From positions 1 to 64,000 of the forward strand of contig JAIPBL010000022.1 of NCBI GenBank assembly GCA_021739645.1: 64,000 nucleotides of DNA. Reading direction: 5' to 3'. Below, piece after piece: positions 1-64,000 of the stretch; positions within the stretch are counted from its first letter, which is position 1; every line of letters starts with the position of its first letter. The translations under genes and the position numbers were made by a program. The notes below the pieces were generated by a model. That model had not been told where the DNA came from, did not search any database, and worked only from the letters and a program-made list of their open reading frames with translations. The stretch is from Saprospiraceae bacterium. GTDB lineage: Bacteria; Bacteroidota; Bacteroidia; Chitinophagales; Saprospiraceae.

Positions 1-66
1 TACCCCATCGTCAAAAAGGGTAAGAAAAAAGAGAAAATCAAGCTTCTGACCGAAAAATCGGAGTGA
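1..66 (+). CDS. C-terminal fragment of a gene cut by the window edge
   Basis: The first frame stays open from base 1 to a TGA at 64-66 and encodes 21 residues rich in lysine (begins YPIVKKGKKKEK). It could be the basic tail of a protein starting outside the window. Nothing identifies the family, and 21 codons may be open by chance. Confidence 0.3.
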   Translation, partial: YPIVKKGKKKEKIKLLTEKSE

Positions 67-189
67 GCTTGACTTCAAATAGTTTCATTTTTCTCGGCAG
101 CCCGTTGGCTGGTGATAGAAAAGTGTCCAAAGTCTAAAACCCAAAGAAAATCGAATAAACGCTATTGCCTACTTTTAAAGTTCAGATAA

Positions 190-657
190 ATGGAAGATTT
201 GAATAAAAATTTCAAAGATTTTGAAGCACTATATGATTTTATTCAAGAAAAGAAGGTGGGAAATATTCTCATCGGTTATCGCAATATGCCAGATTATCCT
301 GGAATGGTATTAGGCATGGGGATAATTTTCGACGTCAATAAATTGAAGTATGAACTGGACTTAGAATGGATATCCTTTGGTCTTGACTTATTTGGCGAAA
401 ATTTGCTTGAAAACTACTTGTTTAAATTTAAAGACCTTCAAGCGTTGTTGGGGTACCTTCAGTCTAAGTACAATATTTTGGTCGCTGATATCCCCATGAA
501 TTATAAGATTGACCAAAGTCTGTTCCCCAATCCAATAAAAGATTCAGACCAAAAGCCAATATTTGAAGCAGCTTGGCAAAAGTTTCAGCGTGATTTTAGA
601 GAAGGATTTTTTTTAGATGCTGCTTTGCAGGTTGTATTTTCCTCAAATGAAATATGA
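190..657 (+). CDS. hypothetical protein, 155 aa
   Basis: A soluble 155-residue protein with no signal peptide or membrane segment. It has alternating hydrophobic and acidic stretches, and I recognise no family or catalytic motif. Base composition is clearly more AT-rich than the downstream secretome genes, which could mean acquired DNA. Its stop codon overlaps the start of a 41-aa lipoprotein-like ORF (ATGA overlap at 654-657), so the two are probably co-translated. The ATG at 190 is the first in frame; no convincing ribosome binding site is visible, as is usual in this phylum. Possibly an immunity-type or accessory protein, but that is only a guess from size and composition. Confidence 0.6.
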   Translation: MEDLNKNFKDFEALYDFIQEKKVGNILIGYRNMPDYPGMVLGMGIIFDVNKLKYELDLEWISFGLDLFGENLLENYLFKFKDLQALLGYLQSKYNILVADIPMNYKIDQSLFPNPIKDSDQKPIFEAAWQKFQRDFREGFFLDAALQVVFSSNEI

Positions 658-779
658 AACCAACCATCCGACTTATTTTCCTTGCAGCACTTCTGGCAAC
701 CTGCACGACAAAGCCCTTTGCACAAAGCAAGCTCCTTTCATGTTCCGACTTCAAGCATGGGACTTTCGAACAATGCTAA
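654..779 (+). CDS. short lipoprotein-like ORF, 41 aa (possibly truncated)
   Basis: Starts MKPTIRLIFLAALLATCTTK: a basic N-terminus, a hydrophobic core and a cysteine at residue 17 in a lipobox-like LLATC setting, then only about 24 residues before TAA. The ATG overlaps the TGA of the upstream hypothetical gene in an ATGA arrangement, which favours translation by re-initiation. It is either a genuine mini-lipoprotein or the 5' stump of a longer lipoprotein gene lost by deletion; the following 50 bases show no continuing frame. Transcription would end at the dyad at 830-867. Confidence 0.4.
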   Translation: MKPTIRLIFLAALLATCTTKPFAQSKLLSCSDFKHGTFEQC

Positions 780-829
780 CGTTACGGCGGGGATAGTAAC
801 CATGCGGCAGGACAGGACAAAAAACACAG

Positions 830-867
830 AAAAGCCCGACTACCATTCAAGTGGTAGCCGGGCTTTT
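830..867. terminator. bidirectional intrinsic terminator
   Basis: A long dyad: AAAAGCCCG-a-CTACCA, a 6-nt loop, then TGGTAG-c-CGGGCTTTT, with T runs on both strands. It sits between the small rightward lipoprotein ORF and the leftward ompA-like gene and can serve both. Confidence 0.85.
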
Positions 868-908
868 GATATTATGTCGACACCGGAAAGGATTTCCGGA
901 GTACAGCT

Positions 909-1811
909 TTACTTCGGCGCCAAGTTCGGATTCAGCAGGTCGTAGAACTGGTCCAGTTTCGGCATGATAATAATCCGGGTACGGCGGTTGGTGGAACGGC
1001 CTTCGGCGGTGGTGTTTGGAGCGAGCGTGTTCCACTCGCCACGTCCGGCAGCTATCAGGCGGTTAGGGTCAACACCGTGGCCTTTTTGCAAGGCCCGCAC
1101 GACGGAGGTAGCCCTTTTCACGCTCAGGTCCCAGTTGTCGTCCATACAGGCCGTCTTAATCGCCACATTGTCGGTGTAGCCTTCCACCATCACTTCCATA
1201 TCGGGCCTGGACTGGATGATGGCGGCAATCTTTGCCAATACTGCATCGGCCTTGGAGGTGATTTTGGAGCTGCCGCTTTCGTACAGCATCTTGTCGGAAA
1301 GATTGATGAAGACGACGGTTTTGTCCACTTTAATCTCCACGTCTTTGTCTTCGATACCGTCTTTTAGCACGGTCTTCAGGTTGATGGAGAGCGCAAGGTT
1401 GATGGAATCCGCCTTGGTCTTGGCAGCTTGCAGCAGTCGGATGTACTTGTCCTTGCCCTCCAACTGGCGGAGCGTTTCATTGATGTTGTCGTTGGCGGAC
1501 TTCGAAAGCACCGTCAGGTCGCCCACTTGGCTCAGTTGCTTGTCACGGGTGGCTTTGCAATCGGCGAGTTGGTCCCGCAGGTCGTCCATTTGCTGCTGGC
1601 GGGCATGGAGGGTGGTATTGTTGTTGCGCAGGTCTTGCTCGCAAGCTGAGAGCCGGTTCATGTACTGGTTGAGGTCCACGCCACATTGGCCAAGGTCTTG
1701 GTTGGCTTTGGTCAGTTCCTCTTGCAAGGAGATGAATTTCTTTTTGCTGACGCAGGAGGTCATCGTCAGGCCTGCACTCAAAAGGAGAAATAATAGAATT
1801 GAAGGTTTCAT
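909..1811 (-). CDS. OmpA-family lipoprotein with coiled-coil stalk
   Basis: A 300-residue outer-membrane lipoprotein expected to anchor the outer membrane to peptidoglycan. From the chosen ATG at 1811 the N-terminus is a type II signal ending LTMTSC (Cys 20), followed by a long Glu/Gln/Lys-rich coiled coil to about residue 140. The C-terminus is an OmpA domain (roughly 170-285), recognisable by VEGYTDN, a LSVKRATSVVRAL-type helix, AAGRGE and a NRRTRI end, the usual peptidoglycan-binding signature. A longer frame begins 15 codons upstream, but that would put hydrophobic residues before the signal peptide, so the inner start is preferred. The gene is monocistronic, with a promoter-like pair at 1999-2034 and the terminator at 830-867. 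Confidence 0.88.
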   Translation of the reverse strand: MKPSILLFLLLSAGLTMTSCVSKKKFISLQEELTKANQDLGQCGVDLNQYMNRLSACEQDLRNNNTTLHARQQQMDDLRDQLADCKATRDKQLSQVGDLTVLSKSANDNINETLRQLEGKDKYIRLLQAAKTKADSINLALSINLKTVLKDGIEDKDVEIKVDKTVVFINLSDKMLYESGSSKITSKADAVLAKIAAIIQSRPDMEVMVEGYTDNVAIKTACMDDNWDLSVKRATSVVRALQKGHGVDPNRLIAAGRGEWNTLAPNTTAEGRSTNRRTRIIIMPKLDQFYDLLNPNLAPK

Positions 1812-1998
1812 AAATAAAATGAATTTGAAAATGAAAAATGAAAGCCATTGAAACAATGGACTTGATTTAATGAAAGTAAAGGATTTGAATGTAGAATGCG
1901 TTTCGGCGCAACATGTTCAGTCATGCGGCCTTATTTTGCTGGCATTGTTCCAAGAAGCGAAATCGTAGCGGATTAGTAATTTCAAAACGAACAGGGCG

Positions 1999-2034
1999 CA
2001 AAGGTAGTATTTGAACTTGTGAAATAGCAGCAAA
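1999..2034 (-). promoter_or_regulatory. candidate Bacteroidota promoter of the OmpA-family gene
   Basis: On the minus strand TACCTTTG (1999-2006) matches the -7 consensus TAnnTTTG, with TTTG (2031-2034) upstream at a spacing of 24, slightly longer than usual. It leaves a leader of about 185 nt before the ATG at 1811. Confidence 0.45.
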
Positions 2035-2120
2035 AATGTCTATTCAAAATTAGGCTCTATGCGCTGAGAAGGAATTAGGGATGTTAAAAAAAACCGACAG
2101 GAATGATTTAGCGATTATTT

Positions 2121-2253
2121 TCAAACACACGCTAGGAGGATTGGACACGGATGACGCTGATGTTACAGATTGAAAAAGATTGAAACAGATTAAATCAGTG
2201 TTAATCCGTCTAATCTGTCTTATCTGTGTCCAATCCTCCTCGCGTGTGTTTGA
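2121..2253. repeat. 133-nt imperfect inverted repeat with AGATT-rich arms
   Basis: The left arm (2121-2148) and right arm (2226-2253) are reverse complements over 28 nt with one mismatch (core AGGAGGATTGGACAC). Inside, both arms continue with degenerate ACAGATTGAAA-type units, so the whole stretch can fold into one long hairpin. It begins 5 nt after the stop codon of the leftward sugar dehydrogenase gene, so it may act as a 3' structure or terminator. The inner units resemble repeats scattered in many Bacteroidota intergenic regions (general knowledge, not searched here). The rest of 1857-2257 holds only the promoter-like pair upstream of the OmpA-family gene. Confidence 0.75.
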
Positions 2254-2257
2254 ACCG

Positions 2258-4351
2258 TCACCGCTTCACCACCTTCCGCACCGCCATTTTCCCATCCAAG
2301 TTCACCACCACGAAATAAACGCCCGGCGGCAATGCGGTGGTCGAAGCCTGCACGGTCATTTCCCCAGCGCCCATTTGCCCGTAGGGCAGCACCGAAACCA
2401 CCTGCCTGCCCATGCCATCGAAGAGGCCGATGCCCAAGCCGCTGGGGCCGGACAGGTTAAGTGAAATACGCAACTCATCAACCACAGGGTTCGGATAAAC
2501 ATGCAGGCCAAGGTCATCGCCAATTTCGTTCGTGCCGTTTACCAGCAGGTTGATGGTATCCGTTTCCTGACAACCGTTGCCGTCAAAGACGGTCACACTG
2601 TACGTCCCCGGTGATAGGTTGTAGATGGTGTCATTGGTTTCGCCGTTGCTCCACAGGACGCCAAATGGTGACTGTCCATTCCCGACTGTCACCCAAAGCA
2701 CGCCATTATTGGCCGTTGTCGGTGCGATTCCGTCAAGGTTTAGGACCATTGCGACCGGTTCGCTCACCGTCGCAGATGCTATCACGGTTCCATTCCCATC
2801 GTCCACCGTCACCGAATAGGTTCCCGCCGACAGCCCTATGATGCTGGCCGTGGTAGCGCCGTTGCTCCAGAGGTAGGTATAGTTCTGCGAGCCACCCACG
2901 GCAAGGGCTGTGATGGAGCCATCCGAGTCGCCAAAGCAACTGACATCCTGGACCGTGAGCGAAACCGTGAGCGGGGCGGGCATGGTCACCACGGTCGCAT
3001 TGGAAGTGTTCGAGCAGCCGCCCACCGGATTCGTCACCACCACGCTGTAAGTGCCGGGGGTACTCACGGTCAGCGAGTTGGCAGTAGCGCCGTTGATGGG
3101 GTTCCCGTTCAGCAGCCACTGGTAGTTCATGCCGTTGCCGAAGACGTTCAGTAGGGCATTTCCGCCTGTCGGCAATGCAATATTCGGCTCCGCAACGAGC
3201 CAGGCCACCGGGGCGCAGTTGTTGCTCTTGATTTTGTAAATGGTGTTGGAGAAAAAGCCCACGACATACAGCTCGCCGTCCGGCCCGGCCTCCAGTGCGG
3301 TGAAGTCGTTGTTGGTGAAATCGCCGACCTCGGCCACGGTCGGGATGCCGTCGTTCAGCACCGTCCTTATTTTGCCGGAGCAAAAATCGGTGTACAGGTA
3401 TTTGCCAAAAAGGTCGGCGTACTGCGTGCCTCGATAGACCGTGCCGCCCGTCACGCTGCAATCCGCCCCACTGTTCTCGTACTCGTAAAGCGGGTCGGTA
3501 TAGACGCTCCCGGCGAAGCACTGGTTCGAGTTGAACGGCAGTGTGCCCTCGTAGCAGCTCCAGCCGTAGTCCTCGCCGCCGGGGCTGTTCGAGGGTTGGA
3601 AATTGACCTCCTCCCGGGTGTCCTGCCCCACGTCGCCAATCCAGAGGCTGCCGGTGAACGAGTCGAAATTGAAGCGCCAGGGGTTGCGAAGGCCATAGGC
3701 CCAAATCTCGGGGGCGGTGTTGGCCACGCCAACGAAGGGGTTGTCCGCAGGCACGGAGTAGGTGCCGCTGCCCACTTCGATGCGCAGGATTTTGCCCATG
3801 AACGAGAGCAGGTTCTGGCCGTTGCCGTTGGGGTCGCCAGCGCCGCCGCCGTCGCCCGTGCCGATGTAGAGGTAGCCGTCCGGCCCGAACTTCATGCAGC
3901 CGCCGACGTGGTTGGGGTTCGGGTGGTCGAAGGTGAGCAGTATGCCCTCGCTGATGCTGTTGGCCTGGTCCGGGTTGGCGAGGCTCCGCAAAAAGCGGCT
4001 GATGATGCACTTGCCCGTGCCGATTTCATTGTAGAACACATAGAACAGCCCGTTCTGCTGGTAATTCGGGTGGAAGGCCAGACCGAGCAGCCCTTGCTCG
4101 TTGTTGAAGGAGTTGTTCACCTTGGCGCTCAGGTCGAGGAAGGGCATGGGCAGCACCGTCCCGTCCGTGTTCACGATGCGCACGTAGCCGTCTTTTTGAA
4201 CGGCATAGAGGCGGTTGTCGCCCGGCGCCTTTTCGATGGCGATGAGCCAGTTGAGGGTGTTGGGGGCGTTGTGCGGGGTGAGGGTGACGGTCTGTGCAGG
4301 TAATTTTGCGAAGCAAAAAATGGCGAGCAGGAGTGTAAGTGCGTTCTTCAT
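2258..4351 (-). CDS. T9SS-secreted PQQ-type sugar dehydrogenase with SprB repeats
   Basis: A 697-residue secreted protein. Residues 1-19 form a signal peptide ending LPAQ. About 22-375 is the six-bladed glucose/sorbosone dehydrogenase fold (soluble PQQ glucose dehydrogenase family), seen in LLGLAFHPNY, NHVGGCMKFGPDG, IGTGDGGGAGDP and WAYGLRNPWR. Then come an Ig-like segment (about 385-455) and two SprB-type repeats (about 468-600, with SCFGDSDGSI and LSAGTYSVTV). The C-terminus is a T9SS type A sorting domain (YPNPVVDELRI ... LPPGVYFVVV). The frame opens 10 codons earlier, but the inner ATG begins the signal peptide. Substrate cannot be read from sequence; aldose sugars are typical. It is the first of five T9SS cargo genes in 15 kb. 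Confidence 0.88.
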   Translation of the reverse strand: MKNALTLLLAIFCFAKLPAQTVTLTPHNAPNTLNWLIAIEKAPGDNRLYAVQKDGYVRIVNTDGTVLPMPFLDLSAKVNNSFNNEQGLLGLAFHPNYQQNGLFYVFYNEIGTGKCIISRFLRSLANPDQANSISEGILLTFDHPNPNHVGGCMKFGPDGYLYIGTGDGGGAGDPNGNGQNLLSFMGKILRIEVGSGTYSVPADNPFVGVANTAPEIWAYGLRNPWRFNFDSFTGSLWIGDVGQDTREEVNFQPSNSPGGEDYGWSCYEGTLPFNSNQCFAGSVYTDPLYEYENSGADCSVTGGTVYRGTQYADLFGKYLYTDFCSGKIRTVLNDGIPTVAEVGDFTNNDFTALEAGPDGELYVVGFFSNTIYKIKSNNCAPVAWLVAEPNIALPTGGNALLNVFGNGMNYQWLLNGNPINGATANSLTVSTPGTYSVVVTNPVGGCSNTSNATVVTMPAPLTVSLTVQDVSCFGDSDGSITALAVGGSQNYTYLWSNGATTASIIGLSAGTYSVTVDDGNGTVIASATVSEPVAMVLNLDGIAPTTANNGVLWVTVGNGQSPFGVLWSNGETNDTIYNLSPGTYSVTVFDGNGCQETDTINLLVNGTNEIGDDLGLHVYPNPVVDELRISLNLSGPSGLGIGLFDGMGRQVVSVLPYGQMGAGEMTVQASTTALPPGVYFVVVNLDGKMAVRKVVKR

Positions 4352-4381
4352 GGTGATTTTGTTTTTAGTATAAAAGGCCAT

Positions 4382-4725
4382 GCCACCGTGGCGGCGTGGG
4401 ATGTTCTTTCGACGGCCTTCAATTGGAGGGTTTTGGTGTCAGTGCTGACTAATTTGACTGTGGCTAGTGTTTCGGAAGGTGTGCTGGCAAAGATAAAGTA
4501 AATGCAGATTGCAGTGCTATTGTTGAAAACGAATATCGGCTTGCGCAAAGGTGATTTATCTCGATTTCACTGAAAACAGGTACAGTACGACCCAAGCAGT
4601 CCCTAATTTCAAAGCCTTGCAGCGGTTGGAAGGGCATTCTCATAAAAACAATTGGTTCTTTGACAAAGAACCAAAAATAATAGCAAATATAGCATTCGGG
4701 TTGGCTATTTTCTTGGGCATATAAA
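4382..4725. other. non-coding stretch with a promoter-like box
   Basis: No credible gene is seen between the dehydrogenase start and the terminator of the peroxiredoxin gene. A CAAAGATA box at 4488-4495 (TATCTTTG on the minus strand) fits the -7 element of the phylum and would drive the dehydrogenase gene with a leader of roughly 130 nt. No -33 TTTG lies at normal spacing. Confidence 0.45.
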
Positions 4726-4760
4726 AAACGGGCAACCCATACCTGTGGGCTGCCCGTTTT
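4726..4760. terminator. intrinsic terminator downstream of the peroxiredoxin gene
   Basis: AAAACGGGCA-a-CCCA, a short loop, then TGGG-c-TGCCCGTTTT: a GC-rich stem with T/A runs on both sides, 25 nt past the stop of the leftward peroxiredoxin gene. Confidence 0.85.
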
Positions 4761-4784
4761 AACAAAACTCGCCAATTTAGTGGC

Positions 4785-5444
4785 TCAATTCAGCGAAAGC
4801 TCCTTCTTTGCCAGATAAAAATCCACTTTCTCGTAGGTAGTATTGGCGATGCGCTCGTCCATTTCCACCAGCGTTTTTGGCGGTGGCACGATGACCTTGT
4901 CGCCTTTGCGCCAGTTTACCGGAAGGGCGCACTTGCAGGTATCGGCAGTTTGCAGGGCAATTAGCACCCGCTGGACCTCGTCCATGTTGCGGCCAACGTT
5001 GAGGGGGTAGTACATGATGAGTCGGATGGTGCCCTTCGGGTCAATGAAGAAAACTGCCCGAACAGCAGCCGTTTCGCTTTCACCGGGATGCAACATGCCG
5101 TACAGGTTCGCCACCTTCATGTCAAGGTCGGCAATGATGGGGAAGTCCATGTAAACCCCCGTTTTTTCCCGCACGTTTTGCACCCACGCTAGGTGCGAGT
5201 GTACGCTGTCGATGCTCAGTCCCAGCAGTTTGGTGTTGTGCTGTGCGTAAAAGTTTTTGTCCGTTGCGAACGCCGACATCTCGGTGGTGCAGACGGGTGT
5301 GAAGTCGGCAGGGTGCGAAAACATGACGACCCAACTGCCCTTGTTGTAGTCAGAGAAGGTGATATCTCCGGTGGTCGTTTTTGCCTTGAAATCAGGTGCT
5401 TTGTCACCGATTCTGGGCATTGAACCAATTGCTAGATTTTCCAT
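4785..5444 (-). CDS. 1-Cys (Prx6-type) peroxiredoxin
   Basis: A 219-residue cytoplasmic peroxidase that reduces hydrogen peroxide and alkyl hydroperoxides. The peroxidatic site is PADFTPVCTTE with Cys 52 and the usual Pro/Thr partners; Arg 129 in AVRAVFFIDP completes the active site. The long C-terminal arm with TADTCKCALPVNW (Cys 170 and 172) and KVIVPPPKT is typical of the Prx6/archaeal branch, where arm cysteines can act in resolution. Length agrees with the family. The gene stands alone. A CAAAATTA box at 5508-5515 (TAATTTTG on the minus strand) is a plausible -7 element about 64 nt upstream. Confidence 0.93.
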   Translation of the reverse strand: MENLAIGSMPRIGDKAPDFKAKTTTGDITFSDYNKGSWVVMFSHPADFTPVCTTEMSAFATDKNFYAQHNTKLLGLSIDSVHSHLAWVQNVREKTGVYMDFPIIADLDMKVANLYGMLHPGESETAAVRAVFFIDPKGTIRLIMYYPLNVGRNMDEVQRVLIALQTADTCKCALPVNWRKGDKVIVPPPKTLVEMDERIANTTYEKVDFYLAKKELSLN

Positions 5445-5507
5445 GCTATTATTTTGATTGATTTAATAAATGTTTGAAGTGATTGTTGTTTTCACTTTTA
5501 TATGGTG

Positions 5508-5515
5508 CAAAATTA
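5508..5515 (-). promoter_or_regulatory. candidate -7 box of the peroxiredoxin gene
   Basis: Reads TAATTTTG on the minus strand, matching TAnnTTTG. A CAAA at 5530-5533 is the nearest -33-like element, but the spacing of 14 is short. Confidence 0.35.
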
Positions 5516-5618
5516 GGGCAACAATCAATCAAAGTCAGTAATCATAATCACACAACCCACAGCAAAAAATCATCGGTTGACTTTCTGAATTAGGGCGACC
5601 ATTAAGCATCGCTTAACC

Positions 5619-5626
5619 TATCTTTG
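5619..5626 (+). promoter_or_regulatory. candidate -7 box of the CoA-transferase gene
   Basis: TATCTTTG matches the TAnnTTTG consensus, 16 nt before the ATG at 5643, predicting a very short leader. Confidence 0.5.
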
Positions 5627-5642
5627 CAGCAACATTTTTCAA

Positions 5643-6719
5643 ATGGAGCAACCAATTTTCCATCAACTCAAAGTCGTCGAACTTGCCAGCGTGCTGGCAG
5701 GCCCGGCAGTCGGCATGTTCTTCGCCGAACTGGGCGCTGATGTGTTGAAAGTGGAGAACCTGACCACGGGCGGCGACACGACCCGTCACTGGAAAATGCC
5801 CTCGGAAGACCCCACCGACCCGGCTTCTGCCTACTTCCACTCGGTGAATTGGGGGAAGCGGCACGTGTTTCTCGACTTGACACAAACCGCTGACCATCAG
5901 CAATTAATGGACTGGCTCAAAACGGCGGATGTCGTCATTTCCAATTTCAAAAAAGGCGGTGCAGAAAAGTTTGGCCTCGACTCTGCCTCGCTGGCGCAAT
6001 GGAACCCCCGGCTCATTTACGCCAGCATCAACGCCTACGGCGAGGACGACCTGCGCCCCGGCTTCGACGTGGCCATCCAAGCCGAAACGGGCTGGATGCA
6101 CATGAACGGCGAACCAGACGGCCCCCCGGTAAAAATGCCTGTGGCACTGATGGACTTGCTAGCGGCGCACCAACTGAAAGAAGGCATCCTCACGGCATTG
6201 TTCCGGCGGGAGCGAACGGGGCTTGGCGGCGAGGTCACGGTCTCGCTTTTTGATACGGGCGTTGCCTCGCTGGCCAACCAAGCGGCCAACTGGCTCAACC
6301 TCGCCCACCTGCCCCAGCGCATGGGCAGCCGCCACCCCAACATTGCGCCGTATGGCGATATTTTTTACACCAAAGACAAAAAGCCGCTCATCGTCTCGAC
6401 GGGCACGGAGCAGCAGTTCCGGGCGTTGTGCCAGTCGTTGGGTGCTCCGCAATTGGGGGACGATGCCCGTTTTGCCACCAATGCCCTCCGTTTGGAGCAC
6501 CGGGATGCACTGGCGGAGGAGATGCAGGCTGCGTTCCGCAATTTCGATGCAGGGGAAATTTTGGAACGCTGCCACGCTGAGCAAGTGCCCGTTGCGCCCA
6601 TCCGGAATTTGGCTGAGGTGTTCGAAATTCCCGCTGCCCGTGATTTGATTTTGGAGGAAATTACGCCAGATGGGAAGGCAAGCAGGCGGGTTCGGTCGGT
6701 GGTTTTTAAGCTGAAATGA
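5643..6719 (+). CDS. class III CoA-transferase (CaiB/BaiF family)
   Basis: A 358-residue cytoplasmic enzyme that moves CoA between carboxylic acids through an aspartyl-CoA thioester. The opening VVELASVLAGPAVGMFFAELGAD is the hallmark of the family. The catalytic aspartate is Asp 171 in VALMDLLAAH, at the position of the formyl-CoA transferase nucleophile. GSRHPNIAPYGDIF and the C-terminal PVAPIRNLAEVF also fit. At 358 residues it is shorter than formyl-CoA transferases (about 425) but normal for the racemase/BaiF subgroup. No pathway genes sit beside it, so donor and acceptor acids are unknown. Confidence 0.9.
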   Translation: MEQPIFHQLKVVELASVLAGPAVGMFFAELGADVLKVENLTTGGDTTRHWKMPSEDPTDPASAYFHSVNWGKRHVFLDLTQTADHQQLMDWLKTADVVISNFKKGGAEKFGLDSASLAQWNPRLIYASINAYGEDDLRPGFDVAIQAETGWMHMNGEPDGPPVKMPVALMDLLAAHQLKEGILTALFRRERTGLGGEVTVSLFDTGVASLANQAANWLNLAHLPQRMGSRHPNIAPYGDIFYTKDKKPLIVSTGTEQQFRALCQSLGAPQLGDDARFATNALRLEHRDALAEEMQAAFRNFDAGEILERCHAEQVPVAPIRNLAEVFEIPAARDLILEEITPDGKASRRVRSVVFKLK

Positions 6720-6924
6720 CGGGACGTTACCCCAAGGCGTCTAAGGTTCAAAGGTTGATGCACCTCAGTGCTGTAAAACGTTGGTTTACCGGAAACTAAT
6801 TTCTGTGCTTACGTTTAAACAATCTTTGAGCTTTTCAAAAGCACAATAGTCAGGGGTGATTGCACCAAATGGTGCGCTCCCAAATTTTTATTTTCTACCT
6901 TTATTGCTCATAAAATTCTTAAAA

Positions 6925-7452
6925 ATGAAGTTTCTAACTTATTTGATCGTAATGGCACTTGCTGCCACCACTCTTTTTTCTGCTTGTAGCAACGATGGCG
7001 ATGCTGCCCGGGACGCTGCCGTGGAGAGCCTCCAGTCAGGCCAGCCTGCCGCTGGCGATGCCGCTGCCACACCGCCCACTACAACGCCAGAACCTCCTCA
7101 AAATGCAGCCGGCGTATGGCACTACACATGCCCTAAAGGCTGTGCTGGTGGCGGTGGCTCGGCGGCTGCCTGTGCGACTTGCGGCACAACGCTCGCTCAC
7201 AACGCAGCCTATCACCCACCTGCAGACCCTGCTGCCCAGACGTTGGATGCTTCTGGGTTGCCGGAAGGGTTGTCAATTACGCCAGCTGGCGGCACTACTC
7301 CGCCACCGACGCAAACACCGGAACCTGCGCAAAACGCTAAGGGTGTATGGCATTATACCTGTGGTGCAGGTTGTGCTGGCGGTGCTGGCAGTGCCGTTGC
7401 TTGCGCAAAATGTGGCAAGACTTTGGCGCACAACCAGACGTATCACCAGTAA
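6925..7452 (+). CDS. lipoprotein with duplicated Cys4 metal-binding-like module
   Basis: A 175-residue lipoprotein: signal peptide with lipobox LFSAC (Cys 21), then an Ala/Pro/Gly-rich linker carrying two copies of one module, at about 55-97 and 131-174. Each copy has Pro-Glu-Pro, GVWHYTC, a nearby second Cys (CPKGC or CGAGC), a Gly/Ala-rich turn, a CATCG or CAKCG knuckle and TLAHN..YH. Four cysteines plus histidines suggest a small zinc- or heavy-metal-binding knuckle. The layout recalls the heavy-metal-binding domain (YTCPMHP...CPKCGM), but the middle differs. The start was set at the ATG that begins the signal peptide; the frame is open 23 codons further upstream. Monocistronic with its own terminator. 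Function unknown. Confidence 0.78.
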   Translation: MKFLTYLIVMALAATTLFSACSNDGDAARDAAVESLQSGQPAAGDAAATPPTTTPEPPQNAAGVWHYTCPKGCAGGGGSAAACATCGTTLAHNAAYHPPADPAAQTLDASGLPEGLSITPAGGTTPPPTQTPEPAQNAKGVWHYTCGAGCAGGAGSAVACAKCGKTLAHNQTYHQ

Positions 7453-7496
7453 TCGGTTGGCTTCGCAAAGCGCAAAAACAACAATTCTGCTAAAAC

Positions 7497-7532
7497 AAAA
7501 ACGGTCGCCCATTCATTTGGACGACCGTTTTT
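7497..7532. terminator. intrinsic terminator between convergent genes
   Basis: AAAACGGTCG, a 14-nt loop, then CGACCGTTTT. It lies between the rightward lipoprotein gene and the 3' end of the leftward VIT-domain gene. Confidence 0.85.
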
Positions 7533-7579
7533 ATTTGAAAACCAATTAGGCTTGCCTATCAGGAACTTTGGTTCTCCTT

Positions 7580-9745
7580 TCAGTTTGCTTTCACCAATTT
7601 ACAAGAAACAACACCGGATTCCGTGCGGAAAATAACGAAATAAATCCCGGCGGACAGTGGGCTGCCATTGTCAGAAAAGCCGTCCCAAACCAACTCGTAC
7701 TCGCCGTCGCCCTGCAGCCCCACGACCTCGAACTGTTTTACCATCCGACCTTGCGCATTGTAAATCAAGAGCTTGGCGCCAGCGCCCATGTTTTGCTGTT
7801 TAAAGGTCAGCCTGATGCGCACTTTGTCTGTGAAAGGATTGGGCGAGGCCTCCAATGAAATCTCAGCAGTGGCCTTCTTTTCTTCGGTCGCCCAGATGAC
7901 TACATCCTCTGGGCTGCCCCAGCAGGCGAGGCAAGGCTCGCCGCCCTGGTTTGGCTCCAGTGCAAGAAAGGCCGTATAGCTGCACAGCACCCGCTCGGTG
8001 ATGCTGGTGTTGATGATGTTCTGTACCTGGAAATCGCTGAGCGAGCCGCCTTCCAAGGCAGCCAGGTGCGGGCCAAACCATGCTTCCCTCCCCAGCGAGT
8101 CGGAAGCTGCAATCTGGCTGGCTTCCAAGGTTTTGGTATCGGAAAAGAAACCAGATTGCGTCAGCAGGTTGTATTCAATCTCCATCGGAAAATCGCCCTC
8201 GTATCGCCCCACTTGCAGCACTGGGCGATTGGCATTCATGGACTGACCTGCATAGTTTACAAGGTAGCGCTGCCAGGTAAAGCCGTTTGCGAGGTCGGTG
8301 CTTAGGTCAAAAACAGCAGGCTCCCCGGTCAGTTCTTCCAGCACATCCCGGATAGTTTCCCACAAGTTGCCGCCTTTCGCAGGGTCTCCGTAAAATTTGC
8401 CGCCAGTTTCGGAAGCAATGGTTTCATAAATCTGTTGGTGCGGGAGTGTAGGGACATAGCCTTCCGGTGTAGATTGAGACCCCAGGTTTAAGTCCTGAAA
8501 ATTGACCACATGGATGGTCACATCAAGCCCCAATGCATCCATTTCGTTGAGAATGTTATTGGCTACGGTTTCCCATTGCCAAGCGTTGTTGGGACTCGAA
8601 CTGGCAAAAAGCACGATGTCCGCACTGCCACCGTTGTCTTTGATGAAATCAAAGGCATCGTCAAAAAGGTTTTCCAAACCATAGAGGCCGGAAAGTGGGT
8701 TTTCGAGCGTGTCGAGTAGTTGATGGACAGTAGCTGGGTCGCCGGAAATCCACTGCTCCGCAAGCCTTTCAACCGTTAGGGTTCCCCTTGGGAAAAACAT
8801 GTTGAAGGAATCGGCCTCCGTCAGCAAATCGGGCAGTGAGCGTTTGAGGAAGCCAAAAAGGTTGGCACTCCCGAAGGAGGCATTGTTGTTTTCATGGTCA
8901 AAAAGAAAGGCGATTTTGCGGGGGTTGTTGTTCTGCGGGAGGTTTGGCGGCAGGTAGGCAAGCTGGTAAAACCGACCGTCCCCGTCGTCGAGTTGGCTGG
9001 CGAAAACCCCATCCTGCAATGGCGCATCCACGATGAATTCCACGGGTTCCGTGATTTCTAACCAGTCCAAGTTCGCCACCAGAATATCGCCCCAAACCGG
9101 GTCATTTGCTGGCTGAAAATCAGACAATAGATTCTCGGAAAGCCGTGGATTTGGCCAACTGGGGCTGGGCAAGGCCACGATTTGAATCTTGCTTGGCGCA
9201 TTCAGCGAGACTTTCAGCAAGTCCGTCGGCAGCATCGTCGTCACCGTCTCCGCCGACCAGCGGGTGGGGGTCAGCCAAGTGATTTTCACTTTTCGGGTTT
9301 CTTGGCCCGGCAGCGGGAAGACACGCAGTTGGTAGCCGCCATCCGGTTTTCGGTAAAGCAGGGAGGGGTCACGCCGCCGGTCCACGATGTCCTCGTAAGT
9401 CTCAATCGCCGTCCATCGGTCAATGATATCAGCCTTGACAATGACATTGCCGACCCAAAGCCAGGAATCATGGATGATGGCTCCTTGTGGCAGGTTGAAG
9501 TCAAAGACAATTTCCACGGAATCGGAATTTGAATAGCCTAAGCTCTGGGCAGAAAAGGTGAGGTACAGGCCAATCTCTGTGTAAATGCCTTTCGGCTCGA
9601 CCGTGAAAACGGCTTCTTCAATCGTGCCTTCCTCACCCGACCCGGCCCACCACCAGTTTGGATTGATGATTCTCAGGGAGGTTTGGGAGAAGGAAGTAGC
9701 AGTAGCCAGCAGCAAGAAAGCGAGTAGGGAGTTGAGCTTTTTCAT
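7580..9745 (-). CDS. secreted VIT/vWA-like protein with T9SS sorting domain
   Basis: A 721-residue protein with a signal peptide (1-20, ending TSFS). About 75-160 resembles a VIT (vault/inter-alpha-trypsin) domain: FNLPQGAIIHDSWLWVGN, an ETYEDIVDRRRDPSLLY segment and FPLPGQETRKVKITW. About 270-480 looks like a von Willebrand A domain: KIAFLFDHENNN in place of the usual DxSGS, and ADIVLFASSSPN with a later strand-helix pattern. The first metal-site motif is not canonical, so metal binding may be lost. The C-terminus is a T9SS type A domain (ASPNPFTDKVRI ... LSAGIYFVIF). VIT and vWA domains occur together in surface and adhesion-type proteins. No partner gene is adjacent. Confidence 0.82.
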   Translation of the reverse strand: MKKLNSLLAFLLLATATSFSQTSLRIINPNWWWAGSGEEGTIEEAVFTVEPKGIYTEIGLYLTFSAQSLGYSNSDSVEIVFDFNLPQGAIIHDSWLWVGNVIVKADIIDRWTAIETYEDIVDRRRDPSLLYRKPDGGYQLRVFPLPGQETRKVKITWLTPTRWSAETVTTMLPTDLLKVSLNAPSKIQIVALPSPSWPNPRLSENLLSDFQPANDPVWGDILVANLDWLEITEPVEFIVDAPLQDGVFASQLDDGDGRFYQLAYLPPNLPQNNNPRKIAFLFDHENNNASFGSANLFGFLKRSLPDLLTEADSFNMFFPRGTLTVERLAEQWISGDPATVHQLLDTLENPLSGLYGLENLFDDAFDFIKDNGGSADIVLFASSSPNNAWQWETVANNILNEMDALGLDVTIHVVNFQDLNLGSQSTPEGYVPTLPHQQIYETIASETGGKFYGDPAKGGNLWETIRDVLEELTGEPAVFDLSTDLANGFTWQRYLVNYAGQSMNANRPVLQVGRYEGDFPMEIEYNLLTQSGFFSDTKTLEASQIAASDSLGREAWFGPHLAALEGGSLSDFQVQNIINTSITERVLCSYTAFLALEPNQGGEPCLACWGSPEDVVIWATEEKKATAEISLEASPNPFTDKVRIRLTFKQQNMGAGAKLLIYNAQGRMVKQFEVVGLQGDGEYELVWDGFSDNGSPLSAGIYFVIFRTESGVVSCKLVKAN

Positions 9746-9888
9746 TGGTTGATTTTTCTGGTGAAAAGAAGTGGGTTTGCAGGATGAAAATTAAGGCGTT
9801 GAGCCAATTCCTGCTTGGCAATATTGGGCTTTGCAATATTGCATACAATCTAAACCTGGATTTAAAAGGAATTGACAGAAAAAACCGG

Positions 9889-10104
9889 CTATTCCGACAC
9901 CAAAATCACCTCCCCGCCGAACTCCACCCGGTCACCAGCCCGCAGTTTTTTCCGCACCTGGGTTTCCACTTCCCCGTTCACGGTGGCCTCGCCTTCCTCC
10001 CGAATGCGCATTTTGGCTTCCCCGCCGGAGCCGACGAGGTTCTGGATTTTCAGGAGCTTGTTGAGTTCGATGAATTCTTTGCCGTTTAAACTGAAAGTGC
10101 TCAT
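9889..10104 (-). CDS. YbcJ-like S4-domain RNA-binding protein
   Basis: A 71-residue protein made of one S4 RNA-binding domain: EFIELNKLLKIQNLVGSGGE, then AKMRIREEGEATVNGEVE and GDRVEFGGE. This matches the YbcJ family, thought to bind structured RNA. The frame runs 19 codons further upstream, but the ATG at 10104 gives the domain its normal start. It lies 53 nt downstream of the large T9SS cargo gene on the same strand and may be read through from it. Confidence 0.85.
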   Translation of the reverse strand: MSTFSLNGKEFIELNKLLKIQNLVGSGGEAKMRIREEGEATVNGEVETQVRKKLRAGDRVEFGGEVILVSE

Positions 10105-10157
10105 TGTTTGATGTTTGTCGCTGTTGGTGACTGGATTTGGATAATTGGGTGCAAATA

Positions 10158-13100
10158 TCAATTAATCTTCAGCACCGTCGCCGTCCAATTTTTCCCATTT
10201 GAGAGTACGCTTATTTCGTAAATCCCAGCCGCCAAACCCGTCAAATCCAACGCAAATTCAGCCGAAGTGACCGGGTGACTGCCAGTCAGCAGGCCACTTG
10301 GCCAGCTACTTGAACGCCACACTTCTCTTCCCAGCACGTCCCAAACCACCACTGGCCCATCCAAGTCCACACCGTCCGGCATTTTCACCCAAACCACCCC
10401 ACTCGACGGGTTCGGGTAAAGTACCAATTGCGGAGCAGCCAAAACCGCTGGCTCGCTCACGTCATTTATCGGGTCTTCTTCGCAAATATTGTCCAGCAAA
10501 GCCTGGTACTTGGGCGCCGTTTCGAGGTACGGCGGCTGTATATCAATATCGTTCAGTACGCCCCACGAGCCATAGACGCTCTCCTGCGGGCTGGCCAGGC
10601 TGAAATTGCCGAAAAGGCGGCTGCCCCAAGTGCGGATGGTGTCAAGCATATCGTCGTAAAGCGCATGGATTTCCGGGGTGTACTGCGCATCCCACATGGC
10701 CTGTTGGTAGGGGTACGGCACACCGAACACGTTGCCGACGAAGTGCTGCCCACCCTCGTAGTTCACGATTTTTTTACCAAAAAGCTTCACGTTGTTGTAG
10801 TCCTGCCAGAGGGCTGGCCGAAAGCCCGTCCAATTGTTCCGGGCGTTTTCGATGATGTCCGCTGGGGTGCTGGCGGCACTGAGCACCGGACTGCCGCTGG
10901 TGGAGTGGTCGAGGCCGATGTAGCTGGTCGGGGAGCCGTAGTCCCAGTCGGCGGGGTCGAGTTGGGAGAGGATTTGCTCGTTCAGGTAATTGAAGCCGCC
11001 CTGCATGCCGAGCACCCGTTTCACCCTCGTTTTTTCAGCGCCAAACACCTCGTGCCAGGTGCGGAAGGTGCGGCCCGCCCGCATGGCCATCGCCCGACCG
11101 TAGTTGAGGTTGCTCGGCGCATTGTCGGCGTTGAAGTGTGCTTGCGCAAAAATCCAGTTCCAGACTTCGTTGCTGTACTCCAGATAAATCGTCAGGTCGG
11201 GGTCGAGTTGGTCACGGAAAAGTGCGGCCATTTGCGCCACGTAGTTGCTGTCGGCGGCGTGGGGCACGCAGAGCCAAACGTCTTTTTTCAGTTGGTTGGC
11301 CAATTTCACCATCATTTCATACGGCACGCCCGTGGCAGTGGCGTAGGTGAAATGGGTGAGCGAACTGCGGTCTTCCCAATGCTCCGCCGGGTTGCCATTC
11401 GTGTGCCCCCAGTCCATAAAACGCAGCATTTTAAACGGCCTTATTTTATCCAAAAACCCTTCGTAAAACGGCTCGGCGTCCAGGTCGGCGAACTCGTCGG
11501 CCAGGCGCACCAGGCGGATGTTTCGCACGTGGTCGCCCATTTGCGAAGCGTTTATCATGAAAAAAATATTGCCCACCACGTCCACGCTGAACTCGATGCG
11601 GCCCGGCGAACTGCTCGTCACCGTCACGCCACCGCCCACGGTCAGGCTGCCCGTGCCATCGTACAGCAGCACGTAGGTTTCGCCTGCCGGCAAATTGGCA
11701 CCCTCGCTCGAAATCACGTAGCGGACTTTGTTCGGCACCCCGTTGGCCTGCTGCGGAATGTGTGTCGGGTAGCCGTCCCCGTCGAACTGAATCAGCGCCA
11801 AATTCCCGTTGTCCCAACAAAAACAGTCGTCGTTGAAGGCAATGGGGTCAGGCCGCACGTGTTTCATCAAGTTCTTCAGCGGGCGCTCCGGCACCCAGTC
11901 GGCGAAGCCGCTCAGGTTCGTGCCGATGGCGAGGTCGCACTCGTCAGGTTGCCAGCCGGGGCAGGTGTTGCTGTCCACCGGGACGTGCAGCGTGAACTGG
12001 TCGTTGCAGCCCGCATTGGAGAGCGCCTCGTAGGTGTATTGGCCTGCGGCCAAATTGTGGAACTCGCTGCCGTTCACGGGCGTGAGCGTTGCGCCCGCCG
12101 CATTTTTCAGGGTAAAACCCTCCGGGTGGTCGTTAATGCGGATGATGCCACCGCTGCCGGAGCAGTCAGCCTGTTTCACCAAAGAAAAACTGCTCAAACA
12201 TGGATACGTGCCGCTTGCATCCCGCACGGTAATGGGGTAAACGGCGGTGTGCTCCAGCCCGGCGATGTCCTTGACCGTGAGGCGCACCGTGAGGTTGCCG
12301 AGGGCGGTGTAGGTATGCGTTTGCGAAGCGCCCATTACCGAAGGCGAGCCGTCGCCAAAGTTCCAGGTGTAGGTGAGCGGGCCGCCTTCGGGGTCGTAGC
12401 TGGCTGTGCCGATGAGGGTGGCGGTGAAGGGCACTTGGCCGTCGTTGTTGGGGCTGCTGATGACGGCAACGGGCGGCAGGTCAACCGGCACTGTTCCATC
12501 CGGAGCGGCGCATGCGTAGGCGCTGGCGAGGCGGATTTCGTCCACCGAGCCGTTGCCGGGGCTATTGCCGAGGTAGGTGACAGTGCTGCGGAAAGTAAGC
12601 GGCACGATGCTGTTTTGGGTCAAAATAGGCGTGGGGCTGCCGTTGCCAAGAGCCGCAGGATTGATGTAAAAATCAATGCCCGTTCCATTGGGGTTGAAAG
12701 TGAATTTTATGACAAAAAACGTGGAAGTTCCAATGCTGACGGGCACACTGGTGGGGAAGTAGCCGTCGCCAATGCGCAGCGTCCAGCGGCGTTGGCCGCC
12801 CACGTCGCTCTGGCCTTCGAAGTAGCCGAACTCGATTTTTTCGCCCGTGCAGTTGTCGCACCAGGGCAGGTTGCTGCCGTGCAGGCCAGCGAACACCGAC
12901 TGGTTGTTGTCCTGGTCTTTGCGGAGCAGGCAGCTCATCCACAGCTCGCCGCCGTTGGCCGAGGTGCCGATTCCGTTGTCAAATTCGGAGACGAAATCGC
13001 CGAAAGGCCCGTCGTTGCTGGTGTTGAGCCTGCGGCCTGCGGTGAGGTACACCCGCCCGCCCGTTGCGAAGCGGCCCAGCACCTGCAAATTGCCGAAGGC

Positions 13101-13304
13101 AAGCGACCCCGCACCGTTGCTGGTCTGGTAGCCGGGCAGGAGCTGGTCGTCGTTTTGCGTGAGCCAGGGTTCGGCCCATCCTGCGCCGCCGTTCTGGTCG
13201 TCGAGCGGGGTGGTGGCAGGGTAGTCGAAGCCGTCGTAGGCGAGGTAGATGCAGGGTTGCGAAGCAGCAAGAAATGGGAACAGCAAAAGTAGGAGGGTAC
13301 GCAT
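10158..13304 (-). CDS. T9SS-secreted multidomain protein: lectin-like, PKD and glycosidase-like domains
   Basis: A 1,048-residue secreted protein with a signal peptide (1-15, ending LAAS). About 20-265 is a beta-rich, lectin-like region starting YDGFDYPATTPLDDQNGG. About 275-360 is a PKD domain (TYTWNFGDGSP, LTVRLTVKD). A second beta-sandwich segment follows to about 440. The large region 455-930 resembles a TIM-barrel glycoside hydrolase: ADWVPERPLKNLMKHVRPD, MLRFMDWGHTNG, KDVWLCVPHAADSNY and the candidate acid motif YLEYSNEVWN. A T9SS type A domain ends the protein (YPNPSSGVVWV ... AAGIYEISV). Probably a cell-surface or released polysaccharide-acting protein; substrate and exact GH family cannot be set by eye. 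Confidence 0.8.
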   Translation of the reverse strand: MRTLLLLLFPFLAASQPCIYLAYDGFDYPATTPLDDQNGGAGWAEPWLTQNDDQLLPGYQTSNGAGSLAFGNLQVLGRFATGGRVYLTAGRRLNTSNDGPFGDFVSEFDNGIGTSANGGELWMSCLLRKDQDNNQSVFAGLHGSNLPWCDNCTGEKIEFGYFEGQSDVGGQRRWTLRIGDGYFPTSVPVSIGTSTFFVIKFTFNPNGTGIDFYINPAALGNGSPTPILTQNSIVPLTFRSTVTYLGNSPGNGSVDEIRLASAYACAAPDGTVPVDLPPVAVISSPNNDGQVPFTATLIGTASYDPEGGPLTYTWNFGDGSPSVMGASQTHTYTALGNLTVRLTVKDIAGLEHTAVYPITVRDASGTYPCLSSFSLVKQADCSGSGGIIRINDHPEGFTLKNAAGATLTPVNGSEFHNLAAGQYTYEALSNAGCNDQFTLHVPVDSNTCPGWQPDECDLAIGTNLSGFADWVPERPLKNLMKHVRPDPIAFNDDCFCWDNGNLALIQFDGDGYPTHIPQQANGVPNKVRYVISSEGANLPAGETYVLLYDGTGSLTVGGGVTVTSSSPGRIEFSVDVVGNIFFMINASQMGDHVRNIRLVRLADEFADLDAEPFYEGFLDKIRPFKMLRFMDWGHTNGNPAEHWEDRSSLTHFTYATATGVPYEMMVKLANQLKKDVWLCVPHAADSNYVAQMAALFRDQLDPDLTIYLEYSNEVWNWIFAQAHFNADNAPSNLNYGRAMAMRAGRTFRTWHEVFGAEKTRVKRVLGMQGGFNYLNEQILSQLDPADWDYGSPTSYIGLDHSTSGSPVLSAASTPADIIENARNNWTGFRPALWQDYNNVKLFGKKIVNYEGGQHFVGNVFGVPYPYQQAMWDAQYTPEIHALYDDMLDTIRTWGSRLFGNFSLASPQESVYGSWGVLNDIDIQPPYLETAPKYQALLDNICEEDPINDVSEPAVLAAPQLVLYPNPSSGVVWVKMPDGVDLDGPVVVWDVLGREVWRSSSWPSGLLTGSHPVTSAEFALDLTGLAAGIYEISVLSNGKNWTATVLKIN

Positions 13305-13374
13305 ATTTTTCGGTTTGATTCAGCGAGAAAATAAGAGGTTTCTAAAATGAACTTCAGTTTTTCAAGTTCATTGC

Positions 13375-13382
13375 TACCTTTG
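13375..13382 (+). promoter_or_regulatory. candidate -7 box of the DUF1028 gene
   Basis: TACCTTTG matches TAnnTTTG, 41 nt before the ATG at 13424, in the divergent gap behind the 1,048-aa cargo gene. Confidence 0.5.
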
Positions 13383-13423
13383 GGAAATGCCAAAAGCACT
13401 CAAATATAAATGAAAAAAAAATT

Positions 13424-14446
13424 ATGAAAAGACTAACCACACTGTTCGCCATTATTTCTACCTGCCTCGTCGTTGCGCAAGCCCAGGACACTTTCTCCAT
13501 CGTAGCGGTGGACAGCGCCACCGGCCAAGTGGGCAGCGCCGGCGCCTCCTGCATCAGTGCCGACAACCTGGAGCTGTACTTCCCCAACGACGACCCCGAT
13601 TTTCTTGGCGACCTGCTGCCGGGCCTCGGTGCCATCAATTCGCAAGCAAGTTATTTGCCGGGAAATCAGGACAACGCCAACGAGCAATTGAGCCTCGGAA
13701 ATACCCCGCAACAAGTGGTGGATTGGCTTGCTGCCAACGATGTTCAGGGGAACTCCGGCGTCCGCCAGTACGGCGTGGCCGCTCTCATCAACGGCCAACC
13801 GATGGCTGCTGGCTTCACAGGCGCCAACTGTTTCGACTATAAAAACCATCGGGTCGGGCCGAACTACTCCATCCAAGGAAATATCCTGCTTGGCGTTGAA
13901 ATCCTCGACTCGATGGAGGCCCGCTACCTCGCCGCCGAAGCTGCTGGAAAATGCCTCGCTGAACGGCTGATGGAAGCGATGCAAGGTGCAAAAGTGCCGG
14001 GTGCTGACACTCGCTGCTTGAGCAACGGCACTTCGGCCATGTTCGCCTTCATCAAAGTGGCCAGACCAGACGACGATGCTGCTGACCCAATGCTTCGCCT
14101 GTTCGTTTCGTACAATCCCTTGGGCATTGAGCCGATTGATTCCCTTCAAGCGAAGTTTGACGAAGCCGCACCTTGCTTCATCAGTTTTACGAAGGAAAAA
14201 AACAGGGATTTCCAGTTCCAAATTTCACCGAACCCGACCAGCGGGGCATTCGAATTACAGTTTGCTGGCGCAATGCCTGCCGGGCTTCGCTTGGAGGTTT
14301 TCGATGCAACGGGAGAGCTTCAATTGCAGCAAGCTGACGTCTCGATGGGCCAGCAGTTTTTTATGAAAAACCCCGGCGTTTACTTTGTGCGGCTGACGGC
14401 GCAGGACGGGAAAACGGGGTGGGGAAAATTGGTGGTCGGGAGGTAG
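13424..14446 (+). CDS. secreted DUF1028-family protein with T9SS sorting domain
   Basis: A 340-residue protein with a signal peptide (1-20, ending AQAQ). The mature part starts at DTFSIVAVDSATGQVGSAGAS, the N-terminus typical of DUF1028, a family with an Ntn-hydrolase-like fold. The family pattern continues with an LGNTPQQVVDWL-type helix and VRQYGVAALINGQPMAAGFTG. About 255-340 is a T9SS type A sorting domain (SPNPTSGAFEL ... NPGVYFVRL). DUF1028 proteins are commonly short and often lack any sorting domain, so the secreted form is notable. It is divergent from the neighbouring cargo gene. Enzyme activity unknown. Confidence 0.83.
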   Translation: MKRLTTLFAIISTCLVVAQAQDTFSIVAVDSATGQVGSAGASCISADNLELYFPNDDPDFLGDLLPGLGAINSQASYLPGNQDNANEQLSLGNTPQQVVDWLAANDVQGNSGVRQYGVAALINGQPMAAGFTGANCFDYKNHRVGPNYSIQGNILLGVEILDSMEARYLAAEAAGKCLAERLMEAMQGAKVPGADTRCLSNGTSAMFAFIKVARPDDDAADPMLRLFVSYNPLGIEPIDSLQAKFDEAAPCFISFTKEKNRDFQFQISPNPTSGAFELQFAGAMPAGLRLEVFDATGELQLQQADVSMGQQFFMKNPGVYFVRLTAQDGKTGWGKLVVGR

Positions 14447-14474
14447 CAAGAATGAGCCATGTCAACAACAAAAA

Positions 14475-14500
14475 AGCCGGACGTCCTGCGACGCCCGGCT
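14475..14500 (-). terminator. intrinsic terminator of the dockerin-like cargo gene
   Basis: AGCCGG-a-CGTC, loop CTGC, GACG-c-CCGGCT. On the minus strand the stem is followed by a run of six T, so it best serves the leftward gene ending at 14526; it may also stop the convergent DUF1028 transcript. Confidence 0.85.
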
Positions 14501-14525
14501 GTGCCTTATAAAAGGAATAATTCGC

Positions 14526-16844
14526 TTACTTAACAAGTATTTTTCCGGTAGCCACGCCATTTCCAGCGTTTTCTATTTTGAAGAAATAAACCCCATCCAC
14601 AAGCCCAGTGCCGTCAAATTGGCAAGTTGAACCTGTGAAAGCGGTTACCCCGACTTGCCGCCCTTGCTGGTCAAAAACAGTCAGCAAGCCATCCTGCAAG
14701 TCCATCCCCTTGAATCGGAAATTGGCGACAGCCTCGGTCGGATTTGGGAACACCTCCAGTTCCACGCCCTTTAACAAAGTTTGCGAAGCGGATACTTCCA
14801 TGAGGAAATCCTTGCCGACGGTGTGCAGCGTCCGGTTGGTGATGATGGGGTCGTTGAAGTCGAAATAGATGCCCGCCTCGTTTTCGATTTGTGTGCCAAT
14901 GAGCAAATCTGCCCGCTGCTCGATGGCGAATCTCACGAAGCCGTGGGAGGCCATTTCGTTCACGTTGCTGTCCGGCAGCATGATATTGGAGAAGATGAAT
15001 TTGGCCACTCCGTTCCCTTTCAGTTCAATTCTTGCAGGGTGACTGCTCCCCAAAAGTCGTATGGTTGCGGGATTTAGCGAAGCCGACAGACTGTCAACGA
15101 TTAAGATGTTGAAAGCAGTGTCCGTGCCTGTGTTTTGGAAACGGATGGTGTAGGTCAGGTCTTGGTTTTGTTTGATGAAGTGTTCCGCTTCCACGCCCAA
15201 GGGCAGGCCTACCTTGTCGTTTGGGTCAAAGGAGCCAATGTTTTCTTGACAATCAAGGTCTTCAAAGGGATTGGCATCGGCCAGCGGGAACAGGTTCACA
15301 AAGCCGAAGGTAACCGGGCTGCTGCCATCTGAACAACCCTCCACCGTTGCGCTGGCAAAGGTTTCGTAGGGATGAAAGGCCACTTCTGCTGCCTCCAAGC
15401 GCCACGTAGCGCCATTTGCTGGCACGGTGACCGTAGTGGATTGCCCCTGCCCAAGCAGCAGGTCGTCCGCACTCATTTGAATCATGACATCTTCGATGAC
15501 TACATAAGGAACAGGCTCTGTCATGGCCGCACCTTGGTTAGTGATGGTGAAAATCACGTTGTCTCCATCGCAATTGCCAGTCACCACCAAGTCCGCACCA
15601 CTCCAAAATGGCGGTGCAGGCAAACAACTGCTGTCAGGGTAGATATGGGCATAGCTGCAATGCGTTTGACCCAGCTCGGCATCGCAGCTCACGTCGAAAT
15701 TGATGGTGAACAGGCCACATTCGTCAACGGCCACATCGCCAATTTCGAAGCGGTAGGTGTTGCCGGACACCAAAGTCCATGGAATAATGCTGCTGAGGTT
15801 CTCAAAATAGGGGTCGAGCGTCACTTCCACATAGACGTCCTGAGCGGCGGCAGTGCCTTCGTTGCAATAATTCACTTGATAGCTATTATTGAAACAGCGC
15901 CGCAAGCCCCAAGTACCCAAATTGACTTCCATAAGCGGGCAATCAAAGAGGGCTTGCTCCGCAAAATCCACGGTTGCCGAGCCTTGGAACTGCACGGTAA
16001 TCCCGGTGACGGTTTCCTCGCAAGCGCCCCAGAGTCCGTTGGGTTGGACGATGTGAACGTCGTAGGTTCCTGCTGGCAGAAAAAACCTGTATTGGCCATT
16101 CGGCAGAGTATTGCCATAAAAAGTGCCACCTGTGCCCGTAGCCACCACCGTTCGGGTTCCGAGTGGCGTGTCGCCAGTGGTTTCGGTGCAGGTTTGGTCT
16201 TGATCAAAATAGACTTTCCCAGTGATTTTGGAAAGCATGGAGGTATCTGGTTGGAGGATGGGAATAGCGGAATTGTTCACGTCGCCCACTTTGATGGCCA
16301 CAAAATCAAGGCCCGAAACATTGCCGCTTAGGTTGTTGATGCTGGCAGATTCAGGAAAAACACCCTGAAACGGGTCGCTCGGATTGGGGAAGGCATAGCT
16401 GGCATCCACGAAACGCCAGGAAGTGTTGTTTGGGAATTCAGTGATGGCGGCAATAATCAATGACCTAATCAGTGCGGTATCTGCAGCGGTAACATCTCCT
16501 GAATTGTCCGCATCCGCTGCAATGATTTGGTAGGGAGATGCGAATAATGCTGAACCATCTATATGCTTGGAAATCAAGACATTATCGAAGGTGCTCACCC
16601 CATTCCATGTGTCCATGTTGTTGTAAGGCACAATGCTGCCGCTGCTCCCAGCCGGTAACGTAAATTGGTATTCACCGGCCGAATTGGTCAGTGCGTAGTT
16701 GCCACCACCCGCATCCGTGGTGAGCACCACTCCGCCCACGGGGTCTCCATTCTCCCTCGTAATGGTGCCAGAAACCGTGAACTGTGACCAGCCAATTTGA
16801 ACGGCGAAAAAAGAAAGAGAGAGCGCTATGATTAGCTTTTTCAT
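14526..16844 (-). CDS. secreted dockerin-like, multi-Ig protein with T9SS sorting domain
   Basis: A 772-residue surface or secreted protein. Residues 1-20 are a signal peptide (MKKLIIALSLSFFAVQIGWS). A carboxypeptidase-regulatory-like beta sandwich follows (FTVSGTITRENGDPVGGVVL), then a dockerin-like segment with a calcium loop (ADADNSGDVTAAD, near residue 120) and a second VGDVN element near 195. Next is an SdrD-B-like module (GKVYFDQDQTCTETTGDTPL) and further beta domains. About 545-690 matches the conserved domain beginning SFDPNDKVGLPLG with YTIRFQNTGTDTAFNI. A T9SS type A domain closes the protein (VFPNPTEAVANF ... LVDGVYFFKI). The start was moved nine codons inward from the open frame to the ATG of the signal peptide. 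Probably structural or adhesive. Confidence 0.82.
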   Translation of the reverse strand: MKKLIIALSLSFFAVQIGWSQFTVSGTITRENGDPVGGVVLTTDAGGGNYALTNSAGEYQFTLPAGSSGSIVPYNNMDTWNGVSTFDNVLISKHIDGSALFASPYQIIAADADNSGDVTAADTALIRSLIIAAITEFPNNTSWRFVDASYAFPNPSDPFQGVFPESASINNLSGNVSGLDFVAIKVGDVNNSAIPILQPDTSMLSKITGKVYFDQDQTCTETTGDTPLGTRTVVATGTGGTFYGNTLPNGQYRFFLPAGTYDVHIVQPNGLWGACEETVTGITVQFQGSATVDFAEQALFDCPLMEVNLGTWGLRRCFNNSYQVNYCNEGTAAAQDVYVEVTLDPYFENLSSIIPWTLVSGNTYRFEIGDVAVDECGLFTINFDVSCDAELGQTHCSYAHIYPDSSCLPAPPFWSGADLVVTGNCDGDNVIFTITNQGAAMTEPVPYVVIEDVMIQMSADDLLLGQGQSTTVTVPANGATWRLEAAEVAFHPYETFASATVEGCSDGSSPVTFGFVNLFPLADANPFEDLDCQENIGSFDPNDKVGLPLGVEAEHFIKQNQDLTYTIRFQNTGTDTAFNILIVDSLSASLNPATIRLLGSSHPARIELKGNGVAKFIFSNIMLPDSNVNEMASHGFVRFAIEQRADLLIGTQIENEAGIYFDFNDPIITNRTLHTVGKDFLMEVSASQTLLKGVELEVFPNPTEAVANFRFKGMDLQDGLLTVFDQQGRQVGVTAFTGSTCQFDGTGLVDGVYFFKIENAGNGVATGKILVK

Positions 16845-17088
16845 GTTAGTTGTAAATAAGTTCGGACGCATGGGATATAATTTTTGATGTTGAAAAAATT
16901 TGATGGTACAAAAGTGCGGGGACAGTTGCAGGAAGGCAAAAACAAATTTCTGGTTTTGTCTTTGCTATTGGAAAACCATTTTTTGAAAAAACCACTACAT
17001 TTACTGGCTTTTACAATTGTTTTTTGTCTTCAAATAATTATCAAATTTAACCCCCATTCCTTTCAAAAATATTGCTTTAACCTTCAAA

Positions 17089-18486
17089 ATGGATAAATCT
17101 AAGCTCATTAAGTTGCTCCGAAGCTTCTCCCGGGAGGAGCAACGGGAGTTCCGCAAGTTCCTGCAATCTCCGTTTTTCAACCGCCGCGAAGAAACCTTGG
17201 TGCTGTTCGACCTGCTGGAAAAGCACCTAAAAACCGGCAAACCCATAACGGATAAACCCGATGCCTACGCCGCCATTTTCCCCAATGAGCCGTTCGACGA
17301 CCACCGGCTTAGGATGCTGATGAGCCAGTTGTTCCAGCTCGGGGGGCAATTCCTTGCAGTTCGGGGATTTATGATGGACGAGGCACAGTCGCTGCTGATG
17401 TTGGGACAGGTTTTGCGGAAGCGGAAACTCACCGCACAGTTCGCCCAAACTGCCGCTGATCTCGCCACAAAACTGGACACACAGCCCTATCGCAACCCCG
17501 ATTTCTACCAGAACAAGTACCTCGCTTCCCTCGAAAAATACCGCACCGCCTACGACATGCGGGACGTGGACGCTACGCAACTGCAATCACTTTCGCACGA
17601 ACTGGACACGGCTTTTCTCGCTCGGAAACTCTGGCAGTCCTGCCTCCTGCTCTCTCACGAGGCCGTGTCGAACGTCAGCTACGATTTCGGCCTGCTCGAA
17701 GAGGCACTTGCCTTTGCGGAGCGGAGCGGTGCGCTCGAAACCCCTGCCATTGCTATCTTTTACCATTGCTACCGGGCGCTCACCAACCCGGCGGAAGCGA
17801 CTTTTTTTCAGAACTTCAAACGCTTGCTGCTCCAACACGGCAGCCTGTTCCCTGCCGAAGAAATGCGAGACCTCTACATCCTTGCCATTAATTTCTGCAT
17901 CCGCCGCTACAATGTCGGCAGTCAGGCGTACCTGCGTGACCAGTTCGATTTCTACAAGGACGGGCTGCGGCAGGGCTATTTCCTCACCGACGGTGAACTG
18001 AGCCGCTACACCTACCAGAACGCCGTGACCAGCGGCCTCGTCATGCAGGAATTTGACTGGGTGGAGCGTTTCATTCACGGCTACCGTGACAAACTGGCAG
18101 GCCCGTACCGGGAAAGTGTCTTCAGCTTCAACCTCGCCCGCCTCGCCTACGAGAAAAAGCAGTACGACAAGGCGCTGCCCCTGCTCCAACTCGCCGAATA
18201 CAAGGATTTGCTGTTAAATCTCGCTGCCAAAACATTGCAATTGAAAATCTATTTCGAGCTGGACGAATTTGACCTGCTGGAGGCGCACCTCTCGGCGTTC
18301 AAGACTTTTTTGCTCCGCAAAAAGGAACTCGGCTACCACCGGGAAATCTACCTGAATACCATCCAATTTACCCGCAAACTGCTGGAAACCAACCCGTTCG
18401 ACAAGGAGGCACGGGCGGGGTTGCGGGAGGAGATTGCCGCAGCGAAGAATTTGGGAGAGAAGGAGTGGTTGTTGGGGCAGGTGTAA
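17089..18486 (+). CDS. alpha-helical repeat protein of unknown function, 465 aa
   Basis: A soluble protein with no signal peptide. It starts MDKSKLIKLLRSFSREEQRE and is almost entirely helical, with amphipathic helix pairs (for example ARLAYEKKQYDKALPLLQLAE and TLQLKIYFELDEFDLLEAHL) spaced like TPR or HAT repeats. No catalytic motif is visible. Similar long helical proteins opening with a 'FSREEQREFRKFLQSPFFNRR' -like segment occur in Saprospira relatives as far as I recall, without assigned function. The upstream 200 bases are AT-rich with no clear promoter box. It is followed by 330 bases without a gene. Possibly a scaffold protein. Confidence 0.75.
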   Translation: MDKSKLIKLLRSFSREEQREFRKFLQSPFFNRREETLVLFDLLEKHLKTGKPITDKPDAYAAIFPNEPFDDHRLRMLMSQLFQLGGQFLAVRGFMMDEAQSLLMLGQVLRKRKLTAQFAQTAADLATKLDTQPYRNPDFYQNKYLASLEKYRTAYDMRDVDATQLQSLSHELDTAFLARKLWQSCLLLSHEAVSNVSYDFGLLEEALAFAERSGALETPAIAIFYHCYRALTNPAEATFFQNFKRLLLQHGSLFPAEEMRDLYILAINFCIRRYNVGSQAYLRDQFDFYKDGLRQGYFLTDGELSRYTYQNAVTSGLVMQEFDWVERFIHGYRDKLAGPYRESVFSFNLARLAYEKKQYDKALPLLQLAEYKDLLLNLAAKTLQLKIYFELDEFDLLEAHLSAFKTFLLRKKELGYHREIYLNTIQFTRKLLETNPFDKEARAGLREEIAAAKNLGEKEWLLGQV

Positions 18487-18816
18487 AAACCGCCATTTTG
18501 TCCGGTATTTTCCTTTGGAACGATTTTCCCCCAGCATCTTTCGCCAAACAAGCATGGCGGTCAAGCTATTTAGGACAAGTTGCAACGCCCCAATAAGTTG
18601 TCTCGCAATTCGGTCTTCTGTACACTGCTGAAGTGGACTTCGGCAATACAAACGGAGGCCATCGAACGTACTGTCGAAGTCTGCTTCGACAGCGCAGCTG
18701 CTCACAAATTGCACAGCACTATGCGGCATCAATCAACGTGTCAGAATCGATTTGACGAGCTATTGAGTTTGGCAATCTAAAAACAAAACAAAAAGCCGGC
18801 ACAAAATCGTCCGGAT
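18487..18816. other. gene-free stretch with a perfect hairpin
   Basis: No supported gene is present in these 330 bases. A perfect 9-bp stem, CTGTCGAAG / CTTCGACAG with a 4-nt loop, lies at 18671-18692. It lacks a T run, so it is not a clear terminator. I see no promoter box for the protease gene downstream. Confidence 0.5.
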
Positions 18817-19839
18817 ATGTCACAATACATTTCAGTTACAGCCCCTCAAAACCATTCCGACACCCAGTTTCCACAAACACCAACACTGCAATCCGATGCG
18901 CTGCTGCTCGATGCCTACTCCCGCACCGTTGTTGGGGTTTCGCAGGCAGTCAGCCCGTCCGTGGTGCAGATGAAGGTGGTGAAAAAGCCAAACCCGCAGG
19001 CTCGACAGCGCCAGCAACCGTTTGGCACGGGCAGCGGCTTCATCATTTCCACCGATGGATTTATCGTGACCAACAGCCATGTGGTCAATGGTGCCGAGAA
19101 AATCGAGGTGGTGCTGCAAGATGGCCGGGAATTTAGTGGCAAGCTCGTCGGGGAAGACCCCGCCACCGACCTTGCCCTGGTGCAAATCAATGGCGACAAC
19201 ATGCGTGCTGTTCGTTTCGGCAAGAGCGAATCGCTACAGGTAGGCCAACTCGCCGTGGCCATCGGCAACCCGTTTGGCTTCCAATATACCGTGACGGCAG
19301 GCGTTATCAGCGCCCTGGGCCGCACCCTGCGCAGCGAAAGCGGCAGACTGATTGACGACGTGATACAGACGGATGCGGCGCTGAATCCAGGTAACTCTGG
19401 TGGTCCGCTCGTTGATAGTTCGGGCCTCGTCATTGGGGTGAACACGGCGGTTATCCTGCCAGCGCAGGGGCTTTGCTTCGCCGTATCGAGCAGCCTGGCG
19501 GAGTACGTGGTGGGCAAACTGCTCATCGAAGGAAAAGTGCGCCGTGGCATCATCGGCATCGCCGGACAGACGGCGCCCATCAATCCCCGCTCCATCAGCC
19601 ACCACCAATTGACCACAAAAACAGGCATCCTCGTGCAGGGTGTCGAGCCGACCGGGCCTGCCAGCGGTGGCCTGCATGTCGGCGACATCATCATTGCCTT
19701 TGAGGGAAAATCCGTCCATTCCATTGACGACCTCCACAAGCACCTCGACGAAACCACCATCAACACCATGGTGGAACTCACCGTTTTGCGAAGTGGACAA
19801 AAGGAAATGGTGGTGCTGAGGCCGAAGGAAATGGGGTGA
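18817..19839 (+). CDS. HtrA-type serine protease with PDZ domain, no signal peptide
   Basis: A 340-residue trypsin-like protease of the DegP/HtrA family with a single PDZ domain. The catalytic triad is His 88 (TNSHVV), Asp 118 (ATDLALVQI) and Ser 194 (NPGNSGGPL), with the GNPFG loop upstream. The PDZ domain covers about 245-335 (GPASGGLHVGDIIIAFEGKS). Usual family members are periplasmic, but this N-terminus (MSQYISVTAPQNHSDTQ) is polar with no signal peptide or anchor, and no alternative in-frame start supplies one. It may therefore be cytoplasmic, or exported by another route. A second, membrane-anchored family member lies at 59133-60287. Confidence 0.9.
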   Translation: MSQYISVTAPQNHSDTQFPQTPTLQSDALLLDAYSRTVVGVSQAVSPSVVQMKVVKKPNPQARQRQQPFGTGSGFIISTDGFIVTNSHVVNGAEKIEVVLQDGREFSGKLVGEDPATDLALVQINGDNMRAVRFGKSESLQVGQLAVAIGNPFGFQYTVTAGVISALGRTLRSESGRLIDDVIQTDAALNPGNSGGPLVDSSGLVIGVNTAVILPAQGLCFAVSSSLAEYVVGKLLIEGKVRRGIIGIAGQTAPINPRSISHHQLTTKTGILVQGVEPTGPASGGLHVGDIIIAFEGKSVHSIDDLHKHLDETTINTMVELTVLRSGQKEMVVLRPKEMG

Positions 19840-19912
19840 CTGGTGATTGGTGATTGGTGATAGGTGACTGGGTAGGCCCCGCTAATCACCAGTCACCAAT
19901 CACTAATCACCA
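19838..19912. repeat. pair of inverted heptad arrays
   Basis: 19838-19871 holds five degenerate 7-nt units (GGTGATT, GGTGATA, GGTGACT). 19883-19912 holds the complementary array (AATCACC, AGTCACC, AATCACT, AATCACC). Together they can fold into a hairpin between the converging protease and TlpA-like genes, overlapping the last codons of both. Confidence 0.75.
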
Positions 19913-21102
19913 AAAAGCGCTTCCACCCACTTCACCAACTCCTCCCCGTGAAGGTTTTTCGCTAGCACCTTGCCATTTTCATCCAAAAGAAAATTGGCGG
20001 GGATGGAAGTCATGCGCAGTTCCTTGAACAAGGGGGCGTCGTCGCCTTGGAGGTGCGAGGCATGGGGCCATTTTCCAACGCCGTCTTTTTCGATGGCGGT
20101 GGACCAAGCGCCGGTGCTGGCATCGAGCGCATATCCCACGATTTGGAAGCCTGATTCGTGCTGTTTTTCCCACAATGAAACGAGGGTATTTCGATTTTCT
20201 TTGCGGCAAGGGGCGCACCACGACGCCCAAAAGTCGAGCAGCGTGAGGCGCTTTCCCAATAATGTTTTCAATGAAACCGTATCGCCTGAAAGCATGGGCA
20301 TCGGGTAATCCGTCGGGATTTGGTCGCCGACCAGCACGGGCAGGGTCTTGCGGTCGCCCTTGGCTGCCATCTGCGCTACCCACGGGTGGCCGGGCGCTGT
20401 GGCTTTCCATCTTTCTGCTTGCGCAACGATGAACTCCGGCACCCGCTCATAATCCCCCTCCACGCTCACCCAACGGATGGCCGTGAGGGCGGGCAGCAGG
20501 TAATTGGTCTGCTCCGCAAACTGCATGATGGGCTTTTGAAAAGACAACTTCGCCGCTTCCTCGTCGAGCAGGGCGGACTCGTCGTGCGCTTCCCCGTCCT
20601 TTTTTCCACCTAAAAATTGATCGAAAGCCGCCTGTCGGATGTCCCGCAATTGGAGCATGGCGGCATTTTCATCTGAGGGTTTTTCGATGGAAAAGGTGCG
20701 CTGAAAATGCGCCGCTTCTGCCTTGACCACAATTGCTTCGCCGTTTTTATAAACCAATGGGAAATAGTTGGACGTGCCAGGGTCGTCGTTGTCTAGGCGG
20801 TTGGGGTGCTGGGCTTCGGCTTTTGGTTGGATGGCCAGTTCGAAGAGCCTAGCATCTGCTGCCTCGGGCATTTTTTCAAAAGCAAAACTGCCGTCTGGTT
20901 GGATGGTGGCCGAATCGAGTACCGTGCCGAGGTAGCTGCCGCCGATGCCGCCCCAGGTTTTGGGGTCTAGGAGGTAAACGACGGGCTTCCACTCGCCCCT
21001 GGCATCCAAGGAAATGGTGCCGGATAGAGGCGGCATCTTCGAACAGCCTGTGAACAGGGCCAACAATAGAAAAAGCATGGGGATGGTGGATTTTAGACGC
21101 AT
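19903..21102 (-). CDS. TlpA-like thioredoxin-fold lipoprotein
   Basis: A 399-residue lipoprotein. It has a signal peptide with lipobox LFTGC (Cys 20), an N-terminal beta-rich domain of the type seen in Bacteroidota TlpA/DUF4369 proteins (SGTISLDARGEWKPVVYLLD), a helical middle (about 150-265), then a thioredoxin fold from about 275. The redox site is WASWCAPC, and the fold closes with the cis-proline TSIPANFLLDENGKVLAKNL. It is expected to face the periplasm and reduce or exchange disulfides, perhaps in cytochrome maturation or stress. A TATCTTTG box (21153-21160, minus strand) lies about 50 nt upstream. Confidence 0.88.
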   Translation of the reverse strand: MRLKSTIPMLFLLLALFTGCSKMPPLSGTISLDARGEWKPVVYLLDPKTWGGIGGSYLGTVLDSATIQPDGSFAFEKMPEAADARLFELAIQPKAEAQHPNRLDNDDPGTSNYFPLVYKNGEAIVVKAEAAHFQRTFSIEKPSDENAAMLQLRDIRQAAFDQFLGGKKDGEAHDESALLDEEAAKLSFQKPIMQFAEQTNYLLPALTAIRWVSVEGDYERVPEFIVAQAERWKATAPGHPWVAQMAAKGDRKTLPVLVGDQIPTDYPMPMLSGDTVSLKTLLGKRLTLLDFWASWCAPCRKENRNTLVSLWEKQHESGFQIVGYALDASTGAWSTAIEKDGVGKWPHASHLQGDDAPLFKELRMTSIPANFLLDENGKVLAKNLHGEELVKWVEALFGD

Positions 21103-21152
21103 GGATATGGTTGTGTTTTTATGAATGGGTTGGCAAAAATCATACTTCTTGC

Positions 21153-21160
21153 CAAAGATA
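21153..21160 (-). promoter_or_regulatory. candidate -7 box of the TlpA-like gene
   Basis: Reads TATCTTTG on the minus strand, an exact TAnnTTTG match, 50 nt before the ATG at 21102. No clear -33 TTTG. Confidence 0.45.
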
Positions 21161-21273
21161 ATTGGTGCGTTTAGTCACCAATCACCTTCACTTGCAGTTC
21201 CTCCCAAATGTTTGTAAAAGAAAAAACAGCATCAAACACGATATTAAATGTCTTTTCATCATGAAAATAAGCC

Positions 21274-22251
21274 TCATTTCGCCAAAGGCCTTTTCTTAAT
21301 CACCCCGCCCTTCGCATCCTTCACCACGTTCATTACCACGAAAGCATCCGGGTCAATCTTCTCCACCTCCGTTTTCAGTTTTGACAGTTCCAAACGGGTG
21401 ACGACGGTGAAGACCACGTCCTGTGGTTTCAGCTCGGAGCCACGTTTGGCGAAGCCGCCCTTGGCACTGTAAACCGTGACGCCCCGCCCCAGCTTCTCGA
21501 TGATGGCCAAGCGCACCTCCTCGTGGTGGGGCGAGATGATGGTCACGCCGATGTACTCTTCGATACCGTCCACGATGAAATCCACGGTTTTGGAGGCGGC
21601 GAGGTAGGTGAGGATGGCGTACATGGCCACTTCCACCGACAAAACATAAGCGCCGAAGGTGAAAATGACGAGGTTGAAGCCGAGGATGATGTCGCCGACG
21701 GTGAGGCTGGTTCGGCGACTGAGCCAGACGGCAAGTACCTCCGTGCCATCAATGACCGCCCCGCCCCGGATGCTCATGCCGATGCCAGCACCCAGGAAGA
21801 AGCCGCCGAAAATGGCGATGAGCAGTTTGTCCTCGGTGATGGTGGGGAAATGCACGAAATGCACCACCACGGCCAGCAGGGCGATGGCCACGATGCTTTT
21901 CAGGGCAAATTTCCGGCTGATGGTCTTGGCCGCCATGAAGATGAATGGCAGGTTGATGAGCGGTAGCAGGATGGACAACGAAATACCCGTGACCACCTCC
22001 ACCAAGAGCGAAATACCCGTGACGCCACCATCTATAAAGGCGTTGGGCAACAAGAATCCTTTGAGGCCAACGGCGGCGGCGGTCACGCCGATGAGGATAT
22101 AAATAACGTCCTTCACAGCACGCTTGAGGTCAAAACGGAGGTTCCTTACTTCTTTTTTGAGCTGTCTGATGGGAAGTTCGGAGCCTTTGTGCCTTTTTAT
22201 GACTGCTTTTTCAACGACGTTGTTGATGATTGTCTGATAGTATGGGTTCAT
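21274..22251 (-). CDS. YitT-family membrane protein (DUF161 plus DUF2179)
   Basis: A 325-residue inner-membrane protein with a short basic cytoplasmic N-terminus and about five to six membrane segments from residue 50 to 215. Family signatures include GLKGFLLPNAFIDGGVTGIS and FFLGAGIGMSIRGGAVIDGTE. The soluble C-terminal DUF2179 domain (about 230-315) has YIGVTIISPHHEEVRLAIIE and GVTVYSAKGGF. Family members are widespread and mostly uncharacterised. It is monocistronic, with a promoter-like box 18 nt upstream of the start. Confidence 0.9.
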   Translation of the reverse strand: MNPYYQTIINNVVEKAVIKRHKGSELPIRQLKKEVRNLRFDLKRAVKDVIYILIGVTAAAVGLKGFLLPNAFIDGGVTGISLLVEVVTGISLSILLPLINLPFIFMAAKTISRKFALKSIVAIALLAVVVHFVHFPTITEDKLLIAIFGGFFLGAGIGMSIRGGAVIDGTEVLAVWLSRRTSLTVGDIILGFNLVIFTFGAYVLSVEVAMYAILTYLAASKTVDFIVDGIEEYIGVTIISPHHEEVRLAIIEKLGRGVTVYSAKGGFAKRGSELKPQDVVFTVVTRLELSKLKTEVEKIDPDAFVVMNVVKDAKGGVIKKRPLAK

Positions 22252-22268
22252 CCAGGTGTTGTTTTGGC

Positions 22269-22276
22269 CAAAAATA
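22269..22276 (-). promoter_or_regulatory. candidate -7 box of the yitT-like gene
   Basis: Reads TATTTTTG on the minus strand, 17 nt before the ATG at 22251, implying a leader of only about ten bases. Confidence 0.4.
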
Positions 22277-22402
22277 ACGATTCAGAAGGAGATGGTGAGG
22301 GTTAATAATTTGATTGCTTCTCCATGGTTGAACCAATCGACCTGGATTTGTCTCTTGTTTTATACTGTTATTTTAAACAGTACTCAGTGAAAGGCCTTGT
22401 GA

Positions 22403-22580
22403 AAAATTAAAGGGCAGAATAAGAAAGAGGCGAAGAAATACCTCGAAGTAGCGCTCGATGCTTCCTTTGAACTGGGGCCGGTGGCGGCGATGGAGATTAA
22501 GGAAGATTTGAAGCGGCTGAGATTATTGCAACCATTTGGACGAAATTATAAGCGGAGTTACCGGGGCGGCTTTGGGGCGT
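22403..22580 (+). pseudogene. possible remnant of a helical-repeat (TPR-like) gene
   Basis: An open but startless frame reads KIKGQNKKEAKKYLEVALDA and on through SFELGPVAAMEIKEDLKRL, which looks like the last helices of a TPR-type protein. It begins just after an in-frame TGA and loses sense where it meets the AT-rich methylase gene on the other strand (ending at 22604). I read it as host gene debris at the left border of the restriction-modification insertion. The rest of 22252-22603 shows only the yitT promoter box. Confidence 0.35.
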
Positions 22581-22603
22581 TCCAGTTTTTTTTTGATAGC
22601 CAA

Positions 22604-23524
22604 TTAGTCGAAATTCAATGCCAATTGCTCAACTTTAGACTTTCCTTTTTGTCCATGATTATGCTGGGCAAAATCATCTGTATCGAAATTACAAACAAGC
22701 GCTTCAACGATGGTTCGCCTGTTTTCAATATTCCCGCCATTATGGTAAAAATGGTCTTTTGTCAAGATATTGAACTTGCTCCAAAGTTTCTTTACCATTT
22801 CGTTTTCCCGCCAATCGTTGTGGTGCCAAGTTGACAGCACAAATTTGGCTTTGGTTTCGCTTAACAGTTCAAATAATTGCACTTCGTCTTTTTCTGTCCA
22901 GCCATTGTAGTAATCAACATGGCGGCCATAATAGGGTGGGTCGCAGTATATGAAATCATTCTTAGTAGCAAGTGGAATAATATCGAAAAACTGTTTATTG
23001 TAAAATGTCCAAGTTGGCTCAGGCTGAATTATTTGAGAAACTGTGGCCACCTGATTGGTTATCTTGGTGATATAAGCCTGTGCAAACCTGTCAGGCTTTT
23101 TGCAAAATGGGATGTTCCAGTTTCCCTTGCCGCCAAAACGCATCATGCCATTAAAGCCTGCACGGGAAAGGAATATGAAATCATAAGGCGAGAATTCGCC
23201 GCTATTAAATCTTGCCCTAACTTTTAAATAATGCTCATATCCATTGTTTTCGGCCTTGCTCAATAAAGCTCCCTCCTGCTCTAAATATGCTTTCATTAAA
23301 GCAGGCGTGATTTTGCCTTCTTGAATTCCTCTGTAAAAATTGATGATATGCGGATTAATATCGTTTAATATTGCCTGTTTATATCCTGTATTAAAAGCGA
23401 CAACACCAGTGCCCAGAAACGGTTCTATCCATTTGCCGCTCACTTTGGGTGCAATTTCCTTAATCCAAGGTACTAACTTTGTTTTTATACCTTGACTTTT
23501 TATGGGAGGAACGATTACTTTCAT
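22604..23524 (-). CDS. adenine-N6 DNA methyltransferase (Dam/D12 family), EcoRV-type partner
   Basis: A 306-residue class D12 adenine methylase. Motif I is EPFLGTGVVAFN (34-45), which binds S-adenosylmethionine, followed by NDINPHI (54-60). The catalytic motif IV is CDPPYYGR with DPPY at 195-198. The opening VPPIKSQGIKTKLVPWI is the usual D12 N-terminus. Because the gene just upstream encodes an EcoRV-like nuclease, its likely role is to protect GATATC; M.EcoRV belongs to this same family and methylates the first adenine. That specificity is inferred from the partner. It overlaps the nuclease gene by 4 nt (ATGA). Composition is AT-rich against its neighbours, suggesting acquisition. Confidence 0.92.
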   Translation of the reverse strand: MKVIVPPIKSQGIKTKLVPWIKEIAPKVSGKWIEPFLGTGVVAFNTGYKQAILNDINPHIINFYRGIQEGKITPALMKAYLEQEGALLSKAENNGYEHYLKVRARFNSGEFSPYDFIFLSRAGFNGMMRFGGKGNWNIPFCKKPDRFAQAYITKITNQVATVSQIIQPEPTWTFYNKQFFDIIPLATKNDFIYCDPPYYGRHVDYYNGWTEKDEVQLFELLSETKAKFVLSTWHHNDWRENEMVKKLWSKFNILTKDHFYHNGGNIENRRTIVEALVCNFDTDDFAQHNHGQKGKSKVEQLALNFD

Positions 23525-24438
23525 TTTGGTTTATTGTAGGTTGTTTTGGTGACTATCTTACCCAATAGGTCTGCTCTGCCTTTGAATTCCAAGAAATCCT
23601 TTAGCGTAGTGATTTTCATGGGTTTGCCGTCCTTAATCATGGTGGCAGCACCGTGGTTTATCCAGTATTCATCAAACCATTGTTCTCCCATTTGGCTGAA
23701 TATGCCGTTTTCATTTTTCAGGTCGTCAATGTCAACGATGGAGCCAATATTGGCGGTGTTTCCTGACCCTTGTTTGTCGCTTGCAATTTTCCATTTCTCG
23801 GCAGCGAAGAAATCAAAATCTTTAATGACTGATGTGATGGATTTTAAGTGCTCAACTTTGGTTACTTCACGTTGGCCCACTTTCCGAACTGGATTTTCAT
23901 TTCCCTCCAAAAGGTCTTGAACCTGATATATTTCAGTTTCGGATAGGTCTTCACTGGCATCTGTTCTCGTATAAATAACTCCTAAACAATAATGTCCAAG
24001 ATATTGGTCATATGGGAATTGGATATTTTTATCCTTATCACGTTCCTTGAAATAGCCACCATGACTTCCCAAAGTAAAGCCAGCAGTTCTGTGATTTCTC
24101 CTAAATGTGGTTTTAATGTCAAGCGCAAATTTTACTGCTTCGTTCTGTTTGTTTATGAAAGTTAGGTCTGGATACCAATTCTGTTTTTCGGCAAGTACTA
24201 TTTTGTAATTTATGCTCTCAGCAAATTGCAATATCTGTGGGAAAATATGGATTTCGAGTATTTTTGAAACTATCTTGGTGTCAGAGGAAATAGTATAAAT
24301 ATTCTTGCAAACATCAATAAAGCCTTTTATTGACCAATCACCATTATCGGTAGAGACGTATGCCTTGAGCTTCTTAGCAAACTTGTCAAGTTCCTTTTTA
24401 AACGCTGATTTATATTTGTTTTTATCGGCTAATTTCAT
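23521..24438 (-). CDS. type II restriction endonuclease, EcoRV family (predicted site GATATC)
   Basis: A 305-residue homologue of R.EcoRV. The PD-D/ExK site is Pro 90-Asp 91 (NWYPDLTF, compare NHYPDFTL in EcoRV) and Asp 107-Ile-Lys 109 (ALDIKTTF, compare AIDIKTTY). FTLGSHGGYF, FPYDQYLGHY and VIYTR align with FTLGGYTSF, YPFDQYIAHW and YVYTR. The recognition loop reads GSGNTANIGS (224-233) against GSGNTTNIGS in EcoRV, supporting the same GATATC specificity; that is inference. EcoRV has 245 residues; the extra length is an N-terminal extension and insertions after residue 160. The frame opens 26 codons further upstream, but that stretch is uncharged and atypical, so the ATG at 24438 is chosen. 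A TACCTTTA box ends 4 nt before it. Confidence 0.93.
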   Translation of the reverse strand: MKLADKNKYKSAFKKELDKFAKKLKAYVSTDNGDWSIKGFIDVCKNIYTISSDTKIVSKILEIHIFPQILQFAESINYKIVLAEKQNWYPDLTFINKQNEAVKFALDIKTTFRRNHRTAGFTLGSHGGYFKERDKDKNIQFPYDQYLGHYCLGVIYTRTDASEDLSETEIYQVQDLLEGNENPVRKVGQREVTKVEHLKSITSVIKDFDFFAAEKWKIASDKQGSGNTANIGSIVDIDDLKNENGIFSQMGEQWFDEYWINHGAATMIKDGKPMKITTLKDFLEFKGRADLLGKIVTKTTYNKPK

Positions 24439-24442
24439 GCGG

Positions 24443-24450
24443 TAAAGGTA
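24443..24450 (-). promoter_or_regulatory. candidate -7 box of the restriction gene (leaderless start)
   Basis: Reads TACCTTTA on the minus strand, one base from TAnnTTTG, with only 4 nt before the ATG at 24438. If used, transcription would begin at or beside the start codon, giving a leaderless message. Confidence 0.35.
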
Positions 24451-24530
24451 GCTAAATTGAAATAAACACCATTGAGGTCCATGCCAATATTTCTCATTTT
24501 CCCTACCTTCCACCAATAAAACAACCCGTA

Positions 24531-24687
24531 ATGCTCAAACGAATCAGCATCTTTTTGTCACTATGCATTGGTCGCATTCCTGTCCTAACCCCAGCCCACC
24601 CACCACCTCCAAAAAGGCGTCGTGATAGTCAGCTTCAACTACTGCCTTGGGGGCTTCGGTCTCCTCGCCCGCCGAGAACTGAGCCAG
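24531..24687 (+). pseudogene. remnant of a type B carboxylesterase gene
   Basis: An ATG at 24531 starts a signal-like segment (MLKRISIFLSLCIGR). In another frame, 24622-24687 reads VIVSFNYCLGGFGLLARREL, matching the conserved carboxylesterase block VVVV-x-NYRLG-xx-GFLA-xx-ELS. Everything between and after, including the GxSxG nucleophile region, is missing. I read it as two surviving pieces of one deleted esterase gene at the right border of the restriction-modification unit. The block match is by eye. Confidence 0.5.
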
Positions 24688-24806
24688 AAATCTGTAAGTC
24701 CAGCAAATTTGCCCCAAAAGTTGTGAAAAGCATTACCTTATTTTACTACATTTGGCGCAGCCACAAAGGCCAAAAGCTTTTTTTCACCAATTAAAAACGA
24801 GTTATC

Positions 24807-25346
24807 ATGACAAAACGAATCATTGGAACCGCCGTGGCCGGAATCCTTCTCTTTCTTTGGCAGTTTCTTTCCTGGTCTAAACTAAACGTGCATGGCAGCG
24901 AGATGCAGTACACCGACAAGCAGGATGCCGTCTTGCAGGTGCTTTCAGAGAAACTGAAAGAAGGCACTTATTTTCTGCCCAATGTTGCTCCCAATAGCAC
25001 AGCGGAACAGCAAAGTGCCTATATGGAGAGCAGTGCCGGTAAGCCTTGGGCTACCGTCAACTACCACGAATCCATGAACACCAATATGGGCATGAACATG
25101 ACCCGGGCAATCGTGATAGACCTACTTTCCGCTTTTCTGCTGATTTGGCTGTTTGGGAAAATGGCCAACCCAAGTTTTCAGACCATCCTGCTTTCTTCGT
25201 TGGCGGTAGGCTTTATCGGCTATTTGACTATTCCATATTTGAATTCTGTTTGGTTTGAGACGAGTTCTTTTGGATACCTCGTGGACGCCATTGGGCAGTG
25301 GGGTCTGGTCGGGCTTTGGCTGGGCTGGTACTTGAATCGAAAATAG
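24807..25346 (+). CDS. hypothetical membrane protein, 179 aa
   Basis: Four predicted membrane segments: about 5-22 (GTAVAGILLFLWQFL), 100-118 (IVIDLLSAFLLIWLF), 124-146 and 156-176 (WGLVGLWLGWYL). Residues 23-99 form a polar loop, presumably periplasmic, with TDKQDAVLQVLSEKLKEGTY. No family is recognised with certainty; small four-helix proteins with a large first loop are common and uncharacterised. The ATG at 24807 is preceded by an A-rich tract. A strong hairpin follows at 25380-25414. Confidence 0.7.
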   Translation: MTKRIIGTAVAGILLFLWQFLSWSKLNVHGSEMQYTDKQDAVLQVLSEKLKEGTYFLPNVAPNSTAEQQSAYMESSAGKPWATVNYHESMNTNMGMNMTRAIVIDLLSAFLLIWLFGKMANPSFQTILLSSLAVGFIGYLTIPYLNSVWFETSSFGYLVDAIGQWGLVGLWLGWYLNRK

Positions 25347-25379
25347 TAGCGCATCCTCACACTATGGTTTTCATGCACG

Positions 25380-25414
25380 GGCTTCCTGCTCGCCAACAGG
25401 CGGAGCAGGAAGCC
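25380..25414. repeat. perfect 12-bp stem hairpin
   Basis: GGCTTCCTGCTC, an 11-nt loop, then GAGCAGGAAGCC, extended outward by CAC/GTG after one mismatch. It follows the 179-aa membrane protein gene by 33 nt but has no T run, so it is either a weak terminator or a REP-like palindrome. Confidence 0.7.
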
Positions 25415-25474
25415 TGTGAAATTTATGCCCGATTATAAGCGAAGGCATTGGTCTATATTCGGCAACTTTGCCAC

Positions 25475-25509
25475 CTCAAACACTCAACTCCTCAAACACT
25501 CAAAATCTC
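25475..25509 (+). repeat. heptad array before the PNPOx-like gene
   Basis: Degenerate units of 7-8 nt built on CTCAAAC and ACTCAAC, running to 4 nt before the ATG at 25514. There is no purine-rich ribosome binding site between the array and the start. Confidence 0.65.
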
Positions 25510-25513
25510 ATAA

Positions 25514-26071
25514 ATGGGCAAATTCTCCACCACCATCCTACCCCACCACCGGGAATTCATCGAAAAGCAGCACCTGTTTTTCACGGCCAGCGCACCATTG
25601 AGCGAGGCCGGTCATATCAACCTTTCCCCGAAGGGAATAGATGGCTTTCGGGTGTTGTCGGAAACACAGGTAGGCTACATGGACTTCATCGGCAGCGGCA
25701 ACGAGACCTCGGCGCATGTGCTGGAAAACGGGCGCATCACCTTCATGTTCTGCGCCTTCGATGGCCCGCCAAACATCCTGCGGCTGTACGGAAAAGGCCG
25801 CACGGTGCTGCCCGGCACTCCGGCTTGGGAGGAGTTAGCACCGCTATTCAAAATCTTCCCTGCCACCCGCCAAATCATCGTGGCGGACATTGACTTGGTA
25901 CAAACCTCCTGTGGCTACGGTGTGCCGCTGTATGAGCATGTTGGTGAGCGGCGCACCATGCTCGACTGGGCGGAGAAGAAGGGCGAGCAAGGATTGGCTG
26001 AATACATTCAGGAGAAAAATCTGGTGAGCCTGGATGGGCTGCCGACGGACTGGAAGGTGCGGGAAAGCTGA
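25514..26071 (+). CDS. pyridoxamine 5'-phosphate oxidase-like flavoprotein
   Basis: A 185-residue split-barrel protein of the PNPOx-like superfamily. Visible signatures are HLFFTASAPLSEAGHINLSP near the start, YMDFIGSGNETSAHV, RITFMFCAFDGPPNILRLYG and the barrel strand KGRTVLP. The family binds FMN or sometimes haem or F420. This branch, with the NLSPKG motif, is usually annotated only as PNPOx-family, without proven vitamin B6 activity. Cytoplasmic. It is convergent with the LuxR-type regulator gene, whose stop lies 4 nt away. Confidence 0.88.
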   Translation: MGKFSTTILPHHREFIEKQHLFFTASAPLSEAGHINLSPKGIDGFRVLSETQVGYMDFIGSGNETSAHVLENGRITFMFCAFDGPPNILRLYGKGRTVLPGTPAWEELAPLFKIFPATRQIIVADIDLVQTSCGYGVPLYEHVGERRTMLDWAEKKGEQGLAEYIQEKNLVSLDGLPTDWKVRES

Positions 26072-26075
26072 TTCC

Positions 26076-26714
26076 TCAAACCTCTCCATCCAAGGACTTG
26101 CGTATCAGTTCCCCTTTACTATTGATATTCAATGCCCGATAAATGTGCATGATATGCGAGCGCACGGTATCAATCGAAAGGTCGAGGCGGGCGGCTATCA
26201 TCTTGTAACTGAGGCCGTCCACGATGCCCTTCACAATTTCCAGTTGGCGTTCGGTAAGGGAGGGGTGGTCTTTTTTTGGTTTTGGGGCAAAATGTTCGAC
26301 CACCTTGCGGGCGATAGAGGGCGACATGTACGAGCCGCCATTGCTGACGGTCAGCACGGCTTCCTTGATTTTGGCCAAAGGCGTCTGCTTCGAAAGATAG
26401 GAGCAGGCACCTGCCATCAGCGCCGCAAAGATTTTTTCACTGTCCTCAAAAGTAGTGAGCATGATGATGCTCAAATCGGGCAGGCTTTCCAGGATGATGG
26501 GGATGCCCGCAATGCCGGTCATGCCGGGCAGTTGGATGTCGAGCAGGAGGATGCTGGGTTGGAGCTGGCTGTCTTCATGGAGCATTTTCAGGAAATCCTC
26601 CACCGAGTTGGCGATGGCCAATATTTCAAACTGCGGACTGCTGCCAAAAAAAGTGTGCAAACTTTCTTTAACGATTGGGTCATCTTCCACAATAGCTAGG
26701 GTGATTGTCTTCAT
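26076..26714 (-). CDS. NarL/LuxR-type response regulator
   Basis: A 212-residue two-domain regulator. The receiver domain (1-120) has the acidic pocket EDD (10-12), phospho-acceptor Asp 59 (ILLLDIQLPGMTG), Thr in LTTF and the conserved Lys 109. The LuxR helix-turn-helix at about 145-205 reads LTERQLEIVKGIVDGLSYKM and continues with a DTVRSHIMHIYRAL recognition region. The ATG at 26714 gives the normal receiver start; the frame is open 24 codons further. It is divergent from a Reg_prop sensor kinase 110 nt away, its evident partner. A perfect -7 box ends 4 nt before the ATG. Confidence 0.93.
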   Translation of the reverse strand: MKTITLAIVEDDPIVKESLHTFFGSSPQFEILAIANSVEDFLKMLHEDSQLQPSILLLDIQLPGMTGIAGIPIILESLPDLSIIMLTTFEDSEKIFAALMAGACSYLSKQTPLAKIKEAVLTVSNGGSYMSPSIARKVVEHFAPKPKKDHPSLTERQLEIVKGIVDGLSYKMIAARLDLSIDTVRSHIMHIYRALNINSKGELIRKSLDGEV

Positions 26715-26718
26715 GGGA

Positions 26719-26726
26719 CAAAGATA
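26719..26726 (-). promoter_or_regulatory. -7 box of the response regulator gene, placed for a leaderless message
   Basis: TATCTTTG on the minus strand, exact consensus, ending 4 nt before the ATG at 26714. The same box-to-5'-end distance is seen at the tRNA-Ser gene, so the transcript probably starts at the ATG. Confidence 0.5.
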
Positions 26727-26823
26727 AGTCGGCAAAAACTGGGAGGCCATCACATTTTGATGCGATGCACATTCCGTGTAAAACAAAAAACCTAGCTAAC
26801 TTGCCAGCCGAAATCTTACTTCG

Positions 26824-29800
26824 TTGCAAGAAAAAAACACGGCTAATTTCCTACTGCTTATCCTCCTATGGAGCATGCCAATGGTGCTTTCCGCCCAGCG
26901 CATGCCCATACCCGAATCGCTGACCATGCAGGACGGCCTCGGCTTCCGTGACATCAAGGCGATAGCGCAGGACAGTAGGGGACTGATGTGGATTGGCACC
27001 ACTCAGGGCATTGAGCGTTACGATGGGTATCGTTTTGTGAAATATGGCAGTGACAGACAGGCAACTTTCCGTTTCCCCGGCGAATCCGTTTCCGACGAAA
27101 ATATGTTGATGGTCAACGATTCCAACCTTTGGGTGCTGGCCGACGAGGTGCTGTTTGAGCTGAATTTGAATACCCACAATACGACCAATCTCACTGCTGC
27201 GGCCGGTCTGAAAGGTGGGGTTTTTACGCTTCGGAAAGGAGCGGACGGCACCATTTGGATTGTGACTGACGACGACAGGGAGCAGGTTTTGCTCCAATAC
27301 GAGGGCAACTACCATTTCCGGCAAGTGGCCACCGCACAGCATTTGCGCATGCCGTTCAACGACGTTGCCATTGATACCACTGGGAATGTCTGGTGGAGCA
27401 CCAATGCAGAGGGGCTGCGGCATTTCAGCCCCAACGGTGCGCTGCTCCACACCGTGAAACCCGACAGCATCGACTGGTTCGGTACTAAGATTTATTACAC
27501 CAACATTTCCACCGACAGCCGTGGTCGCCTGTTTGTTTTCCCAAAAAGCAAAAACGAAATCTGGCACTACCACCCGGAAACCCGACAATACGATGTGCTG
27601 GCCGACAACCTCTCCACCAAAGTTTACAGCCACTTGGAGGATACCCGAGGCAATATCTGGTTTGCGATGTTCGATGGGCTGCTCCGCTGGAGCCCGTCGG
27701 GCGAATGGACGGATTTCAGCGCCACGTTGCACAACAGTTTGCAGTTCACCAACATCCACCACCTGTACGAAGACCGCACCCACCTGCTCTGGATTGCTAC
27801 TGACAATGGTCTGCTGCGCTTTCCCATTGCCAGGGATATATTCCAAAATCACCTGACCGTACCTGGCGCAGAGTGGGGCAATGCCATGCGGGGCATCTTC
27901 GCTGACAACGAGGGACAGGTCTATGCCCTGTGTGAAAATGGGCAGAAGGGCCTGCACCTGTTGGGCAAGGGCCAACATAAAGACCGCCTACTAATTTCCT
28001 TCCAAGACTCTTTGCCGCTGACAGTCACCATGAGCTACGCCATTAATTTCATTTTTGATAAAACTGAAAATGTAGCCTGGACGCTGAACGACCGCCTCCT
28101 GAAAATACACTTGAATAACCATCAATGCAGCATCGTGGAAGATTTTGATGGACTATTTAAAAAAGTATTGCGCAACCCGATTTGCTTGTTGCAAGATGGG
28201 AAATTCCTATTGGGCTCCGAACTGAATAAGCTGACCTTGTATGACACCAAGCGTCGGGAATACAGCCCCTTTTTTACTGGTGGAACGGGCAGTCTCCCTT
28301 CCACCAATTCGCAGGTGATATTTGAAGATGCGCATGGTTTGGTATGGGTGGGTACAATTTCCGAGGGCTTGTATTGCTTCAACCGAAAGGGAGAAGAGCT
28401 GGCGCATTTTACCACCAAAACAAAACCAGCCCTAAGCAAAGACCACGTGCTGGCACTACATGCTGACAAGACGGGGAAGCTGTGGGTGGGGACTTTCGGC
28501 GGTGGGTTGTGCAGCATAGCACTGCCGCATGACCTGTCAGGTTTAAAAAACCTGACAGGTCTGACCCTCAGAGTCTTCACCCAAAAAGAGGGCCTGAGCG
28601 ACAACAACGTGGTGAGCATCCATGAAGATGACGAAGGTAATATTTGGGCAGGCACCTACAACGGGCTGTCGTGCTACCGGGTGTCGGAAGGTGTTTTCCG
28701 CAATTTTTACGAAGAAGATGGCCTCTCCAGCAACGAGTTCAACTACGCATCTTCGATGAAAGACGAACAAGGCGGGCTTTGGTTTGGCGGCATGAACGGT
28801 GTCAATTATTTCAACCCGAAAGACATCCTCCAAAGCGAGAAAAACCCGGCGCTATGCCTCACGGGCTTTACGAAGTACAACAGCCAAATGGACAGCACGC
28901 TGGTGCAAGTGATTGGAAATCAGGCGATTGGCAGGTTTGCCATTTCACCTTACGACAGTTGGTTCCAGTTCAGTTGGGCGCTGCCCAATTATTTCAAGCC
29001 GGACAAAAACCACTACTACGTCCAGTTGGAAGGGCTGGAAGGCGATTGGTCGTACCTCGGCAACACGCCCTTCGTGCGCTACAACAAACTGCCTTGGGGC
29101 GATTATGTCCTTCGGGTAAAAGGCTCGGACAGCAAGGGCAACTGGAGCGAAACCGAACTGGCTATTCCCATCACCGTGCAACCGTTTTTTTACCAGAGAT
29201 GGTGGTTTTACCTGTTGGCACTTGGGCTGGTTGGAGGAGTTGGCTACAGCGTCGCCCGTTACCGCCACCACCGCCTATTGGAAATGGAGCGGATGCGCAC
29301 CCGTATCGCCAGCGACCTGCACGACGAGGTCGGCTCCATGCTCTCCGGCCTTTCGATGCAGGCGGAACTGCTCGAAATGAACGCCACTGAGACAGACCGA
29401 CCCCGCATTGAGCATATCGGTGACATCAGCCGCACAGCGGTCTCCAAGATGCGGGACCTCGTGTGGAGCATTGACAGCCGCCGGGACAAAGTGAAAAACC
29501 TCCTCGAACGGATGCAGGAACAAGCCACCGACCTGCTGCAACCGCAAGATATTTCCTGCCATTTTTTGCTCGGCGACCTGCCGTTGGAGAAAAAACTGCC
29601 CGTGGATATGCGCCAGCACTTGTTCCTTATTTTCAAAGAAGCCCTGAACAACGTAACCCGACACAGCAACGCCACGGAGGTGACGGTGCGCTTCGGCAAC
29701 TTTGATGGGCGGTTAGAAATGAGCATCCACGACAATGGCGACTTACCGCAAAAAGACCGGGTTTCCACTGGCCTTGGCCTATCGAATATGGAAATGCGGG

Positions 29801-29877
29801 CAGGGAAGCTAGGGGCGAAGTTGGAGGTGGAGCGCAGTGCTGGTTTTACCATCCTACTTACCATGAAACCGCTTTGA
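26824..29877 (+). CDS. Reg_prop/Y_Y_Y sensor histidine kinase
   Basis: A 1,017-residue inner-membrane sensor of the kind that pairs with LuxR-type regulators. A signal peptide (ending VLSAQ, about residue 25) leads into a periplasmic two-propeller sensor with repeated LWIGT-type blades (MWIGTTQGIERYDG, LWIATDNGLLRF, VWVGTISEGLYCF, LWVGTFGGGLCS, IWAGTYNGLSCY). A Y_Y_Y domain (YYVQLEGLEGDWSYL) and one membrane helix (WWFYLLALGLVGGVGY, about 796-812) follow. The kinase core has the HisKA_3 H-box DLHDEVG with His 833 and an ATPase domain (IFKEALNNVTRHSNA, GLGLSNMEMR). No ATG precedes the signal peptide; TTG at 26824 is the only sensible start after the in-frame TAA at 26797. Blades near residue 570 carry a palindromic insertion. 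Confidence 0.9.
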   Translation: MQEKNTANFLLLILLWSMPMVLSAQRMPIPESLTMQDGLGFRDIKAIAQDSRGLMWIGTTQGIERYDGYRFVKYGSDRQATFRFPGESVSDENMLMVNDSNLWVLADEVLFELNLNTHNTTNLTAAAGLKGGVFTLRKGADGTIWIVTDDDREQVLLQYEGNYHFRQVATAQHLRMPFNDVAIDTTGNVWWSTNAEGLRHFSPNGALLHTVKPDSIDWFGTKIYYTNISTDSRGRLFVFPKSKNEIWHYHPETRQYDVLADNLSTKVYSHLEDTRGNIWFAMFDGLLRWSPSGEWTDFSATLHNSLQFTNIHHLYEDRTHLLWIATDNGLLRFPIARDIFQNHLTVPGAEWGNAMRGIFADNEGQVYALCENGQKGLHLLGKGQHKDRLLISFQDSLPLTVTMSYAINFIFDKTENVAWTLNDRLLKIHLNNHQCSIVEDFDGLFKKVLRNPICLLQDGKFLLGSELNKLTLYDTKRREYSPFFTGGTGSLPSTNSQVIFEDAHGLVWVGTISEGLYCFNRKGEELAHFTTKTKPALSKDHVLALHADKTGKLWVGTFGGGLCSIALPHDLSGLKNLTGLTLRVFTQKEGLSDNNVVSIHEDDEGNIWAGTYNGLSCYRVSEGVFRNFYEEDGLSSNEFNYASSMKDEQGGLWFGGMNGVNYFNPKDILQSEKNPALCLTGFTKYNSQMDSTLVQVIGNQAIGRFAISPYDSWFQFSWALPNYFKPDKNHYYVQLEGLEGDWSYLGNTPFVRYNKLPWGDYVLRVKGSDSKGNWSETELAIPITVQPFFYQRWWFYLLALGLVGGVGYSVARYRHHRLLEMERMRTRIASDLHDEVGSMLSGLSMQAELLEMNATETDRPRIEHIGDISRTAVSKMRDLVWSIDSRRDKVKNLLERMQEQATDLLQPQDISCHFLLGDLPLEKKLPVDMRQHLFLIFKEALNNVTRHSNATEVTVRFGNFDGRLEMSIHDNGDLPQKDRVSTGLGLSNMEMRAGKLGAKLEVERSAGFTILLTMKPL
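28532..28560. repeat. perfect 29-nt palindrome inside the sensor kinase gene
   Basis: ACCTGTCAGGTTT, AAA, AAACCTGACAGGT: a 13-bp perfect stem. It is read in frame as DLSGLKNLTGL between two propeller blades, so the gene stays intact. The sequence looks like an intergenic REP-type palindrome rather than coding sequence. Confidence 0.8.
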
Positions 29878-29879
29878 GC

Positions 29880-29897
29880 ATCACATCAAGATGTGAT
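29880..29897. terminator. short hairpin after the sensor kinase gene
   Basis: ATCACATC, AA, GATGTGAT, directly after the stop codon, followed about ten bases later by a run of seven T. A plausible weak intrinsic terminator. Confidence 0.5.
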
Positions 29898-29919
29898 ACC
29901 CTGCCCTTTTTTTCCGTGG

Positions 29920-29927
29920 TATCTTTG
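29920..29927 (+). promoter_or_regulatory. candidate -7 box upstream of the TPR-SnoaL gene
   Basis: TATCTTTG, exact consensus. It would give a leader of about 150 nt before the ATG at 30083; the leader is otherwise featureless. Confidence 0.4.
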
Positions 29928-30082
29928 CCTTATCAATCCACACATTTTACCCACAACACTTTTTAAGTGATAACCAGTAGGCTTTACGGCTATTTCCCAT
30001 AGTAGTAAAGCAACTAAGATATTATAAAACGGGGAAGCCGAAAACCGGAAAGAGTAGGCATAAACTATAAAAAACATCAATT

Positions 30083-31237
30083 ATGAAATCAATGATATTT
30101 TCCACAGCCCTTATTTTGGGCTACCTGACCTCCCTGTCTGCACAGGACATTTACCTGCCAGTTTCCAGTAAATCGGAGACGGCCAGGGCTGAATATTACA
30201 AAGCCCTCAAGGCAGCCGAGAATGCAAACATCCCCGCCTTTTTTGACGGAATGAAAGCAACCGTAAAAATGGACCCCAACTTCTTCATGGCATACGTTAA
30301 CCTGGCTTTCGCAGAAACGGCCTTTGGGCAGTACGAAAAAGCCGCTGCCTACATCAAACCCGCCTTGACTATTGACCCTGCCGGCTTAAACGAGAACGAG
30401 AAAATCCACCGCAGAGCCCTGCAAGCATGGGACAAAGACCCGAAAGCCGACCCGGCCAAATACATGGAAGCGTTGACCGCTGCCTACCCCAACACGCCTG
30501 AAGCATACGACCTGGCGGCCAGGTCGGCTAAATGGCTCAGCAAAGACCCGAAAGCATCCCTCAAGCACCTGCTTCGATTGCTGGAATTGCGCCCCGACTT
30601 CGGTGGCGGCTATAACTCGCTGGGCTATACCTACATGGAACTCGGGGAAATGGGCAAAGCCAAAGCCGCATTTGAAAAATATATCGCCCTGGCGCCGAAA
30701 GAACCCAATGCGTATGACAGCATGGCGGAATTTTATTTGAACAATAAAGAATACGCCAAGTCGGTCGAATATTATGACAAAGCGGCAGCCATGGGAAATG
30801 GCGGTTCAATGGTAGGGGCAGAGCGGGCACGGGCAGTGATGAAGGGCAACGTGGCCGTCGTGGACGGGCTGTACCAGGCATTTGCTAAAGGCGATGTGCC
30901 AGCGGTACTGGCCGTCATGGATGCCAACATCGTCTGGAACGAAGCTGAAAATTTCCCTTACGCCGACCAGAACCCCTATAAAGGCCCGGAAGCCGTACTG
31001 AACGGCGTGTTTGGCCGCATCATGGCGGAGTGGGAGTACTGGAATTTGACGGACATCCAACTGCACGATATGTCGGGCAATATGGTGCTGGCAACCTTGC
31101 GCTACAAAGCAAAACACAAGACAACCGGTAAAGTGATTGATTCGCAAACGGCGCATTTGTGGACGCTGTGGGATGGTAAAATCGTGGCTTTTCAACAGTT
31201 TACGGATACGAAGCAGGCGGCGGAGGCGGTGAAATAG
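30083..31237 (+). CDS. secreted TPR protein with C-terminal SnoaL-like domain
   Basis: A 384-residue exported protein with a signal peptide (1-20, ending SLSAQ). About 30-250 contains TPR-type helix pairs (MAYVNLAFAETAFGQYEKAA, YNSLGYTYMELGEMGKAKAA, DSMAEFYLNNKEYAKSVEYY). About 255-384 is a SnoaL/NTF2-like domain (VAVVDGLYQAFAKGDVPAVL, MDANIVWNEAENFPYADQNP, FQQFTDTKQAA). This last module is nearly identical to the end of the protein encoded at 33086-34354. SnoaL-like folds are small binding or isomerase cups; ligand unknown. It opens a four-gene stretch beside the sensor kinase and may belong to its regulon (inference from position). Confidence 0.85.
   Translation: MKSMIFSTALILGYLTSLSAQDIYLPVSSKSETARAEYYKALKAAENANIPAFFDGMKATVKMDPNFFMAYVNLAFAETAFGQYEKAAAYIKPALTIDPAGLNENEKIHRRALQAWDKDPKADPAKYMEALTAAYPNTPEAYDLAARSAKWLSKDPKASLKHLLRLLELRPDFGGGYNSLGYTYMELGEMGKAKAAFEKYIALAPKEPNAYDSMAEFYLNNKEYAKSVEYYDKAAAMGNGGSMVGAERARAVMKGNVAVVDGLYQAFAKGDVPAVLAVMDANIVWNEAENFPYADQNPYKGPEAVLNGVFGRIMAEWEYWNLTDIQLHDMSGNMVLATLRYKAKHKTTGKVIDSQTAHLWTLWDGKIVAFQQFTDTKQAAEAVK
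30846..31237 (+). repeat. duplicated SnoaL module, copy 1
   Basis: About 390 nt that match 33965-34354 closely at the DNA level; the opening bases differ at only a few third-codon positions (GTGGCCGTCGTGGA is shared). The encoded proteins share about five of every six residues. Confidence 0.85.
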
Positions 31238-31337
31238 CAGCGCCTGTCGCGGGTCACTTCCTGTGCCCCGCTGACTTTAAAAGATATATCCAACCATTGT
31301 GCGTTTTTTAACCATCTAAACATAAATCCAATTTCAA

Positions 31338-31772
31338 ATGAAAAATTCAATGCTAATCTTTTTTGCCATGTTCATTTTCTACTCCTGCCAAGAAAATGGG
31401 GTTAAAACGGAAACCATTAAAAAAGATGTTTCAACAGCGGCGGAGAAAGAAACCTTAAAATTTACCGATATTATTGGTGACACATTGCGGTACGATGTGG
31501 GTGAACCCGTTTTTGATATTGTCATCTCATCTGACACAACGCTGTATTGGAAAAGCCTGAATCCAAAATATGGGACGGAAGACCACGAAAAAATCACCGT
31601 AATTCCGATAAGCGAACATGAAAACATGGTCTCCTATGTTGAAAACGACGGCAAAGGCCCAGGGGTATGCTGGTACAATGATTTTGCAAGGGGAATCACA
31701 ACGGTATCCGTTTTTGTTGGAGAAGGGCTGATGACTTTTTCGGGTACCGTAAAAAGGAAAGAGGCGAAATAA
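31338..31772 (+). CDS. small lipoprotein with MoaF-like domain
   Basis: A 144-residue protein with a lipoprotein signal (FIFYSC, Cys 17). The mature part resembles MoaF-related lipocalin-like domains: TDIIGDTLRYDVGEPVFDIV, TLYWKSLNP, MVSYVEND and FARGITTVSVFVGEGL. This fold is an eight-stranded barrel that often binds small hydrophobic ligands. More AT-rich than its neighbours. It is followed by an SDR gene 136 nt downstream, with a degenerate palindrome between them. The role is unknown; a ligand carrier beside an NAD(P)-dependent reductase is a reasonable reading of context. Confidence 0.75.
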   Translation: MKNSMLIFFAMFIFYSCQENGVKTETIKKDVSTAAEKETLKFTDIIGDTLRYDVGEPVFDIVISSDTTLYWKSLNPKYGTEDHEKITVIPISEHENMVSYVENDGKGPGVCWYNDFARGITTVSVFVGEGLMTFSGTVKRKEAK

Positions 31773-31856
31773 TAATAAAACAGTAGCACCCTTTCGGGCA
31801 CTTGAAGTGACCCCGTAATACCTCCAAAAAAAAAATTCTTCAATATTTCATTCACC

Positions 31857-31890
31857 AAATCATAGCGATTGTCAAAATCACCATGATTTA
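31857..31890. repeat. imperfect palindrome, related to the one at 34366
   Basis: AAATCATAGCGATT, a 4-nt loop, AAATCACCATGATTT. The right arm is identical to the right arm of the perfect palindrome at 34366-34400, while the left arm has two changes. It lies 17 nt before the SDR start codon. Confidence 0.7.
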
Positions 31891-31907
31891 AATAAAAACT
31901 ATCAATC

Positions 31908-32867
31908 ATGAAAAAAGTAGGCATCATCGGCGGCGGCGGCTTCATCGGCAGCTACGTCACCAAGCAGTTTTTGGAAAATGGATACCAGGTCAAAGTATCG
32001 GCCACGGATATCTCCAACAAAGAAAAATATGCGCACCTGTACAAAATAGCAAATGCGGAAAATATGGAAATATGTCCGCTCGATGTGCAGGATATATCCG
32101 CGTTAAAAACATTTGCCGAAGGTTGCGATATATTGGTACACGGCGGCACCCCTTTCCAGTTGGATGTAAAAGACCCCAAAACAGAACTGTTCGACCCGAC
32201 CATCAAGGGCACGGAGAATTTCCTCCAGGTGGTCAGCGAAATGCCGACGGTCAAAAAAGTGGTTTTCATCGCTTCTGTAGCGGCTTACAACACCAATTTT
32301 CCGCTTCTTCCAGATACCAAAAAAGAGGGCGACCAATTTGACGAAAGTGATGCGCCGTTTATGAGCGAGCAAGGTCATCCTTATGCCCAAGCGAAATTCG
32401 TTGCCAACCAAACCGTCAATCAGTTCATTGCCGACCATCCGGATTTGAGTTTTGAAATCACTTCGGTTGCACCAGTTGGCGTAATGGGCAAATCGCTGTC
32501 ATCAAGAGAAGACTCTACCTCCACAGGACTGCAATTTCTTTTTAAAAATAAAATTGCCCCAAACCCATTTATTCAGATGTTTTATGACAACGACATATCC
32601 TTTGCCTTGGTAGATGTTGCCGACGTTGCCGAGGCCATATATAAGGCGGCAATTACAAACAATATTCATGGCAAGAATTATTTATTGTCCAGTGAAAGTT
32701 ACCGGGTTTCTGATATGTCATTGATGCTGAACAATCAGGCACCAAAAGGCAACCCTGCCATAGTTTACAGCAATGTGCTGGCCACAAAGGATTTGGGCGT
32801 GCATTTCAAGCCTGCCAAGCTGCCTTTGAACCAATATGCGAAAGCGATGGAAGGGGCGGCGGCTTGA
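31908..32867 (+). CDS. NAD(P)-dependent epimerase/dehydratase-like SDR
   Basis: A 319-residue extended or atypical short-chain dehydrogenase. The nucleotide-binding motif is GIIGGGGFIGSYV (4-16) and the cofactor-specificity acidic turn follows strand 2 (SATDIS). The catalytic Tyr-xxx-Lys is YAQAKF (about 162-167), after the serine strand (VVFIASVAAYNTNFP). The C-terminal part is a substrate domain. Such enzymes reduce aldehydes or ketones or act on nucleotide sugars; the latter usually have GxxGxxG spaced as here, but no sugar-specific motif is recognisable. It sits between SnoaL-fold genes, suggesting one small-molecule modification cluster. Confidence 0.88.
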   Translation: MKKVGIIGGGGFIGSYVTKQFLENGYQVKVSATDISNKEKYAHLYKIANAENMEICPLDVQDISALKTFAEGCDILVHGGTPFQLDVKDPKTELFDPTIKGTENFLQVVSEMPTVKKVVFIASVAAYNTNFPLLPDTKKEGDQFDESDAPFMSEQGHPYAQAKFVANQTVNQFIADHPDLSFEITSVAPVGVMGKSLSSREDSTSTGLQFLFKNKIAPNPFIQMFYDNDISFALVDVADVAEAIYKAAITNNIHGKNYLLSSESYRVSDMSLMLNNQAPKGNPAIVYSNVLATKDLGVHFKPAKLPLNQYAKAMEGAAA

Positions 32868-32888
32868 CACAGGTGTCCGACACCTGTG
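32868..32888. repeat. palindrome directly after the SDR stop codon
   Basis: CACAGGTGT, CCG, ACACCTGTG: a 9-bp perfect stem that starts at the base after TGA. No T run follows. Confidence 0.7.
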
Positions 32889-32962
32889 CCATAACCACTT
32901 TTTAAATAAACCGCAATCATTTACGACCCTCCGCCTTGTCATCGCCGAAGGCGACCTGCAAC

Positions 32963-33005
32963 GTCATGAGAGCTGTCAGGAGGCACATTTGGCAGCCCTC
33001 ATGAC
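32963..33005. repeat. 13-bp dyad in the gap before the triple-SnoaL gene
   Basis: GTCATGAG-a-GCTG and CAGC-c-CTCATGAC, separated by 17 nt. With the palindrome at 32868 it fills most of the 218-base gap. No promoter box is evident. Confidence 0.6.
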
Positions 33006-33085
33006 CCCGCAGATGGCCTTTGGCCATGACAAAATGGGAGGGGGCAAACAGTTACAAACCATCATCTTTTCAAATGAAAATAATC

Positions 33086-34354
33086 ATGAAAAATTTCCTT
33101 CTTCTCGCAGCGCTCATCAGTGCAACTATCACCCTCCACGGCCAATCGGCAACGGATGAACATGAAATGCAAACCTTCGCCCGAAACTTCATGAACGCTT
33201 ACAACCAGAGCGACGCCAAGGCCATCCGTAAAATGTACCTGGACGATGCCGTGCGCATTGATGCGGAGGGCAAGGAAATCAAGGGCGCTGACAACATCGC
33301 CGCCTACTTCGCCGACCAGTTCGTGAAGAACAATGCCACGGTTTTCATCCGGCACCTGGGTGTTAACTGGTCTGACCGTGAGTACACTTGGGTAGCCAGC
33401 GGCACCTACGAGGTGAACGGCAAGACCAATGTGTACGACATTCCCATCCATTTCACCGGCCGCTACGCCAATGCGATGATTAAAGAAGATGGTCAATGGA
33501 AAATCGCCAAGTCCGTACATTTCCCCGTGGAGCATGCCGACCCTAAAGTGGCGGCCAACATCAAAATGTACACGGAGGTCTGGCATGAAATCATCAACGA
33601 GCGCCGGTTTGAGCTTTTCAACACCGAGCATTTCACCGAGGACGTGGTCATGCACGCCGAACCGGAAAACATCGTCGGTATCGAGGGCATGGCGGGCTAT
33701 TACAAAGCCTTGGTTTCGGCTTTTTCCGATGTCGAATTTACCATCAACAACATCTTCGGCGAGGGCGACCAGCTGGTGAAACACTGGACTTTCAAGGGCA
33801 AACATACAGGCGACTTTTTCGGCATCCCGGCGACTGGCAACATGGTCGAAATAAGTGGCAGCACCATTGTCCGCATGAGTAAAGACGGCCGCATTGCCGA
33901 AGAGCGGGATTTCATGGACAATATGTCGCTGCTGGCGCAACTCGGTGTCGTCTCGGCATCGGGTAACGTGGCCGTCGTGGATGGGCTGTACCAGGCATTT
34001 GCCAAAGGCGACATTCCTGCTGCTTTAGCACCGATGGATGCCAACATCGCCTGGAACGAAGCCGAGGGTTTCCCTTATTCGGACAAGAACCCGTACATCG
34101 GCCCGGATGCCGTGCTGAACGGCGTGTTTGCCCGTATCGGTGCCGAGTGGGAGTACTGGAATTTGACCGGTATCCAATTGCACGAAATGTCAGGCAACCA
34201 GGTTTTGGCCACGCTGCGCTACAAAGCGAAGCACAAGAATACCGGGAAGACGATTGATTCGCAGACGGCGCATTTGTGGACGTTGAAAGATGGCAAAATC
34301 GTGGCGTTCCAACAGTTTACAGATACGAAGCAGGCAGCGGCGGCGGTGAAATAG
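33086..34354 (+). CDS. secreted protein with three SnoaL/NTF2-like domains
   Basis: From the ATG at 33086 the protein has 422 residues: a signal peptide (MKNFLLLAALISATITLHGQ), a first SnoaL-like domain (about 22-150; FARNFMNAYNQSDAKAIRKM, DGQWKIAKSVHFP), a second of the SnoaL ester-cyclase type (about 155-290; NTEHFTEDVVMHAEPENI, HWTFKGKHTGDFFGIPATG) and a third (about 295-422) nearly identical to the C-terminus of the TPR-SnoaL protein. The frame is open to 33020, but the signal peptide sets the start; 33074 is an alternative. Three cups in a row on one secreted chain is uncommon. Ligand and activity unknown. Confidence 0.82.
   Translation: MKNFLLLAALISATITLHGQSATDEHEMQTFARNFMNAYNQSDAKAIRKMYLDDAVRIDAEGKEIKGADNIAAYFADQFVKNNATVFIRHLGVNWSDREYTWVASGTYEVNGKTNVYDIPIHFTGRYANAMIKEDGQWKIAKSVHFPVEHADPKVAANIKMYTEVWHEIINERRFELFNTEHFTEDVVMHAEPENIVGIEGMAGYYKALVSAFSDVEFTINNIFGEGDQLVKHWTFKGKHTGDFFGIPATGNMVEISGSTIVRMSKDGRIAEERDFMDNMSLLAQLGVVSASGNVAVVDGLYQAFAKGDIPAALAPMDANIAWNEAEGFPYSDKNPYIGPDAVLNGVFARIGAEWEYWNLTGIQLHEMSGNQVLATLRYKAKHKNTGKTIDSQTAHLWTLKDGKIVAFQQFTDTKQAAAAVK
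33965..34354 (+). repeat. duplicated SnoaL module, copy 2
   Basis: The partner of 30846-31237, sharing the same 5' boundary (GGNAACGTGGCCGTCGTGGA) and ending at the stop codon in both genes, which marks it as a mobile 3' module. Confidence 0.85.
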
Positions 34355-34365
34355 ACCGCGTTCGA

Positions 34366-34400
34366 TAAATCATGGTGATTTTAAAAATCACCATGATTTA
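34366..34400. repeat. perfect 35-nt palindrome
   Basis: TAAATCATGGTGATTTT followed at once by AAAAATCACCATGATTTA: a 17-bp stem with practically no loop, 12 nt past the stop of the triple-SnoaL gene and 4 nt before the decayed receptor gene. Runs of A and T at the centre make cruciform extrusion plausible. Confidence 0.85.
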
Positions 34401-34404
34401 AAAC

Positions 34405-35105
34405 CTGAAACTATCTATCAAATCCCTCCTAATCCTGGCCGCTGCGGTATGCTTTGGTCCCGGCCTTTCCGCCCAAACAAAAATGCAAGGCCGCATCATC
34501 GAAGCACGGGGCGAACCGATAGCCTTTGCCAACATCCTTTTGCTCACCGCCACCGACAGCGCCTTCGTGAAAGGCGAAATATCGGCAGTGAACGGCACTT
34601 TCAACTTTTCCCAACTCTCACCGGGCAGTTGCCGCTGCGAGGTCAGCATGGTGGGGTTTGCCACCATCCAATCGGCTGTTTTTCAATTGAAAGACTAACC
34701 GGGCGAAAAGATGATCGGTGACATTGTAATGGTCGGCATCATCAACCTGCGGCTGAAAAAGAACCCTGCCCTGGGTTTTAATGGGAACGTGACTTCGTTC
34801 TTTCACGCAAGGGGAATATCTGCGGTAAAGCAATGGCCTGTCCCTCAACTACGGGGGTGAGCGCATCCGGGCTTCGTTTGAATTCAGCCGCTCGGAGGAG
34901 GACTGCTTCGATAATTTTTTGGATACCAAAAACCAGAACGACTTTGTCCTGGATTTATAATCCGATGAGGTCAAGCACCAGACGGGCTGCAATATGGCCG
35001 CCGGGCTGGATATCCAACTGGCCAAACAGCACAGCCTCGGCTTCAGTGGCCGAGCCATCTTCAACCAAAACGACAATGTGCTGAAAAGCAGGACGAGGCA
35101 AAATC
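34405..35105 (+). pseudogene. decayed TonB-receptor-type outer-membrane beta-barrel gene
   Basis: The frame starting at CTG 34405 reads a signal peptide and a carboxypeptidase-regulatory-like plug extension (MQGRIIEARGEPIAFANILL, VNGTFNFSQLSPGSCRCEVS), ending at TAA 34698. In shifted frames later pieces read INLRLKKNPALGFNGNVTSF, YGGERIRASFEFSRSEED and LDIQLAKQHSLGFSGRAIFN, all typical of the outer-membrane beta-barrel family. The ATG is missing, internal stops and frameshifts occur, and most of an about 800-residue protein is deleted. The palindrome at 34366 abuts the lost start. Confidence 0.8.
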
Positions 35106-35161
35106 AACAAAAACAGCTCAATTATCCCATTTTACTAACCCGACATCCGCCTTTCACACCT

Positions 35162-35169
35162 TACCTTTG
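35162..35169 (+). promoter_or_regulatory. candidate -7 box of the UlaG-like hydrolase gene
   Basis: TACCTTTG, exact match to TAnnTTTG, 22 nt before the ATG at 35192. Confidence 0.5.
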
Positions 35170-35191
35170 TCCCTCAAAAAACAGCACAACC

Positions 35192-35875
35192 ATGAAAATC
35201 ACTTACTTCGGCCACTCATCCTTCCAAATTGAGCTCGGTGGCAAAAACCTCGTCTTCGACCCCTTTATCTCACCAAACCCGGCTGCGGCCAGCATCAATG
35301 TAGATGACATCAAGGCAGATTACGTGCTGCTCTCGCACGGCCACGCTGACCATGTGGTGGATGCCGAGCGGATTGCGAAGAACAATGGCGCTACGCTCAT
35401 TTCCAATTATGAAATCGTCACGTATTACCAGGGCAAGGGCATCAACGGCCACGGCATGAACCACGGTGGCAAGCGGAAATTCGATTTTGGTTGGGTAAAA
35501 TACGTCTTTGCCACCCACTCCAGCGTACTGCCGGATGGCACTTACGGCGGCAATCCCGGTGGCTTCGTTATCTGGAACGACACGGACGGCTGCTTCTACT
35601 TCGCTGGTGATACGGCCCTCACCATGGACATGAAGCTCATCCCGCTCACTTGTCCGAAGCTGGATTTTGCCATCCTGCCCATCGGCGATAATTTCACGAT
35701 GGGCTACGACGATGCGGCCATTGCAGCGGAGTTCATCGAGTGCGATACCATCATCGGTTGCCACTATGATACCTTCCCCCCTGTGAAAATAGACCACGAT
35801 GCCGCAAAAAAGGCTTTTGAAGCCAAAGGGAAAAGGCTACTTTTGCCGCCCGTTGGAGAGCGGGTGAGCGTGTGA
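35192..35875 (+). CDS. UlaG/UPF0173-like metal-dependent hydrolase
   Basis: A 227-residue metallo-beta-lactamase-fold enzyme. It opens MKITYFGHSSFQIELGGKNL with the family's first histidine. The metal motif is HGHADH (about 49-54), with later ligands in VFATHSS and FAGDTAL and a closing GCHYDTFPP. These UPF0173 members are cytoplasmic hydrolases of mostly unknown substrate; UlaG itself is a lactonase. The frame runs upstream into pseudogene sequence, but the ATG at 35192, placed just after a promoter box, gives the usual N-terminus. The end of the gene merges with a GTGAG-type repeat array. Confidence 0.9.
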   Translation: MKITYFGHSSFQIELGGKNLVFDPFISPNPAAASINVDDIKADYVLLSHGHADHVVDAERIAKNNGATLISNYEIVTYYQGKGINGHGMNHGGKRKFDFGWVKYVFATHSSVLPDGTYGGNPGGFVIWNDTDGCFYFAGDTALTMDMKLIPLTCPKLDFAILPIGDNFTMGYDDAAIAAEFIECDTIIGCHYDTFPPVKIDHDAAKKAFEAKGKRLLLPPVGERVSV

Positions 35876-36028
35876 GAGAAGTGAGAACGTGAGCAAGTGA
35901 GAACGTGAGCAAGTGAAAGATGCGAGCGAGGTGAACATGAATTCACTGACTCAACCACTTTTCCGCTCAACTTTCTCACTGGCTCACGCGCTCACCCGCT
36001 CACATCTCTCACGCTCTCACATCTCTAA
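35867..36028. repeat. inverted pair of GTGAG / CTCAC arrays before parA
   Basis: 35867-35914 carries GTGAGAACGTGAGCAA-type units (the 16-nt unit occurs twice). 35983-36028 carries the complementary kind (GCTCACG, GCTCACC, GCTCACA, TCTCACG, TCTCACA) at 7-8 nt spacing. The right array stops 4 nt before the parA ATG. The left array overlaps the last codons of the hydrolase gene. Confidence 0.75.
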
Positions 36029-36032
36029 TATC

Positions 36033-36809
36033 ATGGGTAAAATAATTGCGATAGCAAACCAAAAAGGCGGTGTGGGCAAAACCACGACGGCCATCAACTT
36101 GGCGGCCTGCTTGGCCATCTTGGAGAAAAAAGTGCTGTTGGTTGACGCCGACCCGCAGGCCAACTCCTCGTCAGGGGTGGGTATTTTTCAGGATGCCATT
36201 GAACTGAGCATCTACGACTGCCTCGTGAACGACGCCGATCCCGCCGAGGCCATTTACGAAACCGAAACGCCGAACCTTCACCTGATGCCCTCCCACATTG
36301 ACCTCGTGGGCGCAGAAATTGAGCTGGTATCACGGAACAGGCGGGAGTACGTGATGGAGGCGATGCTGAACCGGATACGGGACAGCTACGACTACATTAT
36401 CATTGACTGCCTGCCGTCGTTGGGCATCATCACCCTGAACGCTCTCTCCGCTGCCGACTCGGTCATCGTGCCGGTGCAGTGCGAGTATTTTTCGCTGGAG
36501 GGGCTGGGGAAATTGCAGCAGACCATCAACTCGGTTAAGCAGAATTTCAATAAGAAACTGGAAATCGAGGGTATTCTGCTTTCCATGTACGACAGCCGTC
36601 TCCGCCTCGCCAACGTTGTGGTGAACGAGGTGCGCAGTTTTTACAAGGAAAAAGTTTTTGACACTATCATACACCGAAACGCCAAAATCAGCGAAGCACC
36701 GAACATGCACCAACCGGTGATCATGTACGATGCTGGCAGCCGTGGCACGACTAACTTTTTGAACTTAGCGAAGGAATTTTTGAAACGGAACGGGGATGGG
36801 TTGCGGTAG
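36033..36809 (+). CDS. parA: chromosome-partitioning ATPase ParA
   Basis: A 258-residue ParA/Soj ATPase. The deviant Walker A is KGGVGKTT (11-18), the signature after it is [17 protein letters not shown], and the Walker B aspartate lies in [14 protein letters not shown]. It starts directly at [13 protein letters not shown] without the N-terminal HTH of plasmid ParA type Ia, as for chromosomal Soj. The open frame extends to 35913, but that extension is just translated repeat sequence. ParB follows 82 nt downstream on the same strand. Together with ParB it moves or segregates the origin region; no parS palindrome (TGTTTCACGTGAAACA-like) was noticed nearby. Confidence 0.95.
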
Positions 36810-36810
36810 T

Positions 36811-36846
36811 CAGTTGGCAGTTTGACAGTGGGCAGTTGGCAGTCAG
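36811..36846 (+). repeat. heptad array between parA and parB
   Basis: Units of 7-8 nt built on GCAGTTG and GACAGTG. The 33 nt at 36812-36844 are identical, in reverse complement, to 55645-55677 in front of the uppP gene. It starts right after the parA stop codon. Confidence 0.8.
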
Positions 36847-36891
36847 AGAATGCTAACCCAGCAGCCCCATAACAATTCAACAATGAACTCA

Positions 36892-37785
36892 ATGGCAAAA
36901 CAAGCAAAAAAAGCAGCCCTTGGCCTGGGCGTCAGGGCGCTCCTCACCAATATCGAGGCGCAATCCCATGAAAAACAGGTCGAGGTGGTGCGGGAACTGA
37001 CGCATACCGTAGCGATGATTCCACTGGTGGAAATTGAGGTGAACCCCTTCCAGCCGCGCACAGAATTCGACTCGGAGGCATTGGCCGAACTTTCCGAATC
37101 GTTGAAAGTACATGGTTTGATTCAGCCAATTACGGTGCGCCGGTTGGCGGATAAGCAGTACCAACTCATCTCCGGTGAGCGCCGTATGCGGGCATCAAAA
37201 CTGGCGGGCTTCACGGAAGTGCCAGCTTATATTCGCCTCGCCAACGACCAGGAGATGATTGAAATGGCGCTGGTCGAGAACATCCAGCGGGAAGACCTGA
37301 ACGCCATTGAGGTCGCCATTACCTACCAGCGACTGATGGACGAGTGCAGCCTGACGCATGAAAACCTCGGCGACCGGGTGGGGAAAAAGCGGAGCACTGT
37401 TACCAACTTCCTGCGCCTCCTAAAACTGCCGCCGGACATCCAAAAGGGCCTGAAGGAGGACAATATTTCGATGGGCCATGCCCGTGCGCTGCTCGGTATC
37501 TCGGATTTTGCGATGCAGCATTCCATTTTCAAAACCATCATGGCCGACCACCTCTCGGTGCGGGAGACGGAAGACCTCATTCGCAGCTACAACCAAGAAC
37601 GCAAGCCAAAGCCAGCCAAACCAAAGCTCGGTGCCGACTACCAAAACGTGCAGGACTCGCTCCGCAGCCGCCTGGGAACTAAGGTACAGTTGAAGGTAAA
37701 ACCAACAGGCGCCGGACAGATTGCCATCCCGTTCACTTCCACCAAGGATTTGAACCGGCTGCTGGATTTGCTGGAAAAGAATTGA
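36892..37785 (+). CDS. parB: chromosome-partitioning protein ParB
   Basis: A 297-residue ParB/Spo0J protein. The N-terminal CTPase/ParB domain has VNPFQPRTEF, LIQPITVRR, SGERRMRASKLAG (box II) and the highly conserved ENIQREDLNAIE. The helix-turn-helix follows (THENLGDRVGKKRSTVTNFL) with a GHARALL motif. A basic, proline-rich linker (ERKPKPAKPKLG) precedes a short C-terminal dimerisation domain. The ATG at 36892 (MAKQAKKAAL) is the family's usual start; 36883 is equally possible. It is part of the parAB operon, followed 58 nt later by the DUF5683 gene. Confidence 0.95.
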   Translation: MAKQAKKAALGLGVRALLTNIEAQSHEKQVEVVRELTHTVAMIPLVEIEVNPFQPRTEFDSEALAELSESLKVHGLIQPITVRRLADKQYQLISGERRMRASKLAGFTEVPAYIRLANDQEMIEMALVENIQREDLNAIEVAITYQRLMDECSLTHENLGDRVGKKRSTVTNFLRLLKLPPDIQKGLKEDNISMGHARALLGISDFAMQHSIFKTIMADHLSVRETEDLIRSYNQERKPKPAKPKLGADYQNVQDSLRSRLGTKVQLKVKPTGAGQIAIPFTSTKDLNRLLDLLEKN

Positions 37786-37843
37786 TGGCGTTAATTTTTG
37801 GTAAAATAACTCGTCAGTTGTCTTCGAATGGCGTTTTTCAAAA

Positions 37844-38530
37844 ATGAAAGAACGGATTTTATACACGGTTTTGCTGGCAATGGCCGGGATGGGCGAATGC
37901 CTTGCCCAAGTGCCTGACTCCGTGCAAGAGGTTTTGCAATTGCCTGTTGTTCAACAAGATACATTGCCAACTGACAGCCTGCTGATAGTCGCTGACACCA
38001 CCATTTTTTCCGATAGCTTGCCAAGCTTGGACACCCTCCCGCCCAAGAAGCGGCGCTTTCTCTACCGCACTTTCAAGGCAGATTACCCCAACCCAAACAA
38101 GGCGCTTTACCTGTCGTTGGCCTTTCCTGGTGGCGGGCAGTTGTACAACAAACGCTGGTGGAAAGCCCCCATCGTTTGGGGTGGGTATGCGGCTTTGATT
38201 TACTCGGCCAAGTACAATACCGGCATCTACAAACGGTTGCGAGACGCCTACATTGATGCACAGCAAGGCCTGGAGCACGAGTTCCCAAACCTCGATGCTG
38301 GCGACCTCAAACGCCTTCGTGACCAATACGACAAAAACAAGCAGCTCTCCTATATCGGGATGTTTGGTCTGCACATCATTCAGGCTGCCGAAGCATTCGT
38401 GGACAGTCACCTCAAGACCTTCGATGTGAGTGACGACCTTAGCTTCCGAATCAAACCTTCCATGGAGCCATCCTTGGCATCTGAGTATCCGGCATTGGGG
38501 TTTGGTGTGGCTTTTTCTTTTGGAAAATAG
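37844..38530 (+). CDS. DUF5683-family exported protein
   Basis: A 228-residue protein with a signal peptide (1-22, ending ECLAQ) and a proline/threonine-rich spacer. The DUF5683 domain spans about 70-228: NKALYLSLAFPGGGQLYNKR, WKAPIVWGGYAALIY, a charged helix, then MFGLHIIQAAEAFVDSHLKTF. Two hydrophobic helices suggest membrane insertion. The family is restricted to Bacteroidota and often lies next to parAB, as here; the function is unknown. The 58-nt spacing suggests co-transcription with parB. Confidence 0.85.
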   Translation: MKERILYTVLLAMAGMGECLAQVPDSVQEVLQLPVVQQDTLPTDSLLIVADTTIFSDSLPSLDTLPPKKRRFLYRTFKADYPNPNKALYLSLAFPGGGQLYNKRWWKAPIVWGGYAALIYSAKYNTGIYKRLRDAYIDAQQGLEHEFPNLDAGDLKRLRDQYDKNKQLSYIGMFGLHIIQAAEAFVDSHLKTFDVSDDLSFRIKPSMEPSLASEYPALGFGVAFSFGK

Positions 38531-38573
38531 GCTTAGCCTAATCGCCGCCAAATTGTTAAAAAATCAGTTTGAC

Positions 38574-38581
38574 TATTTTTG
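38574..38581 (+). promoter_or_regulatory. candidate promoter of the RDD gene
   Basis: TATTTTTG (-7) with TTG at 38553-38555 and an 18-nt spacer; 77 nt before the ATG at 38659. Confidence 0.4.
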
Positions 38582-38658
38582 CTTTTCTGGGAATTGCCGA
38601 AAATTGCGCAGCTCAACTAACATGATTTGAGCGCCCTTTTTTACCACAATTACTTTTT

Positions 38659-39126
38659 ATGGAAGACAATAACCTCATCCTCGACGAAAACTTTGGCCAA
38701 GAGGAAGGCGAACCGCAACAGTTTGTGATGGCCAGCCATGGCAAACGTTTCGCCAATTACATCATTGACCGTATCTGCTGGACCGTGATTTTTTTCGGAT
38801 TTGGACTGTTGGTGGCTGCCACTGGCAATTATGATGCAATTGCATGGATGGAAGACATCAACCCGATTCTGGATTTTTTCCTGACGGCTCTTGTTGCCAC
38901 CTTGTATTATTGCTTGTTTGAATTTTTAGCCAACGGCAAAACCATCGGTAAATTCATTACCCGCACGAGGGTCATCAATGAATATGGGGAAACGCCTGAT
39001 TTCGGGACGATACTTGGCAGGAGCCTTTCTCGTTTTGTGCCGTTTGAGCCATTTTCTTTTTTGGGAAATGAGGCAAAAGGCTGGCACGACAAATGGTCGA
39101 ATACGATGGTGATTGAAGACAAATAA
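38659..39126 (+). CDS. RDD-family membrane protein
   Basis: A 155-residue inner-membrane protein. The RDD motif lies in ASHGKRFANYIIDRICW (Arg/Asp/Asp positions), followed by a first membrane segment (VIFFGFGLLVAATG) and a second (LDFFLTALVATLYYCLFEF), then the family signature NGKTIGKFITRTRVI. The C-terminal WHDKWSNTMV is also typical. RDD proteins have been linked to ion transport or act as small membrane adaptors; no specific role is evident. It has its own promoter-like box. Confidence 0.9.
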   Translation: MEDNNLILDENFGQEEGEPQQFVMASHGKRFANYIIDRICWTVIFFGFGLLVAATGNYDAIAWMEDINPILDFFLTALVATLYYCLFEFLANGKTIGKFITRTRVINEYGETPDFGTILGRSLSRFVPFEPFSFLGNEAKGWHDKWSNTMVIEDK

Positions 39127-39149
39127 CTTGCTGAATATCAGTAGTTTAC

Positions 39150-39992
39150 TCAAATCTGAATTGGCTTCGCAACAATTCCGTGCTGCTTTAACAATCGCAG
39201 CACACCTTTCCCACCACCCAAATGCGCCGCACCTATCGCTGCGAATACCCGCTGCTCCTGCACCAGCGCACCGATTCGTTCCGCCATCACTTCGTTGCGG
39301 TGGTAGAGCATGAGGTGCCTCATTCCTTTGCTGTTTTTTTTCACCAGTTTGTAGAGCAGTTGCAGTTCGCTGGCTTCATAAAGTTCGGTGAGCCGGAGCA
39401 GGTACTGCCGAAATCTGCCGATGTTCTGGCAAAGGCCACTCAACATTTTCAACTGGTCTTCGAGTGTGATTTTTTGGAGCACCTCCATTTGTTCCTGAAA
39501 GGTTTCGATGCCGTGAAGCGACTTGCCCGCCGATTTTGCGAAGCCCCAAAGGTGTTGGTCGAGGGGGTCGGGCATTTCTTGCTGGAGCAGGCGCTCTGTG
39601 GCGAAATTCACCACCATGAACGGCAGCATGTGCTCAAATTGGGCGAGGTCGAGGCCTGTGCTTTTGAGCAGTACGGTTCGGTATTTTTGGTATTTTTTCT
39701 TCGAAAAAAAATCACTAATCCTTTGGCCGTCGGGTAATTGCATAACTCCCGAATCAATGCCCGACCCGGCATCATCCAAGTGGAATTCTGCGGCAAAGCC
39801 TTCGCATTCGCCAATGGCCTCGTACACCCGCTCCAGTTTCTGGAAAGCCCGTTGGTCGCGCACATGCATCGTACCGAACAGGTAGGACGGCGCTGGGAGC
39901 GTTTTGCCCTCCAATTTCCAAAGTAGGCTGTTTTTGAGCAAGGTGTTGTGATTCTGATATTGGGTTATTGGCAAACAATAACTCAATATCAA
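39150..39992 (-). CDS. TraB/GumN-family protein
   Basis: A 280-residue protein of the TraB/GumN (erythromycin-esterase-like/Tiki) superfamily. Near the N-terminus is PSYLFGTMHVRDQRAF, with the family's GTxH; later come FAAEFHLD and the C-terminal AAIGAAHLGGGKGVLRLL (GxxH). The Tiki relatives are metalloproteases; bacterial members are mostly untested. No clear signal peptide is present. The start at 39992 is the only ATG before the domain, though the first 20 residues look poorly conserved. Convergent with the RDD gene. Confidence 0.85.
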   Translation of the reverse strand: MILSYCLPITQYQNHNTLLKNSLLWKLEGKTLPAPSYLFGTMHVRDQRAFQKLERVYEAIGECEGFAAEFHLDDAGSGIDSGVMQLPDGQRISDFFSKKKYQKYRTVLLKSTGLDLAQFEHMLPFMVVNFATERLLQQEMPDPLDQHLWGFAKSAGKSLHGIETFQEQMEVLQKITLEDQLKMLSGLCQNIGRFRQYLLRLTELYEASELQLLYKLVKKNSKGMRHLMLYHRNEVMAERIGALVQEQRVFAAIGAAHLGGGKGVLRLLKQHGIVAKPIQI

Positions 39993-40005
39993 TTTTTAAA
40001 AAAAA

Positions 40006-40042
40006 AATGACCGAGTAGCAAATCTAAGCTACCCGGTCATTT
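40006..40042 (-). terminator. intrinsic terminator of the Lrp/AsnC gene
   Basis: AATGACCG-a-GTAGC, an 8-nt loop, GCTAC-c-CGGTCATT; on the minus strand it runs into a long T tract. 25 nt past the regulator's stop. Confidence 0.85.
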
Positions 40043-40066
40043 TGAGAAAAGATTCTGCTCCGGTTA

Positions 40067-40540
40067 CTAATCGTAATCGTAAGGAAGGGTCTTTGAGTTC
40101 TTCACTGTCGAGAGGGTCATCAAAGTTTTCAGGCGCTCGATTTCCTCGATTTGCGACAAGGTCTTAAAGAGCAATTGCTCGTAAGTTGGTATGTCCTTGC
40201 AAACTATTTTGATAAGAAAATCAGCCTCGCCGGTGATGATGTAGCACTCAACAATTTCGTCAATTGCTTTGATTTTTTCCAAAAAATGGTTCAGGGCGTT
40301 CTCCTTTTGCCAAGCCAAGGATACCTGTACGAAAGTCTGAACATTCAAGCCGATACTCTGTGGGCTAATCTGGGCGTGGTAGCTTTCGATAAAACCAGCA
40401 GTTTCGAGTTTTTTTACCCGTTCGAGCGTCGGAGCAGGGGAGAGTCCAATTTTCTTGGAAAGGTCAAGATTGGTGATTTTGCAATTCTCTTGGAGTATTT
40501 TCAAAATCTTGAGGTCGGTACGGTCAAGTTTATCTGCCAT
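40067..40540 (-). CDS. Lrp/AsnC-family transcriptional regulator
   Basis: A 157-residue regulator. The N-terminal winged helix (about 5-60) reads LDRTDLKILKILQENCKITN and LSPAPTLERVKKLETAGFIE. The C-terminal RAM ligand domain (about 70-145) has VECYIITGEADFLIKIVCKD, including the conserved GxxDxxL. It acts as a DNA-binding octamer or dimer that senses amino acids in known members; the ligand here is unknown. It is divergent from thioredoxin, with 304 bases between. Confidence 0.93.
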   Translation of the reverse strand: MADKLDRTDLKILKILQENCKITNLDLSKKIGLSPAPTLERVKKLETAGFIESYHAQISPQSIGLNVQTFVQVSLAWQKENALNHFLEKIKAIDEIVECYIITGEADFLIKIVCKDIPTYEQLLFKTLSQIEEIERLKTLMTLSTVKNSKTLPYDYD

Positions 40541-40761
40541 GTTATTTTTCGATTGTGATATTAGTATTTTTAAAACGGGCGCAAGATAGGAAGTCGTGGA
40601 ACAATCTGCAAAATATTTTGCAAAATACCTTTATTAATTCCTAATTATAAACTTTTTACTGCGGGTGGTTTAATTAAATTCGGAAAGCGGGGATGACTTT
40701 AATCACTCGGAAAGTATTTTTTGGCCAATTTTTCAAATGAGGGCGCAAAAGTAGTTTTTTT

Positions 40762-40769
40762 TATCTTTG
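40762..40769 (+). promoter_or_regulatory. candidate -7 box of the thioredoxin gene
   Basis: TATCTTTG, exact consensus, with a T-rich tract before it, 75 nt upstream of the ATG at 40845. The rest of the divergent gap 40541-40844 is AT-rich without a gene. Confidence 0.5.
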
Positions 40770-40844
40770 CAACAATTAAAACGATTGGGTTGTTATCCTC
40801 GTCGCTGTACAATTTTTCATGTAAAATCATTAAAACTCGATAAA

Positions 40845-41168
40845 ATGGCTTTTGAAATCACAGATTCTAACTTCAAGCAAGAAGTTCTCGACAACGAAGG
40901 TGTTGCCGTCCTTGATTTTTGGGCAGAATGGTGCGGCCCTTGCCGCATGATAGGTCCAATCATTGAAAAACTTTCTACCGAATACGATGGCAAGGCGCTC
41001 ATTGGCAAGGTCAACGTTGACGAAAACGCGGAGATATCGGTTGAATTCGGTGTGCGCAGCATCCCGACCATCCTTATATTTAAAGGCGGCAAATTGGTTG
41101 ACCGCCATGTTGGGCTTACTACGCAAGCTGTTTTAGCTCAAAAAATTGAGGCGCAACTGGCTGCCTAA
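40845..41168 (+). CDS. trxA: thioredoxin
   Basis: A 107-residue thioredoxin with the canonical active site DFWAEWCGPCRM (Cys about 31 and 34) and cis-proline SIPTILIFKGG. Length and motif order match TrxA exactly, so it is the general cytoplasmic disulfide reductant working with thioredoxin reductase. The frame opens 26 codons earlier, but MAFEITDSNF is the normal start and follows the promoter box at a sensible distance. Monocistronic, with a strong terminator. Confidence 0.96.
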   Translation: MAFEITDSNFKQEVLDNEGVAVLDFWAEWCGPCRMIGPIIEKLSTEYDGKALIGKVNVDENAEISVEFGVRSIPTILIFKGGKLVDRHVGLTTQAVLAQKIEAQLAA

Positions 41169-41205
41169 TTTTCTGCAACTACCTGATTTTTAATCAATTA
41201 GCATA

Positions 41206-41240
41206 AAAAGCCCTGTTGCGATTCCCGCAGCAGGGCTTTT
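41206..41240. terminator. bidirectional terminator between thioredoxin and patatin genes
   Basis: AAAAGCCCTG-t-TGC, loop, GCA-g-CAGGGCTTTT, between two converging genes. Confidence 0.88.
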
Positions 41241-41245
41241 CGCTT

Positions 41246-43702
41246 TTAGATTTTGAAGCACATTTGCTCTACTGGTGATTCGATGTTTCGCTCTGCGCCC
41301 GCTGCTTCGGGTTCGGCGTCGGCCACTTCCGGTTGAACCATTTTCGGCACTGCGTCCATGTAGTCGTTGGCTGAGTGGGTGGAAGCATCCACCAAGCCAG
41401 CCATAAAATTGTCGGCCAAGATGATGGGCTGGTTGTTGTCGAAAAGCTCGATGAGCCGCTGGATGTTCACGTCGTGCTCCTCCCGGCCCTGCCCTTCTGA
41501 AATCTCTGGTAGGTTCAGCACGTCGGCGGCGATGTATTGCCCAAGCTGGTAGTACGACTCCCATTGCACCTTGTCAAAAAACTGGTCAGCGGTACTTTCC
41601 TGCGGGAAGTCGGGGTGATAAATCTTGTACTTGAAAGTCTCAAACTGAAGGTTCACCTCCCCGTTCTCGTCGAGATGTGGCATGAAAATCTTCCTCGGCG
41701 CAGTGACGCTTGATTTGATGTAAACCAAAGTGCCTATCTTGATTTTTTCTATGCCTTTAAGCCCAGTTTTGGCGTCCAACTTTTCCTTGACTTCCGCCAC
41801 CACTTTTTTGCGGAGCGCCCAATACCGGTCATTTCCGATTTCTTCTGGTTTGGCCTTCAGGTCCACCTTGAAATGCAATTGGTTGGGGTCTTTTTTTGAA
41901 TAAAAATAGTTGACCAGTGCTTCCAGTTTTTTGCCCTTTCTCAATATTTTACCATCCTTGTTTTTGATGTCAAACAAGACGGGTTGCCCGTTCTCCCTCA
42001 CCTCGAACTCTTCCCAGATTTGCAGCAGGTCGGCAATGGCAAAACGCCGCTGGGCATAGCCGCTCGACGCCTTAGGGCGAATGGTGTCAATGGGGTCTTG
42101 CCCCTCCCGGAAGCTGATGTCAATGCCCATTTCGTTCCGTGCCCGGATGGTCAGGTTTTCAAAATCGGAGAAGGTGCCTTCGGGGTCAGCTCCGGCATCC
42201 ACGGCCATGATGAGGCGGCACTTGCGGCGCAGCAGTTCGTACACCGCCAGGTTTTCGATATGGCCGCCGTCGGAGATATTCAGCTTGCGGTTGTCCGTGC
42301 CGATTTTTGAAAAAAGCTCTTTGAAAAAAAAGCTCGGCCACCAGACCAGGAAGGTCGTCCAGCGGGGCAGTTTCATCCCGAACAGCTTGCGTGGCTCGGT
42401 CGAGGGGTTGTTCACCCAAAAGCCTAGCCGTGCATTGAAGAGCGTCATCAGCACGCTCAAGAGTTTGTTCGAATAGATGCCCATGCCGGGGTTTACCGCT
42501 GCCGCCGAGATGGTCAGCGCCGCAGGCAGCGTCATGTGCTTGAAGCCGGGGAAGGTCGCCGTGCGCACATAGCCGGAGAGTTTTGAGCCGCACCAAAGTG
42601 GTGATAGCAGGAAGTAATCGCTGGCTTTTGCGCCCTTGAACTTGTTGTCGCCGCCCGGGTTTTGGAGATTCAGGCAGGTATTGATGAGCGGGTAGGGTGC
42701 CTGGGCCTGCGCCTTCGTTTCCTCCGTGACATTCTGCGGAAAAACCTGTTTGAGGTACAGGTTGCGGCACTTGGTCGTGTGCCGGAGGAAGGCGTCCGAC
42801 AGTTGTTTTCGGTAAAAACGGTGGAAGCTCAACGAGTTCGGATTCAGCACGAAACCCAGCAGAAAAAGGCCGACGGCAATGGCCAGCCACATCATCCGAT
42901 GTTGCAGCGTCACCTGCTGCAAGTCGTCGAACAGCTTCATGTTCACGACCCCAATTGCTCCCAAAAAGGCAGCAAACAACAGGGCCAACACCAGTTCTGT
43001 TTTGTTGAACGCCTTTGAAATGCCGAGATGGAAATTGAAGAACAGGTTCATCGCCATGTGTATCGCTACCAAGCTGCCAAGCCCTATCAGCCAGAATTTC
43101 ATCAGTTCCCCCACGAATTCTTTCCCATTGGGGTTGTCGAGGTCGAGCAATAGGCCGGAATCCCTGAACAATTCCACGTTGCCAATCACCTTCAACAACA
43201 GGTAGATAGCCGCAAAAAAAGCAATCGGACTGAACAAGCTCATGGCGAAGCTCACCAAGTAGCCTATCACCAAAAGCAAGGTGTTCCACAGTTTGTCCAA
43301 CTTGCCCTGACCGGGAATGAAATAGTCGCCGTACTCTCGCAGGCGGTTGATTTTTTCATCGCTAAAAAGTTCGTCGAAGCTGCCCTCCTCTTTCACCGTG
43401 GCCTGCACATAAGCCCCCGTGTAGCCGCCGCCAGATACCGTGGAGAGGTAGTCCGCCTTTTCGAGAATCCTGAATTTGTTGAGGGTTTTCAAAAAACCGA
43501 GGTTGATGGTGGCCGAGCGGATGCCACCGCCGGACATGGCGATGCCGAATTTTGTGGCTTCAAAATCTTGCGCAGCAGCGTCACCTTGTTGCAGCCTGCG
43601 CCGTTCGGTGAGTTGTGCGGTTTCGTTTTCTATTACTTTTTCTAGGTCTGAACATTCCATGTTTGAATGGTATTTTGCATATCTATCAAGATAAAAATTC
43701 AC
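41246..43702 (-). CDS. patatin-like phospholipase with internal membrane segments
   Basis: An 818-residue patatin-like acyl hydrolase. The oxyanion loop is SGGGIRSATINLG (57-69) and the nucleophile is Ser 90 in LSTVSGGGYTGAY (the first Gly of GxSxG is Thr here). The dyad aspartate is Asp 478 in ISDGGHIENLAVYELL. Between them, residues 138-290 hold about four to five hydrophobic membrane segments (VIGYLVSFAMSLFSPIAFFA, WLIGLGSLVAIHMAMNLF, LLFAAFLGAIGVV, AVGLFLLGFVL), so the catalytic domain is split by a membrane region. The long C-terminal part (490-818) is soluble. Start 43702 is the first ATG; 43660 is an alternative. Likely a membrane lipid acyl hydrolase. Confidence 0.86.
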   Translation of the reverse strand: MNFYLDRYAKYHSNMECSDLEKVIENETAQLTERRRLQQGDAAAQDFEATKFGIAMSGGGIRSATINLGFLKTLNKFRILEKADYLSTVSGGGYTGAYVQATVKEEGSFDELFSDEKINRLREYGDYFIPGQGKLDKLWNTLLLVIGYLVSFAMSLFSPIAFFAAIYLLLKVIGNVELFRDSGLLLDLDNPNGKEFVGELMKFWLIGLGSLVAIHMAMNLFFNFHLGISKAFNKTELVLALLFAAFLGAIGVVNMKLFDDLQQVTLQHRMMWLAIAVGLFLLGFVLNPNSLSFHRFYRKQLSDAFLRHTTKCRNLYLKQVFPQNVTEETKAQAQAPYPLINTCLNLQNPGGDNKFKGAKASDYFLLSPLWCGSKLSGYVRTATFPGFKHMTLPAALTISAAAVNPGMGIYSNKLLSVLMTLFNARLGFWVNNPSTEPRKLFGMKLPRWTTFLVWWPSFFFKELFSKIGTDNRKLNISDGGHIENLAVYELLRRKCRLIMAVDAGADPEGTFSDFENLTIRARNEMGIDISFREGQDPIDTIRPKASSGYAQRRFAIADLLQIWEEFEVRENGQPVLFDIKNKDGKILRKGKKLEALVNYFYSKKDPNQLHFKVDLKAKPEEIGNDRYWALRKKVVAEVKEKLDAKTGLKGIEKIKIGTLVYIKSSVTAPRKIFMPHLDENGEVNLQFETFKYKIYHPDFPQESTADQFFDKVQWESYYQLGQYIAADVLNLPEISEGQGREEHDVNIQRLIELFDNNQPIILADNFMAGLVDASTHSANDYMDAVPKMVQPEVADAEPEAAGAERNIESPVEQMCFKI

Positions 43703-43727
43703 AATCAGTGCTAACTCAAAAATTCCC

Positions 43728-44957
43728 TCACGACCTACTCGCCATCAGCAGCCCCAAGTCTGTGTGCTTCATGCCAAAACGGCGGCCAAGGTAGGCGTTG
43801 GTCAGGCGACCCTTGTAAACATACACGCCGTTGCGCAAGCCAAATTCCTCAAAAAGCAATTCTTCCAAACCGCCGCAGTTGCTGGCGTTGATGAGCATTG
43901 GGGTGAAAATATTACTGATGGCGATGGAGGCCGTGCGTGGCACTTTTGAAGCGATATTGGGTACACAATAGTGTACTACGCCGTGTTTCACGAAGGTCGG
44001 GTGTTCGAGCGACGTGATTTCGGAGGTCTCGAAGCAGCCGCCTTGGTCAATGCTTACGTCCACAATCACGGAGCCGTCCTTCATTTTTTCCACAATACTC
44101 TCCGGTACGATGACCGGGGAACGCCCCGTTTTTGAGTGTACCGCACCGATGACGACATCGGCGTTGAGCAGTTCTTTTTCGAGTTGGTAAGGGTTTAGGG
44201 TGGAGGTGTTCAGCTTTTGACCGACATGGCGCTGGAGTCGCATGAGTTTGTAAACGTCGTTGTCGAAAACCCGCACTTCGGCGCCTAGGCCCAGCGCCAC
44301 CCTCGTAGCCGACTCGCCCACGATGCCTGCTCCGAGCACTACCACTTTTGCCGAAGGCACCCCAGCAATGCCGCCGAGCAGAACGCCTTTGCCGCCACCC
44401 GTGGAGGCCATCAACTCCGCCGCCGTAAGCACCACGCTTATGCCCGCCAATTCGCTCATCACCCTCACCAGCGGGAAGGAACCGTTCTCATCTTTGATGT
44501 ACTCCATGGCGAGCGCAATCACCCGTTTTTCCTGAAGTTTCCTCACAAATTCCTCAGTGATGGTGGGGATATGGAGCGGGGAAATAACAAACTGGTTCGG
44601 GTTAAACATGGCCACCTCCTCCATCGTTGGCGGTGCGGCCATCAGCAACACATTGGATTGGAAGAGCTTTTCCCGGCTGTGGCAAATTTCGGCGCCCGAT
44701 TCCGAGTACCGGTGGTCGGAGTAATTGGCCTTTTTCCCGGCGCCAGTTTCTACCAGTACATTGAACCCGATAGCCGTCAGTGCTGCCACAGCGGATGGAA
44801 CCAGTGCCACCCTGCTCTCCTGCATCACTTCGGCCTTGGGTATTCCGATGGTCATGTGGCCATGCCTTGGTTTTATTGCCAGCATCTCGGCTTGCGGCTG
44901 CAACTGCCCCTCGGTTAGGGACTTTGGGATGGGTATTTTTCTGGTTGTATCTGACAT
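43728..44957 (-). CDS. ald: alanine dehydrogenase / PntA-type NAD-binding protein
   Basis: A 409-residue member of the alanine dehydrogenase family, which interconverts L-alanine and pyruvate plus ammonia with NAD. The substrate domain has IGIPKAEVMQESRVALVPSA (the conserved Arg of KxxExRVAL), and the NAD-binding part has VVVLGAGIVGESATRVALGL followed by the acidic VFDND. The region DGSVIVDVSIDQGGCFETSE is also conserved. The first 35 residues are an extra N-terminal extension compared with classical Ald (about 370). The transhydrogenase alpha subunit is the alternative, but it has membrane helices that are absent here. Confidence 0.88.
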   Translation of the reverse strand: MSDTTRKIPIPKSLTEGQLQPQAEMLAIKPRHGHMTIGIPKAEVMQESRVALVPSAVAALTAIGFNVLVETGAGKKANYSDHRYSESGAEICHSREKLFQSNVLLMAAPPTMEEVAMFNPNQFVISPLHIPTITEEFVRKLQEKRVIALAMEYIKDENGSFPLVRVMSELAGISVVLTAAELMASTGGGKGVLLGGIAGVPSAKVVVLGAGIVGESATRVALGLGAEVRVFDNDVYKLMRLQRHVGQKLNTSTLNPYQLEKELLNADVVIGAVHSKTGRSPVIVPESIVEKMKDGSVIVDVSIDQGGCFETSEITSLEHPTFVKHGVVHYCVPNIASKVPRTASIAISNIFTPMLINASNCGGLEELLFEEFGLRNGVYVYKGRLTNAYLGRRFGMKHTDLGLLMASRS

Positions 44958-44963
44958 AAAGTT

Positions 44964-45000
44964 AGTGTTTGAGGGCTTGAGTGTTTGGGTGTTCGAGATT
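44964..45000 (-). repeat. heptad array before the alanine dehydrogenase gene
   Basis: On the minus strand, units of 7-8 nt built on CTCAAACA, ACTCAAG and CCCAAAC end 6 nt before the ATG. The unit is close to that in front of the PNPOx-like gene (25475-25509). Confidence 0.65.
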
Positions 45001-45023
45001 ATACAAGTTCCTAAAAGTTAGCA

Positions 45024-45479
45024 TCAGCATTTTTTATCATTAGAAAACAAAAAACGCCTGCTTTCATCGGGCTGTGATGCTATTTCTACAAAAACCATAT
45101 CGTCGGGCAACAGGTCACTGATGATTTCTGGCCACTCGATGAAGCAGTAGTTTTCGTCGTATAGATAGTCTTCAATTCCAATGCCGAGTGCTTCATCCAA
45201 GCTCTTCAACCGGTAAAGGTCAAGGTGATGGATGGGTTGTTCCCGGTCATTTTCATCCAAAAAGACATACTCGTTCACGAGGGCAAAAGTCGGGCTGGTC
45301 ACGTTGTCTGTCACTTTTAGCCTTCGGCAAAACGACTTGACCAAGGCTGTTTTTCCTGCCCCTAGGTCTCCAATTAGGGCTATTTTAGTTCTGCCTTCGG
45401 CAAAATGGAGCAGGGCTTCTACGGCCTTATCTAGTTCTGCCTCCGATAGGACAACGAGTTCTATCTGTTTGCCACTCAT
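45024..45479 (-). CDS. tsaE: tRNA threonylcarbamoyladenosine biosynthesis ATPase TsaE
   Basis: A 151-residue P-loop ATPase. Walker A is GDLGAGKTALVKSF, followed by TSPTFALVNEY and HHLDLYRL, all TsaE signatures, and the end ECFIEWPE-like segment (CFIEWPEII). It works with TsaB and TsaD to place t6A at position 37 of ANN-decoding tRNAs in the cytoplasm. The start ATG at 45479 overlaps the aquaporin gene's stop in an ATGA arrangement, so the two are coupled. The open frame continues 26 codons into the aquaporin gene, which is a shadow. Confidence 0.94.
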   Translation of the reverse strand: MSGKQIELVVLSEAELDKAVEALLHFAEGRTKIALIGDLGAGKTALVKSFCRRLKVTDNVTSPTFALVNEYVFLDENDREQPIHHLDLYRLKSLDEALGIGIEDYLYDENYCFIEWPEIISDLLPDDMVFVEIASQPDESRRFLFSNDKKC

Positions 45480-46267
45480 GCTTTTTTCTCTTTGAAATAG
45501 GCCCACCAAGCCATGGCGATGAACACAAGGAACACCGCCCAAGCCCACGGTTGGCAATCTGCTTTAAAAGCAGCGCAGTAAAATGCAGCCCCCAGTAAAC
45601 CGCCAATGATTGGCCCGACCACGGGTACCCAGGCGTAGCCCCAATCGGAGCCGCCCTTTCCAGCGATGGGCAGCAGGGCATGTGCAATCCTTGGGCCGAG
45701 GTCCCTTGCTGGATTGATGGCATATCCCGTCGTACCGCCCAGCGACATCCCGATGGACACGACCAAAGCTCCCACCACGATGGGGTTCAGGCCCTCAGTG
45801 AACTTGTTTGCCCCGATAAAAAGCACACCCGCGACCAATACAAAAGTGCCGATTGTTTCACTTATTAGGTTCGACCAGGTGGAGCGGATGGCAGGTGCAG
45901 TGCAGAACACTCCGAGTTTGGTGGCCGGGTCTTCCGTCTTTGACCAATGCGGCAGGTAGTGCAGCCAGACGAGCATCGCCCCGACGATTGCTCCAAGCAC
46001 CTGTGCGAGCAGGTAGCCCGGCACTTTTTCCCAAGGGAAACTGCCCTCGGCGGCCAGGCCAAGCGTCACGGCGGGGTTAAGGTGTGCGCCGCTTATTTGA
46101 CCAACAGCGTAAATGGCCATGGTGACAGCGAGGCCCCAAGCTAGGGTGATTACTATCCATCCTCCATTTTCAGCCTTGCTGCTCTTCAGGAGTATGCCAG
46201 CCACGACGCCGTCGCCAAGTAAAATCAACAACATTGTACCAATGAATTCACTCCAGAACGGTGTCAT
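45476..46267 (-). CDS. MIP-family channel, glycerol-facilitator type
   Basis: A 263-residue inner-membrane channel with six membrane segments and two half-helices. The NPA motifs are at 64-66 (SGAHLNPAVTLG) and 185-187 (GYAINPARDLGPR). The Asp directly after NPAR is the glycerol-facilitator signature, so glycerol or other small polyols are more likely than water alone. Length fits GlpF (281) and relatives. No glycerol kinase gene is nearby. The tsaE start overlaps its stop by 4 nt, a surprising partner. Confidence 0.93.
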   Translation of the reverse strand: MTPFWSEFIGTMLLILLGDGVVAGILLKSSKAENGGWIVITLAWGLAVTMAIYAVGQISGAHLNPAVTLGLAAEGSFPWEKVPGYLLAQVLGAIVGAMLVWLHYLPHWSKTEDPATKLGVFCTAPAIRSTWSNLISETIGTFVLVAGVLFIGANKFTEGLNPIVVGALVVSIGMSLGGTTGYAINPARDLGPRIAHALLPIAGKGGSDWGYAWVPVVGPIIGGLLGAAFYCAAFKADCQPWAWAVFLVFIAMAWWAYFKEKKA

Positions 46268-46371
46268 GCTTGTCAGTTTTGTTTTGTAAAAGTTAGTTGA
46301 AGAACAATTGTCAAATAAACCACATTTCGCAGACTTTCAACCAACTAAGCTTAAAATTATGCTCAAAAAAA

Positions 46372-46403
46372 AACGGGAAGGCGGCGCTTGCCGTCTTCCC
46401 GTT
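46372..46403 (-). terminator. intrinsic terminator of the DUF4290 gene
   Basis: AACGGGAAG and CTTCCCGTT arms with an inner GGC/GCC extension; on the minus strand a run of nine T follows. 25 nt past the stop. Confidence 0.85.
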
Positions 46404-46427
46404 CGTGTTTTGATAAAAAATGGAAAC

Positions 46428-47132
46428 TTATTTCCGCCTTGGGTTGCGTCGCTGTTGGCGGTCATTGCTACCGCCCCTACGGGTGTCTTTTCCGCCTCTG
46501 CCGCCACCGGATCGCTGGCGCCCGCCTCTATCGCGGTCGCCTCCTCTATTGTCGCGGTCACCCGGTCTGCGGATAACGCCGCCACGGCTCAGGTTGTCGA
46601 GGGAAGCATCTTCCGTTACTTTGAGCTTGCCTCCGGAGAGGTGCTCCAAGTCTTCGATGATGGTATCATCACTGACGTAGTGTTCCCTGTTCCAAGTTTT
46701 ATAGGCCAGTTTCATATAGGAGCCAATGACCTGCACAAAGCCTTCCTTTTTTGGGCCTTCTTCCATTTGGAGCGCCCTTGCTATTAGCCGTTGAACGTTG
46801 TGGCCGTAGTGCCGAAACTTGGTTTCCTTGGCAGGGTAGGGCACTTTTTCCGGCCTTTTCCGACTGTCTTCTGGTCTTGGAATCTCCCCGTTTGGCGGCG
46901 TCACATCGAGGTTGTACTCAGCGATGCGGAACACGTGCTTCCACATTTTGTCGCGGTAGTCCTCCAAGTTGCGATTCTGTGGGTGCATTTGCATCATGAG
47001 AATCACGATTTCTTCAATATAGCGCTGGCGCTCTGCCCTGGTGGGCAAATCCCTCGCATAGCGAATCATCCCTTGGATGTTGCGCCCATATTCGGGTATG
47101 ATGAGTTCTTCTTTTTTTGAGTTGTACTCCAT
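46428..47132 (-). CDS. DUF4290-family protein with Arg/Gly-rich tail
   Basis: A 234-residue cytoplasmic protein. Residues 1-175 are the DUF4290 domain, known from Bacteroidota (MEYNSKKEELIIPEYGRNIQ, GMIRYARDLPTRAERQRYIE, FRHYGHNVQRLIARAL). From about 185 the chain becomes low-complexity and basic, rich in Arg, Gly, Asp and Ser with RGG-like steps, ending QRRNPRRK. Such tails bind RNA or promote condensation in other proteins; that is inference here. It is downstream of glmS on the same strand, separated by an inverted heptad array. Confidence 0.85.
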   Translation of the reverse strand: MEYNSKKEELIIPEYGRNIQGMIRYARDLPTRAERQRYIEEIVILMMQMHPQNRNLEDYRDKMWKHVFRIAEYNLDVTPPNGEIPRPEDSRKRPEKVPYPAKETKFRHYGHNVQRLIARALQMEEGPKKEGFVQVIGSYMKLAYKTWNREHYVSDDTIIEDLEHLSGGKLKVTEDASLDNLSRGGVIRRPGDRDNRGGDRDRGGRQRSGGGRGGKDTRRGGSNDRQQRRNPRRK

Positions 47133-47139
47133 GTATTCA

Positions 47140-47194
47140 ATGATGAATGATGAATGATAAATGATGTTTCAAAATTCATCATTTATCATTCATC
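47140..47194. repeat. inverted heptad arrays between glmS and the DUF4290 gene
   Basis: Left array AATGATG/AATGATA units (47140-47166), right array CATCATT/TATCATT units (47177-47194), able to fold on each other. On the minus strand the array leads into the DUF4290 start codon, 7 nt away. Confidence 0.78.
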
Positions 47195-47195
47195 A

Positions 47196-49034
47196 TTATT
47201 CTACGGTTACTGATTTTGCAAGGTTTCGGGGTTGGTCCACATTGCAGCCCCGCATCACAGCGATGTGATAGGAGAGCAATTGGAGTGGGATAACGGAAAG
47301 CAACGGTGTGAACGGCTCTTCTGTATCAGGTATTTCGATGGTGTAGTCAACAATCTTGCTGATTTCATGGTCACCTTCGGTAACGATGGCTATCACAACA
47401 CCTTTTCGGGCCTTTACTTCCTGAATATTGGAAACAATTTTCTCGTTCAAACTTTTATTCGTTGCTATCACAATGACAGGCATATTCTCGTCAATGAGGG
47501 CAATGGGGCCGTGCTTCATTTCAGCGGCTGGGTAGCCCTCAGCGTGGATGTACGAAATTTCCTTTAATTTAAGTGCTCCTTCGAGCGCAATTGGAAAATT
47601 GTAACCACGGCCAAGGTACATCGAATTGGTCGAATCCTTAATTTCACCAGCGATGTATTTGATTTTGTCGTTGCTGGCGAGCACTTTCTCCACCTTACCT
47701 GGGATGTCTTCAAGTTCTGTCAGCAGTTTTTTGAAATATTCATCAGAGATGGTGCCCCGCTCTCGCCCGATCTGCAGTGCCATCAGCGTCAGCAAAGTGA
47801 CTTGGGCCGTGAAAGCCTTTGTGGATGCTACCCCAATTTCAGGGCCACAATGGATGTACGAGCCGGCATCGGTGAGGCGGGCGATGGAAGACCCCACCAC
47901 GTTTACGATGCCGTAGAGTAGTGCTCCGTTCTTTTTGGCCAGTTCCAGTGCAGCGTAGGTATCCGCTGTTTCACCTGACTGTGAGATAGCAATGACAACA
48001 TCTTTGTCGGTGATGACTGGGTGGCGGTAACGAAATTCGGAAGCGTACTCGACTTCGACGGGAATGCGTGCGAGGTCTTCAAAGAGGTACTCGGCGATAA
48101 GGCCTGCATGCCAAGAGGTGCCGCACCCGAGGATAATGAAACGGGAAGCGTTTTTCACTTGCTCAACGTGGTCATCCATGCCACCGAGGCGCACCCATCC
48201 GTGATCTGCGCTAATGCGGCCACGCATGGCGTCCATGATGGTGGCGGGCTGCTCGTGGATTTCCTTGAGCATGAAATAATCGTAGCCGCCTTTTTCCATG
48301 CGCTCGATTTCCATGTGGAGTTCATCCACAAAAGGGGTATGCACCTCGTTGTGAATGTTTCGGATTTCATACTCGCCGTTGCGATGAACGGTGGCAATGT
48401 GCTCATCGTCAAGGTAAATTACCTTTTTGGTGTACTCTACAATGGGTGTGCCATCAGAAGCCAGGAAGAATTCATCCTCTCCAATGCCCAAAACCAACGG
48501 GCTTCCCTTTCGGGCAGCTACAAGCTTGTCAGGGTCTTGGCTGTCAATAATTACGATAGCATAGGCACCAATCACTTGGTTCAATGCCACCCGCACGGCC
48601 TCCTCAAGGGGTAGGTTGGCCTGTTTTTGTACTTCTTCTATCAGGTGGACGAGTACTTCTGTGTCCGTTTGTGAAGTAAAAACATGGCCTTTGTTTTCGA
48701 GCGCCTGTTTGATCAGCGCATAATTCTCGATGATGCCATTGTGCACAAGCGTCAGACGGCCATTGCCTGAATTGTGAGGGTGGGCGTTGGTGTCGTCTGG
48801 TTTGCCGTGTGTGGCCCAGCGGGTATGGCCAATGCCAGAAGTGCCGAAGATGTTGTGACCTTTTGCAAAATCAACAAGCTCCTGAACTTTTCCTTTTTTC
48901 TTGTAAACATTGAGATTCCCGTTCATCAAAGCAATACCGGCACTGTCATAACCGCGGTATTCAAGTCTTTGCAGACCTTTGATGAGGATTGGGTAGGCTT
49001 CTTTTTTGCCAATGTAGGCGATAATTCCACACAT
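47196..49034 (-). CDS. glmS: glutamine--fructose-6-phosphate aminotransferase (isomerizing)
   Basis: A 612-residue cytoplasmic enzyme making glucosamine-6-phosphate, the first step to UDP-GlcNAc for peptidoglycan and LPS. The N-terminal glutaminase begins MCGIIAYIG with catalytic Cys 2, followed by LEYRGYDSAGIAL and GHTRWATHG. Two SIS domains follow (ILGCGTSWHAGL, SQSGETADTYAAL, YLGRGYNFPIALEGALKLKE, EGYPAAEMKHGPIALI), and it ends in the diagnostic PRNLAKSVTVE. Full length. No leader ribozyme was recognised in the 189-base gap upstream. Confidence 0.97.
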   Translation of the reverse strand: MCGIIAYIGKKEAYPILIKGLQRLEYRGYDSAGIALMNGNLNVYKKKGKVQELVDFAKGHNIFGTSGIGHTRWATHGKPDDTNAHPHNSGNGRLTLVHNGIIENYALIKQALENKGHVFTSQTDTEVLVHLIEEVQKQANLPLEEAVRVALNQVIGAYAIVIIDSQDPDKLVAARKGSPLVLGIGEDEFFLASDGTPIVEYTKKVIYLDDEHIATVHRNGEYEIRNIHNEVHTPFVDELHMEIERMEKGGYDYFMLKEIHEQPATIMDAMRGRISADHGWVRLGGMDDHVEQVKNASRFIILGCGTSWHAGLIAEYLFEDLARIPVEVEYASEFRYRHPVITDKDVVIAISQSGETADTYAALELAKKNGALLYGIVNVVGSSIARLTDAGSYIHCGPEIGVASTKAFTAQVTLLTLMALQIGRERGTISDEYFKKLLTELEDIPGKVEKVLASNDKIKYIAGEIKDSTNSMYLGRGYNFPIALEGALKLKEISYIHAEGYPAAEMKHGPIALIDENMPVIVIATNKSLNEKIVSNIQEVKARKGVVIAIVTEGDHEISKIVDYTIEIPDTEEPFTPLLSVIPLQLLSYHIAVMRGCNVDQPRNLAKSVTVE

Positions 49035-49223
49035 AATTCATTTGGGTGTTAGTGATTATTTGGATTATTCCTGAGCGCATTTTGCGAAGTTTTGATGACA
49101 CACCGAAATTAACATCTTTTCCTCGCAAAACTGCACAATGCAAATAAAAAGGATATTTTTCAATTTACCATCAAAGATGTCCAAGGCTTTTATATTCAGT
49201 TGCTTTTGGATGGCTGTTTGTGC

Positions 49224-50564
49224 TCAATACCTCGTGTACCAAATTTTCAATTTTGCAGGTGTGTCAGGGTGGCTGGGGCTTCCCAAAACAACCCTTGCTG
49301 CCCGTTCAGCGCGAAGATGAGCGGTGAAAAGCAGCTTCTTTTTCGAATTCCCAGCAATCATCCTTTGCAACTGTGCAGCCAAGTTCAACTTGTAGGTATC
49401 ATCCGATGTCACTTTTCCACCGAAAAAATCCCCGAAATCCGAACTTGGATGGCTAATGGAGGCAAAGTAAATATCGTCCAAGATGTTGACGCTGGTGTCG
49501 GATGCTATTTCAGAAGCATAAATTTGCTGCACAGGGTTGTAGTTGTCGTTGTCTTCTGGAAGCGTTACAATAGGGAAACTCAATTCTGCTTTGTTGATGA
49601 TTAATCCTTTCAATTCTTCAGCATACGGGATTTCAAATTCAATGTTCACCCCATTGAGGCCTTGAAGGAACAGGTTATTGCTGCCGTTTTGGCCGATATT
49701 TCCGCCTACCACCGAACCGCCGTAGTAATTGCGCTGGTGCAGCACCACCGGATTGCCGGAGAATGTTTTGAAGTCGTAGCTTTTCTTTTTGCCGGCATTG
49801 TTATAGTAAAAGCGGATATTGGTATTGCTGCTGCGCATGATAAAACTCAACAGCCCTGCATTTTGCGAAGCAGGTTTCAGCCAAATGCCTTTGAAGAATT
49901 CAAGGAACAGGCTGTCCGTTGCCAATGTCAATGAATCCAACTCGAAAATGGATTTCCCAAACAGGGAGTCGAGCTTGATGCGCAGGTGCGGTGCCAATTT
50001 TACTTCCCTAACCGAATCCGCATTTGTTTCCATGACGGTCAGGCTATCAGTCAAGTTCGGCACAAAAGTATGCACAGCAAGCGGGGTGGGTTTCACTGAA
50101 AAACTATCGGAATTGAGGTATTTCTCATCCACATCCAAGGACTGGCTCATTTCATAAACCTCGATGGTAAATGGCTCATCAAGCTTTCCGTAGCTTAGGC
50201 TCGTGTTGTAAGCCAGCGTAAGTACCACGGAATCCAGGACGCTTAGGGTGTCAATAAAATTTGGCGGACTTGAGTTGGTGACAATTTGTGCATAAATACT
50301 GGAAACTGTCCTGCCAAACACAGGGTCTTGGTAGTCGCCAAATGCAAAATTTTGAAAGATGGTGCCGTTCACCCCCGGCCCCCAAACCGTCATGGAGTCG
50401 TTGATGACGGTGCGGGCGTTTATCGTAAGTGTGTCGGTAAACTCCGTGTTCAATTGGTCACCAGAGAGCAGGTCAGAGCCAATGCTGGAAGGGTCGTTGC
50501 AAGAGAATAGGGTAACAAGGGAAAGTGTCAGCATCCAAAATGCTGAGGTGGTCAAATTTTTCAT
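49224..50564 (-). CDS. DUF4270-family lipoprotein
   Basis: A 446-residue lipoprotein with lipobox TLFSC (Cys 22). The mature protein is beta-rich with the DUF4270 pattern: DPSSIGSDLL near the start, FGDYQDPVFGRTVSSIYAQI, and a C-terminal ARVVLGSPSHPDTPAKLKIWY. It is expected to sit at the outer membrane. In other Bacteroidota this gene lies beside the GT5 'starch synthase' gene, as it does here (167 nt apart, same strand). Function unknown. Confidence 0.85.
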   Translation of the reverse strand: MKNLTTSAFWMLTLSLVTLFSCNDPSSIGSDLLSGDQLNTEFTDTLTINARTVINDSMTVWGPGVNGTIFQNFAFGDYQDPVFGRTVSSIYAQIVTNSSPPNFIDTLSVLDSVVLTLAYNTSLSYGKLDEPFTIEVYEMSQSLDVDEKYLNSDSFSVKPTPLAVHTFVPNLTDSLTVMETNADSVREVKLAPHLRIKLDSLFGKSIFELDSLTLATDSLFLEFFKGIWLKPASQNAGLLSFIMRSSNTNIRFYYNNAGKKKSYDFKTFSGNPVVLHQRNYYGGSVVGGNIGQNGSNNLFLQGLNGVNIEFEIPYAEELKGLIINKAELSFPIVTLPEDNDNYNPVQQIYASEIASDTSVNILDDIYFASISHPSSDFGDFFGGKVTSDDTYKLNLAAQLQRMIAGNSKKKLLFTAHLRAERAARVVLGSPSHPDTPAKLKIWYTRY

Positions 50565-50731
50565 GCTAAATGAAGCCAGTGATTTTTCGATAAAAAATGT
50601 CGAAAGGAAAGAGTTAGTAGAAGTGGCAAAGGTTGGTTGTAGGTTTTTCTAACAAAGTTCATCAATCAATTTGGGGCATTTGACATGAATATATTCAATG
50701 ACAAATGCCCCAAATGACCGATAACGTATCG

Positions 50732-51556
50732 TTAGACTGCTTCCTCTTCCACCATCATGGAGTTGTAAAATTCCATGTAAGCCGGAAGCATTTCCTCTTC
50801 GCTTTGAAAATCAAGTGCTGGTTTGCCAGACTCGATGATGAGTTTGTCAACTTCGTCAGGCAAGTTTTCGCTGCCCCGAATAATGGCATCCGAGTACATG
50901 ATGGCACCTTTGTGCAAGAACACGCCATCGCCATTGAGATAGGCGTCGAGGTTGTTGCGGTTGAGGTTGTTGATGCTGGCTTTCTCAATGAAGGCATCGG
51001 AGAAAAAACCGTCTATTTCAGTATCGTATGCTGAATAGATGATCTTTGAATTTTGGAACAAAGGCTCCGTTTTGTAGGCCTCCCTGATGTACATTGGGAT
51101 GAGGCTCGTCATCCAGCCGTGGCAATGGATAATGTCGGGTGGCCAGCCAAATTTGCGCACAGTTTCTATCACGCCTTTGCAAAAGAAAATCATCCGGTCC
51201 GGGTTGTCCTCATAGGGATTGCCCGCATCATCAGCAAAGCCAGACTTGCGCTTAAAGAAATCGTCGTTGTCAAGGAAGTAAACCTGAAGCCTAGCGCCGG
51301 GGAGCGAGGCCACCTTGATGATAAGTGGATAGTCGTCATCGTCAACGATAATGTTCATTCCTGAAAGCCGCACAACTTCGTGCAACCTGTGCCTGCGTTC
51401 GTTGATTGTACCGTAGCGGGGCATGAGCACCCGTATTTCCATGCCATTTGACTGGGCGTATTCTGGCAGCTTTTTTACAATTTCAGATACCTCTGTGATG
51501 GCCGTATATGGATCCAACTCCTGTGTAACAAACAAAAGCTTCTTTTTCTCTACCAT
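50732..51556 (-). CDS. GT5 N-terminal-domain protein (starch/glycogen synthase-like)
   Basis: A 274-residue protein equal to only the N-terminal Rossmann half of family GT5 starch/glycogen synthases: KKKLLFVTQELDPYTAITEV, VLMPRYGTINERRHRLHEVV, FFCKGVIETVRKFGWPPDIIHCHGWM. The C-terminal GT-B domain with the ADP-glucose site (about 200 residues in GlgA) is absent, and the reading frame ends normally, so this is a distinct short family rather than a broken gene. Whether it is catalytic is doubtful. It is divergent from panC. A TATCTTTG box lies 50 nt upstream. Confidence 0.85.
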   Translation of the reverse strand: MVEKKKLLFVTQELDPYTAITEVSEIVKKLPEYAQSNGMEIRVLMPRYGTINERRHRLHEVVRLSGMNIIVDDDDYPLIIKVASLPGARLQVYFLDNDDFFKRKSGFADDAGNPYEDNPDRMIFFCKGVIETVRKFGWPPDIIHCHGWMTSLIPMYIREAYKTEPLFQNSKIIYSAYDTEIDGFFSDAFIEKASINNLNRNNLDAYLNGDGVFLHKGAIMYSDAIIRGSENLPDEVDKLIIESGKPALDFQSEEEMLPAYMEFYNSMMVEEEAV

Positions 51557-51606
51557 GTTGTTTTGAGTTTTTTAATAAAAAAAATGTTTCTCAATGAACT
51601 TGGCTG

Positions 51607-51614
51607 CAAAGATA
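51607..51614 (-). promoter_or_regulatory. -7 box of the GT5 gene
   Basis: TATCTTTG on the minus strand, exact consensus, 50 nt before the ATG at 51556. The 333-base divergent gap 51557-51889 otherwise holds only the panC box. Confidence 0.5.
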
Positions 51615-51805
51615 CTAAAAAAAATACCGGACTTATGCACCTTTTAGCCACATAAAAAATTTCGCAAGCGTTAAAAACACCTTGGTTGTCTCGCAATTTG
51701 GTGTTTAAATGACACCGGTCAAACTGCTGCCGCCACAGTCGTATTAGATGGATTTACATCGAGTTGCTATCACTCTTTTATTGAGCCCAACTCTTTAAAA
51801 ACGGC

Positions 51806-51813
51806 TACTTTTG
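51806..51813 (+). promoter_or_regulatory. -7 box of the panC gene
   Basis: TACTTTTG, matching TAnnTTTG, with TTG at 51781-51783 upstream (22-nt spacer); 76 nt before the chosen panC ATG. Confidence 0.45.
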
Positions 51814-51889
51814 CCCGTTAATAAATTGAAAAAGCAAAACGAAATCAACATTGGCCCGGGTGATTCGGTTTCGTAACCAACTGACAGCC

Positions 51890-52741
51890 ATGTATTTATT
51901 CAAAAAAATAGCCGATTTACGTCACCATCTCGAAAGGATTAATCGAGCCGGAAAAACCATAGGCTTCGTGCCGACGATGGGGGCGTTGCACGAAGGGCAC
52001 GCCTCGCTGGTGCGGCAATCGGCGGAGGAAACCAGTTGTACGGTGTGCAGCATTTTTGTCAACCCGACCCAATTCAACGAGGCCACTGACCTCGTCAAGT
52101 ACCCCAAGACCCCCGAAAAGGACATAGCGCTACTCCTTGATGCTGGCTGTTCTGTGCTCTTCATACCCGATGTGGCGGAAGTGTACCCTGATGGCCAACG
52201 ATCTGCGCTGCACCTCGATTTTGGCTACCTCGACCAGCCAATGGAAGGTGCGTATCGGCCCGGTCATTTTGTTGGGGTAGCGCAGGTCGTTAAGCGCCTG
52301 CTCGACATCGTGCAGCCTGACCAGCTTTTTATGGGGCAAAAGGATTTCCAGCAGTTTGCCATTGTGCAGCACATGGTAACGAAGCTGGCCCTTTCCGTGA
52401 ATTTGAGAATGTGCCCAACGGTGCGGGAAACTGATGGCCTAGCCATGAGCAGCCGCAACATGCGCCTGACACCTGCTCAGCGGGCGCTCGCACCACTAAT
52501 TTATCAAACGCTCAGTCAGGCCAAGGCCAACATGCATGACCAGTGGCCAGATGCCCTTAAATCTGCGGCAATGAAAGCGCTTTCCGTGCCAGGCATGGAG
52601 CCGGAGTACTTTGAAATCGTGGATAGTAGGACGTTGCAGCCCATCACCATTTTTGAAGACCACGATATGGTGGTAGCTTGCACCGCAGTGCGGGTAGGCG
52701 AAGTCCGGCTGATTGACAATTTGATTCTGAAAACAATGTAA
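51890..52741 (+). CDS. panC: pantoate--beta-alanine ligase
   Basis: A 283-residue cytoplasmic enzyme joining pantoate and beta-alanine with ATP to make pantothenate. Signatures: GFVPTMGALHEGHASLVRQ (ATP-binding HIGH-like), SIFVNPTQFNE, DQLFMGQKDFQQFAIVQHMV, and VREDGLA-type loop seen as VRETDGLAMSSRNMRL (KMSKS-like). Length is normal. The start is MYLFKKIADLR at 51890; a TTG-initiated extension of 13 codons is open but unconvincing. No panB or panD follows; the next gene is cvfB. Confidence 0.96.
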   Translation: MYLFKKIADLRHHLERINRAGKTIGFVPTMGALHEGHASLVRQSAEETSCTVCSIFVNPTQFNEATDLVKYPKTPEKDIALLLDAGCSVLFIPDVAEVYPDGQRSALHLDFGYLDQPMEGAYRPGHFVGVAQVVKRLLDIVQPDQLFMGQKDFQQFAIVQHMVTKLALSVNLRMCPTVRETDGLAMSSRNMRLTPAQRALAPLIYQTLSQAKANMHDQWPDALKSAAMKALSVPGMEPEYFEIVDSRTLQPITIFEDHDMVVACTAVRVGEVRLIDNLILKTM

Positions 52742-52810
52742 ATTTGAAATTTCCTGAAGAACATTTCAGGGAATAAATCCCGTTGGGGCAACCCAATCAA
52801 GCATTTAACC

Positions 52811-53656
52811 ATGATTATCCTCGGTAAATACAACCGCCTTCGGGCAGTCCGACAAACAGATAATGGGGTCTATCTCACCGATAGGGAAGGTACTCGTGAA
52901 GTACTTTTACCGAACAAGTACATCCCAGAGGATGGGCTGGAAGAAGGCCAGTACCTCCGGGTATTCATCTTCAAGGACAGCGAAGACCGTATCACAGCTA
53001 CGACCGCCGAACCTAAAATCATGCTCAACGAGTTCGCCTGCCTGCAAGTGCGGGAGGTGAACAACATTGGTGCTTTCCTCGATTGGGGGTTGGAAAAGGA
53101 CCTGATGGTGCCCTTCAAAGAACAGCCGGGCCGCATGATGATGGGTGGCTGGTACATGGTTTACCTTTTTTTGGATGAAAAAACGGAGCGGCTCGTGGCC
53201 AGCGGGCGTTACCAGAAGTTTTTGGAAAAAGAGGACATTGACCTTAAAAAAGGCCAAGCAGTGGATGTGATCATTGACGACCGCACCGACCTCGGCACCA
53301 ACGTCATCATCAACCACCGTTACCGAGGGCTGGTTTATGAAAACGAATTGTTCGAGCAAGTACAGCGGGGCGATGAGCGAAAGGGCTTCGTCAAGCTGGT
53401 GCGGCCCGACGGCAAAATTGACGTGACGCTCCAACGCCCAGGCTATGGGAAGGTGGAAACCAACTCAGAGAAGCTGTTGGCCAAGCTGCAGGTAAATAAT
53501 GGCTTCTTGCCCTTCGGCGACAAAAGTGCCCCAGCGGACATCGCTCGGGTTTTTGAAATGAGTAAAAAGACCTTTAAAATGACGCTCGGCAAGCTTTACA
53601 AAGAGCGCCAGGTTCGTATTGAGCCGGATGGCATTTATTTGTCAAAAAATGATTGA
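52811..53656 (+). CDS. CvfB/YitL-like S1-domain RNA-binding protein
   Basis: A 281-residue cytoplasmic protein with three S1-like OB folds and a C-terminal winged helix, the CvfB architecture. Evidence: GVYLTDREGTREVLLPNKYI, VNNIGAFLDWGLEKDLMVPF (core S1 strand), YRGLVYENELFEQVQRGD, VRPDGKIDVTLQR, then MSKKTFKMTLGKLYKERQVR as the winged helix. Known homologues bind RNA and affect virulence or ribosome-linked functions. It is 69 nt downstream of panC, probably co-transcribed. A weak hairpin follows. Confidence 0.92.
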   Translation: MIILGKYNRLRAVRQTDNGVYLTDREGTREVLLPNKYIPEDGLEEGQYLRVFIFKDSEDRITATTAEPKIMLNEFACLQVREVNNIGAFLDWGLEKDLMVPFKEQPGRMMMGGWYMVYLFLDEKTERLVASGRYQKFLEKEDIDLKKGQAVDVIIDDRTDLGTNVIINHRYRGLVYENELFEQVQRGDERKGFVKLVRPDGKIDVTLQRPGYGKVETNSEKLLAKLQVNNGFLPFGDKSAPADIARVFEMSKKTFKMTLGKLYKERQVRIEPDGIYLSKND

Positions 53657-53663
53657 AACGACG

Positions 53664-53686
53664 GCTTTCTTTTATTTTAAGAAAGC
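53664..53686 (+). terminator. weak hairpin after the cvfB-like gene
   Basis: GCTTTCTT, a 7-nt loop, AAGAAAGC, 8 nt past the stop; the T run lies in the loop, so terminator function is uncertain. Confidence 0.4.
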
Positions 53687-53824
53687 ACAAATAGTTCTTT
53701 TTCAATAAGTTGTGATATTGCAGTTTCAAGCTGCCCAATTCAAATCTAACAGTAAAATAATGAATTAGAATCGTTGAACTCCAGCGCAGTTTCTTTATTT
53801 TGCCGATAAACCAGACGCTAACCT

Positions 53825-55114
53825 ATGGAATTACTCCTTTCCGCAATTTTTGTGTTAGGCTATGCCGCCATCGCCTTTGAACACCCCATAAAAATCAACA
53901 AAGCCGCATCTGCGCTAATCACTGGCGTGCTTTGTTGGACAGTACTGGTGGTATTTAGCTCCGATTCGCACCAAATCAACCACCAATTAGAAGAGCACAT
54001 GGGCGAGTTGTCCGGCATCCTGTTTTTTTTGCTGGGCGCAATGGTCATCGTGGAATTAGTTGATGCCCACGATGGTTTTCAAATCATTACCGACCGAATC
54101 AACACCGACAGCGCCAGCAAACTGCTGTGGATGGTGGGGTTCATCACTTTTTTCCTCTCAGCGGCACTTGACAACCTGACCACGACCATCGTCATGATTT
54201 CGCTGATGCGCAAAATTCTAAAAGACCAAAAAGACCGGCTGTTTTTTGCGGGCATCATCGTCGTCGCAGCAAACGCTGGGGGCGCTTGGTCGCCATTGGG
54301 TGATGTTACCACGACCATGCTCTGGATTGGCAACCAAGTTTCTGCGGGGTCAATCGTTTTGAAGGTGTTCTTGCCCAGCCTTGCTTGCCTCGTTGTGCCC
54401 CTTTTCTACCTGTCTTATAAGATGAAGAAAGAGGGCAAAACGTTGCCCAGTGTCACCTTGAAAAAAGAGAAAACCAACACCACAAAAAGAGAACGCAACA
54501 TCGTTTTTTTTCTCGGCGTGGGCGGACTGTTGTTCGTTCCAATTTTCAAAACATTGACTCACCTGCCGCCATTCATGGGCATGTTGTTCTCACTTGGGGT
54601 GTTGTGGGTTGTCACGGAGTTGATGCACCACGAAAAGGACACGGAGGATAAAAGTGTGCTTTCGGTGGTGCATGCCCTTCGGAAAATAGACGCTTCAAGC
54701 GTACTGTTCTTCCTCGGCATTTTGGTGGCTATTTCGGCGCTTCAATCAGCGGGCATGTTGAAGGACCTGGCCGTTTGGCTCACAGAGACCATTGGCAACG
54801 AAAACGTCATCGTCGTGGCCATTGGCCTATTGTCTTCAATTGTGGACAACGTGCCACTGGTCGCTGCGGCACAGGGCATGTACTCCTTGGAGCAGTACCC
54901 GACTGACCATACCTTCTGGGAATTCCTCGCCTATTGCGCAGGCACAGGCGGGAGTGCGCTTATCATTGGTTCGGCTGCTGGTGTGGCGGCCATGGGCATG
55001 GAGAAGATAGATTTCTTTTGGTACTTGAAAAAAATAAGCTTGTTGGCGCTGCTTGGGTATTTTGCGGGTGTGGCTGTATATCTTTTACAAACACAAATCA
55101 TTGGCAGCCACTGA
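53825..55114 (+). CDS. nhaD: NhaD-type sodium/proton antiporter
   Basis: A 429-residue inner-membrane antiporter of the IT superfamily with about 11-12 membrane segments. Typical NhaD features: FLSAALDNLTTTIVMISLM (SALDNLTT), NAGGAWSPLGDVTTTMLWIG, SIVDNVPLVAAAQGMY and GTGGSALIIGSAAGVAAMG, the polar motifs that carry ion-binding residues. It exports sodium in exchange for protons, useful for salt tolerance and pH control. Monocistronic; the rpsT promoter lies just downstream. Confidence 0.94.
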   Translation: MELLLSAIFVLGYAAIAFEHPIKINKAASALITGVLCWTVLVVFSSDSHQINHQLEEHMGELSGILFFLLGAMVIVELVDAHDGFQIITDRINTDSASKLLWMVGFITFFLSAALDNLTTTIVMISLMRKILKDQKDRLFFAGIIVVAANAGGAWSPLGDVTTTMLWIGNQVSAGSIVLKVFLPSLACLVVPLFYLSYKMKKEGKTLPSVTLKKEKTNTTKRERNIVFFLGVGGLLFVPIFKTLTHLPPFMGMLFSLGVLWVVTELMHHEKDTEDKSVLSVVHALRKIDASSVLFFLGILVAISALQSAGMLKDLAVWLTETIGNENVIVVAIGLLSSIVDNVPLVAAAQGMYSLEQYPTDHTFWEFLAYCAGTGGSALIIGSAAGVAAMGMEKIDFFWYLKKISLLALLGYFAGVAVYLLQTQIIGSH

Positions 55115-55172
55115 CATCATTGGTGGTGGGCAACCGTTTCATTAAAATAACCTGAAAAAAACTTTGGCATCC

Positions 55173-55205
55173 TTTCATTTTCTCAATCTGAAAACCCTAT
55201 CTTTG
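55173..55205 (+). promoter_or_regulatory. promoter of rpsT
   Basis: TTTG (55173-55176), a 21-nt spacer, then TATCTTTG (55198-55205): both elements and the spacing match the Bacteroidota consensus. 69 nt before the rpsT ATG. Confidence 0.65.
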
Positions 55206-55274
55206 CCGTCCATTTGAAAAAGGTGTCTAAAAATGCCTTTTACATTTAGCTAAAAATTCATTTTCAATATAGAT

Positions 55275-55526
55275 ATGGCACATCACAAATCTTCGAAAAA
55301 GCGTATCCGCCAAGACGAAAAGAAGCGTACCCGCAACCGTCACAGCAAGAAAACAACCCGTACCGCCATCAAGGCACTGCGCGAGTTGACCGAAAAAACT
55401 GAAGCAGAAAAGTTCTTGCCGAAGGTTGTCAGCATGATTGACAAATTGGCCAAAAAGAACACCTGGCATGCAAACAAAGCTGCAAACCTCAAGAGCAGCT
55501 TGATGCACCACATCGCCACGATGTAA
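55275..55526 (+). CDS. rpsT: 30S ribosomal protein S20
   Basis: An 83-residue, very basic helical protein starting MAHHKSSKKRIRQDEKKRTR with the conserved second basic block (NRHSKKTTRTAIKAL) and C-terminal NKAANLKSSLMHHIA, all S20 hallmarks. It binds 16S rRNA early in 30S assembly. Flanked by its own promoter and a strong terminator. Codon use is that of a highly expressed gene (AAG/CGT/CGC-rich). Confidence 0.97.
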   Translation: MAHHKSSKKRIRQDEKKRTRNRHSKKTTRTAIKALRELTEKTEAEKFLPKVVSMIDKLAKKNTWHANKAANLKSSLMHHIATM

Positions 55527-55547
55527 TTTTTTGGCTTTGCTTTTATA

Positions 55548-55586
55548 AAAAAAGTGCATCCTCCACGCCGGGGAATGCACTTTTTT
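55548..55586. terminator. intrinsic terminator of rpsT
   Basis: AAAAAAGTGCAT, a 15-nt loop, ATGCACTTTTTT, 22 nt past the rpsT stop. Confidence 0.88.
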
Positions 55587-55644
55587 AGTTTCATAAAACT
55601 CATAATGCTCGTGTGCAGAGGTGGGCAAAATACCCACTCGGCCA

Positions 55645-55677
55645 GACTGCCAACTGCCCACTGTCAAACTGCCAACT
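55645..55677 (+). repeat. heptad array before uppP
   Basis: Units ACTGCCA, ACTGCCC, ACTGTCA, AACTGCCA. The 33 nt are the exact reverse complement of 36812-36844 in the parA-parB gap. It ends 6 nt before the uppP ATG. Confidence 0.82.
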
Positions 55678-55683
55678 TTAAAA

Positions 55684-56463
55684 ATGTCCATCCTCGACGC
55701 CATCCTCACCGCCATCGTTGAAGGCTTGACCGAATTCCTGCCGATTTCTTCCACTGGCCACATGATTTTGCTGAACCAAGTACTCGGCAACGGCGAGGAC
55801 GAGTTCACCAAAACCTTCGAAATCGTCATCCAACTCGGTGCCATCATGGCCATCGTGCTGCTCTACGCCAAGCGGTTCATCACCCAATTCGACATATACC
55901 TCAAGCTCTTCGTGGCATTCCTGCCCTCCGCCGTGCTGGGATTTTTGTTTTATAAAATCATCAAAACCTACCTGTTCAACCACTGGGTAGTGGCCATCTC
56001 GCTCATCGTGGGCGGCATCGTGCTCATCATCCTCGACAAGCGGATGAAGCCGAGCATCGAGCAAACTGCCGACGAACTGGTCAATGTCAGTTTCAAGCAG
56101 GCATTTTACATTGGTTGCTTCCAAGTGTTTTCGATGGTGCCGGGAGTGTCGAGGGCGGCAGCCACCATCATCGGTGGCATGACCAATGGCCTTTCGAAAA
56201 AAAGCGCCGCCGAGTTCTCCTTCCTGCTCGCCGTTCCGACCATGGCGGCGGCCTCCGGCTACGACCTGCTCAAGTTCGAAGGCACGATATCAGGCGACCA
56301 ATGGACGATGATTGGCATCGGCTTCGTGGTGGCCTTTTTGACCGCCATCGTTGCGGTAAAGTGGTTTGTGAAACTGTTGGATAAGCACGGTTTTGCAGGC
56401 TTCGGCTGGTACCGCATTGTGATTGGGGTGCTGTTTTTGGCGTTTGCTTGGTGGCAGGTGTAG
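55684..56463 (+). CDS. uppP: undecaprenyl-diphosphatase UppP (BacA)
   Basis: A 259-residue inner-membrane phosphatase that recycles the undecaprenyl carrier for peptidoglycan synthesis and gives bacitracin resistance. It has about eight membrane segments; the active-site motifs are EGLTEFLPISSTGHMIL (17-33 region) and PGVSRAAATIIGGM. Length is normal. The open frame extends 21 codons upstream, but those codons are the translated heptad array, so the start is MSILDAIL at 55684. Confidence 0.95.
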   Translation: MSILDAILTAIVEGLTEFLPISSTGHMILLNQVLGNGEDEFTKTFEIVIQLGAIMAIVLLYAKRFITQFDIYLKLFVAFLPSAVLGFLFYKIIKTYLFNHWVVAISLIVGGIVLIILDKRMKPSIEQTADELVNVSFKQAFYIGCFQVFSMVPGVSRAAATIIGGMTNGLSKKSAAEFSFLLAVPTMAAASGYDLLKFEGTISGDQWTMIGIGFVVAFLTAIVAVKWFVKLLDKHGFAGFGWYRIVIGVLFLAFAWWQV

Positions 56464-56610
56464 GTAGGGATTATCCAAGAATTTTGAAATTACATGGCTT
56501 TCATTTTGAAATTGCATGAAACACATTTCCCACAAACCACTTGAAGTCATGAAATATGAATTGATTTGTGAAAATTGAGGAGGACGTGGCAGCAGCAAAC
56601 CAGCCTTCCT

Positions 56611-56618
56611 TACCTTTG
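56611..56618 (+). promoter_or_regulatory. -7 box of the glycyl-tRNA synthetase gene
   Basis: TACCTTTG, exact consensus, 112 nt before the ATG at 56731; the heptad array 56694-56727 lies in the resulting leader. Confidence 0.5.
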
Positions 56619-56693
56619 CGCCCCAAATCGGCAACATTTTACCTAAAATCCGTTTATCGAACATCAAAAGATTTCCGCTTTCGGTTGCCCCCC

Positions 56694-56727
56694 AATCGTA
56701 AATCGTAAATCCCAAATCGTAAATCGC
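56694..56727 (+). repeat. heptad array in the glyS leader
   Basis: AATCGTA, AATCGTA, AATCCCA, AATCGTA, AATCGC: five units at exact 7-nt spacing, ending 3 nt before the ATG at 56731. No Shine-Dalgarno sequence fits between array and start. Confidence 0.82.
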
Positions 56728-56730
56728 ACC

Positions 56731-58284
56731 ATGTCTCAACCAGTAGATCTTTTCAAAAAACTCACCGCCCACTGCAAGGAGTACGGCTTCATTTATCAAT
56801 CATCAGAAATATATGACGGCCTCAGTGCCGTTTACGATTACGGCCCTTACGGCGTTTTGCTCAAAAACAACATCAAGGAATATTGGTGGAAAAGCATGGT
56901 GCAGATGCACGAAAACATCGTCGGCCTCGACGCCGCCATCTTCATGCACCCCAGCACCTGGAAAGCCTCTGGTCACGTGGACGCCTTCAACGACCCGCTC
57001 GTTGACAACAAGGACAGCAAGCGCCGCTACCGGGCCGACCAGCTCATCGAGGGGGTGATAGAAAAGCTGGAGGAGAAGGCTGATAAGGAAGTTGAAAAGG
57101 CGAAGAAACGTTTCGGTGAAACCTTTGACGAAAAACTCTATCGGGAAACCAACCCCCGTGTGTCCGAGTACCTGCAAAAGGCTGCCAACATCAACGACCG
57201 CATGAACGAGGCGCTCCGCAACGGCGACATGCCTGCGCTCGGTGCGCTCATCGAGGAACTGGAAATTGCTGACCCCGACACGGGCAGCCGCAACTGGACG
57301 GACGTGCGCATGTTCAACCTCATGTTCAACACGCAGCTCGGAAACATCGCTGGAGAAGAAGGCAAGCTCTACCTCCGCCCAGAGACGGCCCAGGGCATCT
57401 TCGTCAACTTCTCCAACGTGCAGAAAACCACCCGCCAGAAGCTGCCTTTCGGCATTGCGCAGATTGGCAAGGCGTTCCGCAACGAAATTGTGGCCCGGCA
57501 GTTCATCTTCCGGATGCGGGAGTTCGAGCAGATGGAGATGCAGTTTTTTGTGAAACCAGGCACTCAAAAAGACTGGTATGAATACTGGAAACAGGCTCGC
57601 CGAAACTGGCACCTGGCCCTCGGCACCTCCCCCGACAAAATCCGCTTTCATGACCACGAGAACCTGGCCCACTACGCTGATGCCGCCGTGGACATCCAGT
57701 TCGAGTTTCCATTTGGGTTCCGTGAGTTGGAGGGCATCCACTCCCGCACCGACTTCGACCTCGGTGCGCACCAGCAACTTTCCGGCAAAAAGCTACAGTA
57801 TTTCGACCCAGAGACGAACGAGAACTATGTGCCTTACGTCGTCGAGACGAGTATCGGATGCGACCGGATGTTCCTCGCCATGATGGGCAATGCGCTCGTG
57901 GAGGAGGCCGTCGGCAGCAATTCAGACGGCGAGGGCAACACCCGGGACGTGCTGAAACTGCACCCCGCGCTCAGCCCGCTGAAGTTCGCCGTGATGCCGC
58001 TCAAGCGCAATGAGCCGGGCCTCGTGGAAAAAGCAAAATCCATTTTCAACCTACTCAAGTTCAACTTCCCCGGCCAGTACGACGACACGGGCAGCATCGG
58101 CAAGCTCTACCGCCGACAGGATGCCATCGGTACGCCGTTCTGCATCACTGTGGACTTCGAGTCGCTGGAAAACGACACCGTGACCATCCGGGAGCGGGAC
58201 AGCATGGCGCAGCAGCGGGTTGGCATTGCGGAGCTGGAAGGCATTATCCGCAAACAAGTTGACATGGCGCAGTTGTTTCGCTGA
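56731..58284 (+). CDS. glyS: glycine--tRNA ligase (dimeric, eukaryote-like type)
   Basis: A 517-residue class II synthetase of the alpha2 type, which charges tRNA-Gly in the cytoplasm. Signatures: GFIYQSSEIYDGLSAVYDYG, the long insertion with RYRADQLIEG, RPETAQGIFVNFSNV, motif 2 IGKAFRNEIVARQFIFRMRE, FGFRELEGIHSRTDFDL, and motif 3 with SIGCDRMFLAMM; the C-terminal anticodon-binding domain has VMPLKRNEPGLVEKA. Slightly longer than the Bacillus-type enzyme (about 460). Monocistronic with its own terminator. Confidence 0.96.
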   Translation: MSQPVDLFKKLTAHCKEYGFIYQSSEIYDGLSAVYDYGPYGVLLKNNIKEYWWKSMVQMHENIVGLDAAIFMHPSTWKASGHVDAFNDPLVDNKDSKRRYRADQLIEGVIEKLEEKADKEVEKAKKRFGETFDEKLYRETNPRVSEYLQKAANINDRMNEALRNGDMPALGALIEELEIADPDTGSRNWTDVRMFNLMFNTQLGNIAGEEGKLYLRPETAQGIFVNFSNVQKTTRQKLPFGIAQIGKAFRNEIVARQFIFRMREFEQMEMQFFVKPGTQKDWYEYWKQARRNWHLALGTSPDKIRFHDHENLAHYADAAVDIQFEFPFGFRELEGIHSRTDFDLGAHQQLSGKKLQYFDPETNENYVPYVVETSIGCDRMFLAMMGNALVEEAVGSNSDGEGNTRDVLKLHPALSPLKFAVMPLKRNEPGLVEKAKSIFNLLKFNFPGQYDDTGSIGKLYRRQDAIGTPFCITVDFESLENDTVTIRERDSMAQQRVGIAELEGIIRKQVDMAQLFR

Positions 58285-58306
58285 TTTTAGCATTTTAAAT
58301 AATAAG

Positions 58307-58343
58307 AAGGGTGCAATACCAACATGGTGCTGCACCCTTTTTT
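58307..58343 (+). terminator. intrinsic terminator of the glyS gene
   Basis: AAGGGTGCA, a 15-nt loop, TGCACCCTT followed by a T run, 23 nt past the stop. Confidence 0.88.
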
Positions 58344-58487
58344 TGTCCTAATAAACGAATCTCCCCCGCTTTTTTACCGAATAATAAACCACCTGCCCCG
58401 CTTGCTCAATCGGCACTCAAAACGGGCCAATCCCGGCATTTCTTTGCATGACAAATCAAATTTTTTACATCAAAAATCCTTCAAGTC

Positions 58488-58646
58488 ATGGAAGAAAAAA
58501 AGAATATCCCTTGGCGTAAAATCGCCATAACCGGTGGCGTAGTTTGCTGTGTCCTGTTGGCCATTAATCTTGGGTTGGAGATTGCCTACTCCGTGGATTT
58601 TGACTCTGCCCGCCGAGCCGCTTACGTGCACATTGTCGAAAAATAA
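58488..58646 (+). CDS. single-pass membrane micro-protein, 52 aa
   Basis: Reads MEEKKNIPWRKIAITGGVVC, then CVLLAINLGLEIAY and a polar end (DFDSARRAAYVHIVEK) before TAA. One membrane helix (about 12-34) with a basic N-terminus suggests an N-in orientation. It has a proper ATG and codon use like the neighbours. No family recognised. It could be a small membrane regulator or the first part of a frameshifted gene, because the next frame continues with more hydrophobic protein. Confidence 0.55.
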   Translation: MEEKKNIPWRKIAITGGVVCCVLLAINLGLEIAYSVDFDSARRAAYVHIVEK

Positions 58647-58657
58647 ACGGGGTATTC

Positions 58658-58924
58658 AGTGGGGTTCTCCAGTTTTTTCAACCATTTGTGCAAGTTGTCC
58701 TGGTGCTTTTCATCCTCAATTGGTCATTGAAGAAATTCTTTTCAAAATACGATTTAAGTGATTTCAACTGGCAGCGAGTCAATGCGGAGAAGCTGGTGGT
58801 TGTGCTGATTACGGGTGGGTTTGTGGTGCTCGCAGTGAAAGGTGGCCTCGATTCTTTGATTTATGCCAAGGACTTGGCGCTGGTGTCGCCGGGCTTTTAT
58901 TTTGGGTCGCTCAGGAATAGGTAA
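58658..58924 (+). CDS. possible small membrane protein with GTG start (or frameshifted continuation)
   Basis: A frame open from 58604 to TAG at 58924 reads GVLQFFQPFVQVVLVLFILN, then KKFFSKYDLSDFNWQRVNAE and a second hydrophobic helix (KLVVVLITGGFVVLAVKGG). No ATG is present; GTG at 58658 or 58688 would be needed. The content is convincing membrane protein with a charged loop. Either it is a real two-helix protein coupled to the 52-aa ORF, or the two are one gene broken by a frameshift near 58640. I recognise no family. Confidence 0.4.
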   Translation, partial: SGVLQFFQPFVQVVLVLFILNWSLKKFFSKYDLSDFNWQRVNAEKLVVVLITGGFVVLAVKGGLDSLIYAKDLALVSPGFYFGSLRNR

Positions 58925-59064
58925 TTTGACAGTTAGATAGGAGGCAGTTGATAATCAATTTGGAGAGGCTGGTGAGGTTGCTGCCGATGGTTGCTTCTCA
59001 AATTCTTCGTAAAGGAAAGGCACTCCATGATGTGCCTCCGGGAATGATATCGAATAGCTGTACA

Positions 59065-59099
59065 AAAAGGGCAAGCATCAACAACATTTTTGCCCTTTT
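59065..59099. terminator. bidirectional terminator
   Basis: AAAAGGGCAA, a 15-nt loop, TTGCCCTTTT, in the gap before the 3' end of the leftward DegQ-like gene; T runs on both sides. Confidence 0.82.
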
Positions 59100-59132
59100 C
59101 TTTTTGGATGAATGACTCGTTCTAATATCCCC

Positions 59133-60287
59133 TCATTTGCTCCCCTCCAACTTCACCGTCACATCTTGCTCTTTATCATCCCGCAGCAATGTCACCTTCA
59201 CGTTGTCCCCAATCTTATATTTTTCCAAAATCAAAATGAGGTCGTTACCCGAGTCCACTTTTTCACCGTTGATGCCGATGATGGCATCGCCGAGGCGGAT
59301 GCGGCCGCTGCGGTCGCGGAAGGTGGGTTGGAGGCCAGCCTTTTCGGCAGCACTGCCCGCTATCACATGGGTAATGAGCGCCCCACGAAGCCCAAGCCGT
59401 TGGGTGGTCTGTGCGTTGGCGAGTTCGATGCCGAGTGCTGGGCGGTTGATTTTACCATATTTAATAAGGTCAGGCACGGCCCATTTCACCACATCCACGG
59501 GGATGGAAAAACCGATGCCCGCCGATGCGCCGCTGGGGCTGTAGATGGCGGTGTTCACGCCGATGAGCTCGCCGGAGGAGTTGAGCAGTGGGCCGCCGGA
59601 GTTGCCGGGATTGATGGCGGCATCGGACTGAATCACGTCCCGGATGGGGATGCCGCTCACCGATTTTATCTCCCGCCCCAGGGCGCTGATGATGCCCGTG
59701 GTCAGCGTCTGGTCGAGGCCGAAGGGGTTGCCGATGGCAAGCACGCTTTGCCCCACCAGCAAATTGTCCGAACTGCCAACGGGGATGGGCCGCAGCACCG
59801 ACTTGGGAGCAGTTATTTTCAGCACGGCTAGGTCTTTTTCAGGGGCAGCACCTACCAGTGTGGCGTCCCAGGTGGTACGGTCGGCGAGGGTTACTTGGGC
59901 CTTGTCAGCGCCTTGTATCACGTGGTAGTTGGTGATGACGTGGCCTTCTTTGTCCCAAACGAAACCGGAACCGCTGCCCTGCGGTATTTCCATGACGTTG
60001 CTGGTCCAGTAGTCCTGCCGGAGCTGCGAGGTGGTGATGAACGCCACCGATGGGGCTGAGTTTTCGAAAAGGCGGATGGTGGCTTTTTCGCTCTCATTGA
60101 GGCCGGGAGGCATGGCGGTGGTCTTGGCGAGGGTCGGTTCGCTCACGTTGCGGGGGTTGCCGTCGTCGGCGCTCATTTGTGGCGCTATCTGTTGGTTGAA
60201 GTTGTCCTTCCAGGCAGTGCCGATGAAAAAGCCGCCCACGAGGAGCGCTGCCCAGAAGATGAAACGAAGGATGGAAGTGCCTTTCAT
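59133..60287 (-). CDS. DegQ/DegS-like periplasmic serine protease with PDZ domain
   Basis: A 384-residue HtrA-family protease. A hydrophobic N-terminal segment (FIFWAALLVGGFFIG, 9-23) acts as signal or membrane anchor. The triad is His 122 (TNYHVI), Asp 152 (EKDLAVLKI) and Ser 230 (NPGNSGGPL). One PDZ domain follows from about 285 (AGLQPTFRDRSGRIRLGDAI). A single PDZ and an uncleaved-looking anchor make it DegS-like in layout, while its loop sequence resembles DegQ. It degrades or senses misfolded envelope proteins. Monocistronic. Confidence 0.93.
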   Translation of the reverse strand: MKGTSILRFIFWAALLVGGFFIGTAWKDNFNQQIAPQMSADDGNPRNVSEPTLAKTTAMPPGLNESEKATIRLFENSAPSVAFITTSQLRQDYWTSNVMEIPQGSGSGFVWDKEGHVITNYHVIQGADKAQVTLADRTTWDATLVGAAPEKDLAVLKITAPKSVLRPIPVGSSDNLLVGQSVLAIGNPFGLDQTLTTGIISALGREIKSVSGIPIRDVIQSDAAINPGNSGGPLLNSSGELIGVNTAIYSPSGASAGIGFSIPVDVVKWAVPDLIKYGKINRPALGIELANAQTTQRLGLRGALITHVIAGSAAEKAGLQPTFRDRSGRIRLGDAIIGINGEKVDSGNDLILILEKYKIGDNVKVTLLRDDKEQDVTVKLEGSK

Positions 60288-60477
60288 GTTCTTATTTTTT
60301 TGCGGTAAAATTATTGGTTTTGAAATAACGGAGCATTAGTCCGCTACGCAAAAAACGTTTTGGCCAGCCCGCTTGTTTCCACAGATTAGACGAAAGGCAG
60401 CTTGGGGAGGATGAATTTGGAAAGGCGGTGGGAACTGTTTTACTTTGTTAGCGTTTTCAATGAATAAAAATAAGGAC

Positions 60478-60702
60478 ATGGGACAAAAAATCAATCCAGA
60501 ACTGGAGGAAATGATAGAGCGGCTTGACGAGGAAAGCGTCAAGGAATTGCAATTGTTTGTGGAGTTTTTGCTGAGTAAAAAAGAAATTCCGGCAACTGGG
60601 GGAAAGAAGAAGCGTGGTTTCTTGGCAGATATGGAAGAAATCCCCATCTCCCTTGACAACATCATCATTGACCGAGCAGAAATCTATGGAGACCGTGGTT
60701 GA
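60478..60702 (+). CDS. antitoxin-like protein of a PIN toxin pair (DUF2281-like)
   Basis: A 74-residue, acidic protein: LEEMIERLDEESVKELQLFV and EFLLSKKE resemble the DUF2281 helix pattern of antitoxins; the C-terminal GFLADMEEIPISLDN would be the toxin-wrapping tail. Starts at 60445 (TTG) and 60460 are also open, but a TTACTTTG promoter-like box at 60440-60447 argues for 60478. Its last 17 nt overlap the toxin gene, the normal order for VapBC-type pairs. Confidence 0.72.
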   Translation: MGQKINPELEEMIERLDEESVKELQLFVEFLLSKKEIPATGGKKKRGFLADMEEIPISLDNIIIDRAEIYGDRG

Positions 60703-61156
60703 TACCCGCATTTTTGTTGACACCAACATACTATGCTACGCCAATACAACCCACAGTGAGTTTGGTGGTCAAGCACGTTCTCGTATGAAGGAACTTGTCG
60801 AAGGCAATAATACTTTAGCAATCAGCACTCAAATAATCAAGGAATATGCTAACGTGACACTGAGGGATGTAATCTATAAAAAACTGGATTTACAAGAGAA
60901 CATAGCCATAGTCCGCAGAAATATTGCAAGGTTCATTCGGGATTTCGAAGTGATTTTTGAAAATGAACCAACGGTTATCAGTTGGCTAAACCTGCTCCCC
61001 GCCCTCACCACCAACAAAGACGTTTTCGACTTCAACATTGCCGCCACCCTCCAAGCCCACGGCATCCACCACATCTTGACGCACAACACCAATGATTTCT
61101 CCAAATTCTCCGAATGGTTGACGATATTGCCGCTTTTTACAGACAAAGCAGCCTAA
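60686..61156 (+). CDS. PIN-domain toxin (VapC-like ribonuclease)
   Basis: A 156-residue PIN-domain protein. It begins with the acidic site RIFVDTNILCYAN (Asp 12), has a helical middle with a conserved glutamate region (STQIIKEYANVTL), and closes with DVFDFNIAATLQAHGIHHIL and THNTNDFSKF, which supply the remaining acidic residues for metal-dependent RNA cleavage. ATG at 60686 lies inside the antitoxin gene; the open frame above it is only the overlap. Expected substrates are tRNAs or rRNA, not predictable here. Confidence 0.86.
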   Translation: METVVDTRIFVDTNILCYANTTHSEFGGQARSRMKELVEGNNTLAISTQIIKEYANVTLRDVIYKKLDLQENIAIVRRNIARFIRDFEVIFENEPTVISWLNLLPALTTNKDVFDFNIAATLQAHGIHHILTHNTNDFSKFSEWLTILPLFTDKAA

Positions 61157-62473
61157 TTGAATCCGATACTCTACGTCCTTTACTATTTTTTTAAGTACTT
61201 CATCCGGCTTTGTGCTTGGGTGTACTACGCCAAAGTTACCATCACAGGTGAGCGGCACCACCGTAGCCGCAACCCCTGCATCCTTGTCAGCAACCACCCC
61301 AGCACCCTGCTCGACCCCCTCAACGTGGCCATTCGGGTGAATGCCGAAATCAAATTTTTGGCGAATGCCAGCCTATTTCAGAACCCAGTGGCGAGTTGGC
61401 TCCTCAACAGATTGTACTGCATCCCAATCGAGCGGCACCAGGACACTGGCGGCAAGCCGCTAGACAATGCCGCCAGCTTTCGTCATGCCACCAAGCATCT
61501 CAGCGGCGGGGGCTGCCTCTACGTGGCACCAGAGGGAAGCAGTTTCGTGGAGCGGCGGCTCCGCAAAATAAAAACAGGCACAGCCCGCATTGCCTTCGCC
61601 GCCGAAAAGGCAAACAATTGGCAACTTGGCCTGACCGTCCTCCCCGTTGGGCTGAATTACTCCGACCCGACCAAGTTTCGCAGCGAGTTGCTGACGGTAT
61701 TCGGTGAGTCGATACGAGTCGCCGACTTCCGGGAAGACTACGATATTAACCCCGTCAACGCCGTAAACTGCCTTTCGGAGGCCATCGGTGAGCATATCGG
61801 TGCCCAAATCATTGACTGCGAGGACGGCCAACAGGATGGGTTGCTGCATCACCTAGAGACCATTTTGCAAAGTGAAGCGCATTTGCCGCCAGCGGGGCAA
61901 CTTCGCCGCACACAGGCTGTTTTGGGTCGCCTTCGGCAATGGAAGGCCGATGCGCCATCGGCTTACGAGGCGTTCTGCACCAGTGTTTTTGCTTATTTTA
62001 AAAGGATTAAGTTGTTGAAAATCAGCGATTTGCAAATTGTGCAACCACAAAACAGCCAGAACACCATTTGGCTTGCCGCCGCACTGCCGCTGTTCGTGGC
62101 AGGTTGGCTGTCGCATATTTTGCCCTGCTTTTTCACCAAAAAAATCACAACCGCCCTGAATGGAGACTACCATTGGATACCCACCTACAAGTTCACCGCT
62201 GGTGTCGTGCTGTACCCACTTTTCATTTGGGGGCAAACTTGGCTGGTGGGCAAATTGGCGGTTCATTTCGACCTTGGTGACTGGGTGAAATGGGCTTATT
62301 TACTCGCTTTTGTCCCTTTGGGACTGTTGGCGGAGTGGTGGTTGAAAACCTGGGAAAGTGGCCAACAAGCCAATCGAGCCGATTTTTTGCATAAAAATGA
62401 AGGTGCTGTTTGGGCCGATATAGCAGGTTTGCGCCAGCAGATTTTGGCAACTGAACAAATTTTTGGTAAATAA
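61157..62473 (+). CDS. PlsC-like acyltransferase with C-terminal membrane helices, TTG start
   Basis: A 438-residue membrane enzyme of the glycerol-3-phosphate/acylglycerolphosphate acyltransferase superfamily. A membrane-proximal N-terminus (LYVLYYFFKYFIRLCAWVYY) leads to the catalytic block ILVSNHPSTLLDP (His 47, Asp 53), then RLYCIPIERH and YVAPEGSSF, the other family blocks. Residues 300-400 hold three hydrophobic helices (WLAAALPLFVAGWL, GVVLYPLFIWGQTWLVG, LLAFVPLGLLAEWW). The TTG at 61157 starts directly after the toxin's TAA, with no ATG before the catalytic block, so TTG initiation by coupling is the best reading. Confidence 0.86.
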   Translation: MNPILYVLYYFFKYFIRLCAWVYYAKVTITGERHHRSRNPCILVSNHPSTLLDPLNVAIRVNAEIKFLANASLFQNPVASWLLNRLYCIPIERHQDTGGKPLDNAASFRHATKHLSGGGCLYVAPEGSSFVERRLRKIKTGTARIAFAAEKANNWQLGLTVLPVGLNYSDPTKFRSELLTVFGESIRVADFREDYDINPVNAVNCLSEAIGEHIGAQIIDCEDGQQDGLLHHLETILQSEAHLPPAGQLRRTQAVLGRLRQWKADAPSAYEAFCTSVFAYFKRIKLLKISDLQIVQPQNSQNTIWLAAALPLFVAGWLSHILPCFFTKKITTALNGDYHWIPTYKFTAGVVLYPLFIWGQTWLVGKLAVHFDLGDWVKWAYLLAFVPLGLLAEWWLKTWESGQQANRADFLHKNEGAVWADIAGLRQQILATEQIFGK

Positions 62474-62564
62474 ATCATCCGCAAAAAACCCGTAAACCCC
62501 AATAGAATCCACCGTTGGGAACCATCTCGCACGCCCAGAAGTTTGAATAAAAATATTCCGACTG

Positions 62565-62594
62565 TTTGCGATTTCGGCAAAGAATTTACCTTTG
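62565..62594 (+). promoter_or_regulatory. promoter of tRNA-Ser
   Basis: TTTG (62565-62568), 18-nt spacer, TACCTTTG (62587-62594), ending 4 nt before the mature tRNA 5' end. Confidence 0.6.
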
Positions 62595-62598
62595 CGGC

Positions 62599-62683
62599 GG
62601 AGAGATGGCAGAGCGGTTTAATGCGGCGGTCTTGAAAACCGTTGTACTGTAAGGTACCGGGGGTTCGAATCCCTCTCTCTCCG
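62599..62683 (+). tRNA. tRNA-Ser(UGA)
   Basis: An 85-nt cloverleaf: acceptor arms GGAGAGA / TCTCTCC with discriminator G, the serine-type D-loop GCAGAGCGGTTTAATGC, anticodon stem CGGT/ACCG with loop CTTGAAA (anticodon TGA), a long variable arm (TGTACTGTAAGGTACC, typical of tRNA-Ser) and the T-arm GGGGGTTCGAATCCCT. The genomic bases after the discriminator are CACC, so CCA is not encoded exactly. An integrase gene starts 88 nt downstream. Confidence 0.95.
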
Positions 62684-62687
62684 CACC

Positions 62688-62723
62688 TTTTTGAAGCCCT
62701 TGCAATTGCAAGGGTTTCAAAAA
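62688..62723. terminator. dyad after tRNA-Ser, possible terminator or attachment-site border
   Basis: TTTTTGAA-g-CCCTTGCA and TGCAAGGG-t-TTCAAAAA face each other directly. A second palindrome, ACCGGTA/TACCGGT, follows at 62725-62744. The first can stop the tRNA transcript; the pair could also be recombinase arm sites. Confidence 0.55.
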
Positions 62724-62770
62724 AACCGGTAACAATTACCGGTAACTGACTGTCGGCGTGAAACTTCGTC

Positions 62771-63805
62771 ATGCCTTCAGAAAAAAAATTTGCGCCGGCC
62801 TTTCATGTCTTTATTTCAGAAGACCTTACCAAGGAGGCTTGTATCCACTGGACTGATTCTTTAGGGAAACGCCACCGCCGAAAAGGGGGCATCAATCGCT
62901 TTCACACGTATGAAAGTTGGCTGGATGCTGCGAATGCTTTGGTGGCTAAATTGCAGGAGGAGTATGTGCCGCCATCTACGATTGCTAACCAAATGCTGGC
63001 TTGGATTGAGGAGCGCCGTGGTGGGTGGCGGCTGAAAAGTTATCAGACCTTCAAATCGAAAGTGGATGTGTTTTTGGAGTGGGCCAAGGGTAGGGAAGTG
63101 ACGCAGTCACTCGTCCAGGAGTTTTTCAAGTGTTTGCTTGCAGAACGCCACAACAAGACCTACAATGCTTACCTGGCTACCTTGCTTCGAATCTTCAAGG
63201 CGATTGGATTGGCTCATTTTATGGAAGGGTTGAAATCTGTTTCTGCGAATTCTACACCAGCCAAGTATTTTCAAAAGCATCAGATTGAGCGAATCAAAAA
63301 GCACTTGCTTGAGTCTAATCCTAATCTCTGGCTTGCCTTTCAGTTTATCTACTACTGTTTTATTCGTCTTGGCGAGTTGCGACTGCTTCAAATTGGGGAC
63401 AACTTTTTCGATGAATACAAAATCTGTGTTCGAGCAGAAATTTCAAAAAACAAAAAGCAACAGTTCGTCACGGTGCCGGTGGCGTTTCGCCCGTGCCTCG
63501 ACGCATTGAAACACCGCTCGCCGAAGGAGTTTGTTTTCTACCATGAGGACTGTACTAAACCCCTTTCGAAAGATTGTCTGAACAGGAATTTTAGAAAGGC
63601 CCTGACGGCGCTGGGATTTGGCCAAGAATATCAGTTGTATGGAGCGAAGCACTCGGGGGCAGTGGCGCTTGGCCGTGAAAAGGTCAATATCGAACAGATT
63701 AGAAAACAACTACGGCATCATTCTTTGGATGAAACGCAGATTTACACGCAACAACTTGGAGTGGAGGACTTGGACGATTTGGCAGCATCATTCCCTGAGA
63801 TATAG
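62771..63805 (+). CDS. tyrosine recombinase (integrase) beside tRNA-Ser
   Basis: A 344-residue site-specific recombinase. The N-terminal part has an arm-binding-like basic segment (SLGKRHRRKGG) and a SAM-like core-binding domain (about 70-150). The catalytic domain shows Arg 199 (CFIRLGELRLLQIGD), a lysine near 228, a box II of the form LYGAKHSGAVAL with Lys 293-His 294 where classical enzymes have HxxR, His 317 (LRHHSLDETQ) and nucleophile Tyr 325 (TQIYTQQ). The KHSG form occurs in other Bacteroidota integrases as I recall. Position just past tRNA-Ser strongly suggests it integrates there, with the element extending beyond 64,000. Confidence 0.9.
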   Translation: MPSEKKFAPAFHVFISEDLTKEACIHWTDSLGKRHRRKGGINRFHTYESWLDAANALVAKLQEEYVPPSTIANQMLAWIEERRGGWRLKSYQTFKSKVDVFLEWAKGREVTQSLVQEFFKCLLAERHNKTYNAYLATLLRIFKAIGLAHFMEGLKSVSANSTPAKYFQKHQIERIKKHLLESNPNLWLAFQFIYYCFIRLGELRLLQIGDNFFDEYKICVRAEISKNKKQQFVTVPVAFRPCLDALKHRSPKEFVFYHEDCTKPLSKDCLNRNFRKALTALGFGQEYQLYGAKHSGAVALGREKVNIEQIRKQLRHHSLDETQIYTQQLGVEDLDDLAASFPEI

Positions 63806-63884
63806 GCGACTTTCTGACCTTTTTGACCTTTCTGAATCTTCGGATTGGAATGCCTGTAAATGCTAGATTCATAGAGGAAAACAA

Positions 63885-63919
63885 GGTTCAAAAATGGCTC
63901 AAATGCGGTTCAAAAATGG
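63885..63919 (+). repeat. 13-nt direct repeat downstream of the integrase
   Basis: GGTTCAAAAATGG occurs at 63885-63897 and again at 63907-63919, 22 nt apart. Two such copies could be recombinase arm-type sites or chance. No gene is seen from 63806 to the window end. Confidence 0.45.
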
Positions 63920-64000
63920 ATGTTGGCTCCCTGTGAATGTCGGTCGAAGCGGTGAGCGGATGCGGCCTGACGGCTGGGCGGCGGGTTGGGTGGTGGGTCT

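Follow-up and report, generated by a model that had tools for sequence, protein, structure and literature searches.

A predicted EcoRV-kind restriction-modification unit in a Saprospiraceae bacterium and its relatives

The locus and its two genes

The window analysed here comprises the first 64,000 nucleotides of contig JAIPBL010000022.1 (forward strand) of a Saprospiraceae bacterium, assembly GCA_021739645.1. Within it, two adjoining genes encode homologs of the nuclease and the methylase of the EcoRV system, which we call R and M.

23521..24438, minus strand: R, EcoRV-family type II restriction endonuclease, 305 aa, ATG start (intact reading frame, profiles, alignment, fold)
22604..23524, minus strand: M, D12-class adenine-N6 methyltransferase, M.EcoRV-like, 306 aa (intact reading frame, profiles, alignment)
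23521..23524, minus strand: ATGA overlap of the R stop and the M start on the same strand, R first

The initial annotation had placed an EcoRV-family restriction-modification unit at 22604-24438, and both reading frames are indeed intact there on the minus strand. For R, a longer alternative frame starts with TTG and reaches 24516. As R precedes M on one strand and the stop and start codons overlap, translation of M is probably coupled to that of R, and the two genes would be co-transcribed.

Family and fold of the nuclease

R matches the Pfam family Endonuc-EcoRV (PF09233) with 340.8 bits (cut-off 25), the EcoRV chains in the PDB with E = 1.9e-31 (phmmer), and the PADLOC type II restriction enzyme model with 118.2 bits, while none of the NCBIfam models searched with it matches. 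The 8 distinct PDB sequences listed at E <= 1 are all EcoRV. Over the alignment, 32% of residues are identical (80/247), and the similarity as a whole is far beyond chance. An AlphaFold2 model of R built from 38 sequences has a mean pLDDT of 77.4 and a pTM of 0.78; its confidence is low for residues 87-89 and 226-229, which belong to the two recognition loops. When this model was compared with the PDB by Foldseek, 39 matches were obtained at E <= 0.001, all of them EcoRV entries (best E 2.0e-16; TM by target length 0.72-0.82); the next matches, which include Hjc and HincII, have E >= 0.029. No other PD-(D/E)xK family thus provides a better structural match, and the placement of the nuclease in the EcoRV family is supported by Pfam, the PDB sequence search, the predicted structure and the conserved active-site and recognition-loop residues described below. 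By analogy with EcoRV, R would act as a homodimer.

Relatives and conserved residues

The initial annotation took EcoRV to have few described relatives. This was not borne out, as one scan of a genome collection returned 121 stretches encoding a relative, of which 80 were kept (best-segment identity 54-84%). Judged by record title, they are mostly from Bacteroidota, with some from Chlorobiota, Nitrospirae, Verrucomicrobia and others. The family occurs sporadically, being found in 4/40 relatives and in 5/395 genomes of the class, the host's own genome counted in both. Phage records searched with R gave no match, and a DNA-level plasmid search gave 2 partial records. None of the papers returned by a literature search on EcoRV homologs deals with relatives of this clade, as judged from titles and the opening parts of abstracts.

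Ninety proteins were aligned: R, the 80 scan loci, six plasmid records (of 12 matching) and three genomes, with L001, L002 and L093-L095 left out as duplicates. In EcoRV, the residues E45, D74, D90, K92, Q69, N70, K38, G182-T186 and N188 are catalytic or base-contacting. At the active site, E62, D91, D107 and K109 of R align with E45, D74, D90 and K92 of EcoRV, so that the PD ... DIK motif proposed earlier is kept, together with the glutamate. In EcoRV numbering, identity between the two enzymes also extends to K38, Q69, N70, K119 and R140 and, in the R-loop, to G182, S183, G184, N185, T186 and N188. Eight positions are identical in all 90 proteins (K92, K119, R140, G182, S183, N185, T186 and N188); E45, Q69 and D74 are identical in 89/90, with one gap each, D90 in 89/90, the remaining protein having Tyr, N70 and K38 in 88/90, and G184 in 87/90. 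EcoRV residues that differ in R are Q68, H71, K104, T111, S112, I114, N117, T187, R221, S223 and R226, which weighs against a complete equivalence of the two enzymes.

The recognition loop of R reads GSGNTANIGS, with a single change from EcoRV (T187 to Ala), as had been noted from the sequence. Since 86 of the 90 proteins, R included, have Ala at this position, the change is the normal state of the clade and not a peculiarity of R. Thr is found in two proteins, EcoRV and that of an Acinetobacter plasmid, and Glu in two others, from Latilactobacillus and Geobacillus plasmids. The roles of the R-loop, the Q-loop, Asp74 and Lys38 of EcoRV are given in a review (PMC4081073), in the searched text of which T186, T187 and N185 do not appear.

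The earlier estimate of about 60 extra residues also held, R exceeding the 245-residue EcoRV by 60. From alignment offsets, about 17 of these are N-terminal, 24 lie between EcoRV positions 140 and 182, and 17-18 are C-terminal. An insert at this internal position is typical of the clade: the stretch from 140 to 182 has 43-53 residues in 82/90 proteins and 21-26 in 8/90. The short form is found in all six plasmid proteins and at two genome loci, and as four of these eight come from loci with R followed by M, the insert does not strictly track gene order.

The methylase

M matches Pfam MethyltransfD12 with 159 bits and the NCBIfam dam subfamily with 179.8 bits (cut-off 114.85). Its DPPY motif is CDPPYYGRHVDYY, and its PDB matches are the DpnII and Dam adenine methylases. 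To the methylase of plasmid pEC159, whose nuclease carries the same protein accession as EcoRV on pLG13, M is identical at 159/295 aligned residues (54%). Together with the D12 profile match, this agrees with the initial description of the partner as a D12 adenine methylase like M.EcoRV.

Among plasmid records, 14 have a match to M at E <= 1e-30, and 12 of these also have an EcoRV-family nuclease. The two exceptions are from Allochromatium tepidum and Kovacikia minuta. The former, pAt1 (L083 2995-3912), encodes an M.EcoRV-like methylase identical to M at 165/295 residues, in a record with no EcoRV-family nuclease match; a gene for a 132-aa protein without any Pfam match lies before it, and iscB follows.

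The likely target sequence

GATATC is the likely target of the unit. R would read this site through its R-loop and Q-loop and cut it with D91, D107 and K109 (D74, D90 and K92 of EcoRV), while M would methylate an adenine of the same site and thereby protect the host. It is improbable that the clade combines the EcoRV fold and chemistry with recognition of a related, non-identical hexamer. Such a reading would be consistent with the Ala that nearly all members share at 187 and with the absence from R of K104, T111, S112, R221 and other EcoRV residues, but five R-loop residues (G182, S183, N185, T186 and N188) are invariant, N70 is nearly so, and M is more than half identical to the methylase of the EcoRV plasmid.

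The frequency of the site was counted as well. The host genome has 773 GATATC in 6.16 Mb (126 per Mb). Its 13 congeners span about 56 to 216 per Mb, with a higher density than the host in six and a lower one in seven. Of these 13, G006 is the one that also carries the family, and it has 848 sites in 8.4 Mb, or 101 per Mb. In a 324-kb sample of the host genome (13 stretches of 20 kb, L115-L127, and the window; 5.3% of the genome), 38 sites were seen vs 60.9 expected (z -2.9, ratio 0.62), which ranks GATATC 34th of the 64 palindromes from the most depleted; in the window alone, 9 were seen vs 14.5 expected (rank 40/64). A pooled count over 82 loci (104 seen vs 158.5 expected, rank 11/64) was set aside, since the genomes pooled in it vary in composition. 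GATATC is therefore mildly depleted and no more avoided than most palindromes. The missing special avoidance could be taken in favor of a different hexamer, but it also fits a recent gain of the unit, which would leave no trace, and the counts accordingly neither support nor refute GATATC as the target. A literature search for EcoRV together with GATATC methylation in Bacteroidetes returned no match.

Some other palindromes are nearly absent from the 324-kb sample: GTCGAC (1 vs 50.6 expected), CTCGAG (3 vs 89.8), GTATAC (0 vs 13.1) and CATATG (2 vs 20.3). Their scarcity may be a sign of earlier restriction at sites other than GATATC.

Gene order and controller genes

Gene order was counted over 89 distinct R loci (92 minus three duplicates). 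In 81 of them M follows R on the same strand, four end at a contig end within 243 bases of R, and the other four are plasmid systems with a small HTH gene directly before R. In all 81 tandem loci the M frame starts at most 172 bases from the end of the R frame; the junction at the R stop is ATGA in 54, TAATG in three and of another kind in 24. On the controller plasmids, R and M are divergent in EcoRV and Geobacillus and convergent in Latilactobacillus and Acinetobacter. These four plasmids encode precisely the four proteins without Ala at 187, and the 86 proteins with Ala come from the loci with R followed by M (82 with the window) and the four cut by contig ends.

When the four plasmid HTH proteins were compared with frames of at least 40 aa in window 19001-28000, no controller gene was found by the unit at E <= 0.01. 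Elsewhere, besides the four themselves, a weak match lies about 400 bases upstream of R in L052 (E = 8e-4) and another about 2 kb from the methylase in L083.

The EcoRV system of E. coli plasmids pLG13 and pEC159 consists of R.EcoRV, M.EcoRV and a small HTH controller-type gene. It shares with the unit described here the nuclease family, the fold, the active-site residues and the base-contact residues, and a homologous methylase. Unlike R.EcoRV, R is 60 residues longer, with about a third of its residues identical and Ala in place of T187, and unlike the divergent EcoRV genes, R and M follow one another on one strand with no controller gene found nearby. A parallel in layout is plasmid pRMAR01 of Rhodothermus marinus DSM 4252, which has R followed by M, the 4-base overlap and the GSGNTANIGS loop (R 55% identical, 152/274; M 52%, 150/290). 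It differs in being plasmid-borne and in lacking the internal insert, with 24 residues where R has 47. The units of Flavobacterium, Lacibacter, Saprospiraceae and other, mostly Bacteroidota, hosts have the same gene order and R proteins up to 84% identical, most with the internal insert; in two of them (L003 and L004), M is 85% identical to that of the window (261/306 and 260/306).

With lineage and clade defined by gene order, insert and residue 187, it is possible, though we lean somewhat against it, that two EcoRV lineages exist. In this tentative division, a small lineage made up of EcoRV and the Geobacillus, Latilactobacillus and Acinetobacter plasmids would bear a controller, with Thr or Glu at 187 and M encoded on the strand opposite to R. 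The other lineage, large and mostly from Bacteroidota, would lack a controller of this kind and have Ala at 187, with M following R on a shared strand. Members of the latter would have to enter an unmethylated host in another way. If the division is real, translational coupling or a slow maturation of R, with its added tails and insert, might for instance replace the controller.

Viral contigs with related genes

Five viral contigs from IMG/VR (L129-L133; for example L130 3881-5553) carry an identical EcoRV-family R stretch with no match to residues 1-94 of R, the region of E45, the Q-loop and the PD aspartate. The R stretch is followed by a methylase 83% identical to M, which covers residues 1-298 in four contigs and in L133 runs off the end of the contig. 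In L130, some neighboring genes match phage families. This looks like a virus in which the nuclease has decayed and the protective methylase has been retained. A further contig of the viral collection, L134 (3992-5721), has an R and M pair that looks full-length; it may be bacterial DNA, since what appear by eye to be a penicillin-binding protein and an integrase adjoin it.

Such pairs of a decayed nuclease and a near-complete methylase give some precedent for the idea that M of the window, too, works by itself, R being either without activity or not expressed. We consider this very unlikely, as R of the window has its full length and retains every catalytic residue. An active R that cuts, paired with an M that protects, is the preferred reading.

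Neighborhood and horizontal gain

The G+C content of the unit is 34-40% in 500-base steps, vs 51% for the window. For comparison of the flanks we used a genome of the same genus (G003), as the match to the closest relative (G013) extends only up to window position 22281, near the end of its contig. Two flanking segments frame the unit.

22419..22518, plus strand: 3' remnant of a 435-aa gene, about 33 codons, not part of the system (89% identity over 100 bases; full-length at L139 5305-6612 in a same-genus genome)
24495..24694, plus strand: far-side flank, not part of the system (colinear with the same G003 contig, 73-74% identity)

On contig C16 of G003, the order is a YitT gene, two small genes, the 435-aa gene (TPR-like by eye), two long genes (289 and 803 aa) and the far flank. 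The pieces shared with the window are colinear with this contig, and the window has, in order, YitT, the remnant of the 435-aa gene, the restriction-modification unit and the far flank; neither the two long nor the two small genes of G003 have a match in window 21000-26100. The low G+C content and the presence of other genes at this place in G003 suggest that the unit was gained horizontally, and a gain in the lineage of the window would be the likelier direction of change. The part missing from the 435-aa gene is that on the YitT side, away from the unit, and its truncation need not share the event that brought R and M. In G006, R is on contig C53 and YitT on C85, which hints that R sits at a different place there.

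The surroundings are also mosaic in a wider sense. Beyond 24694 the order breaks again, window 25514-26049 matching another contig of G003, and the segments 22142-22600 and 24495-26049 of the window consist of gene remnants and of pieces that in same-genus genomes are spread over different contigs or separated by other genes.

Significance

Taken together, R and M very probably form an EcoRV-like type II restriction-modification system of two genes, directed at GATATC, in which R cuts and M protects, and which was probably gained horizontally. The unit is an ordinary one of a known kind, common to many Bacteroidota though sporadic, and the general picture of restriction-modification is unchanged. 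Its value lies in showing a textbook enzyme as part of a broad natural clade, where the 90 aligned proteins separate fixed residues from those peculiar to EcoRV and a few others, such as T187. This may be of use in interpreting studies of EcoRV specificity and in selecting protected DNA with which to transform such bacteria. The remaining interest is in the split between controller-bearing units and those with R first.
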